Notes under the pieces: model-generated
What the model was told of the DNA's origin: nothing
The model's input: only the letters and a program-made list of their open reading frames with translations
Database searches by the model: none
Made by a program: the position numbers and the translations under genes
Shown here: piece after piece, positions 1-64,000 of the stretch
Position numbering within the stretch: position 1 is the first letter of the stretch
How the letters are laid out: each line of letters begins with the position of its first letter
NCBI RefSeq assembly: GCF_000744835.1
Contig: NZ_JQMS01000001.1
Span: 2,604,001-2,668,000, forward strand
Length of the DNA: 64,000 bases
Source: Flavobacterium sp. 83
GTDB taxonomy: Bacteria; Bacteroidota; Bacteroidia; Flavobacteriales; Flavobacteriaceae
Reading direction: 5' to 3'

Positions 1-34
1 TCGCTTCTTGTGTAAGGATTTCTATACTCTTCAT
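1..34 (-). CDS. argE: Acetylornithine deacetylase-type M20 peptidase, N-terminal fragment cut by the window edge
   Basis: Only the first 11 codons are visible, reading MKSIEILTQEA from the ATG at 34 down to base 1. This start resembles flavobacterial ArgE/M20-family peptidases that remove the N-acyl group from acylornithine or acylcitrulline. The position after argB on the same strand fits the usual arginine cluster order. About 96 bases of non-coding DNA separate it from argB, so it may be co-transcribed or have its own promoter. The identity rests on 11 residues plus context. Confidence 0.55.
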   Translation of the reverse strand, partial: MKSIEILTQEA

Positions 35-51
35 ATTTTATTTGCCACAAA

Positions 52-125
52 GGCGCTATTTTTTGCTACGAAGACACAAAGACACAAAAAATTTAATTCG
101 TGTAAGTTTGTGAAATTCGTATTTA
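52..125. repeat. Short-period AT-rich intergenic repeat (GACACAAA units)
   Basis: Between argE and argB the DNA contains two adjacent GACACAAA units, followed by partly similar words such as ATTCGTGTAAGTTTGTG. The period is about eight bases. No protein reading was found. It resembles short-period intergenic filler seen elsewhere in this window (1861-1917, 5216-5264, 12527-12635, 39556-39600). Confidence 0.4.
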
Positions 126-130
126 ACTTT

Positions 131-916
131 TTATAGTTCTATACTCGTGTACAATGCCGTTTTATCTTGTAACATCCTGTGATGACCAATTTTTATTTTT
201 TGAACTCCTTTGGATAAACTATTGAAACAGTTGTCTAATTTAGGAATCATACCGGAATGTATCGCTTTTTCGGATTTCAATTTGGAATATAATTCTTGAT
301 TGATGTTTTCAATTACTGAAGAATCGTCTTCGGCATCATATAAAACGCCAGGTTTCTCGAAGCAATAATTCAAAGTTACATCAAAAACTTCCGATAAAGC
401 AATTGCTAATTCGCTTGCGATAGTATCAGCATTTGTATTTAATAATTGCCCTTTTCCATCGTGTGTGATTGCACAAAATACAGGAACTATACCAGTTGAA
501 AGTAATGTTTCCAATAATTGTGTATTTACTTTTTTGACATCGCCCACAAAACCATAATTAATGGTTGGGTGGTTTCTTTTATCTGATTGAATTAAGTTTC
601 CATCAGCGCCAGAAAAGCCCATTGCATTAGTTGAATTTGCTTGTAATTGAGCAACAATATTTTTATTAATTTGACCTGCATAAATCATTACGACTACATC
701 TAGCATAGCGGCATCAGTAATGCGTCTTCCATCAATCATTTGTGGAACTAAACCAATACTTTCGGCCATTTTAGTAGCTGATTTTCCTCCGCCATGAACG
801 AGTACTTTATATCCTTCAATTTTAGAAAAATCAGATAAAAATTGTTTTAACTCCATTGGATTATCAATGATGTTTCCTCCGATTTTTATTAGGGTTAACG
901 GTTTTTTATTTTCCAT
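131..916 (-). CDS. argB: N-acylglutamate kinase (acetyl- or succinylglutamate kinase)
   Basis: Amino-acid kinase family enzyme of 261 residues, the usual length for ArgB. It phosphorylates the gamma-carboxyl of N-acylglutamate in cytoplasmic arginine synthesis. The glycine-rich KIGGNIID motif (about residues 11-18) and HGGGK (about 41-45) form the phosphate-binding region. A conserved late glycine-rich stretch, IHSGMIPKLDNC, is where family members bind nucleotide. It overlaps the 3' end of argF' by 11 bases, so the two are translationally coupled. In Bacteroidota that use the ArgF' enzyme, the acyl group may be succinyl rather than acetyl, and the sequence alone does not settle this. Confidence 0.93.
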   Translation of the reverse strand: MENKKPLTLIKIGGNIIDNPMELKQFLSDFSKIEGYKVLVHGGGKSATKMAESIGLVPQMIDGRRITDAAMLDVVVMIYAGQINKNIVAQLQANSTNAMGFSGADGNLIQSDKRNHPTINYGFVGDVKKVNTQLLETLLSTGIVPVFCAITHDGKGQLLNTNADTIASELAIALSEVFDVTLNYCFEKPGVLYDAEDDSSVIENINQELYSKLKSEKAIHSGMIPKLDNCFNSLSKGVQKIKIGHHRMLQDKTALYTSIEL

Positions 917-1853
917 TTTCCAATATTTTTTGCAATACTAATTGTGCGGCATAGGTTCTATTGTTGGCTTGTTCGATAACAATTGAATTTTCGCTGTCGA
1001 TTACTTCATCAGTAACAATTACATTACGTCTTACAGGCAAACAGTGCATGAATTTAGCATTATTTGTCAGCTTCATTTTATCGGCAGTTACGGTCCAATT
1101 TGGGTCGGAATTAGTAATTTGACCATATTCCTTGTAATTGCTCCAGTTTTTGGCATAGATAAAATCGGCATTTTCAAAAGCTTTATCTTGATCATATTCA
1201 ATCTTGGAATCTTTCGTTATTTCAGGATTCAATTCGTACCCTTCAGGATGTGTAATGACAAAATCAGCATCTTGCAATTGCATCATTTGTACAAAAGAAT
1301 TAGCAACAGCCTGAGGTAAAGCTCTAGGATGTGGTGCCCAAGTTAAAACTACTTTTGGTCTGTGTTTAGTTTTGTGTTCTGCCATAGTGATGGCATCGGC
1401 AAGTGATTGTAATGGATGTCCTGTAGCACTTTCCATATTGACAATAGGCACAGTGGCATATTTTAAGAAACCCATAAGAACGGTTTCGGCATTGTCTTTT
1501 TCTTTATCTATTAATCCGGCAAAAGCTCTAATGGCAATAATATCACAATATTGAGAAACTACTTCAGCAGCTTCTTTAATATGCTCAGAAGCCCCTTGAT
1601 TCATGATAGCTCCATCTTCAAATTCAAGTGTCCATCCTTCGCTGGTAAAATTCATTACCATGACATTCATTCCTAAATTCAAAGCTGCTTTTTGTGTACT
1701 CAAACGCGTTCTTAAACTGGAATTAAAAAACAACATTCCTAAGGTTTTATTTTTTCCTAGTTTTTTGTTTTTAAGTGGTTTTTTCTTGATTTTTAATGCT
1801 TGTTTCACCCATATATCGAGTAAATCTATGTTTTGTATGGAGATGTAGTTCAT
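906..1853 (-). CDS. argF': N-acylornithine carbamoyltransferase (ArgF' type; acetyl- or succinyl-)
   Basis: A 315-residue transcarbamylase that carbamoylates an N-acylated ornithine to N-acylcitrulline. It has the carbamoyl-phosphate loop SSLRTR (about 45-50), HPLQ and the late HCLPVRRN motif. Overall it looks like the Bacteroides succinylornithine and Xanthomonas acetylornithine transcarbamylases rather than classical ArgF. The specificity loop that carries Pro90 in the B. fragilis enzyme and Glu92 in Xanthomonas reads NQGASEH here, with Ser at about residue 89, so the acyl group is undecided. It lies between proB and argB in the operon. A 73-base gap with short repeats separates it from proB. 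Confidence 0.92.
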   Translation of the reverse strand: MNYISIQNIDLLDIWVKQALKIKKKPLKNKKLGKNKTLGMLFFNSSLRTRLSTQKAALNLGMNVMVMNFTSEGWTLEFEDGAIMNQGASEHIKEAAEVVSQYCDIIAIRAFAGLIDKEKDNAETVLMGFLKYATVPIVNMESATGHPLQSLADAITMAEHKTKHRPKVVLTWAPHPRALPQAVANSFVQMMQLQDADFVITHPEGYELNPEITKDSKIEYDQDKAFENADFIYAKNWSNYKEYGQITNSDPNWTVTADKMKLTNNAKFMHCLPVRRNVIVTDEVIDSENSIVIEQANNRTYAAQLVLQKILENGK

Positions 1854-1860
1854 TGTAATT

Positions 1861-1917
1861 ATGAATTATGAATTATGAATTATCAATTGTCAAAAAATCT
1901 AACAATCTAAAAATCCA
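1861..1917. repeat. Heptamer (ATGAATT x3) and octamer tandem repeats between proB and argF'
   Basis: Three exact ATGAATT units (1861-1881) are followed by AAAAATCT-AACAATCT-AAAAATCC, an octamer-like series. Nothing coding is visible. This is one of several short-period intergenic repeats in the window. Confidence 0.6.
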
Positions 1918-1926
1918 ATATTCGAA

Positions 1927-2697
1927 TTAAGTTATTTTCGTAAAAGGTATTTCGTTTTTTAAAGCTTTCAAAATAAAGTTGTCTTCTAATCCATTGACAA
2001 TCCAGGTTTCTATATTAGCTGCTTTGGCAATTGCCGTAGCTTCTATTTTAGATTGCATTCCGCCGGTTCCGTGCGAGGATTTCGAATCCCCAATTTCTTT
2101 TTCCAATAGTTGCAAATCAGTTACTAAAGAAATTGTTTCAGGAACTGCATCATTGATAGATACTTTGGTGTAAATTCCGTTCGTATTGGTAGCAATAATA
2201 AGAATGTCAACATTTAATAAAACGGCTGTTAAAGCGGCTAATTTATCATTATCACCAAACTGAATTTCATCCGTTGCCACAGTATCATTTTCATTGATAA
2301 TTGGAATGTAACTGTTTTTGACCAAAACGTTGATTGTGTTAACAATATTGATTTTGGTCTGTTCTTTTTCGAAATCAGAATACGAAAGTAAACATTGTGA
2401 AGTATGCAAACCTAAATCGCTAAAATTTTCGTGGTAAATCCGCATCAAATGAGGCTGACCAATTGAAGCCAAGGCTTGTTTTACAAAAACATCTTTATCG
2501 TGGTTATCCAGTTTTACAAATTGTTTGGCTGCAGCAATAGCACCAGAACTTACAATTATAAACTCATAATCGTCTTTCAATGCCGCAATTTGCATTCCAA
2601 TATCTTCAATCTTTCCTCTCGAAATGTGATTGGTTTCTTTGGTTAAGGTATTGCTACCTAACTTTAATAAAATTCTTTTTTTACCTGATTTGTCCAT
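1927..2697 (-). CDS. proB: Glutamate 5-kinase, short form without PUA domain
   Basis: First enzyme of proline synthesis, making glutamyl-5-phosphate in the cytoplasm. It starts with the amino-acid-kinase motif LLKLGSNTLT (residues 10-19), followed by VSSGAI (about 49-54) and NENDTV (about 134-139). At 256 residues it has only the kinase domain; E. coli ProB is about 367 residues and carries a C-terminal PUA domain that is absent here. It overlaps proA by 17 bases, so the pair is coupled. Its place inside an arginine operon suggests joint control of the two glutamate-derived pathways. Confidence 0.93.
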   Translation of the reverse strand: MDKSGKKRILLKLGSNTLTKETNHISRGKIEDIGMQIAALKDDYEFIIVSSGAIAAAKQFVKLDNHDKDVFVKQALASIGQPHLMRIYHENFSDLGLHTSQCLLSYSDFEKEQTKINIVNTINVLVKNSYIPIINENDTVATDEIQFGDNDKLAALTAVLLNVDILIIATNTNGIYTKVSINDAVPETISLVTDLQLLEKEIGDSKSSHGTGGMQSKIEATAIAKAANIETWIVNGLEDNFILKALKNEIPFTKIT

Positions 2698-3877
2698 TTC
2701 CGTAAATATACCACTTATTAGTAACTAAATGTTGCAAGCCAATTGGTCCACGTTGGTGCAATTTGTCCGTGCTTATCGCTAATTCTCCACCTAAACCAAA
2801 TTGCCCTCCATCAGTAAATCGGGTAGAGGCATTTTGGTAAACGGCTGCTGTGTCCACATTTTCCATGAATTCCTGAGCAATAGCATCATTTTTTGTGATT
2901 ATGGAAGCAGAATGTCCTCCACAATATTTATTTATTTTGTTAATCGCTTCTTGGTCTGAATTTGTTGTTCCAATAACAATTTTATAATCTAAAAACTCTT
3001 CGTACCAAATTAAATCCGATTCGATCTGAGGTACATTTGCTACTTTTGAAATACTTTCATCTCCCAAAACAGTTACGTTTCTTTGTTGTAATTCCTGAAC
3101 TATACTGGTAGCAAAAGCTTCCCAATTTTCAAGATTTGTATCAATTAAAACTTTATCTAAAGCATTGCAAACGGATATATTTGAGGTCTTTCCATTAATA
3201 ATAATGTCAAGTGCTTTCTCTAAATCGGCTTCCTTATTTACATACACAAAATTATTTCCCCGACCACTTATTATTACTGGGCAAGTGGCATGTTTTTTTA
3301 CAAAAGCAATTAGATTTTCACCACCACGAGGAACGATTAAATCTACTTTTTGTGTTGGTTTCTCCAAAAATGCCTGCGTTTCTTCCCGATTGTAATTCAA
3401 GTATTCCACCCATTCTGAAGCAACATTGTTTGCTGTTAAAGCTTGATGCCACAATTCTACAATTTTTAAATTGGACAGTAAAGATTCCTTTCCGCCTTTC
3501 AATAGAATTTTATTTCCGGATTTAAAAGCGATTCCACCAGCTTCAACAGTAACATCAGGTCTGGATTCATAAATGATCATTATGGTTCCGAAAGCCGCTG
3601 TTTTATTGATGATTTTCATTCCGTTTTCATGGTCGAAATTAAAACGCTCCACGCCAATAGGATCTTCTTGACTTGCTAATTGTTGCAGGGATAAAATCAT
3701 CCCGTTAATTTTGGCATCATCAACCAGCAAACGTTTTTCCATGGCCAAGTCATCTCCAGAATAATTATTTAAATCTTGTTGATTTATAGTCTTAAGATTG
3801 GCTCTTTCTTGTTCAAGAAGTTCGGCCATACGGCTTAAAACTGAATTTCGCTTTTCTATTGGTAATAAGTGGTTCAT
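2681..3877 (-). CDS. proA: Glutamate-5-semialdehyde dehydrogenase (gamma-glutamyl phosphate reductase)
   Basis: Second enzyme of proline synthesis, reducing glutamyl-5-phosphate with NADPH. The 398 residues show the aldehyde dehydrogenase fold: YESRPDVT near 103-110, VPRGGENLI near 182-190, and the catalytic cysteine in NISVCNALD at about residue 237. The end overlaps the ProB start by 17 bases. The upstream gap to argD is 170 bases, longer than others in the operon. Confidence 0.95.
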   Translation of the reverse strand: MNHLLPIEKRNSVLSRMAELLEQERANLKTINQQDLNNYSGDDLAMEKRLLVDDAKINGMILSLQQLASQEDPIGVERFNFDHENGMKIINKTAAFGTIMIIYESRPDVTVEAGGIAFKSGNKILLKGGKESLLSNLKIVELWHQALTANNVASEWVEYLNYNREETQAFLEKPTQKVDLIVPRGGENLIAFVKKHATCPVIISGRGNNFVYVNKEADLEKALDIIINGKTSNISVCNALDKVLIDTNLENWEAFATSIVQELQQRNVTVLGDESISKVANVPQIESDLIWYEEFLDYKIVIGTTNSDQEAINKINKYCGGHSASIITKNDAIAQEFMENVDTAAVYQNASTRFTDGGQFGLGGELAISTDKLHQRGPIGLQHLVTNKWYIYGNGQIR

Positions 3878-4047
3878 TGCTTTTGGTTAGTGGTTAATGG
3901 CAAATTAATAAAATTAAAATTTAAACGATATAAGAAATGTAAGTTCATTTAAGCTAATTTGAATATTGATTTATATGTCCTTATCTTTCTTATTTGATTA
4001 AAAAAAAATCTATATGATTTTACTTTATTATTTAAATAATAGTCTTG
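3878..4047. repeat. Non-coding spacer between argD and proA with an imperfect ATATAAG-type inverted repeat
   Basis: This 170-base AT-rich spacer holds GATATAAGAAATGTAAG near 3927 and a loosely complementary CTTATCTTTCTTAT near 3979. The words recur at about nine bases. Gene order in related arginine clusters sometimes places proC nearby, but no trace of a proC reading is visible here. Confidence 0.3.
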
Positions 4048-5187
4048 CTACGATTTTAATTCTGCCAATGTTTCTTTTAAAGCTATAATAAAGGTGTCAA
4101 TCGCTTCCTTTTTGATTGTCAATGGAGGAAGGATTCTTAATAAGTTTTTATTATTAGCATTTCCTGTAAAAATATGTTTGTCTATAATCATTTTTTTACG
4201 AAGTGTACTTACATCAAAATCAAATTCTACACCTAGCATTAATCCTTTTCCTTTTATGTTGATAACTTCAGGAACTTGTTTGATTGCTTCTAAAAAATAG
4301 GCATAAACGTCATTTACGTTATCCATTAATTTTTGGCTTTCAATCACATCTAAAACTGCTATTCCAGCAGCACAAGCCAAATGGTTTCCACCAAAAGTAG
4401 TTCCTAATAATCCGTAACTCGCTGTGAATTTTGGAGAAATCAAGATGCCACCTATAGGAAATCCGTTACCCATTCCTTTAGCCAGACAAATAATATCTGC
4501 TTTGATATCATGATGTTGGTGCGCAAAAAACTTTCCGCTTCTTCCGTATCCGGATTGCACTTCATCCAAAATCAAAACAACATCGTGTGCCTCGCATATT
4601 TTTTCTAATGCCTGGAAAAATTCTGTTGTTCCTTGGTCTAAACCACCAACTCCTTGAATTCCTTCAATGATAACAGAAGAAACATCTCCTTTTTTTAATT
4701 CGTTTTCTACCAATTCGATATTATTCAATGGTAAAAAAGTAACAATTTGTTGTGCATTGATTGGTGCAACAATTTTTTTGTTATCTGTCACTGCAACTGC
4801 CGCCGAAGTTCTTCCGTGAAAGGAATTGTCAAAAGCAATTACACGTGATTTATTGTTGTGAAAAGAAGCTAATTTCAAAGCGTTTTCATTTGCTTCAGCT
4901 CCAGAACTGCACAAGAATAAAGTATAGTCTTCCAATCCGGAAAGTTTCCCTAATTTTTCTGCTAATTCTACTTGTAATGGATTTTGAATTGCATTCGAAT
5001 AAAAACCAATATTGTCCAATTGATTTTTTAATTTGGTAACATAATCCGGTTGTGTGTGTCCAATGGAAATTACTCCATGACCACCATATAAATCTAAATA
5101 TTCCACTCCTTTTTCATCTGTAATCGTGCAATCCAGTGCTTTTACGGGAGTGATGTTGTATAATGGGTAAACGTCAAATAAGTTCAT
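4048..5187 (-). CDS. argD: Acylornithine aminotransferase (class III)
   Basis: PLP-dependent class III aminotransferase of 379 residues that interconverts N-acylglutamate semialdehyde and N-acylornithine. Visible features are SSGAEANE (94-101) for phosphate binding, ILDEVQSGYGR (206-216) with the PLP-contacting Asp, and the PLP lysine in CLAKGMGNG at about residue 237. It could also act as ornithine aminotransferase, since the family overlaps. Its place between argC and proA supports ArgD. Confidence 0.93.
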   Translation of the reverse strand: MNLFDVYPLYNITPVKALDCTITDEKGVEYLDLYGGHGVISIGHTQPDYVTKLKNQLDNIGFYSNAIQNPLQVELAEKLGKLSGLEDYTLFLCSSGAEANENALKLASFHNNKSRVIAFDNSFHGRTSAAVAVTDNKKIVAPINAQQIVTFLPLNNIELVENELKKGDVSSVIIEGIQGVGGLDQGTTEFFQALEKICEAHDVVLILDEVQSGYGRSGKFFAHQHHDIKADIICLAKGMGNGFPIGGILISPKFTASYGLLGTTFGGNHLACAAGIAVLDVIESQKLMDNVNDVYAYFLEAIKQVPEVINIKGKGLMLGVEFDFDVSTLRKKMIIDKHIFTGNANNKNLLRILPPLTIKKEAIDTFIIALKETLAELKS

Positions 5188-5215
5188 TTTCTTTTTTTGT
5201 TTAAATGGTTTAAGA

Positions 5216-5264
5216 TTTCAAGTTTCAAGTTACATGTGCAACTTTAAACTTTAAGCTTGAAACA
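5216..5264. repeat. Seven-base-period palindromic intergenic repeat between argC and argD
   Basis: Seven consecutive heptamers can be read: TTTCAAG, TTTCAAG, TTACATG, TGCAACT, TTAAACT, TTAAGCT, TGAAACA. The left half is an imperfect reverse complement of the right half (TTTCAAG versus CTTGAAA), so the element could form a stem inside the arginine operon transcript. Confidence 0.65.
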
Positions 5265-5269
5265 AATTT

Positions 5270-6247
5270 TTAGAATCCAGATGGTTTCAAATGTAATCCT
5301 GTGGTTTCATCCAATCCAAACATTAAATTCATGTTTTGTATGGCTTGTCCTGAGGCTCCTTTTGTTAAATTATCAATTACTGAAGTAATCAATAACCGGT
5401 TTCCTTTTTTCATTAAACTAATAATACATTTATTTGTTTGAACCACTTGTTTCATATTGATTCCAGTCGTAGTAACGGTTACGAAAGGTTGGTCTTTGTA
5501 AAAAGCTTCATATTTCCCAACTACATCTTCCAGATTTTCTTCGATTGTTGTGTATAATGTTGCGAAAATTCCTCTCGCAAAATCACCTCTGTTAGGTACA
5601 AAAATCAATTCGTTTGTATAATCCGTTTGCAATTGGTTTACACTTTGGTTTATTTCGCCCAAATGTTGGTGTTCAAAAGCTTTGTAATGCGACATATTGT
5701 TCGATCTCCAACTGAAATGTGTCGTTTCTGAAGGAGTTACTCCGGCTCCTGTACTTCCGGTTGTAGCATTGATATGAACGTCAGTCGTAAGCATTTCGTT
5801 TTTAGCCAATGGCAATAAAGCTAGTTGAATCGCTGTTGCAAAACACCCCGGATTTGCTATGAATTGAGCGTTTTTAATTGCTGATTTATTCAATTCTGGC
5901 AAACCATAAACGAAAGTTTTGCTATCAAAATCTTTGTCTTTTGTCAATCTGAAATCATTTCCTAAATCGATGATTTTGGTATGACTCGCAAATTGATTTT
6001 GCTCTAAAAATGATTTTGATTTACCGTGTCCTAAGCACAAGAAAACAACATTCACATTTGGATTCACGGTATCGGTAAAATTCATTTCGATATCACCCAT
6101 TAAATCATGATGCGCAACATGAAGTGGTTTTCCAGCATTTGTCGTGCTGTAAACAAAATCAAGTGTAGCATTGGGATGAAACATCAATATTCTGATGAGT
6201 TCTCCTGCTGTGTAACCCGAACCTCCGATTATTCCAATATTAATCAT
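5270..6247 (-). CDS. argC: N-acyl-gamma-glutamyl-phosphate reductase
   Basis: A 325-residue NADPH-dependent reductase making N-acylglutamate semialdehyde. The N-terminal Rossmann motif GIIGGSGYTAGEL (5-17) and the catalytic cysteine in ANPGCFATA (about residue 135) are clear. The ATG overlaps the last eight bases of argG, so the genes are coupled. Length and motifs are normal for the family. Confidence 0.96.
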   Translation of the reverse strand: MINIGIIGGSGYTAGELIRILMFHPNATLDFVYSTTNAGKPLHVAHHDLMGDIEMNFTDTVNPNVNVVFLCLGHGKSKSFLEQNQFASHTKIIDLGNDFRLTKDKDFDSKTFVYGLPELNKSAIKNAQFIANPGCFATAIQLALLPLAKNEMLTTDVHINATTGSTGAGVTPSETTHFSWRSNNMSHYKAFEHQHLGEINQSVNQLQTDYTNELIFVPNRGDFARGIFATLYTTIEENLEDVVGKYEAFYKDQPFVTVTTTGINMKQVVQTNKCIISLMKKGNRLLITSVIDNLTKGASGQAIQNMNLMFGLDETTGLHLKPSGF

Positions 6248-7433
6248 GTGTCAGTTTGTTTACAGATGAAAATATGTTTTGAGCATTCCCCAGAATTTTG
6301 ATAAATCCTTTGGCATCGTCAGAGGTCCAAGCGTTGTTCATTTCTCCATATTGTCCAAAACTGGTATTCATTAAATCATTTTCAGATTCAATTCCGTCTA
6401 ATGTGAAGTGATATGGTTTTAGCGAAACGATAACGGTTCCGTTTACAGTTGTTTGCGTGTCTTCTAGGAACGCCTCGATGTTTCTCATTACTGGATCTAA
6501 AAATTGTCCTTCATGAAACAACATTCCATACCAGTTTCCTAATTGTTCTTTCCAGTATTGTTGCCATTTACCTAGTGTATGTTTTTCTAATAAATGGTGC
6601 GCTTTGATAATGATTAAAGGCGCAGCAGCTTCAAAACCAACTCTTCCTTTAATCCCGATTATCGTATCTCCTACGTGAGTATCTCTACCAATTGCATATG
6701 CGCTGGCTAGTTTTTCTAAGGCAACGATGTTTTTTGTTGGTGTGTCCAAATTCCCGTTGATGCCTACTAATTGTCCTTTTTCAAATTGTAGTGTTACTTT
6801 CTCTTCGCCCGTTTTTTGCAATTGAGAAGGATAAGCTTCACTTGGTAAAGATTGATTTGAGGTCAATGTTTCTTTACCACCTACGCTTGTTCCCCACAAT
6901 CCTTTATTAATCGAATATTGTGCTTTTTCCCAAGAATAATGAACTCCGTTTTTAGATAAATAATCAACTTCTTCCTGTCTTGATAATTTTAAATCTCTAA
7001 TAGGTGTGATGATTTCAATTTCGGGAGCAATGGTTTGGAAAATTAAATCAAAACGAATTTGGTCATTTCCTGCACCAGTACTTCCGTGGGCGATTGCCTC
7101 TGCACCAACAGATTTTGCGTATTTAATCGCTTCGATAGCTTGAAAAACACGTTCTGCACTTACGGATAATGGATAGGTATTGTTTTTTAATACATTTCCA
7201 TAAATCAAATATTTAATGGCTTTGTCATAATATTTATCTACAATTGTAAGATTTGCATGTTGTGCACTTCCTAATTCGTAGGCTCTTTCTTCAATAGCGG
7301 CTAGTTCGGCTTCATCAAATCCTCCTGTATTTATAAGAACGGTATGAACTTCATATCCTTTTTCATTTTTTAAATATTTTAGGCAATATGAGGTATCTAA
7401 TCCTCCACTATAAGCTAATACAACTTTTTTCAT
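6240..7433 (-). CDS. argG: Argininosuccinate synthase
   Basis: A 397-residue ATP-dependent ligase joining citrulline and aspartate. The N-terminal PP-loop AYSGGLDTSYC (8-18) binds ATP, and STGAGNDQIRFD is the conserved substrate-binding region. In this operon it lies directly after the GNAT gene with only four bases between them. In the ArgF' pathway free citrulline arises after ArgE acts on acylcitrulline, so ArgG works late although it is encoded early. Confidence 0.96.
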   Translation of the reverse strand: MKKVVLAYSGGLDTSYCLKYLKNEKGYEVHTVLINTGGFDEAELAAIEERAYELGSAQHANLTIVDKYYDKAIKYLIYGNVLKNNTYPLSVSAERVFQAIEAIKYAKSVGAEAIAHGSTGAGNDQIRFDLIFQTIAPEIEIITPIRDLKLSRQEEVDYLSKNGVHYSWEKAQYSINKGLWGTSVGGKETLTSNQSLPSEAYPSQLQKTGEEKVTLQFEKGQLVGINGNLDTPTKNIVALEKLASAYAIGRDTHVGDTIIGIKGRVGFEAAAPLIIIKAHHLLEKHTLGKWQQYWKEQLGNWYGMLFHEGQFLDPVMRNIEAFLEDTQTTVNGTVIVSLKPYHFTLDGIESENDLMNTSFGQYGEMNNAWTSDDAKGFIKILGNAQNIFSSVNKLTHD

Positions 7434-7437
7434 AATA

Positions 7438-8055
7438 TTATTTTTTTAAGAACAAGGCTTCTTTAATTAATTTTAATCGGTTTAATACTCTAACATTAAA
7501 TGGATGTTTAGGTGGGTCCTTAGGTTTTTCTTTTGGGTCATAAAGCATTCCCGTACACAAACACATTTTATTGTCTTTGCTTTTTAGTATTTCATAATTT
7601 GTACACGTTTGACATCCTTTCCAAAAACTTGGATCGCTGGTCAATTCTGAAAAAGGAACTGGTTTGTAACCCAAATCTGAATTGATTTTCATTACTGCTA
7701 AACCAGTTGTGATTCCAAAAACCTTAGCTTCTGGATATTTTTGCAATGAATAGTCAAAAACAAATGATTTGATTTTTTTTGCTAAACCTAAATTTCTGTA
7801 ATCAGGATGTACAATCAAACCAGAATGTGCTACAAACTTTCCGTGTTGCCAACTTTCGATATAGCAAAAACCAGCAAATTTCCCATTGTCTAATGCAATA
7901 ACGGCATCTTTGCTTTCCATCTTTTTTTGGATGTATTCTGGAGTTCTTTTAGCAATCCCAGTACCTCTCAATAAGGCAGACGATTCAATAGTATCGCATA
8001 TTTCCTGCGAATACTTATAATGTTCTTCCTGAGTTACAATGATAGAAATTTTCAT
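7438..8055 (-). CDS. GNAT acyltransferase heading the arginine operon, with a C-terminal four-cysteine motif
   Basis: A 205-residue GNAT protein. The acyl-CoA-binding strand-loop is near residues 80-96 (IVHPDYRNLGLAKKI). As first gene of the arginine operon, four bases before argG, it is the best candidate here for N-acylglutamate synthase (acetyl or succinyl donor), because no classical argA or argJ is visible. After the GNAT fold, cysteines at about 148, 151, 165 and 167 form CxxC and CxC pairs that could bind a metal. The last 30 residues are basic and proline-rich. The role comes from context; the acyl donor cannot be read. Confidence 0.75.
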   Translation of the reverse strand: MKISIIVTQEEHYKYSQEICDTIESSALLRGTGIAKRTPEYIQKKMESKDAVIALDNGKFAGFCYIESWQHGKFVAHSGLIVHPDYRNLGLAKKIKSFVFDYSLQKYPEAKVFGITTGLAVMKINSDLGYKPVPFSELTSDPSFWKGCQTCTNYEILKSKDNKMCLCTGMLYDPKEKPKDPPKHPFNVRVLNRLKLIKEALFLKK

Positions 8056-8254
8056 TTCAAGCGATTATTTTGAGTTAAAAAATGATTTGGATTCAAGTTT
8101 TGAAAAACAAGAGTTATACCAATCAATTAAAATAGATACAAAAAAAGACATTGATCCTGAATATAGCGTTGTGTATGCTATAGAACTAGGAAATATTGTT
8201 TTTTTAGGATATACTAATCCAATGGTTAGCTGGGATAATTTCAAAACTGTATAA
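8039..8254 (+). pseudogene. Possible remnant of a small protein gene on the opposite strand of the arginine leader
   Basis: Reading plus-strand from 8039 gives up to 71 residues that look protein-like, including DIDPEYSVVYAIELGN and LGYTNPMVSWDNFKTV. The only ATG lies inside the start of the GNAT gene on the other strand, no upstream promoter is seen, and the region would be antisense to the arginine operon 5' untranslated region. It may be the tail of a decayed gene or chance. Low certainty. Confidence 0.25.
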
Positions 8255-8263
8255 ATGAAAAAT

Positions 8264-8312
8264 GAATAAAAAAAAACAAAACACGTTATTGGGTACTATA
8301 TTATAGTATCCG
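8264..8312 (-). promoter_or_regulatory. Candidate attenuator: hairpin at the leader stop codon followed by a T-rich run
   Basis: Minus strand reads GGATACTATAATATAGTACCC (8312-8292) with stem TACTA/TAGTA extended by GG/CC, then about 16 bases later TTTTGTTTTTTTTT. The hairpin overlaps the leader peptide stop codon, so ribosome position could affect folding. The remaining DNA down to the GNAT gene at 8055 shows no minus-strand gene. Confidence 0.35.
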
Positions 8313-8381
8313 TACTTCGGGAGAAGCCGTAGGTGTGTTTGTCCGTGATATAGAAGTTATATGTACACTTATATTATTCAT
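8301..8381 (-). CDS. Predicted 26-codon leader peptide of the arginine operon
   Basis: An ATG at 8381 opens a 26-codon ORF ending TAA at 8301. It begins MNNISVHITSISR and ends SPEVRIL, rich in Ile, Thr and Ser with two Arg codons. The ATG lies only five bases after a TACTTTTG -7 box, so the transcript would be leaderless or nearly so. A hairpin spans the stop codon and a T-rich run follows, as in translational or ribosome-stalling attenuators. That it controls the arginine operon is an inference from its position 245 bases upstream of the first gene. Confidence 0.45.
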   Translation of the reverse strand: MNNISVHITSISRTNTPTASPEVRIL

Positions 8382-8386
8382 GGGTG

Positions 8387-8394
8387 CAAAAGTA
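8387..8394 (-). promoter_or_regulatory. Bacteroidota -7 promoter box of the arginine operon
   Basis: TACTTTTG on the minus strand matches TAnnTTTG. A convincing TTTG at -33 is not present at 19-20 bases. The predicted start of transcription falls at or next to the leader ATG at 8381. Confidence 0.5.
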
Positions 8395-8471
8395 CAAATA
8401 TTTTATAAATAGAATACTTATTTTGTTTTTTGTAACAAAATTTTAATACAATGTTTGTTTTATAAATAAAA

Positions 8472-8503
8472 AACTCCTTGAAATAATTTAATATCAAGGA
8501 GTT
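8472..8503 (-). terminator. Intrinsic terminator after the lipoprotein gene
   Basis: Ten-base stem AACTCCTTGA/TCAAGGAGTT with a 12-base loop; on the minus strand it is followed by TTTTTTATTT. It lies 26 bases after the stop of the 8529-9719 gene. Confidence 0.8.
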
Positions 8504-8528
8504 GCTCTTTTTTAATGAAGTTTGCCGG

Positions 8529-9719
8529 TTAGTTTCGAAATTTATTACTAATAACAATCTCTTTTAGCTTAGCTTTCAAATCTTCTCCTGTATCATAAAT
8601 CATTTGTTCACTGCTAGGAAAAACAACAGCTCTTTTATCAAAATAGGAGTAGTAATTATCGTCAGAAGCGCGTCGGTCTCCTTTATAAGTTGCATAGATA
8701 TTTTCGAAAGTAAACTCACTTGTCACAGGAAAGGACTGTAGGAGTTGATTGGTTCTTACGTTTACAAAATCCACTTTTGCGGTAATTTGGCAGGATTTAA
8801 ATTGTCTCGATTCATAAATACGAGCATTTACGGTTCTAAGATTATCAACCATGACTACTTTACCTTTTTCGTCTACAACTTCTTTGCCATTGGCATCAAT
8901 CAATTTTTTTACCCCATCTTTTATGATTCGTTCTTTTGCAAATTCTTTTTCTCTGATTTGCTCTGGTGAAATATAAATTTGGCGAAAATTAATCATCATT
9001 CCGTAATCGTAATCAATTCCTCTTTGTTTGTTATTATGGTAAACGGTCCATTTGTCATTAAGTCCATAGGTGCTAAAATCTAATAAATCATTTTGCAAAC
9101 GAACCGGAATAATCATATTGGTTTCATTTTTGGTATAAACTGAAACGTAATCAGACCCTTTGAATTTAGCTTCATCCATAAGTTGCAAAACATTTTTATA
9201 ATTTGGATTTATCTGATTTAAATAATCCAAATCATCATAAGCTTTGCGAAAATTCATCTTGTCCGAAGTGAGCATTAACTTTTTGGCATTCACATATAAA
9301 TAAGCAGATAATGCATTTTTACTGTCAACAATTTGGTTGTTATAGTTGTCAAAAGGAAAAATAGCATTTCTGCCTTCTTTAATTAATTTTAAAGGAAGTA
9401 TGGGTTTGATTTTTTCCTGACGGTTATTCAATTGCATATACGTGGTGTATATTTTTTCCAATTGTGCCGGATTTGCATCTTTTGTCAATAAGTTTATTGT
9501 ATTAAGATCGCGCTCTTTAGCTTTGGCGAAAGCCTCTTCCAATAAATAGACATAATCTTGCTTGCCTTTTTTGTCTTTGTTGTATTGTAAATTTGAAATG
9601 GCATTGTCGATTACTAGATCGTAATTTCCAGAGCTTAATAAATTTTGAGTTTGTTTTACTCCGCAAGAGGATATAAGTACAAATAGGGATAATAAAAGAG
9701 TAATTTTTTTCATAAGCAA
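8529..9719 (-). CDS. Predicted lipoprotein of unknown function
   Basis: A 396-residue protein whose N-terminus is a lipoprotein signal: MKK start, hydrophobic LLLSLFVLI, then lipobox SSC with the acylated cysteine at about residue 19. It is therefore probably anchored in the outer or inner membrane. The mature part is hydrophilic with no motif I recognise. An alternative start is the Met at residue 3. The gene stands alone between two terminators and has its own near-consensus promoter. Function unknown. Confidence 0.8.
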   Translation of the reverse strand: MLMKKITLLLSLFVLISSCGVKQTQNLLSSGNYDLVIDNAISNLQYNKDKKGKQDYVYLLEEAFAKAKERDLNTINLLTKDANPAQLEKIYTTYMQLNNRQEKIKPILPLKLIKEGRNAIFPFDNYNNQIVDSKNALSAYLYVNAKKLMLTSDKMNFRKAYDDLDYLNQINPNYKNVLQLMDEAKFKGSDYVSVYTKNETNMIIPVRLQNDLLDFSTYGLNDKWTVYHNNKQRGIDYDYGMMINFRQIYISPEQIREKEFAKERIIKDGVKKLIDANGKEVVDEKGKVVMVDNLRTVNARIYESRQFKSCQITAKVDFVNVRTNQLLQSFPVTSEFTFENIYATYKGDRRASDDNYYSYFDKRAVVFPSSEQMIYDTGEDLKAKLKEIVISNKFRN

Positions 9720-9777
9720 AAAAGGTGAATAGTTGTTTATTTATTTGAATCTCTGTCTTAGTTTAAAATTCAAATTT

Positions 9778-9808
9778 CAAAAATAATGCCATAAAAAAAC
9801 CTAACAAA
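9778..9808 (-). promoter_or_regulatory. Promoter of the lipoprotein gene (TTTG-N19-TATTTTTG)
   Basis: Minus strand has TTTG (9808-9805), a 19-base spacer and TATTTTTG (9785-9778), an exact match to the Bacteroidota consensus. The -33 box and spacer lie inside the hairpin of the upstream terminator. The start codon is about 59 bases downstream. Confidence 0.7.
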
Positions 9809-9832
9809 AATAGAATAAATGTTAGGTTTTTT
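9794..9832 (-). terminator. Intrinsic terminator after fumarylacetoacetase
   Basis: Perfect 12-base stem AAAAAACCTAAC/GTTAGGTTTTTT with a 15-base loop, giving a T run on either strand. It sits 20 bases after the stop codon of the gene at 9852-11135. Confidence 0.8.
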
Positions 9833-9851
9833 AAAGTGTATTTTTAATTAT

Positions 9852-11135
9852 TTATTTTCTCACGAATGGCGGAAGTAGTTTACTGGAAACTTCGCCAAAA
9901 CCAATGCGAACTTGTCCGTTTTGACAAAATCCTTTCATGATTACTGTATCGTTATCATTGATGAATTTTCGCTCTGTTCCATCATTAAGTTTGATAGGGT
10001 TTTTTCCTCCCCAAGTTAATTCTAGCATAGAACCAAAACTATCTTCAGTAGGCCCTGAAATGGTTCCGGATCCCATCATATCACCAGAATTCACACGACA
10101 ACCATTGGAAGTATGATGTGCTAACTGTTGGCACATTGACCAGTATAAATATTTAAAATTAGAATGAGAAACAACTGTTTCCTCGGCATTTTCAGGTTGG
10201 ATTGCCACTTCTAAATTGATGTCAAAAGAATGTTTTCCTTTTTGCTGTAAATAAGGCAGCGGAGTAGGTTCTTGCTTTGGGCCTTTAGTTCTAAAAGGCT
10301 CCAGAGCATCCATAGTTACAATCCATGGTGATATAGAAGTGGCAAAGTTTTTTGATAAGAATGGTCCTAATGGCACATATTCCCATTTTTGAATATCGCG
10401 GGCGCTCCAGTCATTCAATAAAACCATTCCGAAAATATAATCTTCGGTTTCAGTTACTGGAATATTTTCTCCCATGATATTGACATCTGTTGTGATAAAA
10501 GCAGTTTCCAGTTCAAAATCGACGGAACGGGAAGGGCCAAAAACTGGTGTTGTTTCGCCGTTTGGCAAGGTTTGTCCCATTGGTCTGTGTACCGGAATTC
10601 CTGAAGGAACAATAGTAGAGCTTCTTCCGTGATATCCTACTGGGATGTGAAGCCAGTTTGGTAATAATGCGTTTTCTGGGTCACGAAACATTTTTCCTAC
10701 ATTAGTTGCATGCTCTTTGCTGGAATAAAAGTCTGTGTAATCACCTATTAATACTGGTAGTTGCATTTCTACATCTTCCATTTTGAAGATGACAATGTCT
10801 CTGTCTTTTGTATTATCTTTTAATTTTGGATTTTTTTCGTCAAAAATTTCAGCAATACGATTTCGAACCAATCGCCAGGTTTTTTTTCCATCTGAAATAA
10901 AATCATTCAAAGTGTCTTGCATGAACATATCATCCGTCAGCTCAATGCCTTCAAAATAATTTAATTGTTGTAAAGCTCCCAAATCAATTGCAAAATCTCC
11001 AATTCTAGTTCCTACAGTCACTATGTTTTCCTTGGTAAGAAAAACCCCAAAAGGAATGTTTTGAATGGGAAAATCGCTGCTTGTAGCTACTTCTAACCAT
11101 GATTTTCTTTTAGTATTGTTAGCTGTTATAGGCAT
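9852..11135 (-). CDS. fahA: Fumarylacetoacetase
   Basis: A 427-residue enzyme that hydrolyses fumarylacetoacetate to fumarate and acetoacetate, the last step of tyrosine breakdown. Length matches the eukaryotic-like FAH family. The N-terminal SH3-like domain (FGVFLTKENIVTVGTRIGDFA, split across about 28-48) is followed by the catalytic domain with DYTDFYSSKEHATNVG, the HVPVGYHGR-like stretch IPVGYHGRSS, the metal-binding ELETAF and GTISGP. It is monocistronic, with a consensus promoter divergent from glyA. Other tyrosine-catabolism genes are not in the window. Confidence 0.95.
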   Translation of the reverse strand: MPITANNTKRKSWLEVATSSDFPIQNIPFGVFLTKENIVTVGTRIGDFAIDLGALQQLNYFEGIELTDDMFMQDTLNDFISDGKKTWRLVRNRIAEIFDEKNPKLKDNTKDRDIVIFKMEDVEMQLPVLIGDYTDFYSSKEHATNVGKMFRDPENALLPNWLHIPVGYHGRSSTIVPSGIPVHRPMGQTLPNGETTPVFGPSRSVDFELETAFITTDVNIMGENIPVTETEDYIFGMVLLNDWSARDIQKWEYVPLGPFLSKNFATSISPWIVTMDALEPFRTKGPKQEPTPLPYLQQKGKHSFDINLEVAIQPENAEETVVSHSNFKYLYWSMCQQLAHHTSNGCRVNSGDMMGSGTISGPTEDSFGSMLELTWGGKNPIKLNDGTERKFINDNDTVIMKGFCQNGQVRIGFGEVSSKLLPPFVRK

Positions 11136-11169
11136 ATCGATGTTAATTATTTTGTTGAAAATTACTCAT

Positions 11170-11200
11170 CAAATATATTATAATCTAACTATTAACCAAA
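11170..11200 (-). promoter_or_regulatory. Consensus promoter of fahA (TTTG-N19-TATATTTG)
   Basis: Minus strand shows TTTG at 11200-11197, a 19-base spacer, and TATATTTG at 11177-11170: a full match to the Bacteroidota sigma-A consensus. The start codon follows about 35 bases later. Confidence 0.8.
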
Positions 11201-11210
11201 CGTTTTTTTG

Positions 11211-11218
11211 TATTTTTG
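11211..11218 (+). promoter_or_regulatory. -7 box of the glyA promoter
   Basis: TATTTTTG fits TAnnTTTG, 25 bases before the glyA ATG. No TTTG lies at the expected -33 spacing, so this is a weaker call than the divergent fahA promoter. Confidence 0.5.
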
Positions 11219-11243
11219 CAACATATTAACGAAAATCAAAGAA

Positions 11244-12518
11244 ATGCAACGCGACGAACAAATTTTTGACCTTATTCTAGAAGAACAAGAAAGACAAATA
11301 CACGGATTAGAACTTATCGCTTCGGAAAACTTCGTAAGTGACGAAGTAATGGAAGCAGCTGGTTCTGTTTTAACCAATAAATATGCAGAAGGATATCCTG
11401 GCAAAAGATACTACGGCGGTTGCGAAGTAGTTGATGTTATTGAGCAAATTGCTATTGACAGAGCTAAAGAATTATTTGGTGCTGCTTACGCAAATGTACA
11501 GCCACACTCTGGTTCACAAGCAAATACGGCTGTTTATCACGCTTGTATTAAACCTGGAGATAAAATTTTAGGTTTTGATTTGTCTCATGGTGGGCATTTA
11601 ACTCACGGTTCTCCTGTAAACTTTTCAGGACGTTTATATACTCCTTCTTTCTACGGTGTGGATAAGGAAACAGGAAGATTAGATTATGATAAAATTCAAG
11701 AAATTGCAACAAAAGAGCAACCAAAATTAATTATCGCAGGAGCTTCGGCTTATTCTCGTGATATGGATTTTGAGCGTTTCAGAGTAATTGCTGATAGTGT
11801 TGGTGCTATTTTATTAGCTGATATTTCTCATCCAGCAGGTCTTATTGCAAAAGGATTGATGAATGATCCATTGCCTCATTGTCATATTGTAACTACTACA
11901 ACTCATAAGACATTACGTGGTCCTCGTGGAGGTTTAATTTTAATGGGTAAAGATTTTGAAAACCCGTTTGGTTTAACAACACCAAAAGGAGAAATCAGAA
12001 TGATGTCATCGTTATTAGACTTAGCTGTTTTTCCTGGAAATCAAGGTGGTCCTTTAATGCATATTATTGCTGCTAAAGCTGTAGCATTTGGTGAAGCATT
12101 GAAAGATGAGTTCTTTACTTATGCTTTGCAATTACAAAAAAATGCTAACGCAATGGCAGATGCTTTTGTAAAAAGAGGATATGAAATCATTTCTGGAGGT
12201 ACAGATAACCACATGATGTTGATTGATTTAAGAAACAAAAATATTTCTGGAAAAGATGCTGAAAATGCATTGGTAAAAGCAGAAATTACTGTAAATAAAA
12301 ATATGGTTCCATTTGATGATAAATCACCATTTGTAACTTCAGGAATTCGTGTAGGAACTGCAGCGATTACCACTCGTGGTTTGCTTGAAGAAGATATGGA
12401 AACTATTGTAGCTCTAATTGACAGAGTTTTAGTGGATCATACTAACGAAGATGTTATTGAAGCTGTAGCAGCTGAAGTAAACGAAATGATGAGCGAAAGA
12501 GCTATTTTCGTATACTAA
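11244..12518 (+). CDS. glyA: Serine hydroxymethyltransferase
   Basis: PLP enzyme of 424 residues that interconverts serine and glycine with tetrahydrofolate, feeding one-carbon metabolism. The start MQRDEQIF at 11244 gives the family-typical N-terminus; upstream in-frame codons overlap the promoter. LIASENFVS (24-32), SGSQAN (89-94), ADISHPAGL (192-200) and the PLP lysine in [14 protein letters not shown] at about residue 222 are clear. It reads divergently from fahA and toward miaE. Confidence 0.97.
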
Positions 12519-12526
12519 ATAAATAC

Positions 12527-12635
12527 GTCTTAAAGTTTTAAAAGTCGAAAGTCGAAAGTCTTTGAATAGAATTTTATATTCTATCTTAGTTTTTGGCTTT
12601 CGACTTTCGACTTTAGGACTTTCTAACTTTAAGAC
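12527..12635. repeat. Intergenic inverted repeat built from AAAGTCG heptamers
   Basis: Perfect 18-base arms (12541-12558 and 12597-12614) read AAAGTCGAAAGTCGAAAG and its complement. Outer 11-base arms GTCTTAAAGTT (12527-12537) and AACTTTAAGAC (12625-12635) enclose them. The arms are tandem heptamers. The transcript could fold into a long hairpin between glyA and miaE. It has no coding content. Confidence 0.8.
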
Positions 12636-12642
12636 TAAAATT

Positions 12643-13236
12643 ATGTCTGTACTAAGATTAAAATTGCCTACCGATCCGAGATGGGTCAATATTGTAGAAA
12701 AAAACATCGAAGAAATCTTGACGGATCATGCTTGGTGTGAACAAAAAGCAGCCACAAATGCCATTACGATTATCACTAATAACTCGGAGCATCAGGATTT
12801 AGTGAAGGATTTATTGGCTTTGGCCAAAGAAGAAATTGATCATTTTGAGCAAGTACACAATATCATCATTAAGCGTGGCTTAAAGTTAGGCCGTGAACGT
12901 AAAGATGATTATGTGAACGAATTGTATTTATACATGAAGAAGAGCGGTAATGGAAGCAGGGTTTCGGGTTTAGTGGAGCGCTTGTTGTTTTCGGCAATGA
13001 TAGAAGCAAGAAGTTGTGAGCGATTCAAAGTGCTTTCAGAAAACATACAAGACGAAGAATTAGCTACTTTTTACAGAGATTTGATGGAAAGTGAAGCAGG
13101 TCACTATACCACTTTTATAACCTATGCAAGGAAATATGGAGTGGGAATTGATGTTGAAAAACGTTGGAGAGAATGGCTTGCATTTGAAGAAAATATTATC
13201 ACAAATTACGGTAAAAACGAAACAATTCATGGGTGA
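12643..13236 (+). CDS. miaE: tRNA-(2-methylthio-N6-isopentenyladenosine-37) hydroxylase, ferritin-like
   Basis: Non-haem di-iron oxygenase of 197 residues that hydroxylates the isopentenyl group at A37 of tRNAs. The start MSVLRLKLPTDPRW at 12643 is chosen because earlier codons run through the inverted repeat. Iron-ligand motifs are visible: EEIDHFEQVH near residues 64-73, EARSCERF, and ESEAGHYTTF. No neighbouring miaA or miaB is seen. Naming follows motif pattern and length. Confidence 0.88.
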   Translation: MSVLRLKLPTDPRWVNIVEKNIEEILTDHAWCEQKAATNAITIITNNSEHQDLVKDLLALAKEEIDHFEQVHNIIIKRGLKLGRERKDDYVNELYLYMKKSGNGSRVSGLVERLLFSAMIEARSCERFKVLSENIQDEELATFYRDLMESEAGHYTTFITYARKYGVGIDVEKRWREWLAFEENIITNYGKNETIHG

Positions 13237-13429
13237 ATTTAATAGTGATGTTTTTAATTTTTATTAAAATATGCCTGATTTATTTGAGAGTCTTAATAAT
13301 CAGTTTTTTATGGTTTTTGTGTTTTGAGGAAATTAATGTTTTGCATTTAAAGTAAATTATTTGTTATGGATTAATAATTTTTGATTTACTTTTAACGTTT
13401 GATTTTAACTATAACAATTGTTTATCGCT

Positions 13430-13990
13430 ATGAAACTCAATTTTAATTATGATGGAAATATGGCTTGTAGAGCGATATTACAAGATCAATTAGAAAAATT
13501 AGATATTAAATATCAATTTTTGAATCTTGGACAGATTGAAATCGGTGAAGATATGTCAGACGATAGCTTTGCAATACTTCAAGACAGTTTGAGGAAATAT
13601 GGAATTAATATTATTGATAACCCAAAAGGGCAATTAATTCAAAAAATTAAAGATGTTATTATTGAGATAGTGTACGAAAAAGATAAATTTCCTAATATAA
13701 CTATTTCTCAGTATCTATCAGATAAATTGAATTTTAGGTATGGATACCTTACCAATGTTTTTTCAGAATATACGCATACATCAATTGAGAATTTTATTAT
13801 TATCCAAAAGATTGAAAGAGCAAAGAAATTAATAATTGAAGAGCAACTGACTTTAACTGAGATTTCTCATGAACTGAATTATAGCAGTGTCGCTTATTTA
13901 TCAACTCAGTTTAAAAAAGTAACAGGATTAACGCCTTCCATGTTTAAAAGGATTGTTGGTAAAAGAAGAGAGTTAGCTAATAATGAATAA
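13430..13990 (+). CDS. AraC-family DNA-binding protein, short form
   Basis: About 186 residues. The C-terminal ~90 residues form an AraC/XylS helix-turn-helix: ERAKKLIIEEQLTLTEISHELNYSSVAYLSTQFKKVTG (in pieces) followed by TPSMFKR. The N-terminal half is unlike sugar-binding cupins and I do not recognise it. It is followed 29 bases later by a response regulator and then a histidine kinase, suggesting one regulatory operon. An upstream TTG could extend the start by four codons; ATG at 13430 is preferred. Confidence 0.82.
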   Translation: MKLNFNYDGNMACRAILQDQLEKLDIKYQFLNLGQIEIGEDMSDDSFAILQDSLRKYGINIIDNPKGQLIQKIKDVIIEIVYEKDKFPNITISQYLSDKLNFRYGYLTNVFSEYTHTSIENFIIIQKIERAKKLIIEEQLTLTEISHELNYSSVAYLSTQFKKVTGLTPSMFKRIVGKRRELANNE

Positions 13991-14019
13991 TAAAAACACA
14001 AAATACCCCCCAATATTTT

Positions 14020-14472
14020 ATGATTACACATCAAGATTCAATGCATATTCTATTAGCTGACGATGATGAAGATGATCGCACATTTTTTAGTGAAGCTATA
14101 CAGGAGCTTAAAATGAATAATAAGTTGACTCTATTTAAAGATGGTAAAGATCTAATGGATTATTTAGAACATCCTGATATTAGGTTACCCCATGTTTTAT
14201 TTCTGGATTTAAATATGCCAGGAAAAACAGGTATAGATTGTCTAAAAGAAATCAGAGCAAATATTCGTTTCAAAGATGTTTCAATTGCTATATATTCTAC
14301 TTCTTCATCAGAAAAAGATATTGAAGATACGTTTATAGAAGGCGCAAATATTTACATTAAAAAGCCAAATGATTTTTCAATGTTGAAAAAAGTAATTAAA
14401 GAAGTTGTAAATATGAATTGGCAATTTCATACCTCAGGTTTGAATATAGAAACCTTTTTCTTTAGTATATAA
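14020..14472 (+). CDS. Stand-alone response regulator receiver protein
   Basis: A 150-residue single-domain receiver. The acidic cluster LLADDDEDDRTF binds Mg2+, the phospho-acceptor Asp is in FLDLNMPGKTG at about residue 63, and the conserved Lys is in IYIKKPN. No output domain exists, as in Rcp1-type regulators paired with phytochrome-like kinases. An alternative ATG at 14041 would remove seven residues. It lies 11 bases before the kinase gene, its probable partner. Confidence 0.9.
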   Translation: MITHQDSMHILLADDDEDDRTFFSEAIQELKMNNKLTLFKDGKDLMDYLEHPDIRLPHVLFLDLNMPGKTGIDCLKEIRANIRFKDVSIAIYSTSSSEKDIEDTFIEGANIYIKKPNDFSMLKKVIKEVVNMNWQFHTSGLNIETFFFSI

Positions 14473-14483
14473 TCAAGAATAAA

Positions 14484-16280
14484 ATGAAAATTCTGGGCCT
14501 ATATAAAAACTCTCAAGTGTTTAAAATAGCGTTAGCTATTGCAATTGTTGTGGTTTGTTATATTGCTTCAGTTTTTTATTCTCAAATGAAAAAACTCGAT
14601 TCAACTGTTGACTTAATTGCAAAATCAAATGAGACTCAAATTGAACTCGAAAAACTTTTATCAGTAATAAGTATTTATGAAACTAATTTGCGAAGCTTTA
14701 TCATCACAAAAGATGAATCGTATATACAAGACCGTTTTTTAAGTAGAGGTAAAATAGAAGAAAACTTAACTAAGTTAAAAAAGCTTACTTCAAATAATCC
14801 AGTAAGAAATAAGGATATTGACGGACTTAAAAAGATAATTGATTATAGATTTAAGTTATTCCGACAGACGTTAATTATTGCAAAAAGTAAAAATTCAGGA
14901 CCCATATACTTAAATGCTAAATTGCTTGAAAGTAGTGAGGTTACTGATAAGATGAAGTCTTTTGTTACTAAGATAATTTTTTCCGAAAGCGCTAAAACTA
15001 AATTTCAAAATGATAATCATCAATTTGAATTGCGAGATTCGATTGTAACGGCTTTTTTATTAGTTATCCTTTCTCTTTTAATATTACTGTTATCATTTAA
15101 CAAAATGAATGTAGATATTGATGAACTCAAAAAGGCGAATGATAAATTAAAATTGCTTAATGAGTCCTATAATACTGCTGAAATGACTGCAGGTTTCGGA
15201 CATTGGATGGTTAATCTAGAAACTAACACCTATGCTTTTTCAGATAATCTATATCGTTTAATGGGGGTTGAACCCAATGAATTTGAGCCCAATATAAAAA
15301 ATACAATTAAATACATTCATCCGGATGATTTAGATTATGTAATCAAAGTACATAAAGATTCTTTAGTAAATCACCAGTCTACTTCGATGGTATTTAGGTT
15401 TTTAACTCCAAAAGGGGACGTTAAATATATAATGGGTGTAGGCAGTTTTACTAATGATGGAAATGGGGATTTAATTAAAATAGGGGTAAATTGTGATATT
15501 ACAAATCAATACAAAAAAACACTTGAATTAGAAGAAAATAATAAAGAGCTTAAATATATCAATAAAGAACTCGAAGCTTTCAATAATATAGTGAGTCATG
15601 ATTTGCAAGAACCGCTTCGTAAGATTCAAATGTTTATTTCCAGATTAGAAGAAAAAGAATTGTACTTGATGACCCAACAGGGGAAAGAATATTTTTCTAA
15701 AATTCGTGTTGCGGCCAATAGAATGCAAACCTTGTTAATAGATTTAGTTGATTATTCCAGAACAATAAAAGGAGACAAGGTTTTTGTAGAAACAGATTTA
15801 AATAAACTCTTGGAGGAAACTACTCAAGATTTATCCTCTACTATTGAAGAGAAAAAAGCAACCGTTCAAATTGGAAATTTACCAACAATCAAAGTAATAC
15901 CTTTTCAGATTAAGCAGCTTTTTATAAACTTAATTTCTAATTCTCTTAAATATAGTAAAGACGATTTACAACCTCAAATAAGTATATTTTCTGAAGAAAT
16001 TACTAAAAAAGAAGTGGTTGAGTATAAAATAGCAAATGCAACGGATTATTATAAAATTGTGGTAGAAGATAATGGAATTGGTTTCAAACAAGAATATGCC
16101 GAGAAAATATTTCTATTATTCAAACGTTTAGAAACAGATCCTAAATACTCAGGTACTGGGCTTGGTCTGGCTATTTGTAATCGAATTGTAGAGAACCACA
16201 AGGGTTTTATAAAAGTAAAAGGCGAACCTGGAGTAGGAGCTAAATTCTATGTTTTTATTCCTAAAGGAGATTTGATTTAA
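14484..16280 (+). CDS. PAS-containing membrane sensor histidine kinase
   Basis: A 598-residue sensor kinase. Order: TM helix about 13-32, a CHASE3-like helical periplasmic domain about 35-180, TM helix about 188-206, a PAS/PAC domain about 225-350, a coiled linker, HisKA with the phospho-acceptor His at about 372 in VSHDLQEPL, then HATPase_c with N box (INLISNSLKYS), DNGIGF and GTGLGLAI. The HDLQEPLR form of the H box is typical of phytochrome-like kinases. It probably phosphorylates the preceding response regulator. Confidence 0.92.
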   Translation: MKILGLYKNSQVFKIALAIAIVVVCYIASVFYSQMKKLDSTVDLIAKSNETQIELEKLLSVISIYETNLRSFIITKDESYIQDRFLSRGKIEENLTKLKKLTSNNPVRNKDIDGLKKIIDYRFKLFRQTLIIAKSKNSGPIYLNAKLLESSEVTDKMKSFVTKIIFSESAKTKFQNDNHQFELRDSIVTAFLLVILSLLILLLSFNKMNVDIDELKKANDKLKLLNESYNTAEMTAGFGHWMVNLETNTYAFSDNLYRLMGVEPNEFEPNIKNTIKYIHPDDLDYVIKVHKDSLVNHQSTSMVFRFLTPKGDVKYIMGVGSFTNDGNGDLIKIGVNCDITNQYKKTLELEENNKELKYINKELEAFNNIVSHDLQEPLRKIQMFISRLEEKELYLMTQQGKEYFSKIRVAANRMQTLLIDLVDYSRTIKGDKVFVETDLNKLLEETTQDLSSTIEEKKATVQIGNLPTIKVIPFQIKQLFINLISNSLKYSKDDLQPQISIFSEEITKKEVVEYKIANATDYYKIVVEDNGIGFKQEYAEKIFLLFKRLETDPKYSGTGLGLAICNRIVENHKGFIKVKGEPGVGAKFYVFIPKGDLI

Positions 16281-16310
16281 TTTTAATAATTTCCAAAAAA
16301 AATATAAATA

Positions 16311-16808
16311 ATGTTACAAATTACGGAGGCAACAACTAAAGATCTTAAAACAATAAGAGGTATTGCTTATGGTTCTTGGCCAGCTACTTATGGAGAAATT
16401 TTATCCAAAGAACAGATTGACTACATGCTCAATTTGTTTTATTCAGATGAAACTTTAACTGAGAATTTAAATGAAAAAAGCCATCATTTCATACTAGTTC
16501 ATTATAATAGTACTTGTATAGGATTTGCCTCGTATGAGCATAATTATTTGGATAAAAATAAGACCAGGCTACACAAAATTTATTTGCTCCCTGAAGCACA
16601 AGGTAAAGGAGCAGGGAAATTGCTGATTGATACTATTGAAAATTTAGCTAAAATAAATCATTCGGAAGCTATCTCATTAAATGTAAATAAATTTAATAAA
16701 GCACTCTCTTTTTACCAAAAAAATGGTTTTGAAATTGTTTCAGAAGAAGATATTGAATTGGATTTTGGTTATTTGATGGAAGATTATATTATGGAAAAGA
16801 AATTATAA
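16311..16808 (+). CDS. GNAT family N-acetyltransferase
   Basis: A 165-residue GNAT protein. The acetyl-CoA-binding motif A reads YLLPEAQGKGAGKLLID near residues 92-108, and a late NKFNKALSFYQKNGFEIV segment is typical of the fold's C-terminal half. Substrate unknown. It lies 30 bases after the kinase gene and may be in the same transcript. There is a 126-base gap before the ABC exporter module. Confidence 0.85.
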   Translation: MLQITEATTKDLKTIRGIAYGSWPATYGEILSKEQIDYMLNLFYSDETLTENLNEKSHHFILVHYNSTCIGFASYEHNYLDKNKTRLHKIYLLPEAQGKGAGKLLIDTIENLAKINHSEAISLNVNKFNKALSFYQKNGFEIVSEEDIELDFGYLMEDYIMEKKL

Positions 16809-16880
16809 TTTCTTTTAAAAAAAAAATATTTTTAGCATAATTATGTAAGAATGAATCTGCGGTTAAAGTCAATCTTTTCG

Positions 16881-16888
16881 TATATTTG
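16881..16888 (+). promoter_or_regulatory. -7 box before the efflux module
   Basis: TATATTTG, matching TAnnTTTG, 47 bases before the adaptor ATG at 16935. No -33 TTTG at the usual spacing. Confidence 0.45.
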
Positions 16889-16934
16889 ATAGTAAGAATT
16901 TTCCAAAAATATTCCTGTTTCAAATAAAGACAAA

Positions 16935-18029
16935 ATGAGTTTTAAATCAAGATCATTATTTTTTTTACTTATTTTTAGTGTATTATCTTGTTCTAAAAAA
17001 AGTACCGAAGAAACAAAACCCACTTTGGGAGATGTCACAGAAAGTGTTTATGCTTCGGGTGTAATTAAAGCTGATGGACAATATACCGTTTTATCGACAG
17101 TGAATGGAACCTTGCAAAAAGTAAATGTTATTGCTGGTCAGTCCATAACTAAAGGACAATCATTATTTGAACTGGAAAGTGATAAAGCAGAATTGAATAC
17201 TGAAAATGCCCTATTAGCGTATCAATTAAGCCTGCAAAGTAACCGTTATATCCAAGATAAAATTTCCGAAATGGAAATGAAAGTTCAGTCTGCCAAAGAT
17301 AAACTAACCTTAGATGAATCGATTTATAACAGAAATAAGAATATTAAAAATCAAGGCGGAATTTCGGAAGTTGATTTTGAAAGAGTAGCATTAGCTTTTA
17401 AAAGTTCTAAAATCAATTATGAATCTGCCAAAAAGCAATTGAGTCAACTCAAGGCGCAATTAGAAAATGACCAAAACAGGAATAAAATTAACCTTAAAAT
17501 CAATCAAAAATCCCAAAGCGATTTCAGTGTTAAAAGCGCCTTCTCAGGAAAATTGTTTGATGTATTGGTCAAAGAAGGAACTTTGATTACACCGCAAACT
17601 CCTTTGGCAATAATAGGTAAACCAGATTCTTTTTTATTGGAATTAGAAGTGGACGAAAATGATATGGTACGAGTTACGCTGGGGCAAAAAGTACTCGTGA
17701 CGATGGACAGTTATAAAGGTCAGGTTTTTGACGCAGTTGTCGATAAAATTTATCCTATCATGGATGAGCGTTCCCGTACTTTCAAAATTGAAGCTCATTT
17801 TATAAAACCACCGGATAAACTATATCCTAATCTTACCGCTGAAGCGAATATTATAATTCAGGTCAAGAAAAATACTATCACAATTCCTAAATCTTATTTA
17901 ATTCAAAACAAATATGTTTTGGTGAATAATGATGAAAAGCGAGAAGTAAAAGTGGGTTTGAGTGATTATGAAAAAGTAGAGATTCTAGAAGGATTAAAAG
18001 CAGAAGAAACTATTTATATGCCCAAGTAA
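16935..18029 (+). CDS. HlyD/MacA-type periplasmic adaptor lipoprotein
   Basis: A 364-residue membrane-fusion protein. A lipoprotein signal (FFLLIFSVLSC, acylated Cys about residue 19) is followed by the split lipoyl (barrel-sandwich) domain, starting near GTLQKVNVIAGQSITKGQ and resuming after the hairpin, a helical hairpin about 80-190, and a beta-barrel domain. It would link the ABC transporter encoded next to an outer-membrane channel not in this window. Overlap with the permease start is one base. Confidence 0.88.
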   Translation: MSFKSRSLFFLLIFSVLSCSKKSTEETKPTLGDVTESVYASGVIKADGQYTVLSTVNGTLQKVNVIAGQSITKGQSLFELESDKAELNTENALLAYQLSLQSNRYIQDKISEMEMKVQSAKDKLTLDESIYNRNKNIKNQGGISEVDFERVALAFKSSKINYESAKKQLSQLKAQLENDQNRNKINLKINQKSQSDFSVKSAFSGKLFDVLVKEGTLITPQTPLAIIGKPDSFLLELEVDENDMVRVTLGQKVLVTMDSYKGQVFDAVVDKIYPIMDERSRTFKIEAHFIKPPDKLYPNLTAEANIIIQVKKNTITIPKSYLIQNKYVLVNNDEKREVKVGLSDYEKVEILEGLKAEETIYMPK

Positions 18030-19285
18030 TGAACTTCAAACTAATATTAAACATTGCACTGCATTTGCTTCAAGCGAGACTAAAACAAACTATTGTTGCG
18101 GCAGTTGGAGTAACTTTTAGTATTGCTATGTTTATATCCTTGGTTAGTTTTATGCATGGTTTAAATGATTTATTAGATGGATTAATGCTCAATAGAACGC
18201 CACATGTTCTTTTGTATAACGAAATAAAACCTTCAGAGAATCAACCAGTTTCGTTATCTGGCGATTATAAAAACAACAACAATTTTATTCATTCGATTAA
18301 GCCAAAAGATAGGGGGAAATCTATTTACAATGGTAAAACGATTATTAAAATTTTAAAAGATGATGCTCGTATTATTGATGTCGCACCAAAAGTTACTACT
18401 CCTGTTTTTTTTAATTCTGGAACCATTGAAATATCAGGGGTAATCAATGGTATTGATGTTTTACCGGAAGAGAAATTATTTAAAATAAGCGATTATATTA
18501 TAGAAGGGAAAGTAGCTGATTTACTTCAGAATAACAGTATTATCATCGGAAAGGGATTAGCTGACAAAATGTTACTTTCTAAAGGGGATATTATCAAAAT
18601 TACTACTTCCAAAGGGAATTTGGCCTCTTTAAAAATCGTTGGAATCTCTGAAATTGGTATTGCTGAAATTGACAATACGATGAGCTATACTTCATTGGAC
18701 ACAGCCCAAAAAATATTAGGGGAACCTACTAATTATATTACTGATATTCAGATTAAACTTTTTGATATGACTTTGGCTCCTGCTGTTGCAAAAGAGTTTC
18801 GGGATAAATTCAACATAGACACTATCGATTATCAAACTGCCAATTCACAATTTGAAACCGGAAGTACAGTGCGAAGTATTATCTCTTATGCGGTTGGAGT
18901 GGTGTTGCTTATTGTTGCTGGTTTTGGAATTTATAATATCCTGAATATGATGATTTATGAAAAAATGGATAGCATTGCTATTCTAAAAGCAACTGGTTTT
19001 TCTGGGAATGATGTCAAATGGATTTTTGTTTCACTTTCTATTATTATAGGACTTGTAGGTGGATTATTTGGATTGTTATTTGGCTATGTCTTTTCCTCAA
19101 TTATAGATGTCATTCCATTTGAAACCGCTTCATTGCCTACAATAAAAACCTATCCTATCAATTATGACCCATTATTCTATATTATCGGAATTACTTTTGC
19201 ACTATTTACCACGATAATTGCAGGGCTTTTTCCTGCTTTGAAAGCCAGTAAAGTTGATCCGGTAGAAATAATCAGAGGGAAGTAA
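18029..19285 (+). CDS. FtsX/MacB-type ABC transporter permease
   Basis: A 418-residue permease with an N-terminal TM helix (about 20-45), a large periplasmic MacB_PCD-like domain (about 50-270) and three C-terminal TM helices of the FtsX domain, ending with FPALKASKVDPVEIIRGK, the family signature. It forms a MacAB-like exporter or lipoprotein mover with its neighbours. The cargo cannot be read. Confidence 0.9.
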   Translation: MNFKLILNIALHLLQARLKQTIVAAVGVTFSIAMFISLVSFMHGLNDLLDGLMLNRTPHVLLYNEIKPSENQPVSLSGDYKNNNNFIHSIKPKDRGKSIYNGKTIIKILKDDARIIDVAPKVTTPVFFNSGTIEISGVINGIDVLPEEKLFKISDYIIEGKVADLLQNNSIIIGKGLADKMLLSKGDIIKITTSKGNLASLKIVGISEIGIAEIDNTMSYTSLDTAQKILGEPTNYITDIQIKLFDMTLAPAVAKEFRDKFNIDTIDYQTANSQFETGSTVRSIISYAVGVVLLIVAGFGIYNILNMMIYEKMDSIAILKATGFSGNDVKWIFVSLSIIIGLVGGLFGLLFGYVFSSIIDVIPFETASLPTIKTYPINYDPLFYIIGITFALFTTIIAGLFPALKASKVDPVEIIRGK

Positions 19286-19287
19286 TC

Positions 19288-19965
19288 ATGGAAAACAATA
19301 AAGTTTTAGAAGCTGTTGGTTTGAGTAAATATTTTTATGATCCTGTGAAATTTCAGGTCTTAAAAGAAATCAACATGAGTATTAATCATGGTGAGTTTGT
19401 TTCGATAGTAGGAAAATCAGGTTGCGGAAAATCGACTTTGTTGTATTTACTTTCTACCATGGATACGGATTATGATGGAAAAATATTTATTCATAACGAA
19501 CTTGTTACTGGAAAAACCGATAAAGAATTAGCATTAGTTAGAAATGAAAAAATAGGTTTCGTTTTTCAGTTTCATTATTTATTGGCAGAATATAATGTCT
19601 TAAAAAATGTCATGCTTCCGGGAATGAAATTAGGCAAATATTCCAATCAGGAACTCGAACATCGAGCGATGGAGCATTTAAAAACATTGGACATGGAAGA
19701 TCAAGCTCTCAAAATGCCTAATCAATTGAGTGGTGGACAAAAACAGCGCGTGGCAATTGCTCGCGCTTTAATAAATGATCCTTTGATTATAATGGGTGAT
19801 GAGCCTACAGGAAATTTAGACAAGAAAAATAGCGATTTGGTTTTTGATATATTTAATAAGTTGACCCAAGAGCAAAATCAGACTTTATTGGTTGTAACGC
19901 ATGATAGCGATTTTGCCGAACGGACTAATAGAATCATTACCATGGAAGATGGGACTATTATTTAA
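19288..19965 (+). CDS. ABC transporter ATP-binding protein (LolD/MacB type)
   Basis: A 225-residue ATPase with Walker [10 protein letters not shown] (42-50), Q-loop [13 protein letters not shown] (92-104), signature LSGGQ (147-151), Walker B with DE at 171-172, and H-loop VVTHDSD. It begins two bases after the permease. Its last eight bases overlap the convergent pentapeptide gene. Confidence 0.93.
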
Positions 19966-20527
19966 CTACAATCTCGTGTTTGTATAGCAATCCTTTAAGT
20001 CCTTCCAAAGAGAAAACAGCTTTTTTTAATTTTGTCTTGGTTGGGTCAATAGTGTAGTTGTAACTTGTTTTAAAATTCGCTTTATTAGCAATTGCTTTTG
20101 CAAATTCAGAACGGTATAAATCGCAATTTTCAAAAATGACTTCGGTTAAATCAGTGGCCATAAAATCTACTGCAATTAAACTACAATTGGTAAAGGATGT
20201 TCCTTTAATTTTTAGCGTGTAAAATTTGGAGAAATCTAAAATACAATCATTAAAAGTAATTTCGAAAATTAATTTATCGCACATGGCAAAATTTACCTCT
20301 TTGATTTTGCAGCGATTGAAAGTTACGGTTCTAAAGGCGACATAATTTATTTTTGCATTGCTAAAAGTACATTCATTGAACGTACAGTCAATAAAAGTTA
20401 CTGCCAGAAAAATACATTGGGAGAAATTACAATTTGTAAAAGTACAACACTCAAATTCCTTAAAATTGACTTCTTCTTCGCTATAAATGATGTTATTGTA
20501 TTCAATATCTAGAAAATATTCAGGCAT
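19958..20527 (-). CDS. Pentapeptide-repeat protein
   Basis: A 189-residue protein built of five-residue repeats with F/C/N at repeating positions, for example CTFTNCNFSQCIF and CTFNECTFSNAKI. Such repeats form a right-handed beta-helix. Some (Qnr, MfpA) mimic DNA and bind gyrase; others are of unknown role. The cysteine content is unusually high. It converges on the ABC ATPase gene with an eight-base overlap. Confidence 0.85.
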   Translation of the reverse strand: MPEYFLDIEYNNIIYSEEEVNFKEFECCTFTNCNFSQCIFLAVTFIDCTFNECTFSNAKINYVAFRTVTFNRCKIKEVNFAMCDKLIFEITFNDCILDFSKFYTLKIKGTSFTNCSLIAVDFMATDLTEVIFENCDLYRSEFAKAIANKANFKTSYNYTIDPTKTKLKKAVFSLEGLKGLLYKHEIVVK

Positions 20528-20629
20528 TTATGGGTTTTAAATTCAAGTTTAAGGCGATTATTTTGCGCAACAAAGAAACAAAATTCTATAGCTATACAAT
20601 TCAGAATCAGAAATAATTATTTTAAAATT

Positions 20630-21064
20630 TTAAACTCTGTCGTAATCTCCTTTCCAATTAATAATGGCTTTTTTAATTGCTGTTCCTGAAAGATTTTCAT
20701 TCAGTGTTCTTTCTAGCAGCGCAGGAAGGTCATCATCTGGTGCAAAACGTAAGGCAAATAATTGGTCGTCATTTAATTGGTGTTCAAAATCCTCCATTCT
20801 CTTTCCTGTTATTGAAAAATAGCGGTACCGAAGCTCTAAGCGTACGATTCTGTTTTGTAAAGTCAAAGCGTAATGCTGGCGTAACATGAAAGCCAGACAA
20901 AATAGAATGACAAAAATACCACTAATGAAAATCCAAATCAATTTCTCAGTGGTCGTAAAAACAAAATAGATGCTAAAGGCCAGAAATGTCATTATTATAG
21001 GATAATAAACAAAATGATGGGGCGGATAATATCGAATATGGTTTTTATAAGATTGTGTTTCCAT
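20630..21064 (-). CDS. DUF6526-like small membrane protein
   Basis: A 144-residue protein with two closely spaced hydrophobic segments (about 22-37 and 44-62), then a soluble tail containing LRFAPDDDLPALLERTL and ending KGDYDRV. The YYPPHHFVYYP start resembles a family called DUF6526 in Bacteroidota. No function is known. The neighbouring 103-base gap toward the pentapeptide gene shows nothing. Confidence 0.7.
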   Translation of the reverse strand: METQSYKNHIRYYPPHHFVYYPIIMTFLAFSIYFVFTTTEKLIWIFISGIFVILFCLAFMLRQHYALTLQNRIVRLELRYRYFSITGKRMEDFEHQLNDDQLFALRFAPDDDLPALLERTLNENLSGTAIKKAIINWKGDYDRV

Positions 21065-21167
21065 AATTTTCTTTTAAAGTTTTTTTAAAGGTAGTCAAAG
21101 CAATAACTATTCGAGCGTAGTTTCAAGTTTTATATCTGATATGCATTACTGTATTAATTTTAATATC

Positions 21168-21314
21168 TTAGTTGTAAAGTACATTTAAAGCTTTTACCAA
21201 AGGAAGTTTCATTTTTTGTGCCACCTCCAAAAAGGTATTTAAATCCTCCATACTACACTCGAATTTTTTGAGTATCCAGCTTTTCCCGTGAAGATTGATT
21301 TTGAGAGTATGCAT
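21168..21314 (-). CDS. Predicted 48-residue small protein
   Basis: An ORF from ATG at 21314 to TAA at 21168. The product begins MHTLKINLHGKSWILKKF and continues with EDLNTFLEVAQKMKL and PLVKALNVLYN. Composition is ordinary and helix-like, which is unusual for chance reading in AT-rich DNA. It sits in an otherwise empty 400-base gap between two minus-strand genes. Not recognised; may be a nucleic-acid-binding or regulatory peptide. Confidence 0.55.
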   Translation of the reverse strand: MHTLKINLHGKSWILKKFECSMEDLNTFLEVAQKMKLPLVKALNVLYN

Positions 21315-21472
21315 TTAAATTAATTGGTAAAAAAGAGAGGTTTATAAAATTAAATAGAATAGCTGTTGGCTCCTAATTTATTTTCAGGATTAAATGGTTT
21401 CGTTTTTTTGGCTAGTTTATGCGATATCTAATAGATTTTAGGATTCATGACCTTCTTATCAAATATGTGTTA

Positions 21473-21970
21473 CTAACATATTTCGTCAAAAAAAGCTTTT
21501 GTTTCTTGTTCGAAAATTTTAACAGGAATTTGGTGCGCCAACTCTTTTTTAATAGTTATAGTATAATCAGTTGTCGGATTACTATGTTGTGCGAAATAGT
21601 TTAAGTTGTCTTTTGCCTTGATAACATCATCCTGGGCACCCAAAACAATTCGTATGAAAGCGGAGTTGTTGATAGGCAAGGTTGCAGGTATTATTTGCTC
21701 GACTGCATTGCGGTAGGGCAGTGCCGGATTGTACAGCAAGGCACAAATACCCATATTATTTGCCAAATGAAACGCGGCAAAACCTCCCATACTGCTACCT
21801 ATGATTGCATTGATGTCCTGACTGTGATATTCATCGTACAGCATTTGAATCATATTTGGATTCGATTTGTAATCTAAATCGGGAGCGATAACCGTTCCGT
21901 AAGTTTCGAGAATGGCTCTTTTTGGGGCACTTAATTTGCTTTCGAGCCCGTGGAGGAAAAGGATGTTCAT
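21473..21970 (-). CDS. YqiA/YcfP-like alpha/beta-fold esterase
   Basis: The start MNILFLHGLESK at 21970 is preferred over an upstream ATG since this gives the normal YqiA start. The 165-residue product has the oxyanion HGLES region, the nucleophile Ser in IGSSMGGFAA, an Asp in ALGAQDDVI-like VLGAQDDVI, and a late His (KELAHQIP). It likely hydrolyses small esters in the cytoplasm. Physiological substrate unknown. Confidence 0.8.
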   Translation of the reverse strand: MNILFLHGLESKLSAPKRAILETYGTVIAPDLDYKSNPNMIQMLYDEYHSQDINAIIGSSMGGFAAFHLANNMGICALLYNPALPYRNAVEQIIPATLPINNSAFIRIVLGAQDDVIKAKDNLNYFAQHSNPTTDYTITIKKELAHQIPVKIFEQETKAFFDEIC

Positions 21971-22526
21971 GGTATGTTTTTCTTTAAAATTCAATATCGT
22001 GTGCATTATTTTTATTCCCTTCTATAAGGTACTTTTTATATTCTTCTTTGGTTTGCACTTGGTCCGGCCAAAAGGTTTTGGCATAAAAATACAATATTTA
22101 TAGTTTTGATGTTGTTGTTTTATTCTGTCATATAATGGCTGACAAATGATTTATCTTTGGAAACAATATAAGTTCAGCATGGATTTTTTTTTATCAATTT
22201 GTATCCGGAACTGGAGCATGAAACTGCAATTCAAAACTTAAATTTGGGTGTTAAAAAACTACTATTTTACGGAAATCCGTAAAGGTTATTACTTTTTAAA
22301 GTTTATGTTTACTGCGATTTGGAAGTTAGGAAATATTTTTTTTTGATATATAGGGATTAAAAAAAAAGAGTTGCTAAACTATAGTTTGTAGAAGCTATAA
22401 AAACAGTTTTCGAACATTTATTACAAAAAGATACATAGTACAGGAAAGTGAAACAGTGCTGAAGAATAAACGGTTTGCAAAGGACAGCAACTATGTTGCT
22501 ACATGCGTAAACATAACAATTAAAAT
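21971..22526. other. Gene-free stretch upstream of sbcD, holding an orphan promoter, a broken ORF and palindromes
   Basis: No intact gene was found. A TATCTTTG -7 box (22152-22159) precedes an ATG (22179) that enters a run of nine T. After the T run another frame (22193-22282) reads INLYPELEHETAIQNLNLG and ends LLFYGNP, as if a small gene were shifted by one base. Its end lies in the palindrome TTTACGGA-AA-TCCGTAAA (22266-22283). A short hairpin AGCAAC-TAT-GTTGCT is at 22486-22500. Confidence 0.4.
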
Positions 22527-23744
22527 ATGAGTATAAAGATTTTACATACCGCCGATTGGCATATTGGAAAGCAGTTACTGAAAATTGATTTTTTAGAGGA
22601 CATGAATCTTTTTTTGCACTGGTTAATCAAATGTATTGAAGAGAATGAAATAAATGTGTTATTGATGTCAGGAGATTTGTTCGATCAGGCAAATCCATCA
22701 CAGCTGGCAATGAAGCAGTATTATTATTTTTTAAAGCAATTACTACCCTTGAAATGTAAGGTTATTTTAACTGGAGGAAATCACGATTCTCCCCATGTTA
22801 TCAATGCCCCAAAAGAACTTTTGGAAATCCTGGACATTACTGTTGTAGGTGGTGTTCCTGAGGCTGTTTCTGAATTGTTTGTCGAAATTGAAGTAGATAA
22901 CCAAAAAGTAGTTGTTGCCGCTGTTCCTTTTTTAAGGGATAAAGACATTCGGAATGTAGTTCCTGGAGAATCGTATGATGATAAAATTGAACTCATTAGA
23001 CACGGAATTAACACTTATTTTAGCGGAGTAAATGAGTATTACAAAGCCAATCACAATGGTGTTCCGTTTATCGTTATGGCACATTTATATGCTCAGGGTG
23101 CTTCTGTATCAGAAAGTGAACGCGAAATCCAAATTGGAAACCAGGCGGGTGTCGAATCTGCAATTTTTGGGGAAGAACCGCATTATGTTGCTTTAGGACA
23201 TATCCACAGACCGCAAATTGTCGGGAAATCGCATATCAGATACAGCGGTTCCCCAATTGCATTGAGTTTCAGTGAAAAAGAAGATCGTAAAGAAGTTGTT
23301 ATTTTAGAATTGGAAGGAAATGAATTCAATATATCATCTTTGCCAATCCCACAATTCAGAAAATTGATCTCCATAAAAGGAACAGTTGAAGAAGTAAAAA
23401 AAGTAATATCAAACTACAAATCAGAATCCTCGTTAATCGATTTGGCCGAAGTGCTGATTGAAGAGGAAAATGAGAATATTGAACACATCAGAATATTGGA
23501 AGAATTACTGACCACTGAGTCGGAAAACGGACTGCAGATTTTAAAAGGTAGTATTAAATTTAAGAATGAGCTTGCAGGGACTTCAAAATTACTGACAAAA
23601 GGAGAAGACGTCAGCGATTTTTCCCCACTGCAATTGTTTGAAAAGCGCTTGGAGCAGGATGCCTCGATAGAAAGCACTCAGGATTTTGTAAACGCTTTTA
23701 AGGAAATAATGGAGTCTATGCAATCTTCGGATTCAATCGATTAA
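22527..23744 (+). CDS. sbcD: Exonuclease subunit SbcD (Mre11-like nuclease)
   Basis: Metallophosphoesterase nuclease of 405 residues, the partner of SbcC. The metal-binding motifs are HTADWHIGK (6-14), SGDLFDQ (49-55), GGNHDS (85-90), MAHLYAQG and LGHIHRPQ. The complex opens hairpins and cleaves palindromes and protein-blocked ends. The gene starts 23 bases before sbcC, indicating an operon. SbcCD activity on palindromes may be relevant to the palindrome-rich gene downstream. Confidence 0.95.
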   Translation: MSIKILHTADWHIGKQLLKIDFLEDMNLFLHWLIKCIEENEINVLLMSGDLFDQANPSQLAMKQYYYFLKQLLPLKCKVILTGGNHDSPHVINAPKELLEILDITVVGGVPEAVSELFVEIEVDNQKVVVAAVPFLRDKDIRNVVPGESYDDKIELIRHGINTYFSGVNEYYKANHNGVPFIVMAHLYAQGASVSESEREIQIGNQAGVESAIFGEEPHYVALGHIHRPQIVGKSHIRYSGSPIALSFSEKEDRKEVVILELEGNEFNISSLPIPQFRKLISIKGTVEEVKKVISNYKSESSLIDLAEVLIEEENENIEHIRILEELLTTESENGLQILKGSIKFKNELAGTSKLLTKGEDVSDFSPLQLFEKRLEQDASIESTQDFVNAFKEIMESMQSSDSID

Positions 23745-23767
23745 TATCGTACCAATAAAACTTTCAT

Positions 23768-26700
23768 ATGAAAATTTGTAAAATAAAATTTAAAAATATA
23801 CATGCTCTGAAAGGGGAGCATACCATCGATTTTGAAAATGGTATCCTCGGAGAAGCAGGTCTTTTTGTAATTACGGGCGCAACGGGAACTGGTAAATCAA
23901 CCATTCTGGATGTGATAACCCTCGCTTTGTATAATAAAATTCCCAGAATAGAAAAATCAATCACTGAAAAAGTAATTGAGGAAGAAGGTGTTATCCTGAC
24001 TAAAAATGCCTTGGATTGTTATGCGGAAGTGGAATATGCGGTTAAAGGCAAAAGATATTTGTCTTCCTGGTCCATCCGCAGAACCAGAACGGGATCATTA
24101 GATAAGCGAAAACAAGAATTAATTGAAGTTACAACCGGTAAAATTTTAGTTTCAGGCGTAAACGAAGTGATTAGTGAAAACGAACGAATCATTGGTCTGA
24201 ATTACAATCAGTTTGTCCAATCGATGATTCTTGCCCAAGGTCAGTTTTCAAAATTGCTTTTGGCTAAAAAAGACGACCGAAATGCACTTTTAGAGGAAAT
24301 AACGGGTTCTTCCATTTATCGAAAGATAGGCAGGGCTGTATTTCAACGATTCAGGGGAGTGGAAGACGCAGTAAAGACCCAACAAATCAAAATGGGGGAA
24401 ACAGTCTTGTTGAGTGATGAATCTATGAAAGAGATTCAGGATGATATAGTCGAGAAAAAGCCATTGTGTATTGCTACCGAAAAAAAACAAAAGGAGCTCG
24501 AAAACAAAAAAGCACTGAAAGAAAGCATTCTTAAAAATATCCAGAAAAAAGAGGCAAACCAAATCGAATGGAAAGCTTTTTTGACTGATAAAAAAGAAGT
24601 AGCAATTCAGGAACAACAACTGGAAGTGCATGATAGTGTGGTGGTTTTCAAAGACCAAATGATCCAGATAGAACAGGCAGATAAAACGGCATTAGAACTT
24701 TCTGCCACAATAGAAAAAGGAAAACAACGTATCTTAGATTTTGAAGCTACTAAAAAGGAGTTGATTCAATCCGCCTCCGAATTGATAGCCAAAGAAGTAA
24801 CGGAAGATAAACTGGAGCTTTTACTGGAGGATTTCAGGGAAAAGGTAGTTTCTCTTCAGGAAGCTGAAAAGGAAAAATTAAATGAAGCTAAGCAGGAAGC
24901 ACAGCGTATTAAGGACAAATTACAGCAACTTAAAGCGTTTGGAATAACATTAATCGAAAACGAAAATCTAGCGCTGCAAATCAGACAGGAATTAAACACA
25001 ATTGAAGTTGAAATAAAACGTAAAGGGCTTTCGACCATTGATGCGGTTCGCACAAAAAAGGAAGAACTGTCAAAACTGGTTTTGCCTGCTAGCCAATTAA
25101 TTGGTGATCGGAAATTATATGATTTAAAAAGCGAGGGAATAGCAGAATTAAAAATTAAAATTAAAAGCCAGTTCAGTGAAATCAATAATTTCATTGAATC
25201 CGAAAAACTCCAAAAAGCAGAATTGGATAATCTGCTTCCAATAGTTGAAAAAGCAAAGGTGGAACTAGAAGACTGGAAGCAACGTAAAAGTCTTGATCAG
25301 CATCGTGCTGAGCTAGAACCCGGCAAGCCTTGTCCATTATGTGGCTCTGAAAACCATCCTTACGCAGAAAGTATCGAAGATATTTTGGTCAGCACATTGC
25401 AGGATAAATTGAATGAACTCACCAAAAAATCAGAAGAGTTAAAAACAATCCTATTGCAAACGGAAGCAAAAAAAGCAGGTTTGCAAACGACCAATTCTAA
25501 GGAGGAATTGGATTTAGAAATAAGGGCGGCAGATTTTAAGATTTTAGAAAATGATATCGCGGTATTGTGTTCCCAATTGAAGTGGAATAAGGAAGATCTG
25601 CTCGAAAAATGGGAATCCGAGTTTACTACTTTACAGCAAGAGCAAACCGAATTAGACAAATTAGGGAAGTGCATACAGGCCAAAGTAGTTTTGAACGAAA
25701 TGGAACAGTTAAATAGCAGCTACTCCGTTTTGAAAACGGCTTATATACTAGCTAAAGAAACGCTATTGTCGGTTTATAACAAAAATGACATCAATAACGC
25801 TGTTAGTGATTTGAATAGGAAATTTAGTGTATGTCGTTCGGAACTTAACGCACTGACGGCACAGCTTTCTGAATTTATAGCCAGTAGAACCAAAACGGTA
25901 GCTCTTAAAGAGCAGTTATTAGCCGTTCTTATCCCTGAACTTCAAAAAAAGGAGATTGATTCATTGTTAATATTGAAATCTAAAATACTCGAGGAATCCA
26001 ATGCGAGTCAAATTCGTAAAAAGTTACAAATGCTAAAGGACAACGAGATACGCCTGCAGACTAGTCTAAAAGCAATTGATGAAACCTTAGCCGAAGAAGA
26101 GCTATTAAATGATACTACGGTTACACTGGATGAACTAATAATATTACTGCCCGCAGTAATTAAAGAGTTTGCCATACTTCAAAAACACATTTGGGATCAG
26201 GAGAAACGAATCGAAATTGATACTCTAAACAGAGCGAAGCAAAAGAATAGCCAGGAAGCGTTGGATGCTTTGAATAAAGATTTGTCGCTTTGGAGTAAAA
26301 TGAATATGCTTATTGGTGATGCACAGGGGAAAAAATTCTCCAATTTCGTGCAGGACTTAACCTTGAGACAATTACTTGAATATGGAAACATACGTCTTAG
26401 AGGTTTTTCAGATCGTTATTTGCTGGATGTTACCAATGATTCCGATGGTTTGAAAGTTATTGATACGTATATGGGAAACACCAAGCGTTCCGTATCATCC
26501 TTGTCAGGGGGAGAAACTTTTAAATTAAGTTTGGCATTGGCTTTTGGATTATCAGATTTGGCCGCTCGTAATGTTGAAATTGAGTCCTTGTTTATTGATG
26601 AAGGTTTTGGTTCTTTAGATCCAGAATCCTTAGATCAGGCGATAAGCATACTCGAGAACATGCAAAACGAGAGTAATAAATCCATCGGTATAATATCACA

Positions 26701-26785
26701 TGTGGGCGAATTGAAAGACCGTATTGGTTCAAAAATAAAATTAGTTAGAACCGGTGCCGGATACAGTACAATTGAAATCGAATAG
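23768..26785 (+). CDS. sbcC: Exonuclease subunit SbcC (Rad50-like ATPase)
   Basis: A 1005-residue SMC-like ATPase. Walker A GATGTGKST (37-45) and Q-loop MILAQGQFSK occur in the N-terminal half-site, long coiled coils run about 190-520 and 530-850, and a zinc hook CPLC lies at about 521-524. The C-terminal half has the signature LSGGETF and Walker B LFIDEGFGSLD. It dimerises through the hook and works with SbcD on DNA ends and hairpins. Length is typical. Confidence 0.95.
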   Translation: MKICKIKFKNIHALKGEHTIDFENGILGEAGLFVITGATGTGKSTILDVITLALYNKIPRIEKSITEKVIEEEGVILTKNALDCYAEVEYAVKGKRYLSSWSIRRTRTGSLDKRKQELIEVTTGKILVSGVNEVISENERIIGLNYNQFVQSMILAQGQFSKLLLAKKDDRNALLEEITGSSIYRKIGRAVFQRFRGVEDAVKTQQIKMGETVLLSDESMKEIQDDIVEKKPLCIATEKKQKELENKKALKESILKNIQKKEANQIEWKAFLTDKKEVAIQEQQLEVHDSVVVFKDQMIQIEQADKTALELSATIEKGKQRILDFEATKKELIQSASELIAKEVTEDKLELLLEDFREKVVSLQEAEKEKLNEAKQEAQRIKDKLQQLKAFGITLIENENLALQIRQELNTIEVEIKRKGLSTIDAVRTKKEELSKLVLPASQLIGDRKLYDLKSEGIAELKIKIKSQFSEINNFIESEKLQKAELDNLLPIVEKAKVELEDWKQRKSLDQHRAELEPGKPCPLCGSENHPYAESIEDILVSTLQDKLNELTKKSEELKTILLQTEAKKAGLQTTNSKEELDLEIRAADFKILENDIAVLCSQLKWNKEDLLEKWESEFTTLQQEQTELDKLGKCIQAKVVLNEMEQLNSSYSVLKTAYILAKETLLSVYNKNDINNAVSDLNRKFSVCRSELNALTAQLSEFIASRTKTVALKEQLLAVLIPELQKKEIDSLLILKSKILEESNASQIRKKLQMLKDNEIRLQTSLKAIDETLAEEELLNDTTVTLDELIILLPAVIKEFAILQKHIWDQEKRIEIDTLNRAKQKNSQEALDALNKDLSLWSKMNMLIGDAQGKKFSNFVQDLTLRQLLEYGNIRLRGFSDRYLLDVTNDSDGLKVIDTYMGNTKRSVSSLSGGETFKLSLALAFGLSDLAARNVEIESLFIDEGFGSLDPESLDQAISILENMQNESNKSIGIISHVGELKDRIGSKIKLVRTGAGYSTIEIE

Positions 26786-26900
26786 CTGTAGAATTATAAA
26801 ATCCCCGCCAATTAAAAAGTAAAAGGAAAGGGAATTGACATACCAATAAATCAAACTAAGATTTTTATTACCTTGGCAATTGTAAAAATTACTTTCGTCT

Positions 26901-29900
26901 ATGCCGTTATTTCAAAATTCAGTTGTTACAAAACAATTACAAAGTCAAGATAAAATCAAATTGGTTGCGCAATGGAATGTTTTCAAAGAACATTTTCACA
27001 ATCCAACTATTCAAGATAATATTCGTTCAAGTAAAGAAGAACAATACCAAGGCGAGTTCTTAATAGATTTGTTTGTAAATGTATTGGGATATACTAAAAA
27101 TCCAACCCCTAATTATAATTTAACAACAGAATACAAAAACGTTAAAGACAGTAAAAAGGCGGATGGGGCAATACTCATAAAAGACAAAGTTACAGCTGTA
27201 ATTGAGCTAAAAGGAACGAATACAACCGATTTAAATAAAATTGAAGTTCAGGCTTTTGGATATAAAAACAACCAACCTGATTGCGTTTATGTAATTACGG
27301 CAAACTTTGAAAAGTTACGTTTCTATATTGATAACGCCACCGAATATGTAGAGTTCAATCTTTTTAGTCTTACTCTAAAGGAATTTGAATTACTCTATTT
27401 GTGTTTGGCTTATGAGAACATTGCCAATGATATTCCCAAGAAACTCAAAGAACAATCTTTGAGCCAGGAAAAAGACATAACCAAAAAATTATATTCGGAT
27501 TATTCGCTATTTAAAAGAGAATTACACCAAGATTTAGTCAAACAAAATCCTGATTTTGACGCGTTGGAATTATTCCAAAAATCTCAAAAATTATTAGATC
27601 GTTTTTTGTTTATTTTCTTTGCCGAAGATAGAAATTTGCTGCCTACTAATTTGATTTTCAGAATCAACCAAGAATGGCGACAATTGCAGGAAATGCGCAT
27701 GAATATTTCGCTTTACGACCGCTACAAAATCTATTTTAATGATTTGAACCAAGGCGCAAAAGTTGTGTTGCCAGCTTTTTCTGAAACAAGGACGGCACAA
27801 AAAGAAGAGCATCAGATATTTGCCTACAATGGTGGATTGTTTCATCCGGATGCCATTTTAGACCACATCAAAATTGATGATGAATTGCTTTACAAACACA
27901 CGCAAAGATTAAGCAATTACGACTTTCAGAGTGAAGTTGACGTAAACATCTTGGGGCATATTTTTGAAAATTCATTGAATGAATTAGACGAAATAACAAA
28001 TGCAACAATGGGTTTAAACCCATTGGCAAGAGAGCAAACCAAACGAAAAAAAGACGGCGTTTTCTATACGCCCAAATACATTACCAAATATATTGTTGAC
28101 AATACGGTTGGTAAATTATGTATCGACAAAAAAGCCGAACTCAAAATCATTGAGGAAGACTATGTTAGCAACAATGGGCTTAAGCGCATTGCAAAGAAAA
28201 TCAAACAACCCTTATTAGAAAAACTAAACGCGTATAGAAATTGGTTGTTGCAAATTACGATTTGCGACCCGGCTTGTGGCAGTGGCGCATTTTTGAACCA
28301 AGCTTTAGAATTTTTGATTGCAGAACACGGATATATTGACGAACTCCAAGCCAAATTATTTGGCGATGCAATGGTTTTGAGCGATGTAGAAAAAAGCATT
28401 CTCGAAAACAACCTTTTTGGAGTAGATTTGAATGAAGAAAGTGTGGAAATCGCCAAACTCTCCTTATGGCTACGCACCGCACAACCCAATAGAAAATTAA
28501 ACGACTTAAACAGCAATATTAAATGCGGCAACTCATTGATTGACGATGAAACCATTGCTGGTGACAAAGCTTTTAACTGGCAGACCGCATTTCCTAAAAT
28601 ATTCACAGAAAAGCAAAAAAAGCCTTGGCACATCACAACAGCTATTCACGATAGTCGCACTTCTCAAAGAATGATAGATTATAAAGTGAGAGAAAAAAGA
28701 GCAATGGGAACAATGCCCGAACCACAAATAAATTATCTTACGGATAATGACGAAATGGTAATTGCAGAAACCGTTTCAATTTTAGTAAATGAACAACATC
28801 TAAATATTTTGGCATTTAATATTTGCAAAGACCATATTCATATCGTTTTGGTTTGCGAAGAGGAAGAAGTAAATGAAATAGTAAGAAAAATAAAAGGACG
28901 AACAGCCCGCGAGGTCAATAAAAATAACGGAATAAATCCTATAATCGACAAAGATTACAATAATGGGTTTAAACCCATTGTCGAAAGCACTGGAGAAAAA
29001 AGCATTCCGTTGTGGACACAAAAATTTGGATGTAAAGAAATAGTTGATGAAAACCAATTGACTAATACAATTAATTACATAAAAACAAACAGAGCAAAAC
29101 ACAATTTGCCCGACAATAGCAACAAGGGGTTTAAATCCCTTGTCGATAGTATATCTTGTACTTACGAACACGCTTTTAGAGAAGAATATAAAGGAGGTTT
29201 TGATGTGATTATTGGAAATCCGCCTTATGTAAATAGTAAAGAAGAAATGTTTACTAAAGAGGTAAAGGAATTCTTTATACAGAATTATAAAACTTCAGCA
29301 TACCAAATTGACTTATACATTTTATTTCTTGAAAAAAGTTTGAAACTAATTTCTAATATAGGGACGTCATCTTTAATTGTTCCTAATTCGTGGTTAAACA
29401 ATTTATTTTTAGAAAATGTCAGGAAATTCTTTTTGACTAATTCACAAATTATTGAAATTGTTTCAATGCCATCTAATACTTTTTTAGATGCTAATGTTGA
29501 TACAATAATTGTAACATTTGAAAATTCAAAAGATAAATTGACCAAGCTAACAAAATGTACTAATGAACAATTTGATGTTACTGGGGAGATTAATCAAATG
29601 GATTGGTTTAAAGAAAAAGGTGCGTATATAAACGTTCATATTACTAAAAATATTAATGAGATATTTAAGAAATTAAATCATAATTCAATATCATTAGAAG
29701 CTTTAGCGGATATTGGCAGAGGTGTTGGGGTTTATCATAAGCGAGTTGGACATACAAAGGAATTTATTGAAAAAGATCCTTTTCAATCTGATAAAAAAGA
29801 CGATGCTACTTTTTTGCCATATTTAAGAGGTAGAAATGTTCAATCAGGATATTTGAATTGGAACAATGATAGTTATATAAGTTATGGAAGATGGTTAGCA

Positions 29901-30605
29901 GAACCGAGAGATCCTAAATTTTTCACAGGACAAAGAATAGTTTTGAGACAAATTCCATCTAAAAAGCTGATTGTCGCTTATTTGGATCAAGATTTTGTAA
30001 TTGACCAATCAGTATTTATTGCAAGATTTTATGATAATTCAAAATTTAATTCTAAATCTATAATGTCAATTTTAGGCTCAAAATTGATGGCTTTTTATTT
30101 CAAATTTAACTATTCAGAATTTGATGACTTGTTTCCTAAAGTTAAATTACAGCATTTTAAATCTTTTCCTATTTCAGAAAAATTAATTGATATTGATATA
30201 AAGTTAGGAAGTTTGAGTAATGAAATAATAGAATTTAAAAATCAACAACAAGAACAATCGCAAAAGTTTCAAAGAACGATACAACGAAAGTTTTTTAGTA
30301 CTACTGATGACAAGGGGTTTAAACCCCTTGTTGATAGTGATAGTAATAGTAATAGCGTTCTTCCAAAAAAACTACAAGATTGGTATTTGTTGTCGTATGC
30401 TGATTTCATCAAAGAACTGGCAAAAAAGAAAATAAAACTAGCCCTTTCGCAGGAAGCCGAGTGGGAAGAGTATTTCACTACCGAAGCCAAAAAAGTACTG
30501 GAAATCAAAACCCAAATCTACACCACCGATAAAGCTATTGATGCAATGATTTATGAATTGTATGGGTTGAGTAGTGAGGAAATAGAGATTGTAGAAAATA
30601 GTTAG
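26901..30605 (+). CDS. Type IIG-like restriction-modification protein with a RAYT-like HUH transposase domain inserted in its methyltransferase
   Basis: A 1234-residue single-chain restriction-modification protein. An N-terminal PD-(D/E)XK nuclease pattern is visible (Asp88, Glu102, Lys104 in ADGAI...AVIELKG). FYTPKYITKYIV and the AdoMet motif DPACGSGAF (Asp456) begin the N6-adenine methyltransferase; catalytic NPPY is at 773-776. The gap between these motifs is about 317 residues. Roughly 570-766 looks like an IS200/REP tyrosine transposase: FNICKDHIHIVLV with HIH (645-647), then WTQKFG and NTINYIKTNRAKHN with candidate Tyr726. After NPPY come a TaqI/Eco57I-like target-recognition region and a C-terminal coiled tail. 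Four REP-like palindromes are translated in frame. Whether the HUH part is active is unknown. Confidence 0.8.
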   Translation: MPLFQNSVVTKQLQSQDKIKLVAQWNVFKEHFHNPTIQDNIRSSKEEQYQGEFLIDLFVNVLGYTKNPTPNYNLTTEYKNVKDSKKADGAILIKDKVTAVIELKGTNTTDLNKIEVQAFGYKNNQPDCVYVITANFEKLRFYIDNATEYVEFNLFSLTLKEFELLYLCLAYENIANDIPKKLKEQSLSQEKDITKKLYSDYSLFKRELHQDLVKQNPDFDALELFQKSQKLLDRFLFIFFAEDRNLLPTNLIFRINQEWRQLQEMRMNISLYDRYKIYFNDLNQGAKVVLPAFSETRTAQKEEHQIFAYNGGLFHPDAILDHIKIDDELLYKHTQRLSNYDFQSEVDVNILGHIFENSLNELDEITNATMGLNPLAREQTKRKKDGVFYTPKYITKYIVDNTVGKLCIDKKAELKIIEEDYVSNNGLKRIAKKIKQPLLEKLNAYRNWLLQITICDPACGSGAFLNQALEFLIAEHGYIDELQAKLFGDAMVLSDVEKSILENNLFGVDLNEESVEIAKLSLWLRTAQPNRKLNDLNSNIKCGNSLIDDETIAGDKAFNWQTAFPKIFTEKQKKPWHITTAIHDSRTSQRMIDYKVREKRAMGTMPEPQINYLTDNDEMVIAETVSILVNEQHLNILAFNICKDHIHIVLVCEEEEVNEIVRKIKGRTAREVNKNNGINPIIDKDYNNGFKPIVESTGEKSIPLWTQKFGCKEIVDENQLTNTINYIKTNRAKHNLPDNSNKGFKSLVDSISCTYEHAFREEYKGGFDVIIGNPPYVNSKEEMFTKEVKEFFIQNYKTSAYQIDLYILFLEKSLKLISNIGTSSLIVPNSWLNNLFLENVRKFFLTNSQIIEIVSMPSNTFLDANVDTIIVTFENSKDKLTKLTKCTNEQFDVTGEINQMDWFKEKGAYINVHITKNINEIFKKLNHNSISLEALADIGRGVGVYHKRVGHTKEFIEKDPFQSDKKDDATFLPYLRGRNVQSGYLNWNNDSYISYGRWLAEPRDPKFFTGQRIVLRQIPSKKLIVAYLDQDFVIDQSVFIARFYDNSKFNSKSIMSILGSKLMAFYFKFNYSEFDDLFPKVKLQHFKSFPISEKLIDIDIKLGSLSNEIIEFKNQQQEQSQKFQRTIQRKFFSTTDDKGFKPLVDSDSNSNSVLPKKLQDWYLLSYADFIKELAKKKIKLALSQEAEWEEYFTTEAKKVLEIKTQIYTTDKAIDAMIYELYGLSSEEIEIVENS
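28006..28025. repeat. REP-like palindrome, copy 1 (inside the restriction-modification gene)
   Basis: Perfect 20-base palindrome CAATGGGTTTAAACCCATTG. Here it is read as TMGLNPLA, a different frame from the other three copies, in the linker before the methyltransferase domain. Confidence 0.9.
28962..28979. repeat. REP-like palindrome, copy 2 (inside the transposase-like insert)
   Basis: Perfect 18-base palindrome AATGGGTTTAAACCCATT followed by GTCGA. Translated as NGFKPIVE between the HIH motif and the WTQKFG segment. Confidence 0.9.
29123..29142. repeat. REP-like palindrome, copy 3 (after the tyrosine helix)
   Basis: CAAGGGGTTTAAATCCCTTG, palindromic with one G-T wobble, followed by TCGATAGT. 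Translated as NKGFKSLVDS, just before the sequence returns to methyltransferase. Confidence 0.88.
30311..30330. repeat. REP-like palindrome, copy 4 (C-terminal linker)
   Basis: Perfect palindrome CAAGGGGTTTAAACCCCTTG followed by TTGATAGT. Translated as DKGFKPLVDS in a low-complexity linker before KKLQDWYLL. Confidence 0.9.
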
Positions 30606-30607
30606 TT

Positions 30608-31234
30608 ATGGCAACCGATTTATACCTTATTAGCAATATTGAAACTAGGAAAGAAGATGTTCTTGATAACAAAGATATCTATCTTCAAAAACTTAAAGAG
30701 TTAAAATTAGAGCATACAAGTAATTTTAGAGATGGGAAATATAAACAATGTGAAGGCGATTGGGAATATGAATTTCCATACACTTATGACGAGGTTTTAG
30801 ATACAATTATTTCTGATGAAGACACCACAGAACTTATATATTATTCCAGTCCTTTTGTTTTTAGTATAAGAGTATATGAAAACTGTTTAGAATTAACTAC
30901 AATTTATAAATATCGTTATTTATATGAAGATGAATACAAGCAGTTGGATATAGCAAAAGAAAATTTGCTTGAATTTAGAAGAAATATATTTGATATTATA
31001 TCCATTTTTGGCGGAACAGAAATAATTTATTTAGCTGATAATGCTTGTGATAAAATAGCAACATATTTAGAATGTTGGGCTTGGGAAGGCAAATCCTATG
31101 ACGAAATAAAGCAAGATATGATTGCTAAAAACTTACCCTTTAGAAGCGATTATGAAAATTTAAAGTTAAACGATTTAAGTTATAGAAATATTACAGAAAT
31201 TATTTTTGACGACTTTAAGGATTTTAAAGTTTAA
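30608..31234 (+). CDS. Unrecognised 208-residue protein downstream of the restriction-modification gene
   Basis: The start is two bases after the restriction gene stop, so it is surely co-transcribed. The product is acidic, with many Tyr, Glu and Asp residues, no signal peptide and no TM helix. Segments such as YYSSPFVFSIRVYENCLELTTIYKY and GGTEIIYLADNACDKIATYLECWAWEGKSYDEI (in parts) suggest an alpha/beta globular protein. I do not recognise a family. Its place in the island suggests an accessory, perhaps defence or antitoxin-like role, but that is inference only. Confidence 0.75.
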   Translation: MATDLYLISNIETRKEDVLDNKDIYLQKLKELKLEHTSNFRDGKYKQCEGDWEYEFPYTYDEVLDTIISDEDTTELIYYSSPFVFSIRVYENCLELTTIYKYRYLYEDEYKQLDIAKENLLEFRRNIFDIISIFGGTEIIYLADNACDKIATYLECWAWEGKSYDEIKQDMIAKNLPFRSDYENLKLNDLSYRNITEIIFDDFKDFKV

Positions 31235-31248
31235 TACATCAAATTATA

Positions 31249-31323
31249 ATGATTATGATAGCAATGGTTTATGAGTTGTATGGTTTGAGTAAAAAAGAGA
31301 TTGGAATTGTAGAAAATAGTTAA
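31249..31323 (+). pseudogene. Diverged copy of the restriction-modification gene's 3' end
   Basis: Bases 31258-31323 match 30540-30605, the last 66 bases of the restriction gene, at about 77% identity by eye (15 mismatches). The peptide AMVYELYGLSKKEIGIVENS parallels AMIYELYGLSSEEIEIVENS. The homology stops abruptly upstream. The next gene begins right after its TAA, just as 30608 follows the original TAG. It is the tail of a different allele, not a fresh duplication. Confidence 0.75.
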
Positions 31324-32607
31324 ATGGCAAAAGAATACATATATCATAACTTTATTTGGAAAGGCATATTTAGCAATATAAATACTAATAGAATTTATCC
31401 TCGATTTAAAAAAGGAGAACAATTTACAATCGGTTTCAATAGTATTACTCATAGTTGTGTTGGATTACCTAATTACACGATCAAAAATTCTGAAACTAAA
31501 TTTTATTTATCCATTAAGGACACTGGAGAAGCTTTTGAGTTTATTAGTAATTGGATTGCAACCAAAATGAAAGGAGCTTTTTTGGAAACTATATTCGATG
31601 AAATTGTAAATCAAAACAAAATAGAAAATGAGTATGTAAACTGGAGAGGTTTTTTATTTGATTACTTACTAAAAATAAAAGAAAGAGCAACCGATTTAAA
31701 ACTTTTAAAATCTTCCGAAGATAAAATTGAATTGAGTTTTAAAGTTCATCTTAGTCAATTACAAGAAACCTTTGAACCAATTGAATTTTTTGACCCCCTT
31801 TTTATACTTGAGTTAGGAGGCAAAAGCCCAAAAGAAGTCTATAAAATTGGTTTAGATTTTTTAGATATTGATAATAAAAAGTGTATTGGTATTCTTAAAA
31901 CAATAGTAGAAGAAATGCCGTTTGTTGGCTTAATTATTGGGATTGCCTATTTCTATGAAGGCAAAAGTGAACTTTCAAACAATTATATTAAAGATGCGTT
32001 AAGTAAAATTGACAGTATTGATTTTTCAGATGATTTTACGGGGTTAATAGCAGAAATTATTGCCACGAATGAATATAATTTAGGTACTGTAAACGATAGA
32101 ACCATAAGAATGTTTTTTGCTGTATTAGATATAAATCAAAGCCCTACGGCATTAATAAAATTGTCTTATATAATTTTGAGTAAAAACATCAAACATTTAA
32201 AAGAATTTGCATTAGAAAATGTAGCAATTGCAATAGAATATAATTTGAATGATGAAAACGAATCAACTAAAATTTCGGCATTTCATATAATATGTTCTGT
32301 TTTGTTATGGAATGATAAATTTGATGAAGCTGAAAAATATCATCCTTATTTTTTGAATGAGAATAACGATTTTATTAAATATCATTTCGAACACGTTGAG
32401 GGATATATAACATTAGCCCTTGCAAAAGATAATCATAACTTCATTTCAAATTTAATTTTAGATTTTCCACATTTAAGAAATAGAGCTTCGGGATTGTTTA
32501 ACGCTTGGAATTTTGAAAATTTAGAATTGAAAAATAAAGTTTGGGGAAATCTAAATAGTTACAACTATACTAAAATTAACAACGCTAAAAAGATGTATTG
32601 TGATTAA
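31324..32607 (+). CDS. Unrecognised 427-residue protein with helical-repeat look
   Basis: Starts with the base after the tail remnant's stop codon. The N-terminal third is mixed; the C-terminal half (about 170-420) is alpha-helical, with helix pairs such as FVGLIIGIAYFYEGKSELSNNYIKDAL and SAFHIICSVLLWNDKFDEAEKYHPYF (in parts) that resemble TPR-like repeats. No signal peptide or TM helix. No known enzyme motif. Adjacent to a restriction system, it may be an accessory protein, but no function can be given. Confidence 0.75.
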   Translation: MAKEYIYHNFIWKGIFSNINTNRIYPRFKKGEQFTIGFNSITHSCVGLPNYTIKNSETKFYLSIKDTGEAFEFISNWIATKMKGAFLETIFDEIVNQNKIENEYVNWRGFLFDYLLKIKERATDLKLLKSSEDKIELSFKVHLSQLQETFEPIEFFDPLFILELGGKSPKEVYKIGLDFLDIDNKKCIGILKTIVEEMPFVGLIIGIAYFYEGKSELSNNYIKDALSKIDSIDFSDDFTGLIAEIIATNEYNLGTVNDRTIRMFFAVLDINQSPTALIKLSYIILSKNIKHLKEFALENVAIAIEYNLNDENESTKISAFHIICSVLLWNDKFDEAEKYHPYFLNENNDFIKYHFEHVEGYITLALAKDNHNFISNLILDFPHLRNRASGLFNAWNFENLELKNKVWGNLNSYNYTKINNAKKMYCD

Positions 32608-32706
32608 AAAAAAATGATGTTTATAATGTGGTCAAAAATAGTTTTAACGTCTATAAAAAGAAGTAATAAATATCAGCAATACAAAAATCGTACAAATATA
32701 GAAATA

Positions 32707-32748
32707 AAAAATCCCTAATCCTTGAAAATCAAGTATTTAGGGATTTTT
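32707..32748 (-). terminator. Cruciform terminator shared by tRNA-Arg and the convergent island
   Basis: Outer 12-base stem AAAAATCCCTAA/TTAGGGATTTTT encloses a second stem CTTGA/TCAAG (32721-32725, 32729-32733). T runs appear on both strands, so it can stop both the tRNA and the island transcripts. Confidence 0.8.
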
Positions 32749-32752
32749 AAAG

Positions 32753-32826
32753 TGACCTTGACTGGATTCAAACCAGTAACCTCTTGAGCCGTAATCAAGT
32801 GCGCTATTCAGTTGCGCCACAAGGCC
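32753..32826 (-). tRNA. tRNA-Arg (anticodon ACG)
   Basis: Minus-strand 74-base cloverleaf. Acceptor stem GGCCTTG/CAAGGTC with discriminator A; D stem GCGC/GCGC; anticodon stem CTTGA/TCAAG with loop TTACGGC, giving anticodon ACG (A34 would be edited to inosine); five-base variable region; T arm ACTGG/CCAGT with loop TTTGAAT. CCA is not encoded. It marks the edge of the restriction island. Confidence 0.95.
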
Positions 32827-32867
32827 ATTTTTGTAAGACATATTGCTGTTAAGCGCCTTAGCGGGTG

Positions 32868-32897
32868 CAAATATAGGAATAATTGTGTAATTTGCAA
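32868..32897 (-). promoter_or_regulatory. Promoter of tRNA-Arg (TTG-N19-TATATTTG)
   Basis: Minus strand shows CTTG at 32898-32895, a 19-base spacer and TATATTTG at 32875-32868, about 42 bases before the mature tRNA 5' end. Confidence 0.7.
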
Positions 32898-32925
32898 GAG
32901 TAATTATGTAAAAAAATAAAAAAAT

Positions 32926-33438
32926 ATGCCACTTAAGAATTACATACGTGATATTCAGGGTTTTCCTAAAGAAGGAATTTTGTTCAAGGACATTACTCCC
33001 TTGCTAATTGATCCCGAAGCAAGGAATAAATGCCTTGAAATATTGGTTTCAACTCTTAAAGATAAAAAAATAGACAAGGTAATAGGAGTGGAGAGTCGGG
33101 GTTTTTTCTTTGGGATGCTTATCGCACAAGAATTAAATGTTGGTTTTATTCCAGTTCGAAAGCCTAACAAGCTGCCTTACGAAACTATTTCAGCGACCTA
33201 TGAATTAGAATATGGAACGGATACTTTAGAAATTCATGTTGACTCGATTCAAAAAGGAGATCGAATTCTAATTCACGATGATGTTTTGGCAACTGGAGGA
33301 ACGGCTAAAGCGGTATGTGAATTGGTAGAAAGATTGGGAGGTGAAATTGTACAATGCAATTTCTTGATGGAATTGACTTTCCTAAATGGAAGAGCAAAAA
33401 TCAAGGGAAATGAGATTTTTGCTGGAATAACATACTAA
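32926..33438 (+). CDS. apt: Adenine phosphoribosyltransferase
   Basis: Purine salvage enzyme of 170 residues that makes AMP from adenine and PRPP. The type I PRTase motif reads ILIHDDVLATGGTAKA near residues 115-130, and the N-terminal IRDIQGFPKEGILFKDITPLL is the family hallmark (split at about 7-27). Its 3' end overlaps the convergent 46-codon gene by four bases. Confidence 0.96.
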   Translation: MPLKNYIRDIQGFPKEGILFKDITPLLIDPEARNKCLEILVSTLKDKKIDKVIGVESRGFFFGMLIAQELNVGFIPVRKPNKLPYETISATYELEYGTDTLEIHVDSIQKGDRILIHDDVLATGGTAKAVCELVERLGGEIVQCNFLMELTFLNGRAKIKGNEIFAGITY

Positions 33439-33575
33439 TCTAAAGCTCGGGTAGTTACATAATAGCGATACCCAATAATTGCCATTTGCCATTTCTTGGC
33501 TTTAGCCAAGTCCAATCGCTGTTTAGTGAAACTAGGAAAAATGACTTTGTTGATTTGGGCTAAAATTTTAAACAT
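33435..33575 (-). CDS. Conserved-looking 46-residue basic protein beside apt
   Basis: ORF from ATG at 33575 to TAG at 33435. The product starts MFKILAQINKVIFPSF, continues KQRLDLAKAKKWQMAI and ends GYRYYVTTRALD. It is basic and aromatic-rich. I recall very similar short proteins beside apt in Flavobacteriia, sometimes annotated as SsrA-binding protein, which the length does not support. Its stop overlaps the end of apt by four bases. Confidence 0.72.
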   Translation of the reverse strand: MFKILAQINKVIFPSFTKQRLDLAKAKKWQMAIIGYRYYVTTRALD

Positions 33576-33604
33576 TGGTGATTTTTTTCAAAGATATAAA
33601 AAAG

Positions 33605-33631
33605 ACGGTCTTGATGAGTGACCGTTTTTTT
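33605..33631 (-). terminator. Intrinsic terminator after the BlaR1-like gene
   Basis: Stem ACGGTC (33605-33610) / GACCGT (33620-33625), nine-base loop, flanked by A and T runs. It lies 23 bases past the stop of the 33654-35477 gene. Confidence 0.7.
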
Positions 33632-33653
33632 GGTTATTTTTAGAAAAATAAAA

Positions 33654-35477
33654 TTAATTATTACGTTTTTCCAAGGCGTCTCTGTATTTTTCCATGGCAT
33701 CTTCGTATTTAGTCATTTCTTTTTCAAATATTTGTTCGCGTTTGGCCATTACTTCTTCTACTTCTTTTTCATAGGTGGTCATATCTGGCTCGAATGATTC
33801 CATCTTTTTTTCGAATTCTTTCATTTTTCTCTCAAATTCAGCCATTGCTTTTTTATCTTTTACGTTCGATGGATGAGCAGGTGGCGAAGGCAGTTTTGAC
33901 ATATCAATAGGAGGAGCTACTGGCATTGGTCCGTCAGGAAATTTTGGAGGTGTTGGCGGAGTTGGAATATCGGTATCATTGAAAGTTTGAGTATTAGTTT
34001 TAGTGGTGATTCTAATTGTTTTTTCTTTTTTATTGACATCCATTTTGTCAATTGTATTTTGGTCAAGTTGTAACAATTCATTTTTATCTGCTTTTTCGCC
34101 ATCGATATAAATGTCATTCTCAGTAATTGTTTTGTGGAATTTTTTTGTAACGATTCTGATTTCTTGTTGATCATTTTTTTTATTTACATCCATGCGCTCA
34201 ATTTCATCAGGATCTAATTTATCCATATCATTTTGACTTACTTTTTCTCCATTAATGAAAATTTCTTTGTCAATAGAAAGCATTTTATCGGAAGATGAGG
34301 TTTTAATATTCGCATCAATTTCAGCATCACTGATGTCAATTTTACCTCCTTTATGCTTGATATAGATATCTTTGATTGTGCTATTGCTGTGTTGTTTATA
34401 AGTTCCATTACCATATAAATTCCCATTGTAGTTGACCGTTATTCCTGTGATTTCCTTACTTGAATTGCGTTCTATTTCAGAGAATATTAAATCGCAATTA
34501 AATTCTTTTTTGAAAAATTCGGCTTTCTTTTTTAATTCTTCATCTGAAAAATTCTTGTTAATCGTTGTAACGACATCCAGTACACTTTTTGACGCATTCT
34601 GATTCGTTTTTTCTTGTGCAATAGTTTTAACTTGGAATAAGAATACAAATGCCGCTAATAATGGAAGTACTAAAGCATACTTCCAGGAATTCCATTTTTT
34701 TGATTGATTTTTGTTTAACATAACGATTCGTTTTTTGATTAATGATTGATAAAAATGATTGGTGATGGCAACACAATTCTCGTGTGTTGTTATTTTTAAA
34801 AGCGTGATTTGATAGGCTTTTTTGTCGGATATTTTCTTTGTAGCTTCACTGTCTGCAATGAATTCAAGGTTTTGTAGCATTGCTTTTTTGTACAGCCAAA
34901 TGAACGGATTGAACCAAAATACAATACAAAACAATCTCGAAATCAAAACATCAATGGTATGATTCTGTTCGCTGTGTACTTTTTCATGTTCTAAAATATT
35001 TTCTAATTCGGAAGCGGTGTATAAAGCCGAATTGTAAACGATGGTATTGAAATAGGAAAATGGAGCTACATTTTCTTTAGTATCTATAAATTTAAAATCG
35101 GCTTGTTGTTGGATGGATTTTCCTTTTAGAACAGCATTCAAACTATAAAAATCAAAGGCAAATTTGCCCAGTAAAAGCAATGTTCCAATTCCGTAAGCAA
35201 GAGCAGTAAGCAGTGGTAAATAATCTTCAAATGTTTTTTCTTCCGTATAATTTGTCATAGGAATATTTGACCAATTTATAGGATTACTAGCTGGTTCTAC
35301 CCAGATTATTTTTGTAATAAAAACAAATGGCAAAAGAACTGAAGTAATTAATCCAGCCAATAAAAACCAACGATTGCTTGTGAAAAAGGTTTCTTTTCGT
35401 AACATTAAGAAATAAGCTAAATAAAATAGGACGATTAGTCCGCTGGATTTGATGAGATAAATAAACAGTGCTTCCAT
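33654..35477 (-). CDS. BlaR1-like M56 membrane metallopeptidase with a non-penicillin-binding C-terminus
   Basis: A 607-residue protein. N-terminal TM helices (about 5-25, 38-56, 90-105) surround the M56 zinc protease; HEKVH is at 164-168 and EFIADSEA at 205-212, followed by a fourth TM helix (267-283). In BlaR1 a beta-lactam sensor follows; here residues 290-607 show no such domain. Instead two imitative units occur at 402-433 and 452-483 (each ...I.I.GEK..-..DVNKK), then a proline-rich stretch (504-538) and a charged coiled coil (545-605). It is probably the signalling partner of the BlaI-like repressor next to it. Confidence 0.85.
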   Translation of the reverse strand: MEALFIYLIKSSGLIVLFYLAYFLMLRKETFFTSNRWFLLAGLITSVLLPFVFITKIIWVEPASNPINWSNIPMTNYTEEKTFEDYLPLLTALAYGIGTLLLLGKFAFDFYSLNAVLKGKSIQQQADFKFIDTKENVAPFSYFNTIVYNSALYTASELENILEHEKVHSEQNHTIDVLISRLFCIVFWFNPFIWLYKKAMLQNLEFIADSEATKKISDKKAYQITLLKITTHENCVAITNHFYQSLIKKRIVMLNKNQSKKWNSWKYALVLPLLAAFVFLFQVKTIAQEKTNQNASKSVLDVVTTINKNFSDEELKKKAEFFKKEFNCDLIFSEIERNSSKEITGITVNYNGNLYGNGTYKQHSNSTIKDIYIKHKGGKIDISDAEIDANIKTSSSDKMLSIDKEIFINGEKVSQNDMDKLDPDEIERMDVNKKNDQQEIRIVTKKFHKTITENDIYIDGEKADKNELLQLDQNTIDKMDVNKKEKTIRITTKTNTQTFNDTDIPTPPTPPKFPDGPMPVAPPIDMSKLPSPPAHPSNVKDKKAMAEFERKMKEFEKKMESFEPDMTTYEKEVEEVMAKREQIFEKEMTKYEDAMEKYRDALEKRNN

Positions 35478-35548
35478 ACGCTTTACATTATATTTTATTC
35501 TAGTTTATTGCTTTTTTTGGTTGTTTTAAAACTACTCTTTATGAAGAA

Positions 35549-35917
35549 TTATTTTTTCTCTTCTTGATTTTCAATCATGGTCAGAATTTCCCGTAATTCG
35601 GCAGCAGAAATTTTCTCTTCTTTTGCAAAAAAGGAGACCATGTTTTTATACGAACTATTAAAGTAATTGTCGATTGCCGTATTCATAAAACGCTTTCTAT
35701 AATCTTCCAGACTAACGATAGGGTAATATTGATGGGTGTTCCCAAAGGCATTGTGCGACACGAATCCTTTTTCTTCCAAGTTGCGTACAATGGTTGAAAG
35801 TGTATTGTAATGAGGCTGTTCTTCAGTGATTTCGGCCATGACTTCTTTCACAAAAGCTTTTTTGAGCTTCCATAAAATGTGCATGATTTCTTCTTCTTTA
35901 TTGGTTAACTTTTGCAT
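35549..35917 (-). CDS. BlaI/MecI/CopY-family winged-helix repressor
   Basis: A 122-residue repressor. MQKLTNKEEEIMHILWKL begins the winged-helix domain, VKEVMAEI and NTLSTIVRNLEEKGFV follow, and the C-terminal half holds dimerisation helices. The neighbour is its M56 protease partner, 71 bases downstream. An operator-like double dyad overlaps its promoter, suggesting autorepression released by proteolysis. Confidence 0.93.
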   Translation of the reverse strand: MQKLTNKEEEIMHILWKLKKAFVKEVMAEITEEQPHYNTLSTIVRNLEEKGFVSHNAFGNTHQYYPIVSLEDYRKRFMNTAIDNYFNSSYKNMVSFFAKEEKISAAELREILTMIENQEEKK

Positions 35918-35935
35918 GAGTTTTTTTATTTAAAT

Positions 35936-35980
35936 CAAATGTAAAACTATATTTATAGTTATGCAACTATAAATATAGTT
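35936..35980 (-). promoter_or_regulatory. BlaI-type operator overlapping the repressor promoter
   Basis: AACTATATTTATAGTT (35945-35960) and its reverse complement AACTATAAATATAGTT (35965-35980) form two half-dyads separated by four bases. A TACATTTG -7 box lies at 35943-35936 and TTG at 35966-35964 (20-base spacer), so a bound repressor would cover the promoter. Confidence 0.75.
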
Positions 35981-36083
35981 ATTTAACTAATTTTTTAGTT
36001 TTTGATTTATTTTGACTTGTTTATAAAGTTATTTTGGAAAGATAAAATTCCTGATTTTCAGTGAAATTGTTTTGAAAATGAGG

Positions 36084-36203
36084 CCGCGTGAGGGATAAAA
36101 GCAAGCTACCAAAGTAGCGCGTATAGCCCGACCGCCTTGATAAAAGGGGCAGTATAACCTGCTAGTTAGTTTGCCCCTTTAATCAAGGCGGTCACGCCCA
36201 AAG
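36084..36203. ncRNA. Structured intergenic element with a three-way-junction fold
   Basis: P1 GCGTG (36086-36090)/CACGC (36194-36198); P2 GCTAC-CAAA-GTAGC (36105-36118); P3 GACCGCCTTGAT/ATCAAGGCGGTC (36130-36141/36182-36193) continued by AAAGGGGCA/TGCCCCTTT (36043-style inner stem at 36143-36151/36172-36180). It is more GC-rich than its surroundings. It sits 14 bases after the stop of the MFS gene. Similar GTGAGGGAT...AGCCCGACC...GGTCACGCCC elements are, as I recall, common in Flavobacterium intergenic DNA. It could be a mobile repeat or an RNA; function unknown. Confidence 0.5.
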
Positions 36204-36216
36204 TATTAAAAATGGA

Positions 36217-37434
36217 TTATTTTTGTTCTATTTGAACGAGTTTTTGCAGCCAAATACAACCTAACACGGAAAGAAGTCCTAAGCTGCCCATGAAAAACCA
36301 ATTGGTCTGATAACCAAAATGGGCTATAAGTTCCAATCCAGTCTTAGAACTCGCAATGTGTGCTAAGCTAAAACTCATGGTAAACAACGCCATGTAGCGC
36401 CCTTCATGTCCTTTTGGTGCTCTGCTTAAAGCAAATGAATTAGAGAAAGGAAAGATGAACATTTCTCCAAAAGTCATTATAATTATACCGATTACTAGTA
36501 TTCCTGCCCAAGTGTTTATCAAAAGGAGGTAAAAACTTATGGACATGAGCACGCATCCCCAAAGGATTATTTTGAGTTTTTGAATGCCTTTTCTTTGGCT
36601 GAAACTTACTATTGGCATTTCCAGAAAGAAAATTAATAATCCGTTCAAGGATAATAAAAGTCCGCTTTGAAATTCAGTAAGTCCAAATTTTTCATTGTGA
36701 TATAAAGGTAAAGTAGTGAAAAGCTGGAAGAACAACATTGCTGTGGCAAAACAGACAAAGAGGAATATCCAGAATATTTTGTCTTTAAAAACGGAAGCAG
36801 GGATTTCGGTTTCATCATTTATGGAGTTTAAATCAGCCGGTTTTTTGCGTTCTTTTACCAATATTGCAAAGATCAAAATAGAAACGATACAAGAGCTTCC
36901 ATCTACCCAAAAAAGTCCTGTATATCCCAAATTCATAATGATTAAACCTCCTAAAGCGGGTCCGGCAGTAAAACCTAAATTAACCGCGAGTCGCACTAAA
37001 GTTAAAGCTCGGGTGCGATTTTCAGGTATTGCATACGTTCCTAGGGAAACGAACATGGCGGGACGAAACATGTCAGCTACGGTCATGATAACAAACATCC
37101 CGATGCACAATCCCCAAAAAGTACGGATATATTGAACTAAAAATAATAGAATTCCACTGGTAAACAAACTAAAAACCATGATTTTATAAAAACCAATTTT
37201 ATCAGATAATTTGCCACCCAGCCAGGAGCCTAGCATGGATCCAAAACCAAAAGAAACCATAATCCATCCAACTTGAGCGTACGAAAAATGTAAATCTTCC
37301 TTCAAATATTTAGATAGAAAAGGCAAAACCATCGTCCCGGCACGATTTATAAAAGTAATCAAAGTAAGAATCCATACTTCTCTTGTGAATCCTTTAAAAT
37401 TGTTAATATAACGTTGAAAAGCAGTTTGAAGCAT
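36217..37434 (-). CDS. Major facilitator superfamily transporter
   Basis: A 405-residue integral membrane protein with about 12 TM helices. The MFS loop motif GSWLGGKLSDKIGFYKI near residues 69-85 is clear, as is the central cytoplasmic loop KERKKPADLN. It resembles multidrug-efflux-type MFS. Substrate cannot be read. It is monocistronic and lies opposite the DUF1684 gene. Confidence 0.88.
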   Translation of the reverse strand: MLQTAFQRYINNFKGFTREVWILTLITFINRAGTMVLPFLSKYLKEDLHFSYAQVGWIMVSFGFGSMLGSWLGGKLSDKIGFYKIMVFSLFTSGILLFLVQYIRTFWGLCIGMFVIMTVADMFRPAMFVSLGTYAIPENRTRALTLVRLAVNLGFTAGPALGGLIIMNLGYTGLFWVDGSSCIVSILIFAILVKERKKPADLNSINDETEIPASVFKDKIFWIFLFVCFATAMLFFQLFTTLPLYHNEKFGLTEFQSGLLLSLNGLLIFFLEMPIVSFSQRKGIQKLKIILWGCVLMSISFYLLLINTWAGILVIGIIIMTFGEMFIFPFSNSFALSRAPKGHEGRYMALFTMSFSLAHIASSKTGLELIAHFGYQTNWFFMGSLGLLSVLGCIWLQKLVQIEQK

Positions 37435-37455
37435 ATATAAAGTTCTAATTTTGTA

Positions 37456-37500
37456 AAGGTAGAAAACTTTGTAGCGTTGCGTCTTTGTAGCATTGTAACT
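37456..37500. repeat. Short-period CTTTGTAGC repeat in the MFS/DUF1684 divergent spacer
   Basis: ACTTTGTAGCGTTGCG is followed by TCTTTGTAGCATTGTAAC, two similar units of about 17 bases. The second supplies the TTTG (-33) of the DUF1684 promoter. Confidence 0.5.
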
Positions 37501-37515
37501 TTTAAACTATTTTTG
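37484..37515 (+). promoter_or_regulatory. Promoter of the DUF1684 operon (TTTG-N20-TATTTTTG)
   Basis: TTTG at 37484-37487, a 20-base spacer and TATTTTTG at 37508-37515, 16 bases before the ATG at 37531, giving a very short 5' untranslated region. Confidence 0.65.
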
Positions 37516-37530
37516 CTTAAAATTATAAAA

Positions 37531-38133
37531 ATGAGAACACTATTCGCTTTGTTTTTTTTAGTGCAGTTCAATTTTGGCTTTAGCCAAGAGCAATTCGATG
37601 TTTCGGCTGTTGCCAAATTTCAAAAGGATTTAAATACAGAATATGCAGATGTGAAAACGAGTCCTTTGACAACCGAAGATTTGGCTGTATTTAAAGCGTT
37701 GGATTTTTATCCTGTGAATGAACATTTTTTTGTGATTGCTAAATTTGTCAGAACAAAAAAAGAAAAACCATTTGAGATGAAAACCTCGACGGACAGAAAG
37801 CCTTTGTATGTAAAATACGGAGAAGTTTTTTTTACGCTTGATGGAAAAGAACTAAAATTGAATGTGTACAGGAATATTGAACTTTCGAAAAAAGCTTCTT
37901 ATAAAGACTATTTATTTTTACCGTTTTCTGATTTAACCTCGGGGAATGAAAGTTATATTGGTGGAAAATATATTGACATGAAAGTACCAAAAGGAGAAAC
38001 GATGGTTATCGATTTTAATACATCGTACAATCCGTATTGTGCATATAGTCATAAATATTCTTGTCCAATTGTCCCATTGGAAAACGATTTGAATATTGAA
38101 ATAAAAGCAGGTGTTAAAAAATTTCACGACTAA
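37531..38133 (+). CDS. DUF1684-domain exported protein
   Basis: The start MRTLFALFFL at 37531 begins a signal peptide (cleavage near FSQ at about 20); upstream codons lie in the promoter. The 200-residue product shows the DUF1684 signature: SDLTSGNESYIGGKYIDM and DFNTSYNPYCAYS, SCPIVP with conserved cysteines. Function of the family is unknown. The stop overlaps the TatD start by one base, so the two are co-expressed. Confidence 0.85.
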   Translation: MRTLFALFFLVQFNFGFSQEQFDVSAVAKFQKDLNTEYADVKTSPLTTEDLAVFKALDFYPVNEHFFVIAKFVRTKKEKPFEMKTSTDRKPLYVKYGEVFFTLDGKELKLNVYRNIELSKKASYKDYLFLPFSDLTSGNESYIGGKYIDMKVPKGETMVIDFNTSYNPYCAYSHKYSCPIVPLENDLNIEIKAGVKKFHD

Positions 38134-38780
38134 TGGAGTTTTTTAATTTACATACTCATAAATTCACAAATCAGTCTGGAGTTTTGGAATTAGTCAATCA
38201 ATATCCATGGGAATTTGATGCAACGATTCCTTATTATTCTATTGGAATACATCCTTGGTTTATTGTTGAAGAACGATTGGAATCTGATTTTGAGATAATC
38301 GAGCGCCAATTACAGGAACCAGGTTGCCTTGCAATGGGCGAATGCGGATTGGATAAACGAATAGAAGTTCCAATGGAATTACAGCAGTTGGTTTTCGAAA
38401 AACAGTTGTTTTTGGCACAGAAATATCAGAAACCAGTTGTGATTCATTGTGTTGCCGCTTTTCAGGAATTAATTGAAACTGTAAAAAAAATGAATATTAC
38501 AGTTCCAATATTGATTCATGGATTTTCTAAAAGTGAACAGTTAGCGAAACAATTATTAGAAAACGGATTTTATATTTCGTTTGGTAAATATTTATTGTTG
38601 AATGCTGAGTTGGAGGCCGTTTTTAAAAGCATGCCGAATGATCGTTTTTTCTTAGAAACGGATACGATTGCAGAAAGTTTAGCTACCGTTTATGCTTTGG
38701 CAGCAAAATACAAAGGAGTTTCGGTAGAAGAAATTCAGAAAATAATAAGTACTAATTTTAATCAAGTTTTTAATTTATAA
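38133..38780 (+). CDS. TatD-family metal-dependent hydrolase
   Basis: A 215-residue member of the TatD nuclease family. Metal ligands are visible: HTH in NLHTHKF (6-8), Glu in GECGLD, His in VIHCVA and HGFSKS, and Asp in LETDT. It is shorter than E. coli TatD (about 260). It may act as a 3'-5' DNA exonuclease or D-aminoacyl-tRNA deacylase-like hydrolase; family members vary. Confidence 0.88.
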   Translation: MEFFNLHTHKFTNQSGVLELVNQYPWEFDATIPYYSIGIHPWFIVEERLESDFEIIERQLQEPGCLAMGECGLDKRIEVPMELQQLVFEKQLFLAQKYQKPVVIHCVAAFQELIETVKKMNITVPILIHGFSKSEQLAKQLLENGFYISFGKYLLLNAELEAVFKSMPNDRFFLETDTIAESLATVYALAAKYKGVSVEEIQKIISTNFNQVFNL

Positions 38781-38828
38781 TCTTGATTTCAGATTTTTTA
38801 AGAACTTTAAAATTTAAACAAATAAACA

Positions 38829-39542
38829 ATGGCAGAGTGGACAGAAAGAGCCGAACTTTTATTTAAAAAAGAAGGTTTAAATAAATTGCAAAATGCAAAT
38901 GTATTAATTGTAGGACTTGGTGGTGTAGGATCATTCGCTGCCGAATTTTTGGCCAGAGCAGGAGTGGGGAAAATGACAATTGTGGATGGTGATGTTGTAG
39001 ATATTACAAACATAAACCGACAATTACCAGCTTTGCATTCTACAGTGGGTCAACCCAAAGTTACTTTAGTTGGCGACCGATTGATGGATATTAATCCAGA
39101 ATTGAAATTGACACGCGTGCAGGAGTTTCTTTCGCCAGAGCGTGCTTTTGAAATTGTTTCGGAAGAGTTTGATTATGTTTTGGATTGTATTGACAGTGTG
39201 ACTCCAAAACTGAATTTGATTATTGCAGCCAAAAGAAAAAGAGTAAAAATCATAAGCAGTATGGGGGCTGGCGGTAAGATGGAAGCTTCTAAAGTAAAAG
39301 TGACCGATATTACGAATACCGTGAATTGTTTCTTTGCAAAAACAATCAGAAGACGATTGAAAGAAGTGAAAATTGATAAATTGAAAGTGGTGTTTTCTTC
39401 TGAAATTCAGGATGAATCCAGTTTAAAAATGACAGATGGTTCTAATTTTAAAAAATCATTTTACGGAACAAACAGTTATATGCCAGGATTATTTGGTTTA
39501 TATGCTGCAGAAACCGTGATTCGGTATCTGCTCAAGAAATAG
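38829..39542 (+). CDS. tcdA: tRNA threonylcarbamoyladenosine dehydratase (ThiF/E1-like)
   Basis: A 237-residue ATP-dependent E1-like enzyme that cyclises t6A37 in tRNA. The nucleotide-binding motif VGLGGVGSFAAEFLARAGVG (split; about 28-47) is followed by DGDVVDITNINRQLPAL and the conserved CIDSVTPKLNLI. Length matches TcdA rather than MoeB. Separate from the TatD gene by 48 bases. Confidence 0.92.
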   Translation: MAEWTERAELLFKKEGLNKLQNANVLIVGLGGVGSFAAEFLARAGVGKMTIVDGDVVDITNINRQLPALHSTVGQPKVTLVGDRLMDINPELKLTRVQEFLSPERAFEIVSEEFDYVLDCIDSVTPKLNLIIAAKRKRVKIISSMGAGGKMEASKVKVTDITNTVNCFFAKTIRRRLKEVKIDKLKVVFSSEIQDESSLKMTDGSNFKKSFYGTNSYMPGLFGLYAAETVIRYLLKK

Positions 39543-39555
39543 TCGTCAGAATTCA

Positions 39556-39600
39556 CTTCTAAAAATCTAAGAAATCTAAAAGGTCTAATAATCTAAAAAT
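39556..39600. repeat. Short-period TCTAAAAA repeat between tcdA and the HAD gene
   Basis: Five TCTAA words recur at 8-9-base spacing before the ATG at 39604. Same style as other intergenic short-period repeats in the window. Confidence 0.5.
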
Positions 39601-39603
39601 AAA

Positions 39604-40278
39604 ATGATACAAACCGTAATTTTCGATATGGATGGTGTAATTGTCGATACAGAACCAGTACACCGTTATGCGTATTTCAAACAATTTGATGAATTGAATA
39701 TTGCTGTCACTGAAGACTTGTATACTTCATTTACAGGAAATTCCACTCGGAATATATTCCAGAAATTAAAGGAAAAATTTAATCTTGACCAAGATGTTGA
39801 AGATTTAATTCTAAGAAAAAGATCGATTTTTAACGACGCTTTCGATCTTAAAGAAGATTTAGAATTATTAGAAGGCGTTGAAAAATTAATCAAAGAATTA
39901 CATCAAAACGGGATACAATTAATTTTAGCTTCCTCAGCTTCTAAAGTAACGATTGAACGTGTTTTTCGTCGCTTTAAACTGCATGAATATTTTACGCATA
40001 TTGTGAGTGGGGAAGATTTTCCAAAGTCAAAACCACATCCTGCCATTTTTGAGCATGCTGCGAGTTTATCGATTGCTCCAAAAGAAAATTGTATTGTAAT
40101 TGAAGACAGTACTAACGGAATTAAAGCTTCAAAAGCTGCCGGTATTTTTTGTGTAGGGTATAACAGCGTTCATTCTAAAGACCAGGATTTATCGGAAGCT
40201 GACGTAGTAATCAATCATTTCAATGAATTAGGTTTTGATGAAGTGAAAAATATTGATTCTAAATTAAGTAATAATTAA
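39604..40278 (+). CDS. HAD-superfamily phosphatase (beta-phosphoglucomutase-like)
   Basis: A 224-residue HAD enzyme. Motif I FDMDGVIVDTEPVH (8-21), motif II LASSAS (near 102-107), motif III Lys in PKSKPHPAIF, motif IV IEDSTNGIKAS. An alpha-helical cap (about 20-85) makes it a subclass I member like phosphoglycolate phosphatase or beta-phosphoglucomutase. The exact sugar phosphate is not clear. Confidence 0.88.
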   Translation: MIQTVIFDMDGVIVDTEPVHRYAYFKQFDELNIAVTEDLYTSFTGNSTRNIFQKLKEKFNLDQDVEDLILRKRSIFNDAFDLKEDLELLEGVEKLIKELHQNGIQLILASSASKVTIERVFRRFKLHEYFTHIVSGEDFPKSKPHPAIFEHAASLSIAPKENCIVIEDSTNGIKASKAAGIFCVGYNSVHSKDQDLSEADVVINHFNELGFDEVKNIDSKLSNN

Positions 40279-40328
40279 CATTTTGGAATACCTGAATTTG
40301 TAAATTTGAAAAACCTAAAAACGATACT

Positions 40329-41174
40329 ATGAAAAATATTTTAATTGCATTTGCTATTATTATTGCAAATTTCACGATTGAGGCTCAAGTGAAAACACCA
40401 CAATCCAGCCCAAAAGCTGTAATCAGTCAAACGGTAGGTTTGACAGATGTAGAGATTAATTATTCAAGACCAAGTGCCAGAGGAAGAGCTGTTTTTGGTG
40501 ATTTGGTTCCTTTTGGAAAAGTATGGAGAACTGGCGCAAATGAAAACACAACGATATCATTTAGTGATGATGTGATTATTGACGGCAAGATTTTGAAAAA
40601 AGGAAAATATGCTTTGTATACGAATCCTAAAATTGAAAGCTGGGATATAATTTTTTATAAAACTACTGATAATTGGGGAAATCCAGCAGAGTGGAATGAA
40701 GCTAACGTAGCTCTTAAAGCTACTGTTAAACCAGAAACGTTATCCAAAAAGGTAGAAACATTTACTTTAGGAATAAGTAATTTAGATAATAATTTTGCTT
40801 TTTTAGAATTGTATTGGGAGAATTCTTATGCGGCTTTAAAGTTTGAAGTTCCTACTCAAAAAACGGCTACGGCTAACATAGAAAAAGCATTAGCAGGTCC
40901 AACTGCGGGAGATTATTTTTCTGCAGCTCAATTTTTATTTCAATCCAATGGTGATATTGCAAAAGCAAGAACTTACATTGATAAAGCTTTAGATTTGAAT
41001 CAAGATAAACCATTTTATTATTACCGTTTGAAATCTTTGATTCAAGCCAAACAAGGGGATAAAAAAGGAGCTATTGAAACGGCTAAAGTTTCTCTTGCCG
41101 CTGCTGAAATTGCTAAAAATCAAGACTATGTTAAAATGAATAAGGAAAGCATAGCAGAGTGGAGTAAGAAATAA
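40329..41174 (+). CDS. DUF2911-domain exported protein with a C-terminal TPR-like tail
   Basis: A 281-residue protein. An N-terminal signal peptide (IIANFTIEAQ) precedes the DUF2911 domain: YSRPSARGR (about 41-49), GKVWRTGANENTTISF (about 60-75) and KGKYALYTNP. The last 90 residues (from AGDYFSAAQFL) look like two or three helical repeats. Function of the family is unknown; it probably acts in the periplasm. Confidence 0.87.
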   Translation: MKNILIAFAIIIANFTIEAQVKTPQSSPKAVISQTVGLTDVEINYSRPSARGRAVFGDLVPFGKVWRTGANENTTISFSDDVIIDGKILKKGKYALYTNPKIESWDIIFYKTTDNWGNPAEWNEANVALKATVKPETLSKKVETFTLGISNLDNNFAFLELYWENSYAALKFEVPTQKTATANIEKALAGPTAGDYFSAAQFLFQSNGDIAKARTYIDKALDLNQDKPFYYYRLKSLIQAKQGDKKGAIETAKVSLAAAEIAKNQDYVKMNKESIAEWSKK

Positions 41175-41194
41175 ATCTTCGATTTCTTTAATAC

Positions 41195-41230
41195 AAAAAT
41201 CCCGTCTTGATATTTCCAGACGGGATTTTT
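41195..41230. terminator. Bidirectional terminator between the DUF2911 gene and the symporter gene
   Basis: Perfect 13-base stem AAAAATCCCGTCT/AGACGGGATTTTT with a 10-base loop, T runs on both sides. It serves the two convergent genes. Confidence 0.88.
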
Positions 41231-41240
41231 TTTGTTTGAG

Positions 41241-42968
41241 CTAATCAATAACTAATTCTTTTTGCTTTCTGAAAATGGTCCATTGTAATAGTAACGAAAT
41301 TACAATGGTTAACATTGCACCGATGAAGTTGAGCCATAAATAGCCCAGTTTTTCTTCCCCACTTGGGTAAATATAAATAGCGAAATAATAGATTATAAAA
41401 ATGGTTAATTGACTAAAAATGGCACTACTAAAAATGGCTTTGGCATGAACTTGTTTGATATAAAAACCAACCAGGAAAATTCCTAAAACGGTTCCGTAAA
41501 ATATGGAGCCAATGATATTTACCAACTGAATTAGATTTTCGAATAACGTACCTATACAAGCAAAAAGAATAGCAATAATTCCCCAAACCAGTGTAAAGAA
41601 CTTTGTAGCATTAAGATAATGTTTTTCTGATTTTTCGTATTTTAAATTGCGTTTGTAAATGTCTATTGCTGTCGTCGATGCTAGTGCATTCAATCCGGAA
41701 GCTGTAGATGACATTGCTGCCGAAATAATCACGGCAAGCAATAAACCAATAAGTCCTTTGGGTAAATAATTAAGGATAAAATGGAAAAACACGTAATCTT
41801 TATCGTTGGTCTCACTATGAATATCAGCTTTTAATATAATTTCTTTGGCTCGATCTCTCAGATCTTTTTCTTTATTAGATAAGGCTACTAATTCTTTTCG
41901 AAGTATAGGATTATCATAATCCTGATTCAGCTGATCGATATACAATAAATTGATTACTTTTTTATCTTCGGATAGGGCATCCAGTTTTTTTTCTAAAACA
42001 TGATATTCGCCTTTGTATTGGGATTTTTCAACAATTATTTTATTGTTTGGATTAAAATTCAAAGGGACTGGATTGAATTGAAAAAAAACAAAAACCATAA
42101 CTCCTGTAAGTAAAATGAAAAATTGCATTGGGACTTTTAAAAGCCCGTTCATAATCAATCCCATTTGGCTTTCCCGAACTGATTTTCCTGATAAATAACG
42201 TCCTACCTGAGATTGATCAGTGCCAAAATAGGCTAATGCCAAGAAAAAACCTCCAGTTATTCCACTCCAAAAGGTGTATTTTTCCTCTGGATCCGTTGAA
42301 AAACTAACAATATTCATTTTATCATTTGCACCAGCAATATGCATAGCATTACTAAAAGTCATATCATTTGGAAGATAATGTAAAATCAGAAAAAAGGTGA
42401 TTAACATTCCGGACATAATTACAAACATTTGCTGTTTTTGCGTTACGTTTACCGCTTTAGTTCCGCCCGAAAAGGTATATATGATTACTAACAAACCAAT
42501 AATAATATTCATTATGGTAAGGTTCCAACCCAATATTGCAGACAAAATGATAGCTGGAGCATAAATGGTTAAACCAGTCCCTAAACCCCTTTGAAATAAG
42601 AAAAGTATGGCGGCAAGCGAGCGCGTTTTTAAATCAAATCGTTTTTCCAGATATTCATAAGCAGTATAAACTTTGTATTTGTGGTAAATTGGGATAAATG
42701 TGACACAAATTACTACCATTGCAATAGGTAGTCCAAAGTAAAATTGAACAAATCCCATTCCGTCATGATACGCTTGCCCCGGAGTTGAAAGAAAAGTAAT
42801 AGCACTGGCCTGTGTGGCCATAACAGAAAGTCCAACTACATACCAAGGTGTTTCATTACCGCCCAGAATAAAGTCTTCTACATTTTTACTTCCTTTTGTT
42901 TTCCACGCGCCATAAATTACAATAAACAGTAATGTGGCTATGAGTACGACCCAGTCAAATAGTTGCAT
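41241..42968 (-). CDS. Sodium:solute symporter (SSS family)
   Basis: A 575-residue integral membrane transporter with 13 or so TM helices. The family motif region GGTKAVNVTQKQQ and TDQSQVGRYLSGKS are visible. A soluble insert of about 100 residues (about 305-405, rich in Lys and Glu) lies between TM helices. It is the last of a three-gene operon after a PIG-L deacetylase and a tiny membrane protein. The solute may be an amino-sugar or nucleoside derivative, by context only. Confidence 0.9.
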   Translation of the reverse strand: MQLFDWVVLIATLLFIVIYGAWKTKGSKNVEDFILGGNETPWYVVGLSVMATQASAITFLSTPGQAYHDGMGFVQFYFGLPIAMVVICVTFIPIYHKYKVYTAYEYLEKRFDLKTRSLAAILFLFQRGLGTGLTIYAPAIILSAILGWNLTIMNIIIGLLVIIYTFSGGTKAVNVTQKQQMFVIMSGMLITFFLILHYLPNDMTFSNAMHIAGANDKMNIVSFSTDPEEKYTFWSGITGGFFLALAYFGTDQSQVGRYLSGKSVRESQMGLIMNGLLKVPMQFFILLTGVMVFVFFQFNPVPLNFNPNNKIIVEKSQYKGEYHVLEKKLDALSEDKKVINLLYIDQLNQDYDNPILRKELVALSNKEKDLRDRAKEIILKADIHSETNDKDYVFFHFILNYLPKGLIGLLLAVIISAAMSSTASGLNALASTTAIDIYKRNLKYEKSEKHYLNATKFFTLVWGIIAILFACIGTLFENLIQLVNIIGSIFYGTVLGIFLVGFYIKQVHAKAIFSSAIFSQLTIFIIYYFAIYIYPSGEEKLGYLWLNFIGAMLTIVISLLLQWTIFRKQKELVID

Positions 42969-42971
42969 AAT

Positions 42972-43079
42972 TTAAGAGTATAATTCCATTATTATATAAA
43001 AAATCAAAATGTAGATAGCGTTAGCCAATAGAACCCAGGTATAGTTTTTTTTCCAGATTTTTATTTTTTTAGTTTCCAT
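42972..43079 (-). CDS. Predicted 35-residue membrane peptide between deacetylase and symporter genes
   Basis: ATG at 43079, TAA at 42972-42974. The product begins with METKKIKIWKKNYTW (basic), followed by one hydrophobic helix VLLANAIYILIFYII and ends MELYS. It starts 13 bases after the PIG-L gene and stops three bases before the symporter ATG. Topology and tight spacing suggest a small subunit or regulator of the symporter. Confidence 0.68.
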   Translation of the reverse strand: METKKIKIWKKNYTWVLLANAIYILIFYIIMELYS

Positions 43080-43092
43080 TTTTTGAATTGTT

Positions 43093-45624
43093 TTAATTCT
43101 TGATTTTTTGAGCAGGAATGGTCACAGGTGATTTTAGCGAAATCATATTTGATAATAATCTAAAAGCGCCAGAAACGCCTTCTGGTAATTCCCTGAACAA
43201 ACTTAAACCGGTATAAATATAATATCCCTTTCCGTAAGGAGCTACTAACAAAGCACCATCTTTTGGGGTTTCACCTTTATCATTTGAAGATAAAATAGGA
43301 GTGAAGGCTTTATCAAATTCATTAGGATAATACAATCCTTGTTCTTGTTTCCAACCTTCAAAATCATTTAAATTGATTTTATTTGGGAAATTCATTATTG
43401 GGTGAGTCGGTGCCAAAAATCGAACTTCGGCATTTTCCTCGGTCACTCGGTCTCCAGAAATTTTTAAGGCGATAGGTGCTATGTTTTGGGTTACAAGATC
43501 ATTAGGGTTATTGTATTGAACAATCATTGTTTTTCCTTCTTTTATAAAATCAAAAAGAATGCTTTGTTTGTTTGCCAATAATTTAACTGTATTATAAGCT
43601 CGAATTCCAGTCATCACTACATCAAAATTAGCTAGTTTTTCAGGAGTTATTTCTTCGGGTTTAAGCACTGTTACTTTATAACCCATTTGCGATAAGCTTT
43701 TTGGAACTTCATCGCCGGCTCCCATGATATAAGCAATGCGTTCCTCATTCGTTTTCAAATCCAGTTTGATAAATTTTGCTTCGGCAGGTTTTAAAACTTG
43801 TTGCTTGGTAATGTGATTGTAATCGATTATAATTTGGTCCTTATCATATTGTGTATTGTCAATTACAGCAATGCTTTTTGCGACAGCTTCACTGGGTTGA
43901 TTTGGTGGAGTTACTTCAAAATAAACGATTTGCTCCATTCCTTTTTTTTCTAAATTAAAAGGAATCATTTTTGGAGAAACCATCCAATTATTTGGTAACT
44001 CAAATTGTAAATTACCTGTTACGGAATCTTTTCCAGCTTTTATTTTTACTGCTACAGTTTTAGTTTTGTTGTCCTTAAAAAGGGCTACTTTGTCCAGAAT
44101 ACTAGTTGTTATTTCAGGAACAATATCTAAATAATTATACATTTCTCCTTTTACACCGTCGTTGTATTTATAGACAACGGTGCGCTCAAAAGGAATGTCA
44201 ATTCCATTGATTTGTATGTTAAAAACCACTTTCACTTCGCGAATGATATCAGGAATTCCAATGTTTTTTTGATCATTAACCGTGTACATTCCCACCGTTC
44301 CATTTTCGTTTAACCAATACGGTTGCGTGTATGCTATTGTTGTCGGTAATTGTAAATCAAGGTTGATGTTTTTTAAAATATTAGTATTTAAAGCTGAATT
44401 TTGAGGCGTGTTTTTTTGTTCCGGCAAAGTGATTACACTTATTAATTGCATCGAAACAGTACTTCTGTTTATTGCTTCAAGTTTTAGTTTTACAATGCTG
44501 CCGGCAGTTGCTTCCTGGTTTTGGGCAACTGCTTCAAGATACAATCCGGAACAAGCAGCAATAATTTCTTTTATTGCGGATGATTTTAATGTGGTCCAAT
44601 GCTTTTCGTCTAAAGATTGCATCATTGTGTAGGCTTTCGCCAAATTTGGAATACTGGCCGAAGGATTTGTATAATCAAACTGAGAGGCAATGGTTGTCAA
44701 TAATTCTCCGATAGGTTTTCCGCCTTTTACTCGGTTCCAACTAGTATCAATACCTTCAAAAATTGAAGATTTATTTTTTAATGCTTCGCCATTTATAAAT
44801 TCTAAATATTCGGTTTCCTCACCACGACTTCCGGTACTACCAAAACCCTGTGATTGATGGCGACTGCGGCTTAAAGCTGCAATTTCCTGATTTGATTTTC
44901 CAATTGATGGGAAATAAGTTCCTATTTGCATTTCTAACAAATTTGATTTATCAGCAGCATCAAATTTTTCTTTGCTGCCATAAAACCACCATGAGGTATT
45001 AAAAAACTGGCGTTTGGGTTGCCAAGGCTGCACGAGTTTTAATTGTTCCGGAAAAATAACTGGATTATTGGCTAAATCAAAACTTTCTATACTCAGCATT
45101 GCCGATGCTGTATGGTGTCCGTGTGTAGTTCCCGGAGAGCGATGATCAAACCGATTAATAATAACATCAGGTTGAAATTTCCGAATGGCCCAAACAATAT
45201 CCGATAGCACTTTTTGTTTGTCCCAAATTTCTAATGTTTCAGTTGGATTTTTAGAAAAACCAAAGTCATTGGCACGAGAAAAAAATTGTTCACCTCCATC
45301 AATTTTTCGGGCTTCTATAAGTTCTTGAGTTCGAATTACGCCTAATAATTCGCGCAATTGTGGACCTATTAAATTTTGTCCGCCATCACCTCGGGTCAAC
45401 GATAAATAGCCAGTTCTTGCTTTAGTTTCATTTGATAAATAAGAAATCAAACGGGTATTTTCATCATCAGGATGAGCAGCAATATAGAGAACAGAACCTA
45501 AAAAATTAAGCTTTTGAATTTGATTATAAATTTCAACAGAATTTAATTTTTGAGGTTGTTGAGCGATTGCTATTTGAAAACAAAAAAGGAATAGTAGAAT
45601 CGTTTGCAGGTTTTTTTTTTGCAT
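43093..45624 (-). CDS. Exported PIG-L family deacetylase
   Basis: About 843 residues from the Met at 45624; the TACATTTG promoter box at 45652-45659 would leave an upstream ATG before the transcript start, so 45624 is chosen. A signal peptide (LLFLFCFQIAIAQQ) precedes the PIG-L/LmbE domain with zinc motif AAHPDDEN (residues about 49-56) and HGHHTAS. After it comes a long beta-rich region, and a C-terminal ThuA-like domain (from about 640) is likely. It may remove acyl groups from an amino sugar in the periplasm. Confidence 0.85.
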   Translation of the reverse strand: MQKKNLQTILLFLFCFQIAIAQQPQKLNSVEIYNQIQKLNFLGSVLYIAAHPDDENTRLISYLSNETKARTGYLSLTRGDGGQNLIGPQLRELLGVIRTQELIEARKIDGGEQFFSRANDFGFSKNPTETLEIWDKQKVLSDIVWAIRKFQPDVIINRFDHRSPGTTHGHHTASAMLSIESFDLANNPVIFPEQLKLVQPWQPKRQFFNTSWWFYGSKEKFDAADKSNLLEMQIGTYFPSIGKSNQEIAALSRSRHQSQGFGSTGSRGEETEYLEFINGEALKNKSSIFEGIDTSWNRVKGGKPIGELLTTIASQFDYTNPSASIPNLAKAYTMMQSLDEKHWTTLKSSAIKEIIAACSGLYLEAVAQNQEATAGSIVKLKLEAINRSTVSMQLISVITLPEQKNTPQNSALNTNILKNINLDLQLPTTIAYTQPYWLNENGTVGMYTVNDQKNIGIPDIIREVKVVFNIQINGIDIPFERTVVYKYNDGVKGEMYNYLDIVPEITTSILDKVALFKDNKTKTVAVKIKAGKDSVTGNLQFELPNNWMVSPKMIPFNLEKKGMEQIVYFEVTPPNQPSEAVAKSIAVIDNTQYDKDQIIIDYNHITKQQVLKPAEAKFIKLDLKTNEERIAYIMGAGDEVPKSLSQMGYKVTVLKPEEITPEKLANFDVVMTGIRAYNTVKLLANKQSILFDFIKEGKTMIVQYNNPNDLVTQNIAPIALKISGDRVTEENAEVRFLAPTHPIMNFPNKINLNDFEGWKQEQGLYYPNEFDKAFTPILSSNDKGETPKDGALLVAPYGKGYYIYTGLSLFRELPEGVSGAFRLLSNMISLKSPVTIPAQKIKN

Positions 45625-45651
45625 TATTTTAAATTTAATTTGCAATAGCTT

Positions 45652-45659
45652 CAAATGTA
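45652..45659 (-). promoter_or_regulatory. -7 box of the PIG-L/symporter operon
   Basis: Minus strand TACATTTG, matching TAnnTTTG. No -33 TTTG at 19-20 bases. It is about 28 bases before the chosen start. Confidence 0.5.
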
Positions 45660-45749
45660 GGAATTAAATATTTTTTTTATAATGCTTTAAATAAGTTTTT
45701 TTAGTGTCATACTTTATTATTAGCTATGATTATGAATTTTAAAGTAAAA

Positions 45750-45783
45750 ATTCCAAACACTAAAAATATTTAGTGTTTGGAAT
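45750..45783 (-). terminator. Terminator after the alcohol dehydrogenase gene
   Basis: Perfect 15-base stem ATTCCAAACACTAAA/TTTAGTGTTTGGAAT with a four-base loop; on the minus strand it ends in TTTTTACTTT. Confidence 0.85.
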
Positions 45784-45804
45784 ATATAAAAACAGGAATG
45801 GATA

Positions 45805-46863
45805 TTATTCCTTCAAAGAAGCCATATCAATTACAAAACGATACTTCACATCACTTTTGAGCATTCTTTCATAAGCTTCGTTGATATCTTGCATTTTGAT
45901 GATTTCAATTTCCGAAACGATATTGTGTTCACCACAAAAGTCTAGCATTTCTTGAGTTTCAGCCAATCCTCCAATAAGAGAACCTGCTACCGATTTTCGT
46001 CCTAATATCATTGGAACAGTATTTAAAATAGGTTCTAAACCGCCTAAATAGCCAACCAAAACTAATGTGCCACTAATGTTTAAAGTGGCTACATAAGGAT
46101 TAACATCGTGTACATAAGGAACAGTATCAATAATTAAATCAAATTTCCCGCTTACAGAATTCATATGGCCGCTGTCTGTAGAAATAATTACGGCATCGGC
46201 TCCTAATGCTAAAGCATCTTTTTCTTTGCCAGGGCTTCTGGAAAAAAGAGTCACTTCAGCCCCTAATCCTTTTGCTAATTTGATGGCCATATGACCTAAT
46301 CCTCCTAAACCAACAACGGCTACTTTACTGTTTTTGCCTACGTTCCAATGACGAAGCGGAGACCAAGTGGTAATTCCAGCACAAAGTAATGGTGCAACGG
46401 CTGCCAAATCTAAATTAGCAGGTACTTTCAAAACAAAGTGCTCGTCTACGACAATTTTTTCAGAATAACCTCCAAAAGTGAAACCACCTAAATGTTTATC
46501 AGCACTACCATAAGTTCCTGTGAACCCGGTCAGGCAATATTGTTCTAAATCTTTTTTGCAGCTTTCGCAAGTTTGGCAAGAATCAACTAAACAGCCCACA
46601 CCTGCAATATCACCTACTTTTAATTTGCTTACTTCGCTTCCCACTTTGGTTACTCTGTCTACAATTTCGTGACCTGGAACTGTAGGATATACCGTAAATC
46701 CCCAATCATTTCTTGCAGTGTGCAAATCAGAATGGCAAACGCCACAATATAAAATCTCAATTTCGATATCTTTTACAGTGAGGTCTCTGCGATTTATGGT
46801 CATCTCTTTCAAAGGAGTATCAGCTGCTTTTGTACCAAATGCTTTTACGTTTGTTGTTTTCAT
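45805..46863 (-). CDS. Zinc-dependent NAD(P) alcohol dehydrogenase
   Basis: A 352-residue medium-chain dehydrogenase. Catalytic zinc ligands lie in CGVCHSDLH and GHEI; the structural-zinc cysteines are in CESCKKDLEQYC; the Rossmann motif is VVGLGGLGHMAIKLA. It resembles YahK/AdhA-type broad-range aldehyde reductases. It follows the cupin-CMD gene with 15 bases between, so the two are probably co-transcribed. Confidence 0.93.
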   Translation of the reverse strand: MKTTNVKAFGTKAADTPLKEMTINRRDLTVKDIEIEILYCGVCHSDLHTARNDWGFTVYPTVPGHEIVDRVTKVGSEVSKLKVGDIAGVGCLVDSCQTCESCKKDLEQYCLTGFTGTYGSADKHLGGFTFGGYSEKIVVDEHFVLKVPANLDLAAVAPLLCAGITTWSPLRHWNVGKNSKVAVVGLGGLGHMAIKLAKGLGAEVTLFSRSPGKEKDALALGADAVIISTDSGHMNSVSGKFDLIIDTVPYVHDVNPYVATLNISGTLVLVGYLGGLEPILNTVPMILGRKSVAGSLIGGLAETQEMLDFCGEHNIVSEIEIIKMQDINEAYERMLKSDVKYRFVIDMASLKE

Positions 46864-46878
46864 AGCTGTTATTAAATT

Positions 46879-48081
46879 TTATTTTAAAGGTAATACTTCA
46901 TTCAAACATTGAATGGCATTCAAAGTCCGCGGATAACCTACATAAGGCAATAATTGTGTTATCAGATTGATAAGGGTTTGCCTGTCATTTCCAACATTGG
47001 AATTGCCTAGAATATGTCCTTTAATTTGACTTTCGGTTCCACCCAATGAAATAAGAAAAGAGAGCGTTAACAATTCTCTTGTTTTTAAATCCAAGCCATT
47101 GCGAGTAATATAATCACCAAAACAATTGGCAGATAAATACTCCTGAATGTGCAACAAATCTTTTGGGGAATTTTTGTACATATTGTCAATGATGTCGCCA
47201 AAAATTTCCTTTTGTTTAACTAATCCTTTTTCCATTCTTGTTTTTGGTGTAGTGGTCGATTGACTTGCTAAAGGCAAGGAAATATTTCTTTCGCCAAATA
47301 TTTCATTAGTAGCATTAATAAAATCCATCACTTTTGAAATTCCTACATAAGGAACGGATTGATATAGTACTTCTTTAATTTCAATAGGTGTAATTCCAAT
47401 ATTCAATGCGGCACTAACATACATTTTATATACACTTAATCCTTGACTACCAATGCTAGAAGCCATAATAAGTAGCACACGGGTTTTGGTATCCATGGTA
47501 TCGTGGGTTATCACCTCATCAAAAGCAAAATTGTCAAATATCTCAATCAAATCAGGATCCGTTTCTTTGAGTTTTGAAATCCTATTAGGCCATAATTGTT
47601 CGTGGTTCATAATTGCAAACGGACTTAAACGGTTCTCTACTTCATAAACAGGATTTTTAAAAGTGTTATATTCTTCATCACTTACTGCTTGTAACCAGTC
47701 TGTTGTATCTTTATCAAATTCAGGAACTAGGGCAATATGACGCATTGAACTGTTATGTGAGGCTCCGTGCCAATGTGAAATGTTTTTAGGGATTTTGATC
47801 ACATCTCCTTTTTGTATTAATTGAATAGGTTTACCTAGCTCTTGATAGTATCCAATACCTTCAATAACAAACAATATTTGGCCGCTGGTATGGCTGTGCC
47901 AATTTGTTCTTGCTAGTTTTTCAAAACTTACAGTTCCCATATTGATGTTATAACCTTCCTGGGGTGTCACGTTCATATTGACCCAAACGGTTCCTGTAAA
48001 ATAGGCTATAGGAGCGGCAGTTCCTTTTTCTGTAAATGTTGTCATTTTATAGTGTATTACTTTAGTATTTTGTGAATTCAA
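46879..48081 (-). CDS. Cupin - carboxymuconolactone decarboxylase fusion protein
   Basis: A 400-residue fusion. The N-terminal cupin (about 10-125) has GTVSFEKLARTNWHSHTSGQILFV (in pieces) and HWHGASH metal-binding histidines. Two CMD (AhpD-like) domains follow (about 140-250 and 275-400) with EVLYQSVPYVGISK and TQLLPYVGYPR. The usual AhpD CxxC is not evident. Such fusions are often paired with alcohol dehydrogenases, as here. A general role in reactive-metabolite handling is possible; substrate unknown. Confidence 0.88.
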   Translation of the reverse strand: MNSQNTKVIHYKMTTFTEKGTAAPIAYFTGTVWVNMNVTPQEGYNINMGTVSFEKLARTNWHSHTSGQILFVIEGIGYYQELGKPIQLIQKGDVIKIPKNISHWHGASHNSSMRHIALVPEFDKDTTDWLQAVSDEEYNTFKNPVYEVENRLSPFAIMNHEQLWPNRISKLKETDPDLIEIFDNFAFDEVITHDTMDTKTRVLLIMASSIGSQGLSVYKMYVSAALNIGITPIEIKEVLYQSVPYVGISKVMDFINATNEIFGERNISLPLASQSTTTPKTRMEKGLVKQKEIFGDIIDNMYKNSPKDLLHIQEYLSANCFGDYITRNGLDLKTRELLTLSFLISLGGTESQIKGHILGNSNVGNDRQTLINLITQLLPYVGYPRTLNAIQCLNEVLPLK

Positions 48082-48223
48082 AGGTCATTAGAATAAAATA
48101 GTTTTTAGTTATACGACTTACGGTTTTACTAACCAATTTTACTGATTCAGATGATTCATTCTTGATAATAATAAACAATAAGTCTTGTCGTTCCTTTTTT
48201 TAAAATATTTCAATTGGTATATT

Positions 48224-48688
48224 TTATCGCTTATCAAAAGTAACAGTTACATTTCCAGAACCTAATGCTGATGCCAAACCAGCTGTATCATCAATTTGTC
48301 CAAGTTTGGTATAGGGATAAGATGTAGAAAAGGTTTTATAGAATAATACCAATGTATTTGAACCATAAAACATCAAGTCACCGTTTTTTATCGTTCCAGG
48401 ATTTGATGATTGGGTTGGGATATTTTCAGTTAAGTTATAATATTTTTCGTTTCCATTCAACTCAATCATATTTATACTTAGTGGAAGCATAGTTTTAAAT
48501 GCCGTTGCCGTTACATTTTCATGGAGTGTTGCTGTAAAAACTGCAGAGCCAATTGTTACTTTCATTTTATTACTTATATTGTTATTTTTACTGATATCAT
48601 TAGAGCTTTTCTTATGGCAACTCGTATAACCAAAAGAGAATGAAAAAAAGAGTAAGGTAAAAAAAATTAAAAAGGATTTTCGCTTCAT
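48224..48688 (-). CDS. Cyclophilin-like fold lipoprotein
   Basis: A 154-residue protein. A lipoprotein-like signal (FLIFFTLLFFSFSFGYTSC) is followed by a low-complexity Ser/Asn linker. The mature domain, from about 42, reads VTIGSAVFTATLHENVTATAF and LPLSINMIELNGNEKYY, typical of the cyclophilin_like family, with GDLMFYGSNTLVLFY and LGQIDD. Function unknown. It lies between two alcohol dehydrogenase genes. Confidence 0.82.
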   Translation of the reverse strand: MKRKSFLIFFTLLFFSFSFGYTSCHKKSSNDISKNNNISNKMKVTIGSAVFTATLHENVTATAFKTMLPLSINMIELNGNEKYYNLTENIPTQSSNPGTIKNGDLMFYGSNTLVLFYKTFSTSYPYTKLGQIDDTAGLASALGSGNVTVTFDKR

Positions 48689-48699
48689 TTTAATAAGGT

Positions 48700-49878
48700 T
48701 TAAAATGTTGCAGCATCAATTACATAACGGTAACGAGCTTCTTTATTTACTACTTTTTTCCAAGCATCGTTAATTTCTTCCGCTTTAATGATTTCTATTT
48801 GCGGATAGATTTTATGTTCTGCACAATAATCCATTACCTCTTGTGTTTCGGGAATACCACCAATTAATGAAGCGTTGAAATTTACCCTATTAAAAATCAT
48901 ATTGAAATTATTAATCATCAGTTCGCCGTTAATAGGTTGTCCTACTTGCGTGAAAAAACCATAAGGTTTTACGCAATCTATATAAGAAGACATTTCATAA
49001 GCATAAGGAACGGTAGAAATCATAAAATCGAGCTTGCCTTTCCAAGGTTTTAAATCTTCAGCTGAATTCACAACAATCACTTCTTTTGCGCCAAATCCTT
49101 TGATGTCATTCACTTTTGAAGGCGATGTAGTAAAAGCATATACTTCGGCACCTTTTGAAACTGCCAATTTTACCGCCATATGGCCTAATCCTCCAATGCC
49201 AACTACACCAATTTTATCACCTTTTTTCATTTTTACTTTCATTAATGGCGAATAGGTGGTGATCCCAGCACAAAGCAAAGGGGCTGCAAATTCCAAATCC
49301 ATATTTTTAGGAATTTTAATGGCAAAATGTTCGGTTACTACTATATTATTCGAATAGCCACCTTGTGTAATTCCTGTTGGGGATAATTTTTCGGGTGAAC
49401 CATAAGTACCTGTCATTCCTGTAGTTTCGCAATGATGTTCTTCACCGTTTTTGCAACTTTCACATTGCATACAACTGTTTACCATACAGCCTACACCAGC
49501 TTTATCACCAATTTTAAATTGGGTTACATTTTTCCCAATAGCAGTTACAATACCCGCAATTTCGTGTCCGGGAACTTGTGGATATTGTTGTTTGCCCCAG
49601 TGTCCTTTAATTGTATGAATGTCGGAATGGCAAATTCCTGAAAATTTGATTTCAATTAAAATATCATTGTCACCAACAGCTCTGCGTTCAAAATTCCATA
49701 ACGCTAGTTTTCCTTCTTCGTCTTTACCTGCGTAACCTTTTGATACTATATTTTTCATTTTGTCTGTTTTATTAGTTTGTGAAAAAAGTGCAATTGGGTT
49801 GGCAAGAATTATACCTCCTCCTAAAATTGCGGTTTGTTCAATAAATTTTCTTCGAGAATTGGTGCTATTGTTGGGCAT
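48700..49878 (-). CDS. Zinc-dependent alcohol dehydrogenase with an N-terminal Tat-type signal
   Basis: A 392-residue zinc alcohol dehydrogenase. SRRKFIEQTAILGGGIIL at residues 8-25 is a twin-arginine signal, unusual for this normally cytoplasmic family. Zinc ligands CHSDIH and GHEIAG, structural cysteines CMQCESCKNGEEHHC, and the Rossmann GIGGLGHMAVKLA follow. It is a paralogue of the 45805-46863 enzyme. It sits 11 bases upstream of the cyclophilin-like lipoprotein. Confidence 0.9.
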   Translation of the reverse strand: MPNNSTNSRRKFIEQTAILGGGIILANPIALFSQTNKTDKMKNIVSKGYAGKDEEGKLALWNFERRAVGDNDILIEIKFSGICHSDIHTIKGHWGKQQYPQVPGHEIAGIVTAIGKNVTQFKIGDKAGVGCMVNSCMQCESCKNGEEHHCETTGMTGTYGSPEKLSPTGITQGGYSNNIVVTEHFAIKIPKNMDLEFAAPLLCAGITTYSPLMKVKMKKGDKIGVVGIGGLGHMAVKLAVSKGAEVYAFTTSPSKVNDIKGFGAKEVIVVNSAEDLKPWKGKLDFMISTVPYAYEMSSYIDCVKPYGFFTQVGQPINGELMINNFNMIFNRVNFNASLIGGIPETQEVMDYCAEHKIYPQIEIIKAEEINDAWKKVVNKEARYRYVIDAATF

Positions 49879-49897
49879 ACTATTTTATACTTTAAGG

Positions 49898-50464
49898 TTA
49901 AATTGATTTAATGAATTTTGCAGGAATACCACCCACGATTACATTGTCAGGAACATCTTTGGAAACAACTGCTCCAGCTGCGACAATAGAATTTTTGCCA
50001 ATAGTTACTCCGGGCAGTATAGTGACGCCCACGCCAATCCAAGCGCCTTTTTTTATTAAAATAGGATTAGAAATGGTAGCGCGTCTTTCTTCAGGATTTA
50101 TGGGGTGATTGGTTGTAATTAAATTTACTTTTGGTCCAATAAGGACATTATCTTCAATCGTAATGCCTCCTCTGTCCATAAAAGTGCAGGCGTGATTTAC
50201 AAAAACGTTTTTACCGATGGTTATGTTTTCTCCAAAATCGGAATAGAATGGCGGAATAATAAAAAAAGTGTCATCTACTTTTTTGCCGATGAGTTCCCTG
50301 AAAACAGAATTAATTTCCTGTAAATCATCGGTAACAAGACTGTTCAATTTGGCAGTAGTGAGAATAGCCTTTTGAATGACTTTAAATAATATTGGATATT
50401 CAGGGTCATTTAGCCGAATAGTTTCGCCTGCTAGGTCTCTCGTAAAAATAGTTGTAGTTTCCAT
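49898..50464 (-). CDS. Maa/LacA-type sugar O-acetyltransferase
   Basis: A 188-residue left-handed beta-helix acetyltransferase. The hexapeptide repeats run from about 80, with NHACTFMDRGGITIEDNVLIGPKVNLIT (split), and the catalytic His in TNHPI. The N-terminal helix domain (about 1-60) fits maltose O-acetyltransferase-like proteins. It is 19 bases upstream of the Tat dehydrogenase gene. The -7 box TAATTTTG lies at 50489-50496. Confidence 0.87.
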   Translation of the reverse strand: METTTIFTRDLAGETIRLNDPEYPILFKVIQKAILTTAKLNSLVTDDLQEINSVFRELIGKKVDDTFFIIPPFYSDFGENITIGKNVFVNHACTFMDRGGITIEDNVLIGPKVNLITTNHPINPEERRATISNPILIKKGAWIGVGVTILPGVTIGKNSIVAAGAVVSKDVPDNVIVGGIPAKFIKSI

Positions 50465-50548
50465 ATATCTTTGTATTTATTGTGAATACAAAATTAAAAT
50501 GAAACTGGGTTCAGATGTTAATAACAATCAAACCAATAGTTAAGAATT

Positions 50549-51424
50549 TCAAACCGATTCTAAACGGAAATTTTTAGGATTTGTCCCAGTGTTCTTCTTG
50601 AAAAAATTGTTGAAATAGGTTGGGTATTCAAAGCCAAGGGCATAAGCAATTTCAGAAATATTCCAATCGGTATGTTGTAAAAGTGCTTTGGCTTCGCTAA
50701 TAATACGTTCAGAAATATGAGTAGTGGTAGATTTTCCGGTAACACTTTTTATGGCACGATTCAGATAATTAACGTGAAGACATAGCGCATTTGAATAATC
50801 TTGTGCTGTTTTTAACAATAGTGGGTTTTCATTGGATTCAATTGGAAATTGCCTTTCCAAAAGTTCCAAAAATACTGAAGCAACTCTGGACGAAGCATTT
50901 TTGTGTTGGTCAAAATTTTGCAAAGGCTGTAGCTTCAGAGCCTCGTGAATTATTAAATTAATATAGTTACGGATTAGTTCGTCTTTATAAACATAATCAG
51001 TTTGTTGTTCTTCCAGTATTTTCTTGAATAACGTGTTCAAAAACTCTCGCTGCTGCTCGGTTATTTGTAAAATAGGCGTACCGTCAATCTTAAAGAAAGG
51101 GGAGTTTTGCAAACTTTCGGAACGATCTGATTTTAAAAACGCTTCCGAAAATAAACAAGTGTAACCTACATAACTGGTAGATATAGTTTCCCAAGAATAA
51201 GGAATATGGGGGTTACCAAAAAACAAAACGGTTCCCTCGGCATCAAAACTTTTGTCTGCATAATGAATGATGCTCTTTCCAGTAGTCAGGCAAATTTTAT
51301 AAAAGTCCTTTCTGCTGTAAGTGCGTGTTGCATTACCATCACTTTCGATTTCGAATACATTAAATCCCTTTAGCTTTAATTCAGTATTGAATTCTGAAAC
51401 CGAACGTATCGTTTTGTTTTCCAT
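50549..51424 (-). CDS. AraC-family transcriptional regulator
   Basis: A 291-residue regulator. The N-terminal AraC-binding cupin-like domain (about 1-150) is followed by the C-terminal double helix-turn-helix (ISERIISEAKALLQHTDWNISEIAYALGFEYPTYFNNFFKKNTGTNP, in pieces). It probably controls the adjacent acetyltransferase and dehydrogenase genes. Minus strand has TAACTTTG at 51436-51429, very near the ATG, so the mRNA may be almost leaderless. Confidence 0.87.
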   Translation of the reverse strand: MENKTIRSVSEFNTELKLKGFNVFEIESDGNATRTYSRKDFYKICLTTGKSIIHYADKSFDAEGTVLFFGNPHIPYSWETISTSYVGYTCLFSEAFLKSDRSESLQNSPFFKIDGTPILQITEQQREFLNTLFKKILEEQQTDYVYKDELIRNYINLIIHEALKLQPLQNFDQHKNASSRVASVFLELLERQFPIESNENPLLLKTAQDYSNALCLHVNYLNRAIKSVTGKSTTTHISERIISEAKALLQHTDWNISEIAYALGFEYPTYFNNFFKKNTGTNPKNFRLESV

Positions 51425-51739
51425 TTTACAAAGTTATAATAAACAAACTTTTATTTACTGATATTTTTGATATTTTATGTCTTGACAATGTTTAATTAGT
51501 ATCGTTAAGCCAATTTATTAGGTTCACAGAGTTAGTCTATCTTTGCATATAACAAGGTTCGGTTTAGTAGTTGTTCTGTGCTGAGTTTTCAATTAAGGTA
51601 TGCGTCCAAGTTACAGATAAGAGAAGTTTTGAAAGGGGTTTTAACTCAAACGGAAAACACGCAGGATTTTTATGAATCTTGATAATACTTCTGACAAACT
51701 ATCGTATATAATTTACTCTAAGATGGGTTGATTGTAGTT
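51425..51739. other. Gene-free stretch between the AraC and SDR genes with an orphan plus-strand promoter box
   Basis: No ORF with protein-like character was found. A TATCTTTGCA box (51538-51547) resembles a Bacteroidota -7 element pointing toward the SDR gene's 3' end, where no plus-strand gene starts. A small RNA is possible. No clear terminator follows. Confidence 0.35.
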
Positions 51740-52570
51740 TCAGCTATTCAATTCACCATACCAATAGGCAGATGTTACACCACCATCCATCAAGAAATCG
51801 CTTCCGGTGATAAAAGCACCCTCTCTTCCCATCAACAAAGCGCCAATCACGCCCACCTCGTCAGGAGTTCCAGCTCTTCCAGCAGGAGAAATTTCTAGCA
51901 TTTTGCGGTATGTTTCTCCGCGGGGGCCATTCAATTCTTCATTAGCAAGAGGCGTGATGATAATTCCCGGACTGATAGTATTGATACGGGCTCCTCGTTT
52001 TCCCCAACGTACTGCTTCGGCCTTTACTCGTAATGAATTCCCTTTTTTGGATAATTGATAGGCAAATAATGAACTGTCTATAGCATCTGAATGTAAAAAT
52101 GGAAGTGAAAGCAATTCTTCTGCTGGTGTGGTTGCCAGTGCTTTATCTTGTTCGGGTGTTAAGGATGGCAATCGATGTCCAGATTGCGATGCAATAACAA
52201 CACCTGAGCCACCATCGGCAATGACATTACCAAATTCTTCCAAGATTAATGCTGTTCCATATAAATCAACCAGAATTATAGTGGATGGTGATGCTTGTGA
52301 TGGCGAAACGCCTGCAGCGTGAATCAATCCTGTTACGCTTCCCATTGCTGTGGCTATTGCTACAAGCGCCTGAACCGAAGCCCTTGAGGAAATATCGACA
52401 ACAGCAGTGCTTACTTTAAAACCTGCATCATTTAGAACTTTTGCGGCTGCATCACTGTTTTTCTGATGAATATCGGCAAGTAAAATATGATTTCCTGCAC
52501 CTACACGGCGAGCAATAGCTTGACCTATAGATCCTGCACCGATTACTACAATTACGTTTACTTTTTTCAT
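51740..52570 (-). CDS. Short-chain dehydrogenase/reductase
   Basis: A 276-residue SDR. The Rossmann motif VVIGAGSIGQAIARR (8-22) is clear; the catalytic Ser and YxxxK are in VIASQSGH and YQLSKKGN (Tyr about 164). Ala and Gly content is high and the gene is visibly less AT-rich than its neighbours, a hint of acquisition. Substrate unknown. It is divergent from the AraC regulator at 52752, which may control it. Confidence 0.9.
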   Translation of the reverse strand: MKKVNVIVVIGAGSIGQAIARRVGAGNHILLADIHQKNSDAAAKVLNDAGFKVSTAVVDISSRASVQALVAIATAMGSVTGLIHAAGVSPSQASPSTIILVDLYGTALILEEFGNVIADGGSGVVIASQSGHRLPSLTPEQDKALATTPAEELLSLPFLHSDAIDSSLFAYQLSKKGNSLRVKAEAVRWGKRGARINTISPGIIITPLANEELNGPRGETYRKMLEISPAGRAGTPDEVGVIGALLMGREGAFITGSDFLMDGGVTSAYWYGELNS

Positions 52571-52721
52571 TTTAGTTTATTTTTATTTCCCTACTGTTTG
52601 ATAGAATTTTGGCATTACAAATATCATCAATAACATTTCTCATTTAACATACATATTACGGCTGTTATTACCATTATTACTGATATTGCTTTTTGGTATA
52701 ACTTATTTAAAATGTGTGTAC

Positions 52722-52729
52722 TATATTTG
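52722..52729 (+). promoter_or_regulatory. -7 box of the second AraC gene
   Basis: TATATTTG, 22 bases before the ATG at 52752. A TTTG lies 26 bases upstream, longer than the usual 19-20. Confidence 0.5.
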
Positions 52730-52751
52730 TGTTGTAATTAAAAGAATTGTT

Positions 52752-53648
52752 ATGGATTCCATTATTAAAGTTGAAAAAATTTCTCAATATAATGCATTAA
52801 AGGATATTGAAACAAAACATCCATTGATTAGTGTTTTTGATAATACAAATACCAAAAACTTACCTAATCATTGCAAAATGCATTTTGGTTTTTATGCAAT
52901 TTTTTTAAAAGCTGGGAATTGTGGTGAATTGAAATATGGTAGAAATACTTATGATTATGATGATGGAACACTGGTTTTTATTAGCCCAGGACAAGTTATT
53001 GAAATCAATAATGAAGATAATTATCAACCTACTGGTTTAGCATTACTTTTTCATCCTGATTTAATAAAAGGAACTGCTCTTGGTAAACAGATGAGTCAAT
53101 ATTCATTTTTTTCGTATGATTCAAATGAAGCATTGCATTTGTCTTTGAAAGAGCAACAAATCATTAAAGATTTATTTAGCAAATTGGAGTATGAATTGGA
53201 TCAGTCTATTGATAAACACAGCAAAAGTATTATGACTAATAATATCGAATTACTATTAAATTATTGTATTCGATTTTATGATAGGCAATTTATCACCAGA
53301 GAAAATATAAACACGGATATTCTATCCAAATTTGAAAACTTATTGAATGATTATTTCCTGTCAGATACCACCCAAGATTTAGGGTTGCCTTCTGTTGGAT
53401 ATTTTGCGGATCGTTTGCATCTTTCTCCAAACTATTTTGGGGATTTAATTAAAAAAGAGACGGGAAAATCAGCACAGGAACACATGCAATTAAAATTAAT
53501 TGATGTTGCCAAGGAAAAGATTTTCGATCCTGAAAAATCAATTAGTCAGATCGCTTTTGAACTTGGTTTTAAATACCCTCAGCATTTTAATCGCATGTTT
53601 AAAAAGAGTACTGGCTTTACGCCAAATGAATATAGGATGATGAATTGA
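52752..53648 (+). CDS. AraC-family transcriptional regulator
   Basis: The start MDSIIKVEKISQY at 52752 is chosen because upstream codons run through the promoter. The 298-residue product has an N-terminal cupin-like sensing domain and a C-terminal AraC DNA-binding domain ending KYPQHFNRMFKKSTGFTPNEYR (in pieces). It reads divergently from the SDR gene, its likely target. Confidence 0.9.
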   Translation: MDSIIKVEKISQYNALKDIETKHPLISVFDNTNTKNLPNHCKMHFGFYAIFLKAGNCGELKYGRNTYDYDDGTLVFISPGQVIEINNEDNYQPTGLALLFHPDLIKGTALGKQMSQYSFFSYDSNEALHLSLKEQQIIKDLFSKLEYELDQSIDKHSKSIMTNNIELLLNYCIRFYDRQFITRENINTDILSKFENLLNDYFLSDTTQDLGLPSVGYFADRLHLSPNYFGDLIKKETGKSAQEHMQLKLIDVAKEKIFDPEKSISQIAFELGFKYPQHFNRMFKKSTGFTPNEYRMMN

Positions 53649-53726
53649 AATAGTATTTATTATAATTTTATTTTGATAGTATCCCAAAAAGTGTATGTGT
53701 CCTATTTTTTATGATACTACCTAAAA

Positions 53727-53758
53727 AAAAGAGAGAACCAATTTTGGTTCTCTCTTTT
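53727..53758. terminator. Terminator between the AraC gene and the secreted-protein gene
   Basis: Stem AAAAGAGAGAACCAA/TTGGTTCTCTCTTTT with a tight loop; works on either strand for the two convergent genes. Confidence 0.82.
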
Positions 53759-53777
53759 AGTATGATATTATAGAGTA

Positions 53778-54311
53778 TTAGTGTCTTCCATGTCCATTAC
53801 CATTTCCGTGCCCATTACCTTCATTACCTCTTCGGTTGTCGTTGTTTCCATGATTATCGTGTCCTCTTCGGTTGTCGTATTCTCGGTGATTATCATTACC
53901 TCTTCTGTTTTCATATTCTCTGCGATTATTGTTATAACCTACATTTCTTTGCTCATTACCACGGTAACCTCTGTAATATCTTGATCTGTCATTATTAAAG
54001 TTTCTGTAAGGTCTTGAACCATGATAATCATTTAAGACTACTTTGTAGCCACTATACAAATCGTAATTTCTATATTGTCTTGGTAAATATCTGGATCTAA
54101 TCCATCTTTCATCTCCAAAATAAATAAATTGAGTTGCTCTTACATCATAATAGGCTTCAACATCTGGTAGATAATAATACTCAGCTTCAGCATATCCTGA
54201 AGGACCCCAATCTGGCCGTGTGCCAATGTTTAAACTTACTGAAACTTGTGCATGTATTGTACTGGATGCAAAAAGTATAATTCCTAGGGCGATTAATTTT
54301 AATGTTCTCAT
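53778..54311 (-). CDS. Secreted protein with an Asn/Arg/Gly/His-rich low-complexity tail (paralogue A)
   Basis: A 177-residue protein. An N-terminal signal peptide ends near IHAQ. The core (about 23-110) with WGPSGY, YYYLPDVEAYYD and FIYFGDERWIRSRYLP is shared with its neighbour at 54483. The tail (about 110-177) is low complexity, with repeats such as ENRRGND, NHREYDN and GHGNGNGHGRH. It may be extracytoplasmic. Function unknown. Confidence 0.78.
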   Translation of the reverse strand: MRTLKLIALGIILFASSTIHAQVSVSLNIGTRPDWGPSGYAEAEYYYLPDVEAYYDVRATQFIYFGDERWIRSRYLPRQYRNYDLYSGYKVVLNDYHGSRPYRNFNNDRSRYYRGYRGNEQRNVGYNNNRREYENRRGNDNHREYDNRRGHDNHGNNDNRRGNEGNGHGNGNGHGRH

Positions 54312-54432
54312 TTTTCAAATATTTAATTAGCTATAATTTTATATAAACTCATTTGTTGTTACTTTTTAGTTAAGCCAACAACTGTGCCAATATAATTTTT
54401 TTAACATTTAATTAAGGATTGATAGTAAAAAT

Positions 54433-54458
54433 AAAGAGAAGCGGTAAAGCTTCTCTTT
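54433..54458 (-). terminator. Terminator after the second secreted-protein paralogue
   Basis: Stem AAAGAGAAGC/GCTTCTCTTT (54433-54442/54449-54458) with a six-base loop, 25 bases beyond the end of the 54483 gene. Confidence 0.72.
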
Positions 54459-54482
54459 TGGTTCTTTTATTTTAATTCAGTT

Positions 54483-54986
54483 TTAATGTTTTCCATTTCC
54501 ATGGCCATTATTTCCTTTTTCATGACCACTATTTCCTCCACCATGGTTTTCATTACCACGATTACCATTATTACCGATATTTTTATATGCTTTATTGTTG
54601 TTTTTCCCTTTGCCTATTGCTCTTTGAGGAGCACCATGGTATCCTTTGTAATATTTCGCTTTATGATTTTTAAAGTTACTGTAGGGTCTTGAGCCATGAT
54701 AATCATTTAATACAACTTTATATCCATTGTACAGATCATAGTTTCTGTATTGTACTGGTAGGTATCTTGAACGAATCCATCTTCCTCCATTAAAATAAAT
54801 AAACTGGGTTGCTCTTATGTCGTAATAAGCTTCTACATCAGGTAAGTAATAATAATCGACATTAGAATATCCTGACGGACCCCATGAGGGAGGTGTACCT
54901 ATATTTACATTTACTGAAACTTGTGCGTGTATCGAACTTGTTACTAAAAGGATTATCCCTACCGCAATTAATTTTAATGTTTTCAT
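54483..54986 (-). CDS. Secreted protein with a low-complexity tail (paralogue B)
   Basis: A 167-residue paralogue of the 53778 gene, sharing the signal peptide (KLIAVGIILLVTSSIHAQ), WGPSGYSNVDYYYLPDVEAYYD (in pieces) and FIYFNGGRWIRSRYLP. The tail differs: more Lys, Asn, Gly and His (GKGKNNNKAYKN, ENHGGGNSGHEKGN). The pair looks like a tandem duplication with divergence in the tail. Function unknown. Confidence 0.78.
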   Translation of the reverse strand: MKTLKLIAVGIILLVTSSIHAQVSVNVNIGTPPSWGPSGYSNVDYYYLPDVEAYYDIRATQFIYFNGGRWIRSRYLPVQYRNYDLYNGYKVVLNDYHGSRPYSNFKNHKAKYYKGYHGAPQRAIGKGKNNNKAYKNIGNNGNRGNENHGGGNSGHEKGNNGHGNGKH

Positions 54987-55110
54987 TCTTCAAATATTTA
55001 ATTAATAATTATTTTGTATTCACTATTTATGTCAATACTTTATCTGTAAATCCAAGAACTATGCCAGTAGAAAGAGGTTAACATATTAATGGGTTTTAGT
55101 TTTCATAAAA

Positions 55111-55136
55111 AAAGAGAAGTTTTCTAGCTTCTCTTT
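55111..55136 (-). terminator. Terminator after the 105-residue membrane protein gene
   Basis: AAAGAGAAG (55111-55119)/CTTCTCTTT (55128-55136), loop of eight; lies 22 bases after the gene end at 55158. Confidence 0.72.
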
Positions 55137-55157
55137 AAATTTATTTTGGAAACCGGA

Positions 55158-55475
55158 TTACAATAAAAGAATCAATAAAAGGATAACGATTATAATTGCA
55201 CCAACAGATAAATAAACACCATTTCCTGTAGATCTTAACTCAGCATTAATTGCACGAACTTCTTTACGAAGAGCTTTTTTCTCTGATGATTTCATGGATG
55301 ATTTATCCATTGCTTTGATTTCATCTAAACGAGAAAGCATTTTTTTAACGTTTTCTGGAATTTCTTTTGTATTGCTTGTTACTGTAGTTAGATTTTTTTC
55401 AGCAGCAAAAGTAGTTGTTGGAACAAAAGTTAATGACAATACCATCATCATTAAATAGAAGGAAATTTTTTTCAT
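55158..55475 (-). CDS. Small exported membrane-anchored protein
   Basis: The start MKKISFYLMMM at 55475 gives a normal signal peptide (ending TTTFAA); an upstream ATG is not needed. The 105-residue product has a charged helical middle (MLSRLDEIKAMDKSS and KKALRKEVRAINAEL) and a C-terminal TM helix (LSVGAIIIVILLLILLL). Similar proteins are widespread in Flavobacterium, as I recall, and of unknown role. Confidence 0.8.
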   Translation of the reverse strand: MKKISFYLMMMVLSLTFVPTTTFAAEKNLTTVTSNTKEIPENVKKMLSRLDEIKAMDKSSMKSSEKKALRKEVRAINAELRSTGNGVYLSVGAIIIVILLLILLL

Positions 55476-55644
55476 CTTGTTTTTTTTAGGATTAGTTATA
55501 TGTTTTATTATTAATGTAAAGATAAAATGATCCTCCAAGATAGTACTTATACAATTTTTGCTTAAAATTATATAATTCACACCTTATCATAAAATATTGA
55601 ATTTTATGCAATGTATTTTAAAATAGAATAATAAAAAGTTTATT

Positions 55645-57465
55645 TTATTTATAAATAACAGTTCGAGGTTTAGCTAATTCAAAATCCTGAAATCCAAAAT
55701 CAGTAGTTTCAAAAGAATTAGTTTTGAATACATTTTCTCCTATATCTGGAATTGATGGGTAATAGGAAAGTGATATTTGGAAAGAACTAAAAACTAAATA
55801 ATCATTATTTATAATAAAACCAATTCCAATTTTTGAATATGTTTTACTTTCACCAAGTCCCTTTTGTGGATTCCCAAGCATAGCAATTGAATAGTTAAAA
55901 TAAGGATTTATACGAAATCCCCATAAATCCCATGGTGAATATGATTGAGTTTGTAAAGTCAAAATGGCTTTTTGTGTGCCATATTCAGCGCTCGTAAAAC
56001 CGATTAGTCCATTATTTTCATTAATTGATAACTTATCTCCAATAGAGTTCAATCGGTTTATCCCTAAAATGAGTTGTGGCTTAACAAACTGTCTTACTTT
56101 CCATTTCCCAATAGTAATCAAATTAGTGAAATAATTTGCCTGAAAAGAAAAAGCAGTTTGGTTTGTTGTTGATTTATCAAAAAAAGAACCTATTTCTATA
56201 TTGGTGCTTAAAAAGCCCCATTTATAAAAATTTCCAAATGCTGCTCTGCCACCCAGATAAAAACGACCAATATTGTTTTTATATTGATATCCCCCGGTTA
56301 TTCCATAAATTTTTCCAATAGGTACATCCTCTATAATTCCATTTTTAAAAATGTATTTGTCTTCAACAAATAGTCGTGAAGTGACACCGATTCCAGTAAG
56401 AAAAAATTTCTCTCCAGAATAGAAATTAATTGGATCATATGCCATTGTAGGACTTTCTATGTATTTTACATTTAAAAATCGGCCTGATAATATTAAATTT
56501 GTGGTTCTGTCTCCCTCAGTATTTCCATTAAATATTTTAAAAGCGTGTCCCGCCCATATATCTTGTGAATTGTATTTAAAATTTTGTTTGGCATATATCA
56601 AATTGGAATCCTGAAGTGTATCTTTTCTAAATTGCTGATCTAGGTAAATTCCAGCGGCCCATTTTGTAAAAGGCGAATAAAAAGGACGATCAATATTCAC
56701 ACTTTTGCCATAATAATTATCCAAATCTATTTGATAATTAAAAGTAGTCTTGATAAACGTATTCTTGATGTTGGGAATACTATAGGTCAAACTATACGCT
56801 TTTTTGCCATCGCTGAATCTGGTTTTATATTTATTATCAATTTCATGCCCAGATCCCAAAAAATTTCGTTCGTTTAATTCAAAAGTAGCTCTCGAATTAG
56901 AAACAGATCCTTTAGGAATAATACTCCAAGTATCTAATACTCGAATATAAACATCAACTGAATCAGGATTGTTTTTAATTAATTGAGGCGTTATACTAAC
57001 CCTGCTAACGAATCTTTGGGTTCTAATTAAACGTTCTGATTCTTTTACTAATAAGGAATCTAGCGGTTCATTTTCTCTTATCAGTAATAAGTTTCGAATC
57101 GCCAGTCTATTTGTCTTAATGTGTATTCTATTTCCGCTTCTTTCTGCCCAATTTCTAGCTTCTTTTGTAGAATCAATTTCGGAAAATCCAAAAGGATCAA
57201 GTGTAGTAATGTTTATATTTCTAATGGTTCTGCCTTCAAAAGCAAGGTATTTTTTGTGGATTACTTTTTTCTTTTTAGTTTTTACATTAACGGGTTCAAA
57301 AATTAAATGGTGCAACATTTTAGTGAACTTTCTTTTTTTGGAATAGGTTTGAATATCCTTGTACACTTCAGAAGAATCTTTTTTAGGCTTATTTACCTGA
57401 GAAAAAGAAACCTGAGAATAACAGAGTAAAGAAAAAATTAAAATCAATTTTTGTTTTTGTAGCAT
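55645..57465 (-). CDS. Outer-membrane beta-barrel protein with a POTRA-like N-terminus
   Basis: A 606-residue secreted protein. The signal peptide (LLCYSQVSFSQ) is followed by POTRA-like units: FEGRTIRNINITTLDPFGF and LRIRTQRFVSRVSITP-like sequences, then a long alternating beta region (about 190-600) typical of a BamA/TamA-like or surface-antigen-like outer-membrane barrel. Ends with the aromatic-containing FELAKPRTVIYK. Role in outer-membrane biogenesis is possible; exact function unknown. Confidence 0.78.
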   Translation of the reverse strand: MLQKQKLILIFSLLCYSQVSFSQVNKPKKDSSEVYKDIQTYSKKRKFTKMLHHLIFEPVNVKTKKKKVIHKKYLAFEGRTIRNINITTLDPFGFSEIDSTKEARNWAERSGNRIHIKTNRLAIRNLLLIRENEPLDSLLVKESERLIRTQRFVSRVSITPQLIKNNPDSVDVYIRVLDTWSIIPKGSVSNSRATFELNERNFLGSGHEIDNKYKTRFSDGKKAYSLTYSIPNIKNTFIKTTFNYQIDLDNYYGKSVNIDRPFYSPFTKWAAGIYLDQQFRKDTLQDSNLIYAKQNFKYNSQDIWAGHAFKIFNGNTEGDRTTNLILSGRFLNVKYIESPTMAYDPINFYSGEKFFLTGIGVTSRLFVEDKYIFKNGIIEDVPIGKIYGITGGYQYKNNIGRFYLGGRAAFGNFYKWGFLSTNIEIGSFFDKSTTNQTAFSFQANYFTNLITIGKWKVRQFVKPQLILGINRLNSIGDKLSINENNGLIGFTSAEYGTQKAILTLQTQSYSPWDLWGFRINPYFNYSIAMLGNPQKGLGESKTYSKIGIGFIINNDYLVFSSFQISLSYYPSIPDIGENVFKTNSFETTDFGFQDFELAKPRTVIYK

Positions 57466-57507
57466 CTTAAAAAAATTAAATTTAAAATAGATTTTAAATT
57501 TAAGCGC

Positions 57508-58719
57508 CTAGTTTTCAGTCCGATTTATATCAGATTCTGTAGTTGTTTCTGTGGTTGTTTCCGTAAATACCGGAACTGCAATATCTGTTTTAATTATGAT
57601 TGTTTCTGTTGATGAATCTGAATCAAAAAGTGGTAATTTTATATTGCGCCACGTATAGGTTTTGGGTAAATGATCCCCCATTAAATAGCCCCAAGGTTCT
57701 AAGGATTCAATTCTGTCAAAAATTGCTTTTAAAATCGCTAATAGCGGTATGGCTAAAAACATTCCTGAAATTCCAGCAATTGCGCCTCCAATAATAATTC
57801 CAATTATCGAAACAAAAGCATTTATTTCAACTTTAGAACTCACAATCATAGGAACAAGTATATTATTGTCTATCAATTGAACAACTATATTTACTACAAC
57901 AACACCAAGCATAATAGATAAATCCGGTGTACCTGTCAGAGAAGCTACAATACTCAATACTCCTGCAAAAAGAATTCCTATATAGGGAATGAGATTAAGA
58001 ATACCAGTAATAATTCCTAATAGGATAGCATATTTAAGTCCAATTAACATAAACCCTAAAGTTGTTAATATAGAAACGACAATCATTTCGAGAATTAAAC
58101 CAATGATGTAGCTTTTTACTGCTACTTTAATTTGATTTAAAATATCTTTCAGTTGTGTATGATATTCTTTTCTAACGAGTTTAGCGAAAAATAACATGAA
58201 ATGAGTTCGGTATAAAAGAATTAAAAAGATATATATAGGAATCAGAATTAAATTTAGTAATGTGTCGGTAAAGGATAATAAAGTAGTACCAATTATTTCC
58301 TTCCCTTTTTCCATCGAGTCCTTAGTGGCGCTGTCAAGATATTTATTTTGTTCTCTGGAGCTTATTTGAAAATTCTCTTTTACAAAATGCTGAATATGAT
58401 CGAAATGAATATTGAAATTCTTTTCTATTTTGTCAAAATCATCTGTGATAGTACTTATTTGAAAAGATAAGAATATAAGGATACCTACAATCACCAATAC
58501 AAAAAAAAGTACAGTAATCATTACTGCCAAAACATGGGGGAACCGTAATTTATTTTTAAAAAACAGCACTATGGGACCTAATAATATGGCAAACAAAAAC
58601 GACATTAATATAGGAATTAATACGTCTTGACCAATGTAAAAAATATAAGTGATACTTATTAAACTTAATAAAACTAATGCAAACTTTGCATAGAAAGGTA
58701 GTTTTATGATTTCGTTCAT
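57508..58719 (-). CDS. AI-2E family (PerM/YdiK-like) membrane transporter
   Basis: A 403-residue protein with about eight TM helices. The family's PFAM features are visible: KNKLRFPHVLAVMITVLFFVLVIVGI in the N-terminal half and GLKYAILLGIITGILNLIPYIG and GTPDLSIMLGVVVVNIVVQLIDNNILVPMIV in the C-terminal half (split for length). The family name refers to the E. coli TqsA; most members have other or unknown substrates. Confidence 0.88.
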   Translation of the reverse strand: MNEIIKLPFYAKFALVLLSLISITYIFYIGQDVLIPILMSFLFAILLGPIVLFFKNKLRFPHVLAVMITVLFFVLVIVGILIFLSFQISTITDDFDKIEKNFNIHFDHIQHFVKENFQISSREQNKYLDSATKDSMEKGKEIIGTTLLSFTDTLLNLILIPIYIFLILLYRTHFMLFFAKLVRKEYHTQLKDILNQIKVAVKSYIIGLILEMIVVSILTTLGFMLIGLKYAILLGIITGILNLIPYIGILFAGVLSIVASLTGTPDLSIMLGVVVVNIVVQLIDNNILVPMIVSSKVEINAFVSIIGIIIGGAIAGISGMFLAIPLLAILKAIFDRIESLEPWGYLMGDHLPKTYTWRNIKLPLFDSDSSTETIIIKTDIAVPVFTETTTETTTESDINRTEN

Positions 58720-58887
58720 ATTTTAGTTTTTATAGATGTTGAAACTATTTCTAAATTTTACAAGCAAATTTGGTAGAATAAAAAATCTAAAGCGTTATAG
58801 ATTTTCTTAAAATAGTTATATAATTTACACTTATAAAACCATAAATTTTACGATAGAACGAATTAAACCGAAGTGTTTAAAATAAAA

Positions 58888-59418
58888 TTAATCTATAAAT
58901 TCTGTATCATCAAAATGATTTTTCATAATTGAAATTCCTTTTTGCAAAAGCAAATTATTAGGAAAGATAACCATTTCTCCCGTATGAGTTCTTAAGTAGA
59001 CATGAAAAGCCCCAATGTCTTCAATCTCAGCTTCTATTGGGAAATCTTTATCATGGATTTTTATTACATCACCAATTTTAAACGGAAAAGAAAAAAACAA
59101 TATAACACCAGATGTGATGTTACTCAATATGGACCATTGTGCAAACATGGCAACACCTACAACTGTTGTAATAGAGGAAAGTGCAATAAAAATATCTTTA
59201 GTTTGAACTCCCCATATTATTATTAAAGCACTTACTGTCAATATATTGATTAATAAGTGAATGTATTTGATGACTAAATTAGTTCTATGTTCAATAGTAT
59301 GACTCGATTTAGCATAGCGTCTTACCAGTTTTGTAGAGATAATTCGCAATGAAATTAAAAAAACTAAAACAATTCCAGTTCCAATTAGTTCTCGGGTAAA
59401 ATCATTTAAAAAAAGCAT
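58888..59418 (-). CDS. Small MscS-family mechanosensitive channel
   Basis: A 176-residue MscS-like protein, shorter than E. coli MscS (about 286). It has TM segments near 12-30, 50-70 and 75-100, a glycine-containing TM3-like helix (LSSITTVVGVAMFAQWSILSNITSG), and the MS-channel beta domain (DVIKIHDKDFPIEAEIEDIGAF). It is followed by maf 10 bases later. Confidence 0.87.
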   Translation of the reverse strand: MLFLNDFTRELIGTGIVLVFLISLRIISTKLVRRYAKSSHTIEHRTNLVIKYIHLLINILTVSALIIIWGVQTKDIFIALSSITTVVGVAMFAQWSILSNITSGVILFFSFPFKIGDVIKIHDKDFPIEAEIEDIGAFHVYLRTHTGEMVIFPNNLLLQKGISIMKNHFDDTEFID

Positions 59419-59428
59419 ATTTTAGGTT

Positions 59429-60013
59429 TTATGCTAATTTACAAAAATATTCATAAACTTTATCAGTTGGCATACCCATAACATTAGCATAAGAACCTTC
59501 AATTTTTGAAACACCTATAAAACCAATCCATTCCTGAATTCCATAAGCTCCTGCTTTGTCATACGGTTTGTAATTTTCAAGATAATATTGAATCGCTTCG
59601 TCGCTTAATTCATTAAAAGTAACTTTCGTCAGTTCATTAAGAACAGTGGTTTCTGAAGCGGTTTTGAAACAAACAGAGGTAATCACTTCATGGGTAGTAT
59701 TCGATAATGATTTTAGGATTTCAAAAGCATCCTGTTGATCTTTTGGTTTGCCCAAAGCTTTGTCATTGTGCCAAACAATAGTATCACTGGTTATTAGGAT
59801 GTCGCCGGGTTGTAATTCTCCTTCAAAAGCGCTGGCTTTTAATTCAGCCAAATAATCAGTTATTGCTGACGCTTTTAATTCAGGAGGGTAAATTTCTTCA
59901 ATTTCTTTTAACTTAATTTCAAAGTCTAAATCTAAATCTTTGAAAAATTGTTGGCGTCTTGGAGAACCTGAAGCTAGGATCAAGTTGTATTTTTTTAATT
60001 TATTTTTAAGCAT
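59429..60013 (-). CDS. Maf-family nucleotide pyrophosphatase
   Basis: A 194-residue cytoplasmic nucleotide hydrolase (dTTP/UTP-type). LASGSPRRQQFFKDL (13-27) is the Maf signature, SDTIVWHNDKALGKP is near 69-83, and YDKAGAYGIQEW follows. It overlaps the start of the UbiA gene by eight bases. Confidence 0.94.
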   Translation of the reverse strand: MLKNKLKKYNLILASGSPRRQQFFKDLDLDFEIKLKEIEEIYPPELKASAITDYLAELKASAFEGELQPGDILITSDTIVWHNDKALGKPKDQQDAFEILKSLSNTTHEVITSVCFKTASETTVLNELTKVTFNELSDEAIQYYLENYKPYDKAGAYGIQEWIGFIGVSKIEGSYANVMGMPTDKVYEYFCKLA

Positions 60014-60929
60014 TATAGTGCATATTTAAAGTTATTACAACAATGGATACAATCCCAAAGAGGAGAATCCATTTCAGTAATAAACTCAATTTTTGAAATT
60101 CGTTTTTTGTTTTGGCATTCCAAATTTTAAAAGTAAAATAAAGAAGCGGGCCTAATACTGAAAGCATTAAATAAAGTGTGGCAAACTGCAACTGAAATAG
60201 ATAATTGTTTATGTAAAAAAGTATAGCCAGAATAGGAATGAAACTTAACCCAAAAATAATTTTTGACGTTCGATTGATTCCTATTGCAATAGGTAATGTA
60301 TTCATTCCTTGACTGAAATCGCCATGTACATCTTCTAAATCTTTTACTATTTCCCTGATGAAATTAAGTATAAACGTAAACAAAGCATAGTCAAGAAGAA
60401 TAGAGAAAATAACAGCCATTTGCTGTTGATTGCCTTCATAAGTTGCTGGATATAAATCGAAAATCCCAACGATAATTACACTAAACGCAAGCAACAAAGC
60501 AATAACGGTATTCCCAATGAGTATCATTTGTTTTAGACTTGTAGCGTAAAAATACAGTGTAGCAGCAATGAGGATAAAAATAGAAGCAAAGCCCGGTTTT
60601 TGGATAACATTAGATAAATAAAAACCAATACCAACGCCAGCACAATTCAGCGCAACATATATATTATAAGCTTTTGTTTCTGAAATACTTTTGCCTACTA
60701 TTACGTTGGCAGGCTTATTTATGGTATCTGTATCTTGATCAAATATATTATTAATAACATATCCACCTGCAGCAAGCAAAACGGTAGATAGGACTAATAG
60801 TGTATATTGCCAGTCATTTAAAGCCAACGGAATATTCTGAAATTTAAAAAATCCATACCTGAAAACAAGTTGCATAAAAGCAAGCATGAGCAGATTTTGA
60901 TAACGAATTAGTTTTATAAATGGGAACAT
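60006..60929 (-). CDS. UbiA-family prenyltransferase
   Basis: A 307-residue integral membrane protein with about eight TM helices. The first prenyl-diphosphate site is NNIFDQDTDTINKP (about 61-74), and the second is KDLEDVHGD. Relatives are often named geranylgeranylglycerol-phosphate geranylgeranyltransferase, but the substrate is not clear here. It is in a conserved flavobacterial block with maf and kdsC. Confidence 0.87.
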   Translation of the reverse strand: MFPFIKLIRYQNLLMLAFMQLVFRYGFFKFQNIPLALNDWQYTLLVLSTVLLAAGGYVINNIFDQDTDTINKPANVIVGKSISETKAYNIYVALNCAGVGIGFYLSNVIQKPGFASIFILIAATLYFYATSLKQMILIGNTVIALLLAFSVIIVGIFDLYPATYEGNQQQMAVIFSILLDYALFTFILNFIREIVKDLEDVHGDFSQGMNTLPIAIGINRTSKIIFGLSFIPILAILFYINNYLFQLQFATLYLMLSVLGPLLYFTFKIWNAKTKNEFQKLSLLLKWILLFGIVSIVVITLNMHYNA

Positions 60930-60972
60930 TTATTTCATTTAAAATTTATAATTCAATATTTTAAAATAATAA

Positions 60973-61500
60973 TTAATCGTGTTTCCCGTTAAAATGCGCC
61001 ATCCATTTTCCTTGTGCTTTCATCACTTGTTCGATTACATCACGAGCGGCACCTTTTCCTCCATTTTTATGTGAAATATATCTTGAAATAGCCTTGATTT
61101 CTGGGCTTGCATCTTGCGGACAAGCAGGTAATCCGACTAATTTCATTACGTGATAATCAGGAATATCATCTCCCATATAGAGAACGTGTTCAGGATTAAT
61201 TTGATATACATCAGTATATTCATCGAATGTTTCCACTTTATTTGGTGTTCCTAAATGGATATCCGTAATTCCTAGATTTCTTAGTCGAACCCGAACGCCT
61301 TCGTTGCTTCCTCCCGAAATTATGCAAACATTATAACCGCTTTCTACAGCTGCTTTCATAGCATAACCGTCACGAATATTCATGGTTCTCAGAATTTCTC
61401 CTTCATTGGTTACAAAAACAGAACTATCAGTGAGTACGCCATCTACGTCAAATATAAACGTAGTAATATCATTCATTATTTCTTTATAACTTTTTGCCAT
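60973..61500 (-). CDS. KdsC-like HAD phosphatase
   Basis: A 175-residue HAD phosphatase without a cap, as in KdsC (3-deoxy-D-manno-octulosonate 8-phosphate phosphatase). Motif I FIFDVDGVLTDSSVF (16-30), motif II ISGGSNEG, and motif IV MGDDIPDYH are visible. It overlaps the DUF2520 gene by 17 bases. KdsC is the best guess; other small-molecule phosphatases remain possible. Confidence 0.85.
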   Translation of the reverse strand: MAKSYKEIMNDITTFIFDVDGVLTDSSVFVTNEGEILRTMNIRDGYAMKAAVESGYNVCIISGGSNEGVRVRLRNLGITDIHLGTPNKVETFDEYTDVYQINPEHVLYMGDDIPDYHVMKLVGLPACPQDASPEIKAISRYISHKNGGKGAARDVIEQVMKAQGKWMAHFNGKHD

Positions 61501-62257
61501 TATGCTGTATTGATTGTGTTAGTGTTTTATAAATTTTTAGATGATTTTCGTTCAATAAAAAGGCTTCATGCGCTTCGATAGTAGCTCTATCATTGCGTTT
61601 TGCCGGTCCTGTTTGCGCATCTTCGGGCGAAAGGATCATTATTTTCTGGGCAGTTTCGGCAATAAGAGGTTTAAGAATTTCAAATGGAACTTGATTTTCC
61701 TGGCAAATTTCACTTCCTATTTGGTATAAATGATTGGTGAAATTATTGACAAAAACTGCCGCAACGTGCAATGCTTTGCGTTGTTCTGAATTGATTGCGA
61801 AAACTTTATCAGAAATTGATTTGGCTACTTTATCCAATAATTGAAAGTCTGTTGCGTTTTCGCTTTCTAAACAAATTGGAATTGTTTTAAAATCTACTTT
61901 TTTGTTCTTAGTGAATGTTTGCAAGGGATAAAAAACGCCTTTTCTATTATTATCATTCAAAGCATTCAAGGAAACACTACCAGAAGTATGGACTACCAAA
62001 CGATTTTTGAACGGAAGTTTTGATGAAACATCGGCAATCGAATCATCTGAAACGGCTATGATACACAAATCAGCTTCTGTCAAAGCATTCCAATCATCCG
62101 TGATTTTACCGTAATCAAGTAACTGCGATACATTCGCAACCTGTCTTGAAAAGACTTGAACCAATTCGATTTCTGATCCCAAATTTTGAGAATCCTGAAA
62201 TGCCGCAATCAGATGTTGCGCTACATTTCCAGAGCCAATAATTATTACTTTAATCAT
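61484..62257 (-). CDS. Rossmann-like / DUF2520 protein
   Basis: A 257-residue dehydrogenase-like protein. The nucleotide-binding motif IIGSGNVAQHLIAAF (5-19) is clear. The C-terminal DUF2520 half shows ALHVAAVFVNNFTNHL and a late GPAKRND motif. The family resembles ketopantoate and pyrroline-carboxylate reductases, but no reaction is assigned. Confidence 0.88.
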   Translation of the reverse strand: MIKVIIIGSGNVAQHLIAAFQDSQNLGSEIELVQVFSRQVANVSQLLDYGKITDDWNALTEADLCIIAVSDDSIADVSSKLPFKNRLVVHTSGSVSLNALNDNNRKGVFYPLQTFTKNKKVDFKTIPICLESENATDFQLLDKVAKSISDKVFAINSEQRKALHVAAVFVNNFTNHLYQIGSEICQENQVPFEILKPLIAETAQKIMILSPEDAQTGPAKRNDRATIEAHEAFLLNENHLKIYKTLTQSIQHNGKKL

Positions 62258-62416
62258 TTGACAAAATTAGCAAAAAAATATTAAGAGTTTTAGTCGAATT
62301 TATCACAGGTTATAAACCGAAATTAGCAATGAAATATGCTTTTTTATCAAAAAAATGAATGCTTAATTTTGGATTAAATTAACAATTGTACGAATATAGA
62401 AGTCAACATTTTTAAG

Positions 62417-62424
62417 TACTTTTG
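62417..62424 (+). promoter_or_regulatory. -7 box of the ccsBA gene
   Basis: TACTTTTG, matching TAnnTTTG, 31 bases before the ATG at 62456. No -33 TTTG at 19-20 bases. Confidence 0.45.
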
Positions 62425-62455
62425 TCGCACTTTAATAAAACGTAATCCCTTACAA

Positions 62456-64000
62456 ATGATTAAAAAAATATACTCTATTTTGTTTTCTACCCGATTAATG
62501 GCCATGCTTTTCTTAACATTTGCAATTGCAATGGGAGCAGGAACTTTTATCGAAAGTAAATATAACACTGATACTGCTAAAATTTGGGTTTATAATGCTT
62601 GGTGGTTTGAAGCTATAATGGTGTTTTTTATGATTAATTTCATTGGAAACATTAAAAGATATCAATTGTTAAAAAAAGAAAAATGGGCTACATTATTGCT
62701 TCATTTGGCTTTCGTATTTATACTTTTAGGAGCTTTCGTAACACGATATATAAGCTATGAAGGGATGATGCCCATTCGCGAAGGCGCAGCAGAAAATCAA
62801 GTTTTTTCAGATAAAACCTTTCTTACCGTTTTTGTTGATGGAGATTACAAAGGAGAAATGAAACGCAGAGTTTTTGAAAAACCTTTGTTACTTTCACCAG
62901 CTACCAACAATAATTTTACCATTTCAGATAAATTTGCCAACACTAATTTTGAGGTAAAATACAAAAACTTCATTATGGGTGCTACTGAATATATAAAACC
63001 GGATCCTAAAGGTTCATTGTATTTTAAAATTGTAGAGGCAGGTGATGGTGGTCGACATGAACACATGTTGAAAGAAGGTGAAATACAAAATATCCACAAC
63101 GTTTTATTTTCATTGAATAAATTTACTGAGGGTGCAATAAACATTACTATTAAGGGCGATACTAGTACGATTCAAACGCCGTTTGAAGGTAATTTTATGC
63201 GTATGGCTGATAAATTACAAGGAAAAGTAACTAAAGGAGATGCACAACCATTGATGATGCGATCGCTTTATACAATTGGTGAAATGCGATTTGTATTTCC
63301 TGATCCCGCTGTAAAAGGAATAATAGATTATCAATCTAAAAATGATTTTAAAGCTAAGAATCATGAAGATGCTTTGGTATTAAGTGTTACAGCTGACGGA
63401 AAAGAAAAAGAAGTTACAATTTTAGGTTCCAAAGGTAAAATAGGCGAATCTAAAACAGTAAAAATTGGGAATATAGATTATACATTGTTTTATGGAAGTA
63501 AAGCATACGTTTTGCCTTTCAAGATAAAACTGAATAAATTTATCGCTAAGAAATATCCAGGAACGGAGAAAAGCTATTCTTCATTTGAAAGCCAGGTTAC
63601 CGTTCAAGATTCTGCAGACTCATTTGATGCCCGAATTTATATGAATCATGTTCTGGATTACAAGCAGTTTCGCTTTTTTCAATCGTCATTCGATCCTGAT
63701 GAAAAGGGAACCGTTCTATCAGTAAATCATGATTTTTGGGGTACAGCCATTACTTATGCCGGTTATTTTATGTTGTTTTTTGCTATGATGTCAATTATGT
63801 TTACTAAATATTCTCGTTTTGCTGATTTAAAAAGGAAATTGGAAGTTGTCAAAGCTAAAAAAGCGAAGTTAATTACGGTTTTAGTTTTAATGCTTAGTTT
63901 TACTAGTTTTAGCCAAGGTCATGACGAGCATCAGCACCAAGCACCAAGTGAAAAACAAATTGATTCTTTATTGAATAAATATAAAGTTCCAGATGATCAC
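62456..64000 (+). CDS. ccsBA: ResB/CcsBA-type cytochrome c biogenesis protein, 5' part, cut by the window end
   Basis: Open from ATG at 62456 to the window end, 515 codons seen. The start MIKKIYSILFSTRLMAMLF leads into a TM helix, followed by two more (near 56-70 and 79-97) and a large ResB-like domain with GEMRFVFPDPAVKG and DYKQFRFFQSSFDPDEKGTVLSVNHDFWGT (in pieces), then a TM helix (near 435-452). Flavobacterial homologues continue into a CcsA domain that exports haem for cytochrome c assembly. The later part is outside the window. Confidence 0.85.
   Translation, partial: MIKKIYSILFSTRLMAMLFLTFAIAMGAGTFIESKYNTDTAKIWVYNAWWFEAIMVFFMINFIGNIKRYQLLKKEKWATLLLHLAFVFILLGAFVTRYISYEGMMPIREGAAENQVFSDKTFLTVFVDGDYKGEMKRRVFEKPLLLSPATNNNFTISDKFANTNFEVKYKNFIMGATEYIKPDPKGSLYFKIVEAGDGGRHEHMLKEGEIQNIHNVLFSLNKFTEGAINITIKGDTSTIQTPFEGNFMRMADKLQGKVTKGDAQPLMMRSLYTIGEMRFVFPDPAVKGIIDYQSKNDFKAKNHEDALVLSVTADGKEKEVTILGSKGKIGESKTVKIGNIDYTLFYGSKAYVLPFKIKLNKFIAKKYPGTEKSYSSFESQVTVQDSADSFDARIYMNHVLDYKQFRFFQSSFDPDEKGTVLSVNHDFWGTAITYAGYFMLFFAMMSIMFTKYSRFADLKRKLEVVKAKKAKLITVLVLMLSFTSFSQGHDEHQHQAPSEKQIDSLLNKYKVPDDH

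Follow-up and report, generated by a model that had tools for sequence, protein, structure and literature searches.

Accounts of REP systems usually feature a free-standing transposase gene accompanied by extragenic repeats, and how such arrangements persist is an open question. In Quentin et al (2018; PMC6006769), TnpAREP/RAYT subclass 2.4, which counts Bacteroidetes among its hosts, is free-standing and characterized by NH[IFV]H and YIxNNP motifs and a GT[AG]G foot; the same paper gives the IS200/IS605 TnpA enzymes a Y---Q motif. The E. coli TnpAREP is likewise a transposase alone, and its REPs have GTAG at the foot and CT as their cleavage site (4er8; PMC8266576). Short palindromes may also be read in frame within proteins, as with the intragenic REPs and Rickettsia palindromic elements of PMC3733652, where they are scattered over various genes, and in-frame REPs within free-standing tnpAREP genes are already published.

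The gene described here lies in a 64,000-nucleotide stretch of the Flavobacterium sp. 83 genome (contig NZ_JQMS01000001.1, positions 2,604,001 to 2,668,000; hereafter the window). It shares the HUH/Y1 core with subclass 2.4, but carries it inside a restriction–modification (R-M) enzyme, with DH[IMLVF]H and Y-I-x-x-N-[RK]-x-K-H as its motifs, without the GT[AG]G foot and with palindromes that run through the host gene; unlike the intragenic REPs and Rickettsia elements, these palindromes are concentrated in the gene of the enzyme presumed to mobilize them. We found no description of an R-M enzyme with an embedded RAYT/Y1 domain in the open-licence PMC literature, although automatic annotation of some homologues reads “type I restriction-modification system DNA methylase subunit/REP element-mobilizing transposase”, so that the domain combination is already visible in databases. 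We think it probable that a type IIG R-M enzyme and a REP/transposase (REPtron-like) system are combined in this gene. Transposase and probable repeats are fused here in one shuffled, potentially addictive gene that has close homologues lacking both, a natural plus/minus comparison that comes with small substrates for direct testing of palindrome recognition and mobilization.

The host enzyme and the position of the insert

The host protein (Table 1) has the N6-adenine methyltransferase motifs I and IV, the predicted TaqI-type fold and the recognition domain of a type IIG enzyme (Foldseek matches: M.TaqI, CamA and BrxX). The PADLOC model REase_MTase_IIG (PDLC03609) matches the 1234-aa protein with an E-value of 1.2e-258, the best stretch being residues 1–569. 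Toward the N-terminus, D88...E102-L-K104 resembles, by eye, a PD-(D/E)XK nuclease motif; a Pfam profile search of the 1234-aa protein matched no nuclease family.

Table 1. Features of the composite gene, in window coordinates.
Feature	Position	Strand	Basis
Type IIG restriction–modification gene with nested Y1/HUH domain	26901..30605	+	ORF, 1234 aa; Pfam; PADLOC
N-terminal part	26901..27900	+	Motif by eye, D88...E102-L-K104
Site A, in-frame palindrome, peptide TMGLNPL	28005..28026	.	Palindrome search, alignment
Site B, in-frame palindrome, one mismatch, peptide NNGLKRI	28172..28191	.	Palindrome search, alignment
Methyltransferase motif I DPACGSGAF, residues 456–464	28266..28292	+	ORF translation, motif search
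Nested Y1/HUH cassette, residues ~570–763	28608..29189	+	Alignment with L013, L014, L015, L017; Pfam; predicted structure
HUH motif His645-Ile-His647 (DHIHIV starts at 644)	28833..28841	+	Both His in 117/117; model strand 71–76
Site C, in-frame palindrome located between the HUH and Tyr motifs, 20-mer departing from consensus at its first base, peptide NNGFKPIV	28960..28981	.	
Candidate catalytic Tyr726 in YIKTNRAKHNL	29076..29078	+	Tyr in 117/117; model helix 143–159
Site D, in-frame palindrome, after Tyr helix, peptide NKGFKSLV	29122..29143	.	
Methyltransferase motif IV NPPY, residues 773–776	29217..29228	+	ORF translation, motif search
TaqI-like target recognition domain, residues 973–1091	29817..30173	+	Pfam TaqI_C, E 6.9e-20
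Site E, in-frame perfect 22-bp palindrome, past target recognition domain, DKGFKPLV	30310..30331	.	

Backbone, motifs I and IV and the TaqI-like recognition domain are common to this gene and to the type IIG enzymes of PDLC03609, from which it differs by an additional cassette of ~194 residues ahead of motif IV. The predicted structure places this insert between the AdoMet-binding motif I and the catalytic motif IV of a methyltransferase fold that appears otherwise intact, as a sequence-only reading of the gene had proposed from DPACGSG at 456, DHIHIV (H645, H647), Tyr726 and NPPY at 773, all of them correctly located and identified. From this arrangement it appears that the stretch between the cofactor-binding and catalytic motifs of a DNA methyltransferase can accommodate an entire nuclease-like domain.

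The immediate upstream neighbours of the gene in the window are SbcD and SbcC. We treat this association as coincidence because the other loci have no ~1000-aa ORF upstream of the gene, in a comparison by ORF length only (up to six ORFs per locus, each >200 aa).

The nested domain is predicted to be a single-tyrosine HUH enzyme

Residues 611–676 score 36.2 bits with Pfam Y1_Tnp (PF01797; cut-off 23, E 7.4e-9), and residues 620–738 match NCBIfam REP_Tyr_transpos with an E-value of 4.3e-11, at 42.9 bits and hence below its cut-off of 80; NCBIfam transpos_IS200 gave 31.3 bits, below its cut-off of 55. A sequence search against solved structures returned weak matches only (best E 0.22), for the most part IS200-type transposases. 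In a model of the HUH domain alone (VIA-align) the predicted fold is of the TnpAREP/IS200 kind, nearest IS608 TnpA with TnpAREP next; by Z, the closest folds are the IS200/IS605 TnpA enzymes of IS608 and ISDra2 (12.4 and 11.8). Both histidines fall within a single strand of the model, and Tyr726 within the helix where it would be expected. The match to Y1_Tnp/RAYT-type profiles and the HUH fold anticipated by the sequence-only reading were thus both recovered, and its interpretation, a transposase-like module inside a DNA-modifying enzyme, is supported by motif and model alike.

H645, H647, Y726 and N730 are present in 117 of 117 nested proteins. The position after N730 is Arg in 99% of them, not Pro, so that the Y---NP motif of class 2 RAYT/TnpAREP is absent, as is the IS200/IS605 Y---Q motif, Asn replacing Gln in all 117 as it does in TnpAREP. 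From these residues and the model we take the domain to be a single-tyrosine HUH enzyme of the RAYT/TnpAREP–IS200 superfamily whose catalytic site looks intact. Its invariant catalytic residues and low dN/dS fit poorly with the earlier suggestion of a merely tolerated insertion. This strict conservation and low dN/dS, together with the fixed site between motifs I and IV in 117 proteins, would also suit a domain that takes part in restriction, as a second single-strand or hairpin nuclease or a DNA-binding arm against phage or conjugating DNA, the palindromes being passengers from free-standing RAYT ancestors. We judge this unlikely, in that homologues lacking the domain are frequent and retain their other domains, so that restriction should not need it.

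Distribution and shuffling of the cassette among homologues

Presence and absence of the insert separate cleanly by the spacing of motifs I and IV, the homologue comparison that had been called for. Among 234 homologous proteins (18 of them not classable), HxH occurs in 117/117 with long spacing (298–511 residues) and in 0/99 with short spacing (123–130 residues), and the HUH insert is therefore not due to chance; the 99 homologues that span these residues without it also rule out an ordinary methyltransferase loop. Alignment shows the cassette missing from the close homologues L013, L014, L015 and L017. Chance, assembly error or such a loop, taken together, retain a negligible probability given the single-contig genome, the 117 homologues, the fold match and the lack of any palindrome match in 100 shuffles of the window. 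Collections of 50,697 phage and 72,556 plasmid records gave no tblastn match to the nested domain.

Across 84 proteins, each of the three segments (backbone, HUH and recognition) evolves on its own: the N and C segments correlate (rho 0.73), as against 0.14 and 0.03 for HUH with N and 0.10 for N with the recognition domain. This independence, and the position of sites D and E on either side of the recognition cassette, could point to palindromes and HUH domain driving the swapping of target recognition domains by recombination, as could the pairs with N identity of at least 95%, where recognition identity falls below 40% in 23/23 pairs with the domain and in 77% of 39 pairs without it. Below 95% N identity, however, recognition domains are scrambled equally with and without the domain (fractions 0.94–0.98 and 0.96–0.99; 60 proteins each), so that swapping does not need the HUH domain. 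Swapping being about equal without the domain in all but the closest pairs, we did not retain HUH domain and palindromes as its motor, and hold this reading very improbable.

In-frame palindromes within and beyond the gene

A 20-bp palindrome, CAAKGG-N8-CCMTTG, occurs in five in-frame copies in the gene (three exact and two with one mismatch; sites A–E), a feature that the sequence-only reading had overlooked. Two of three frames are free of stops when the centre is TTTAAA or CTTAAG. Host sequence is replaced at several copies (site A net +3 nt, B 0 to +9, E +12 or more) rather than cleanly interrupted, and simple transposition does not explain these. Known REPs have GT[AG]G at the foot, which is missing here: the tetranucleotide lies at 0–1 nt from the hairpin foot, on either strand, in 1/41 cases and within 8 nt in 3/41, against ~4% expected by chance.

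Across 17 nested-HUH loci all 41 palindrome matches fall in the gene or within 300 nt of it, with none in the remaining 141 kb; 14 loci have the palindrome within the gene and the other three at most 300 nt downstream, the three most distant nested genes having a downstream hairpin only. Four homologue loci without the domain (86 kb) contain no match, and neither does L018, which covers no more than residues 1–332 of a homologue and was excluded from this count. Because the palindromes are there, selection of REP DNA is the best fitting of the functions that had been guessed for the domain, and we infer that palindromes and nested domain are a cognate pair at the gene.

The palindrome peptide is missing in 10/117 nested proteins, and P0205, a homologue without the domain, has a palindrome-like peptide at the position of site E. 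With a looser motif, 25/32 free-standing relatives show a similar peptide, in many of the sequences inspected between the HUH and Tyr motifs, as would be expected of passengers from free-standing ancestors; against such an origin, palindromes of the nested loci also lie far from that interval, in the N-terminal part, ahead of motif I and at the C-terminus, as well as in other R-M genes. Concentration in the enzyme's own gene, and changes on both sides that preserve the stem, would suit cis-regulatory hairpins, in mRNA or in single-stranded DNA, to which the HUH domain binds to limit expression of its own toxic R-M gene. Positions and numbers of the palindromes differ among relatives, however, and copies lie in other genes, and we consider such a role improbable.

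Genome-wide, exact sites in 12 nested-HUH genomes divide into 20/25 in the gene and 5/25 outside (two in other R-M genes, one in a Mu-like portal gene, two in no long ORF). Another 14 sites have one mismatch, five in the gene and nine outside, several of the latter non-palindromic and one in the window's own genome; a reversed control gave three. Genomes without the domain have four sites, of which two (G486, G649) pair everywhere except at the centre.

A model for the composite gene

In the composite that we favour, the nested domain would recognize the palindrome as single-stranded hairpins (CAAGGGGTTTAAACCCCTTG), as their association suggests, and by nicking and strand transfer may occasionally copy or move it. 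Linkers would tolerate the palindrome in its two stop-free frames, and copies could thus accumulate in the same ORF; now and then they would land elsewhere, other R-M genes included. The cassette itself probably moves between R-M backbones by homologous recombination in conserved flanks. R-M genes spread readily by transfer, and their loss can be costly; residence in one would hold transposase and palindromes together despite a very low genomic copy number. More tentatively, and with rather less than even confidence, we propose that the nested HUH enzyme inscribes the palindrome that it recognizes, in frame, in its own gene and, in trans, in other R-M genes. The R-M gene would then serve as the vehicle by which a minimal transposase–palindrome replicator passes from genome to genome, and the replicator would in turn diversify the host enzyme's linkers.

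The many dispersed extragenic copies by which RAYT/TnpAREP systems are recognized were not seen in the 3.79-Mb genome, where the 22-mer form (0–1 mismatch) has four copies, all intragenic in the R-M gene, and one looser site lies elsewhere. Low copy number is not peculiar to the nested system: the same genome has a free-standing RAYT-like gene (L002) whose perfect double-foot REP is likewise present once, even when up to three mismatches are allowed.

A HUH domain is nested within a type IIG methyltransferase

The gene product (1234 residues) is classed by PADLOC as a type IIG restriction-modification (R-M) enzyme (E 1.2e-258), with Pfam methyltransferase parts (MmeI_Mtase/N6_Mtase/Eco57I) flanking a Y1_Tnp domain on both sides. 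This arrangement bears out the proposal, made in a sequence-only reading, that a HUH domain sits inside the methyltransferase, and the motif residues named there all lie where it placed them; its assignment of the insert to RAYTs (REP-associated tyrosine transposases) is supported by the Pfam profile, and NCBIfam REP_Tyr_transpos matches as well, though under that profile's cut-off. REP transposases have a prior literature (Quentin et al, 2018, PMC6006769). Within open-licence PMC literature, we found neither a Y1/HUH domain nested in an R-M enzyme nor a palindrome spread through such an enzyme's gene and other R-M genes.

Positions of the R-M gene, its neighbors and its parts
Feature	Position	Source or remark
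SbcD and SbcC	window 22527-26785	directly upstream of R-M gene
R-M gene	window 26901-30605 (+)	
Site A	window 28005-28026	in-frame palindrome
First 3′ ORF	window 30608-31234	begins 2 nt past R-M stop
Second 3′ ORF	window 31324-32607	
Motif I, DPACGSGAF	residue 456	
Y1_Tnp	residues 611-676	Pfam
REP_Tyr_transpos	residues 620-738	NCBIfam, under cut-off
Motif IV, NPPY	residue 773	
TaqI_C recognition domain	residues 973-1091	Pfam

A conserved, modular domain

From 8000 candidates scored against residues 440-800, the best 120 were inspected and nearly all of these carry the PF01797 tag (P0053 is one untagged example); the domain-less homologue L013, used as query, returned mostly domain-less relatives. 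Pooling both searches gave 234 proteins (18 unclassed): motif I and NPPY are 298-511 residues apart in 117, all with the HxH motif, and 123-130 apart in 99, none with it. Both histidines, Tyr726, Asn730, Lys733, His734, Trp705, Gln707 and Lys708 are invariant in the 117 nested proteins, and purifying selection was detected. Homologues do differ in presence of the insert: alignment with L013, L014, L015 and L017 delimits a clean-edged cassette of ~194 residues, between PKIF and KGGFDVIIGNPPY, that has no counterpart in these four.

A quick tree built from 114 backbones after thinning (60 carrying the domain, 54 lacking it, insert excluded) requires at least 21 gains or losses, 14 of them forced by well-supported branches. 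Across 84 proteins, N- and C-part backbone distances correlate (rho 0.73), whereas HUH segments track neither the N-part (rho 0.14 and 0.03) nor the recognition segments (0.07-0.17). Recombination-driven target swapping, as a role for the palindromes and HUH domain, loses weight because domain-less proteins have recognition domains scrambled to much the same extent, the closest pairs excepted. On a HUH tree (45 nested, 24 labeled free-standing), nested domains form largely one group; nested P0095 falls among free-standing rows and four rows labeled free-standing, some of which may be fragments, among nested ones, forcing at least two changes between states. Free-standing relatives of the domain exist: of 38 matches in one search, 32 have PF01797 as their sole tag. 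Counting the window's own genome each time, the nested domain occurs in 8/398 genus, 5/299 family-sample (a sixth match being a 214-aa frame at 19% identity) and 5/345 phylum-sample genomes.

Palindromes accompany the domain

Five in-frame palindromes lie in the gene, A, D and E exact to CAAKGG-N8-CCMTTG and B and C with one mismatch each. The 22-mer ACAANGGGTTTAAACCCNTTGT has four copies at 0-1 mismatch in the 3.79-Mb genome, all inside the gene, and two further matches at 3 mismatches; its reversed control has none genome-wide. The looser CAAKGGGN6CCCMTTG, one mismatch allowed, finds six genomic sites, of which five fall within the gene and the sixth outside it. At sites A (homologues included) and B, host sequence is replaced with little net length change.

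Across the 398 genus genomes, the exact looser string occurs in 5/8 with the domain (16 sites, of which 13 lie within the nested-HUH gene, two in other R-M genes and one in a Mu-like portal gene) vs 4/390 without (one site each, two pairing except at the center; Fisher p 8e-8), the reversed control giving 2; the other three nested-HUH genomes (G344, G386, G446) carry CAAKGGA variants inside the gene. In 12 nested-HUH genomes of genus and family, 20/25 exact sites are in the gene, as are 5/14 further one-mismatch sites, with 9/14 outside and 3 in the reversed control.

A strict scan of 17 nested loci, which include close relatives of one another, gave 37 matches in 59,262 nt of gene, spread over 14 genes, and four matches ≤300 nt downstream at the remaining three; the most distant loci (L052, L053, L054) have hairpins just 3′ of the gene, not within. 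Nothing matched beyond these regions, nor in four loci known to be domain-less. A relaxed scan, admitting arm spacings of 4-12 without required inner pairing, returned 41 matches, all of spacing 8 with 3-4 of 4 inner pairs, and none in the remaining 140,786 nt; among 24 distinct 20-mers, stem pairs 4, 7 and 8 have changed on both sides. At L041, the 3′ part of the gene holds an array of CAATGGAGCNGGCTCCATTG palindromes and direct repeats.

A peptide proxy, defined after data inspection, marks 107/117 proteins with the domain (60 outside the insert) vs 1/112 without (P0205), under a classing that admits more motif IV variants than the spacing classes above. An earlier expression marked 81/117 vs 7/99, all seven being NGISSLI, which we take to be unrelated. 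By a looser motif, 25 of 32 free-standing relatives examined have a similar peptide.

Copies elsewhere and a proposed mechanism

Palindrome copies can land elsewhere, since they are found outside the nested gene: in frame in one MmeI-type and one type ISP R-M gene (G658), at two exact sites that fall within no long ORF (G123), and as one exact copy in the Mu-like portal gene (G598). The MmeI-type copy is a net 6-residue insertion; 12/12 MmeI-type loci examined (of 21 matches) lack the palindrome, as do 9/9 ISP loci.

The mechanism we propose starts from the predicted fold, invariant residues, purifying selection, modularity and palindrome–domain association demonstrated here. The nested domain would bind single-stranded palindromes, as RAYTs do, nick through Tyr726 and transfer the strand; palindromes so seeded in the gene would survive in linkers of the same frame, and a mobile, possibly addictive R-M gene may carry domain and palindromes together. 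Known REPs bear a GT[AG]G foot, whereas this palindrome has none, and recognition would therefore have to differ. Rival readings give the HUH domain a role in restriction, or the palindromes one in regulation by hairpins.

Genomic neighbors

SbcD and SbcC, the upstream pair, are known to cut hairpins and palindromes; judged by ORF size, no such pair was seen upstream of the R-M gene at other loci. Neither 3′ ORF had a match in Pfam and PADLOC searches. Elsewhere in this genome, a free-standing RAYT-like gene (L002, G000:C1:2320587 region) has a perfect double-foot REP (GTAG...CTAC) nearby, single-copy genome-wide with ≤3 mismatches allowed, and the genome's third Y1_Tnp match (L003) contains an in-frame TGA.
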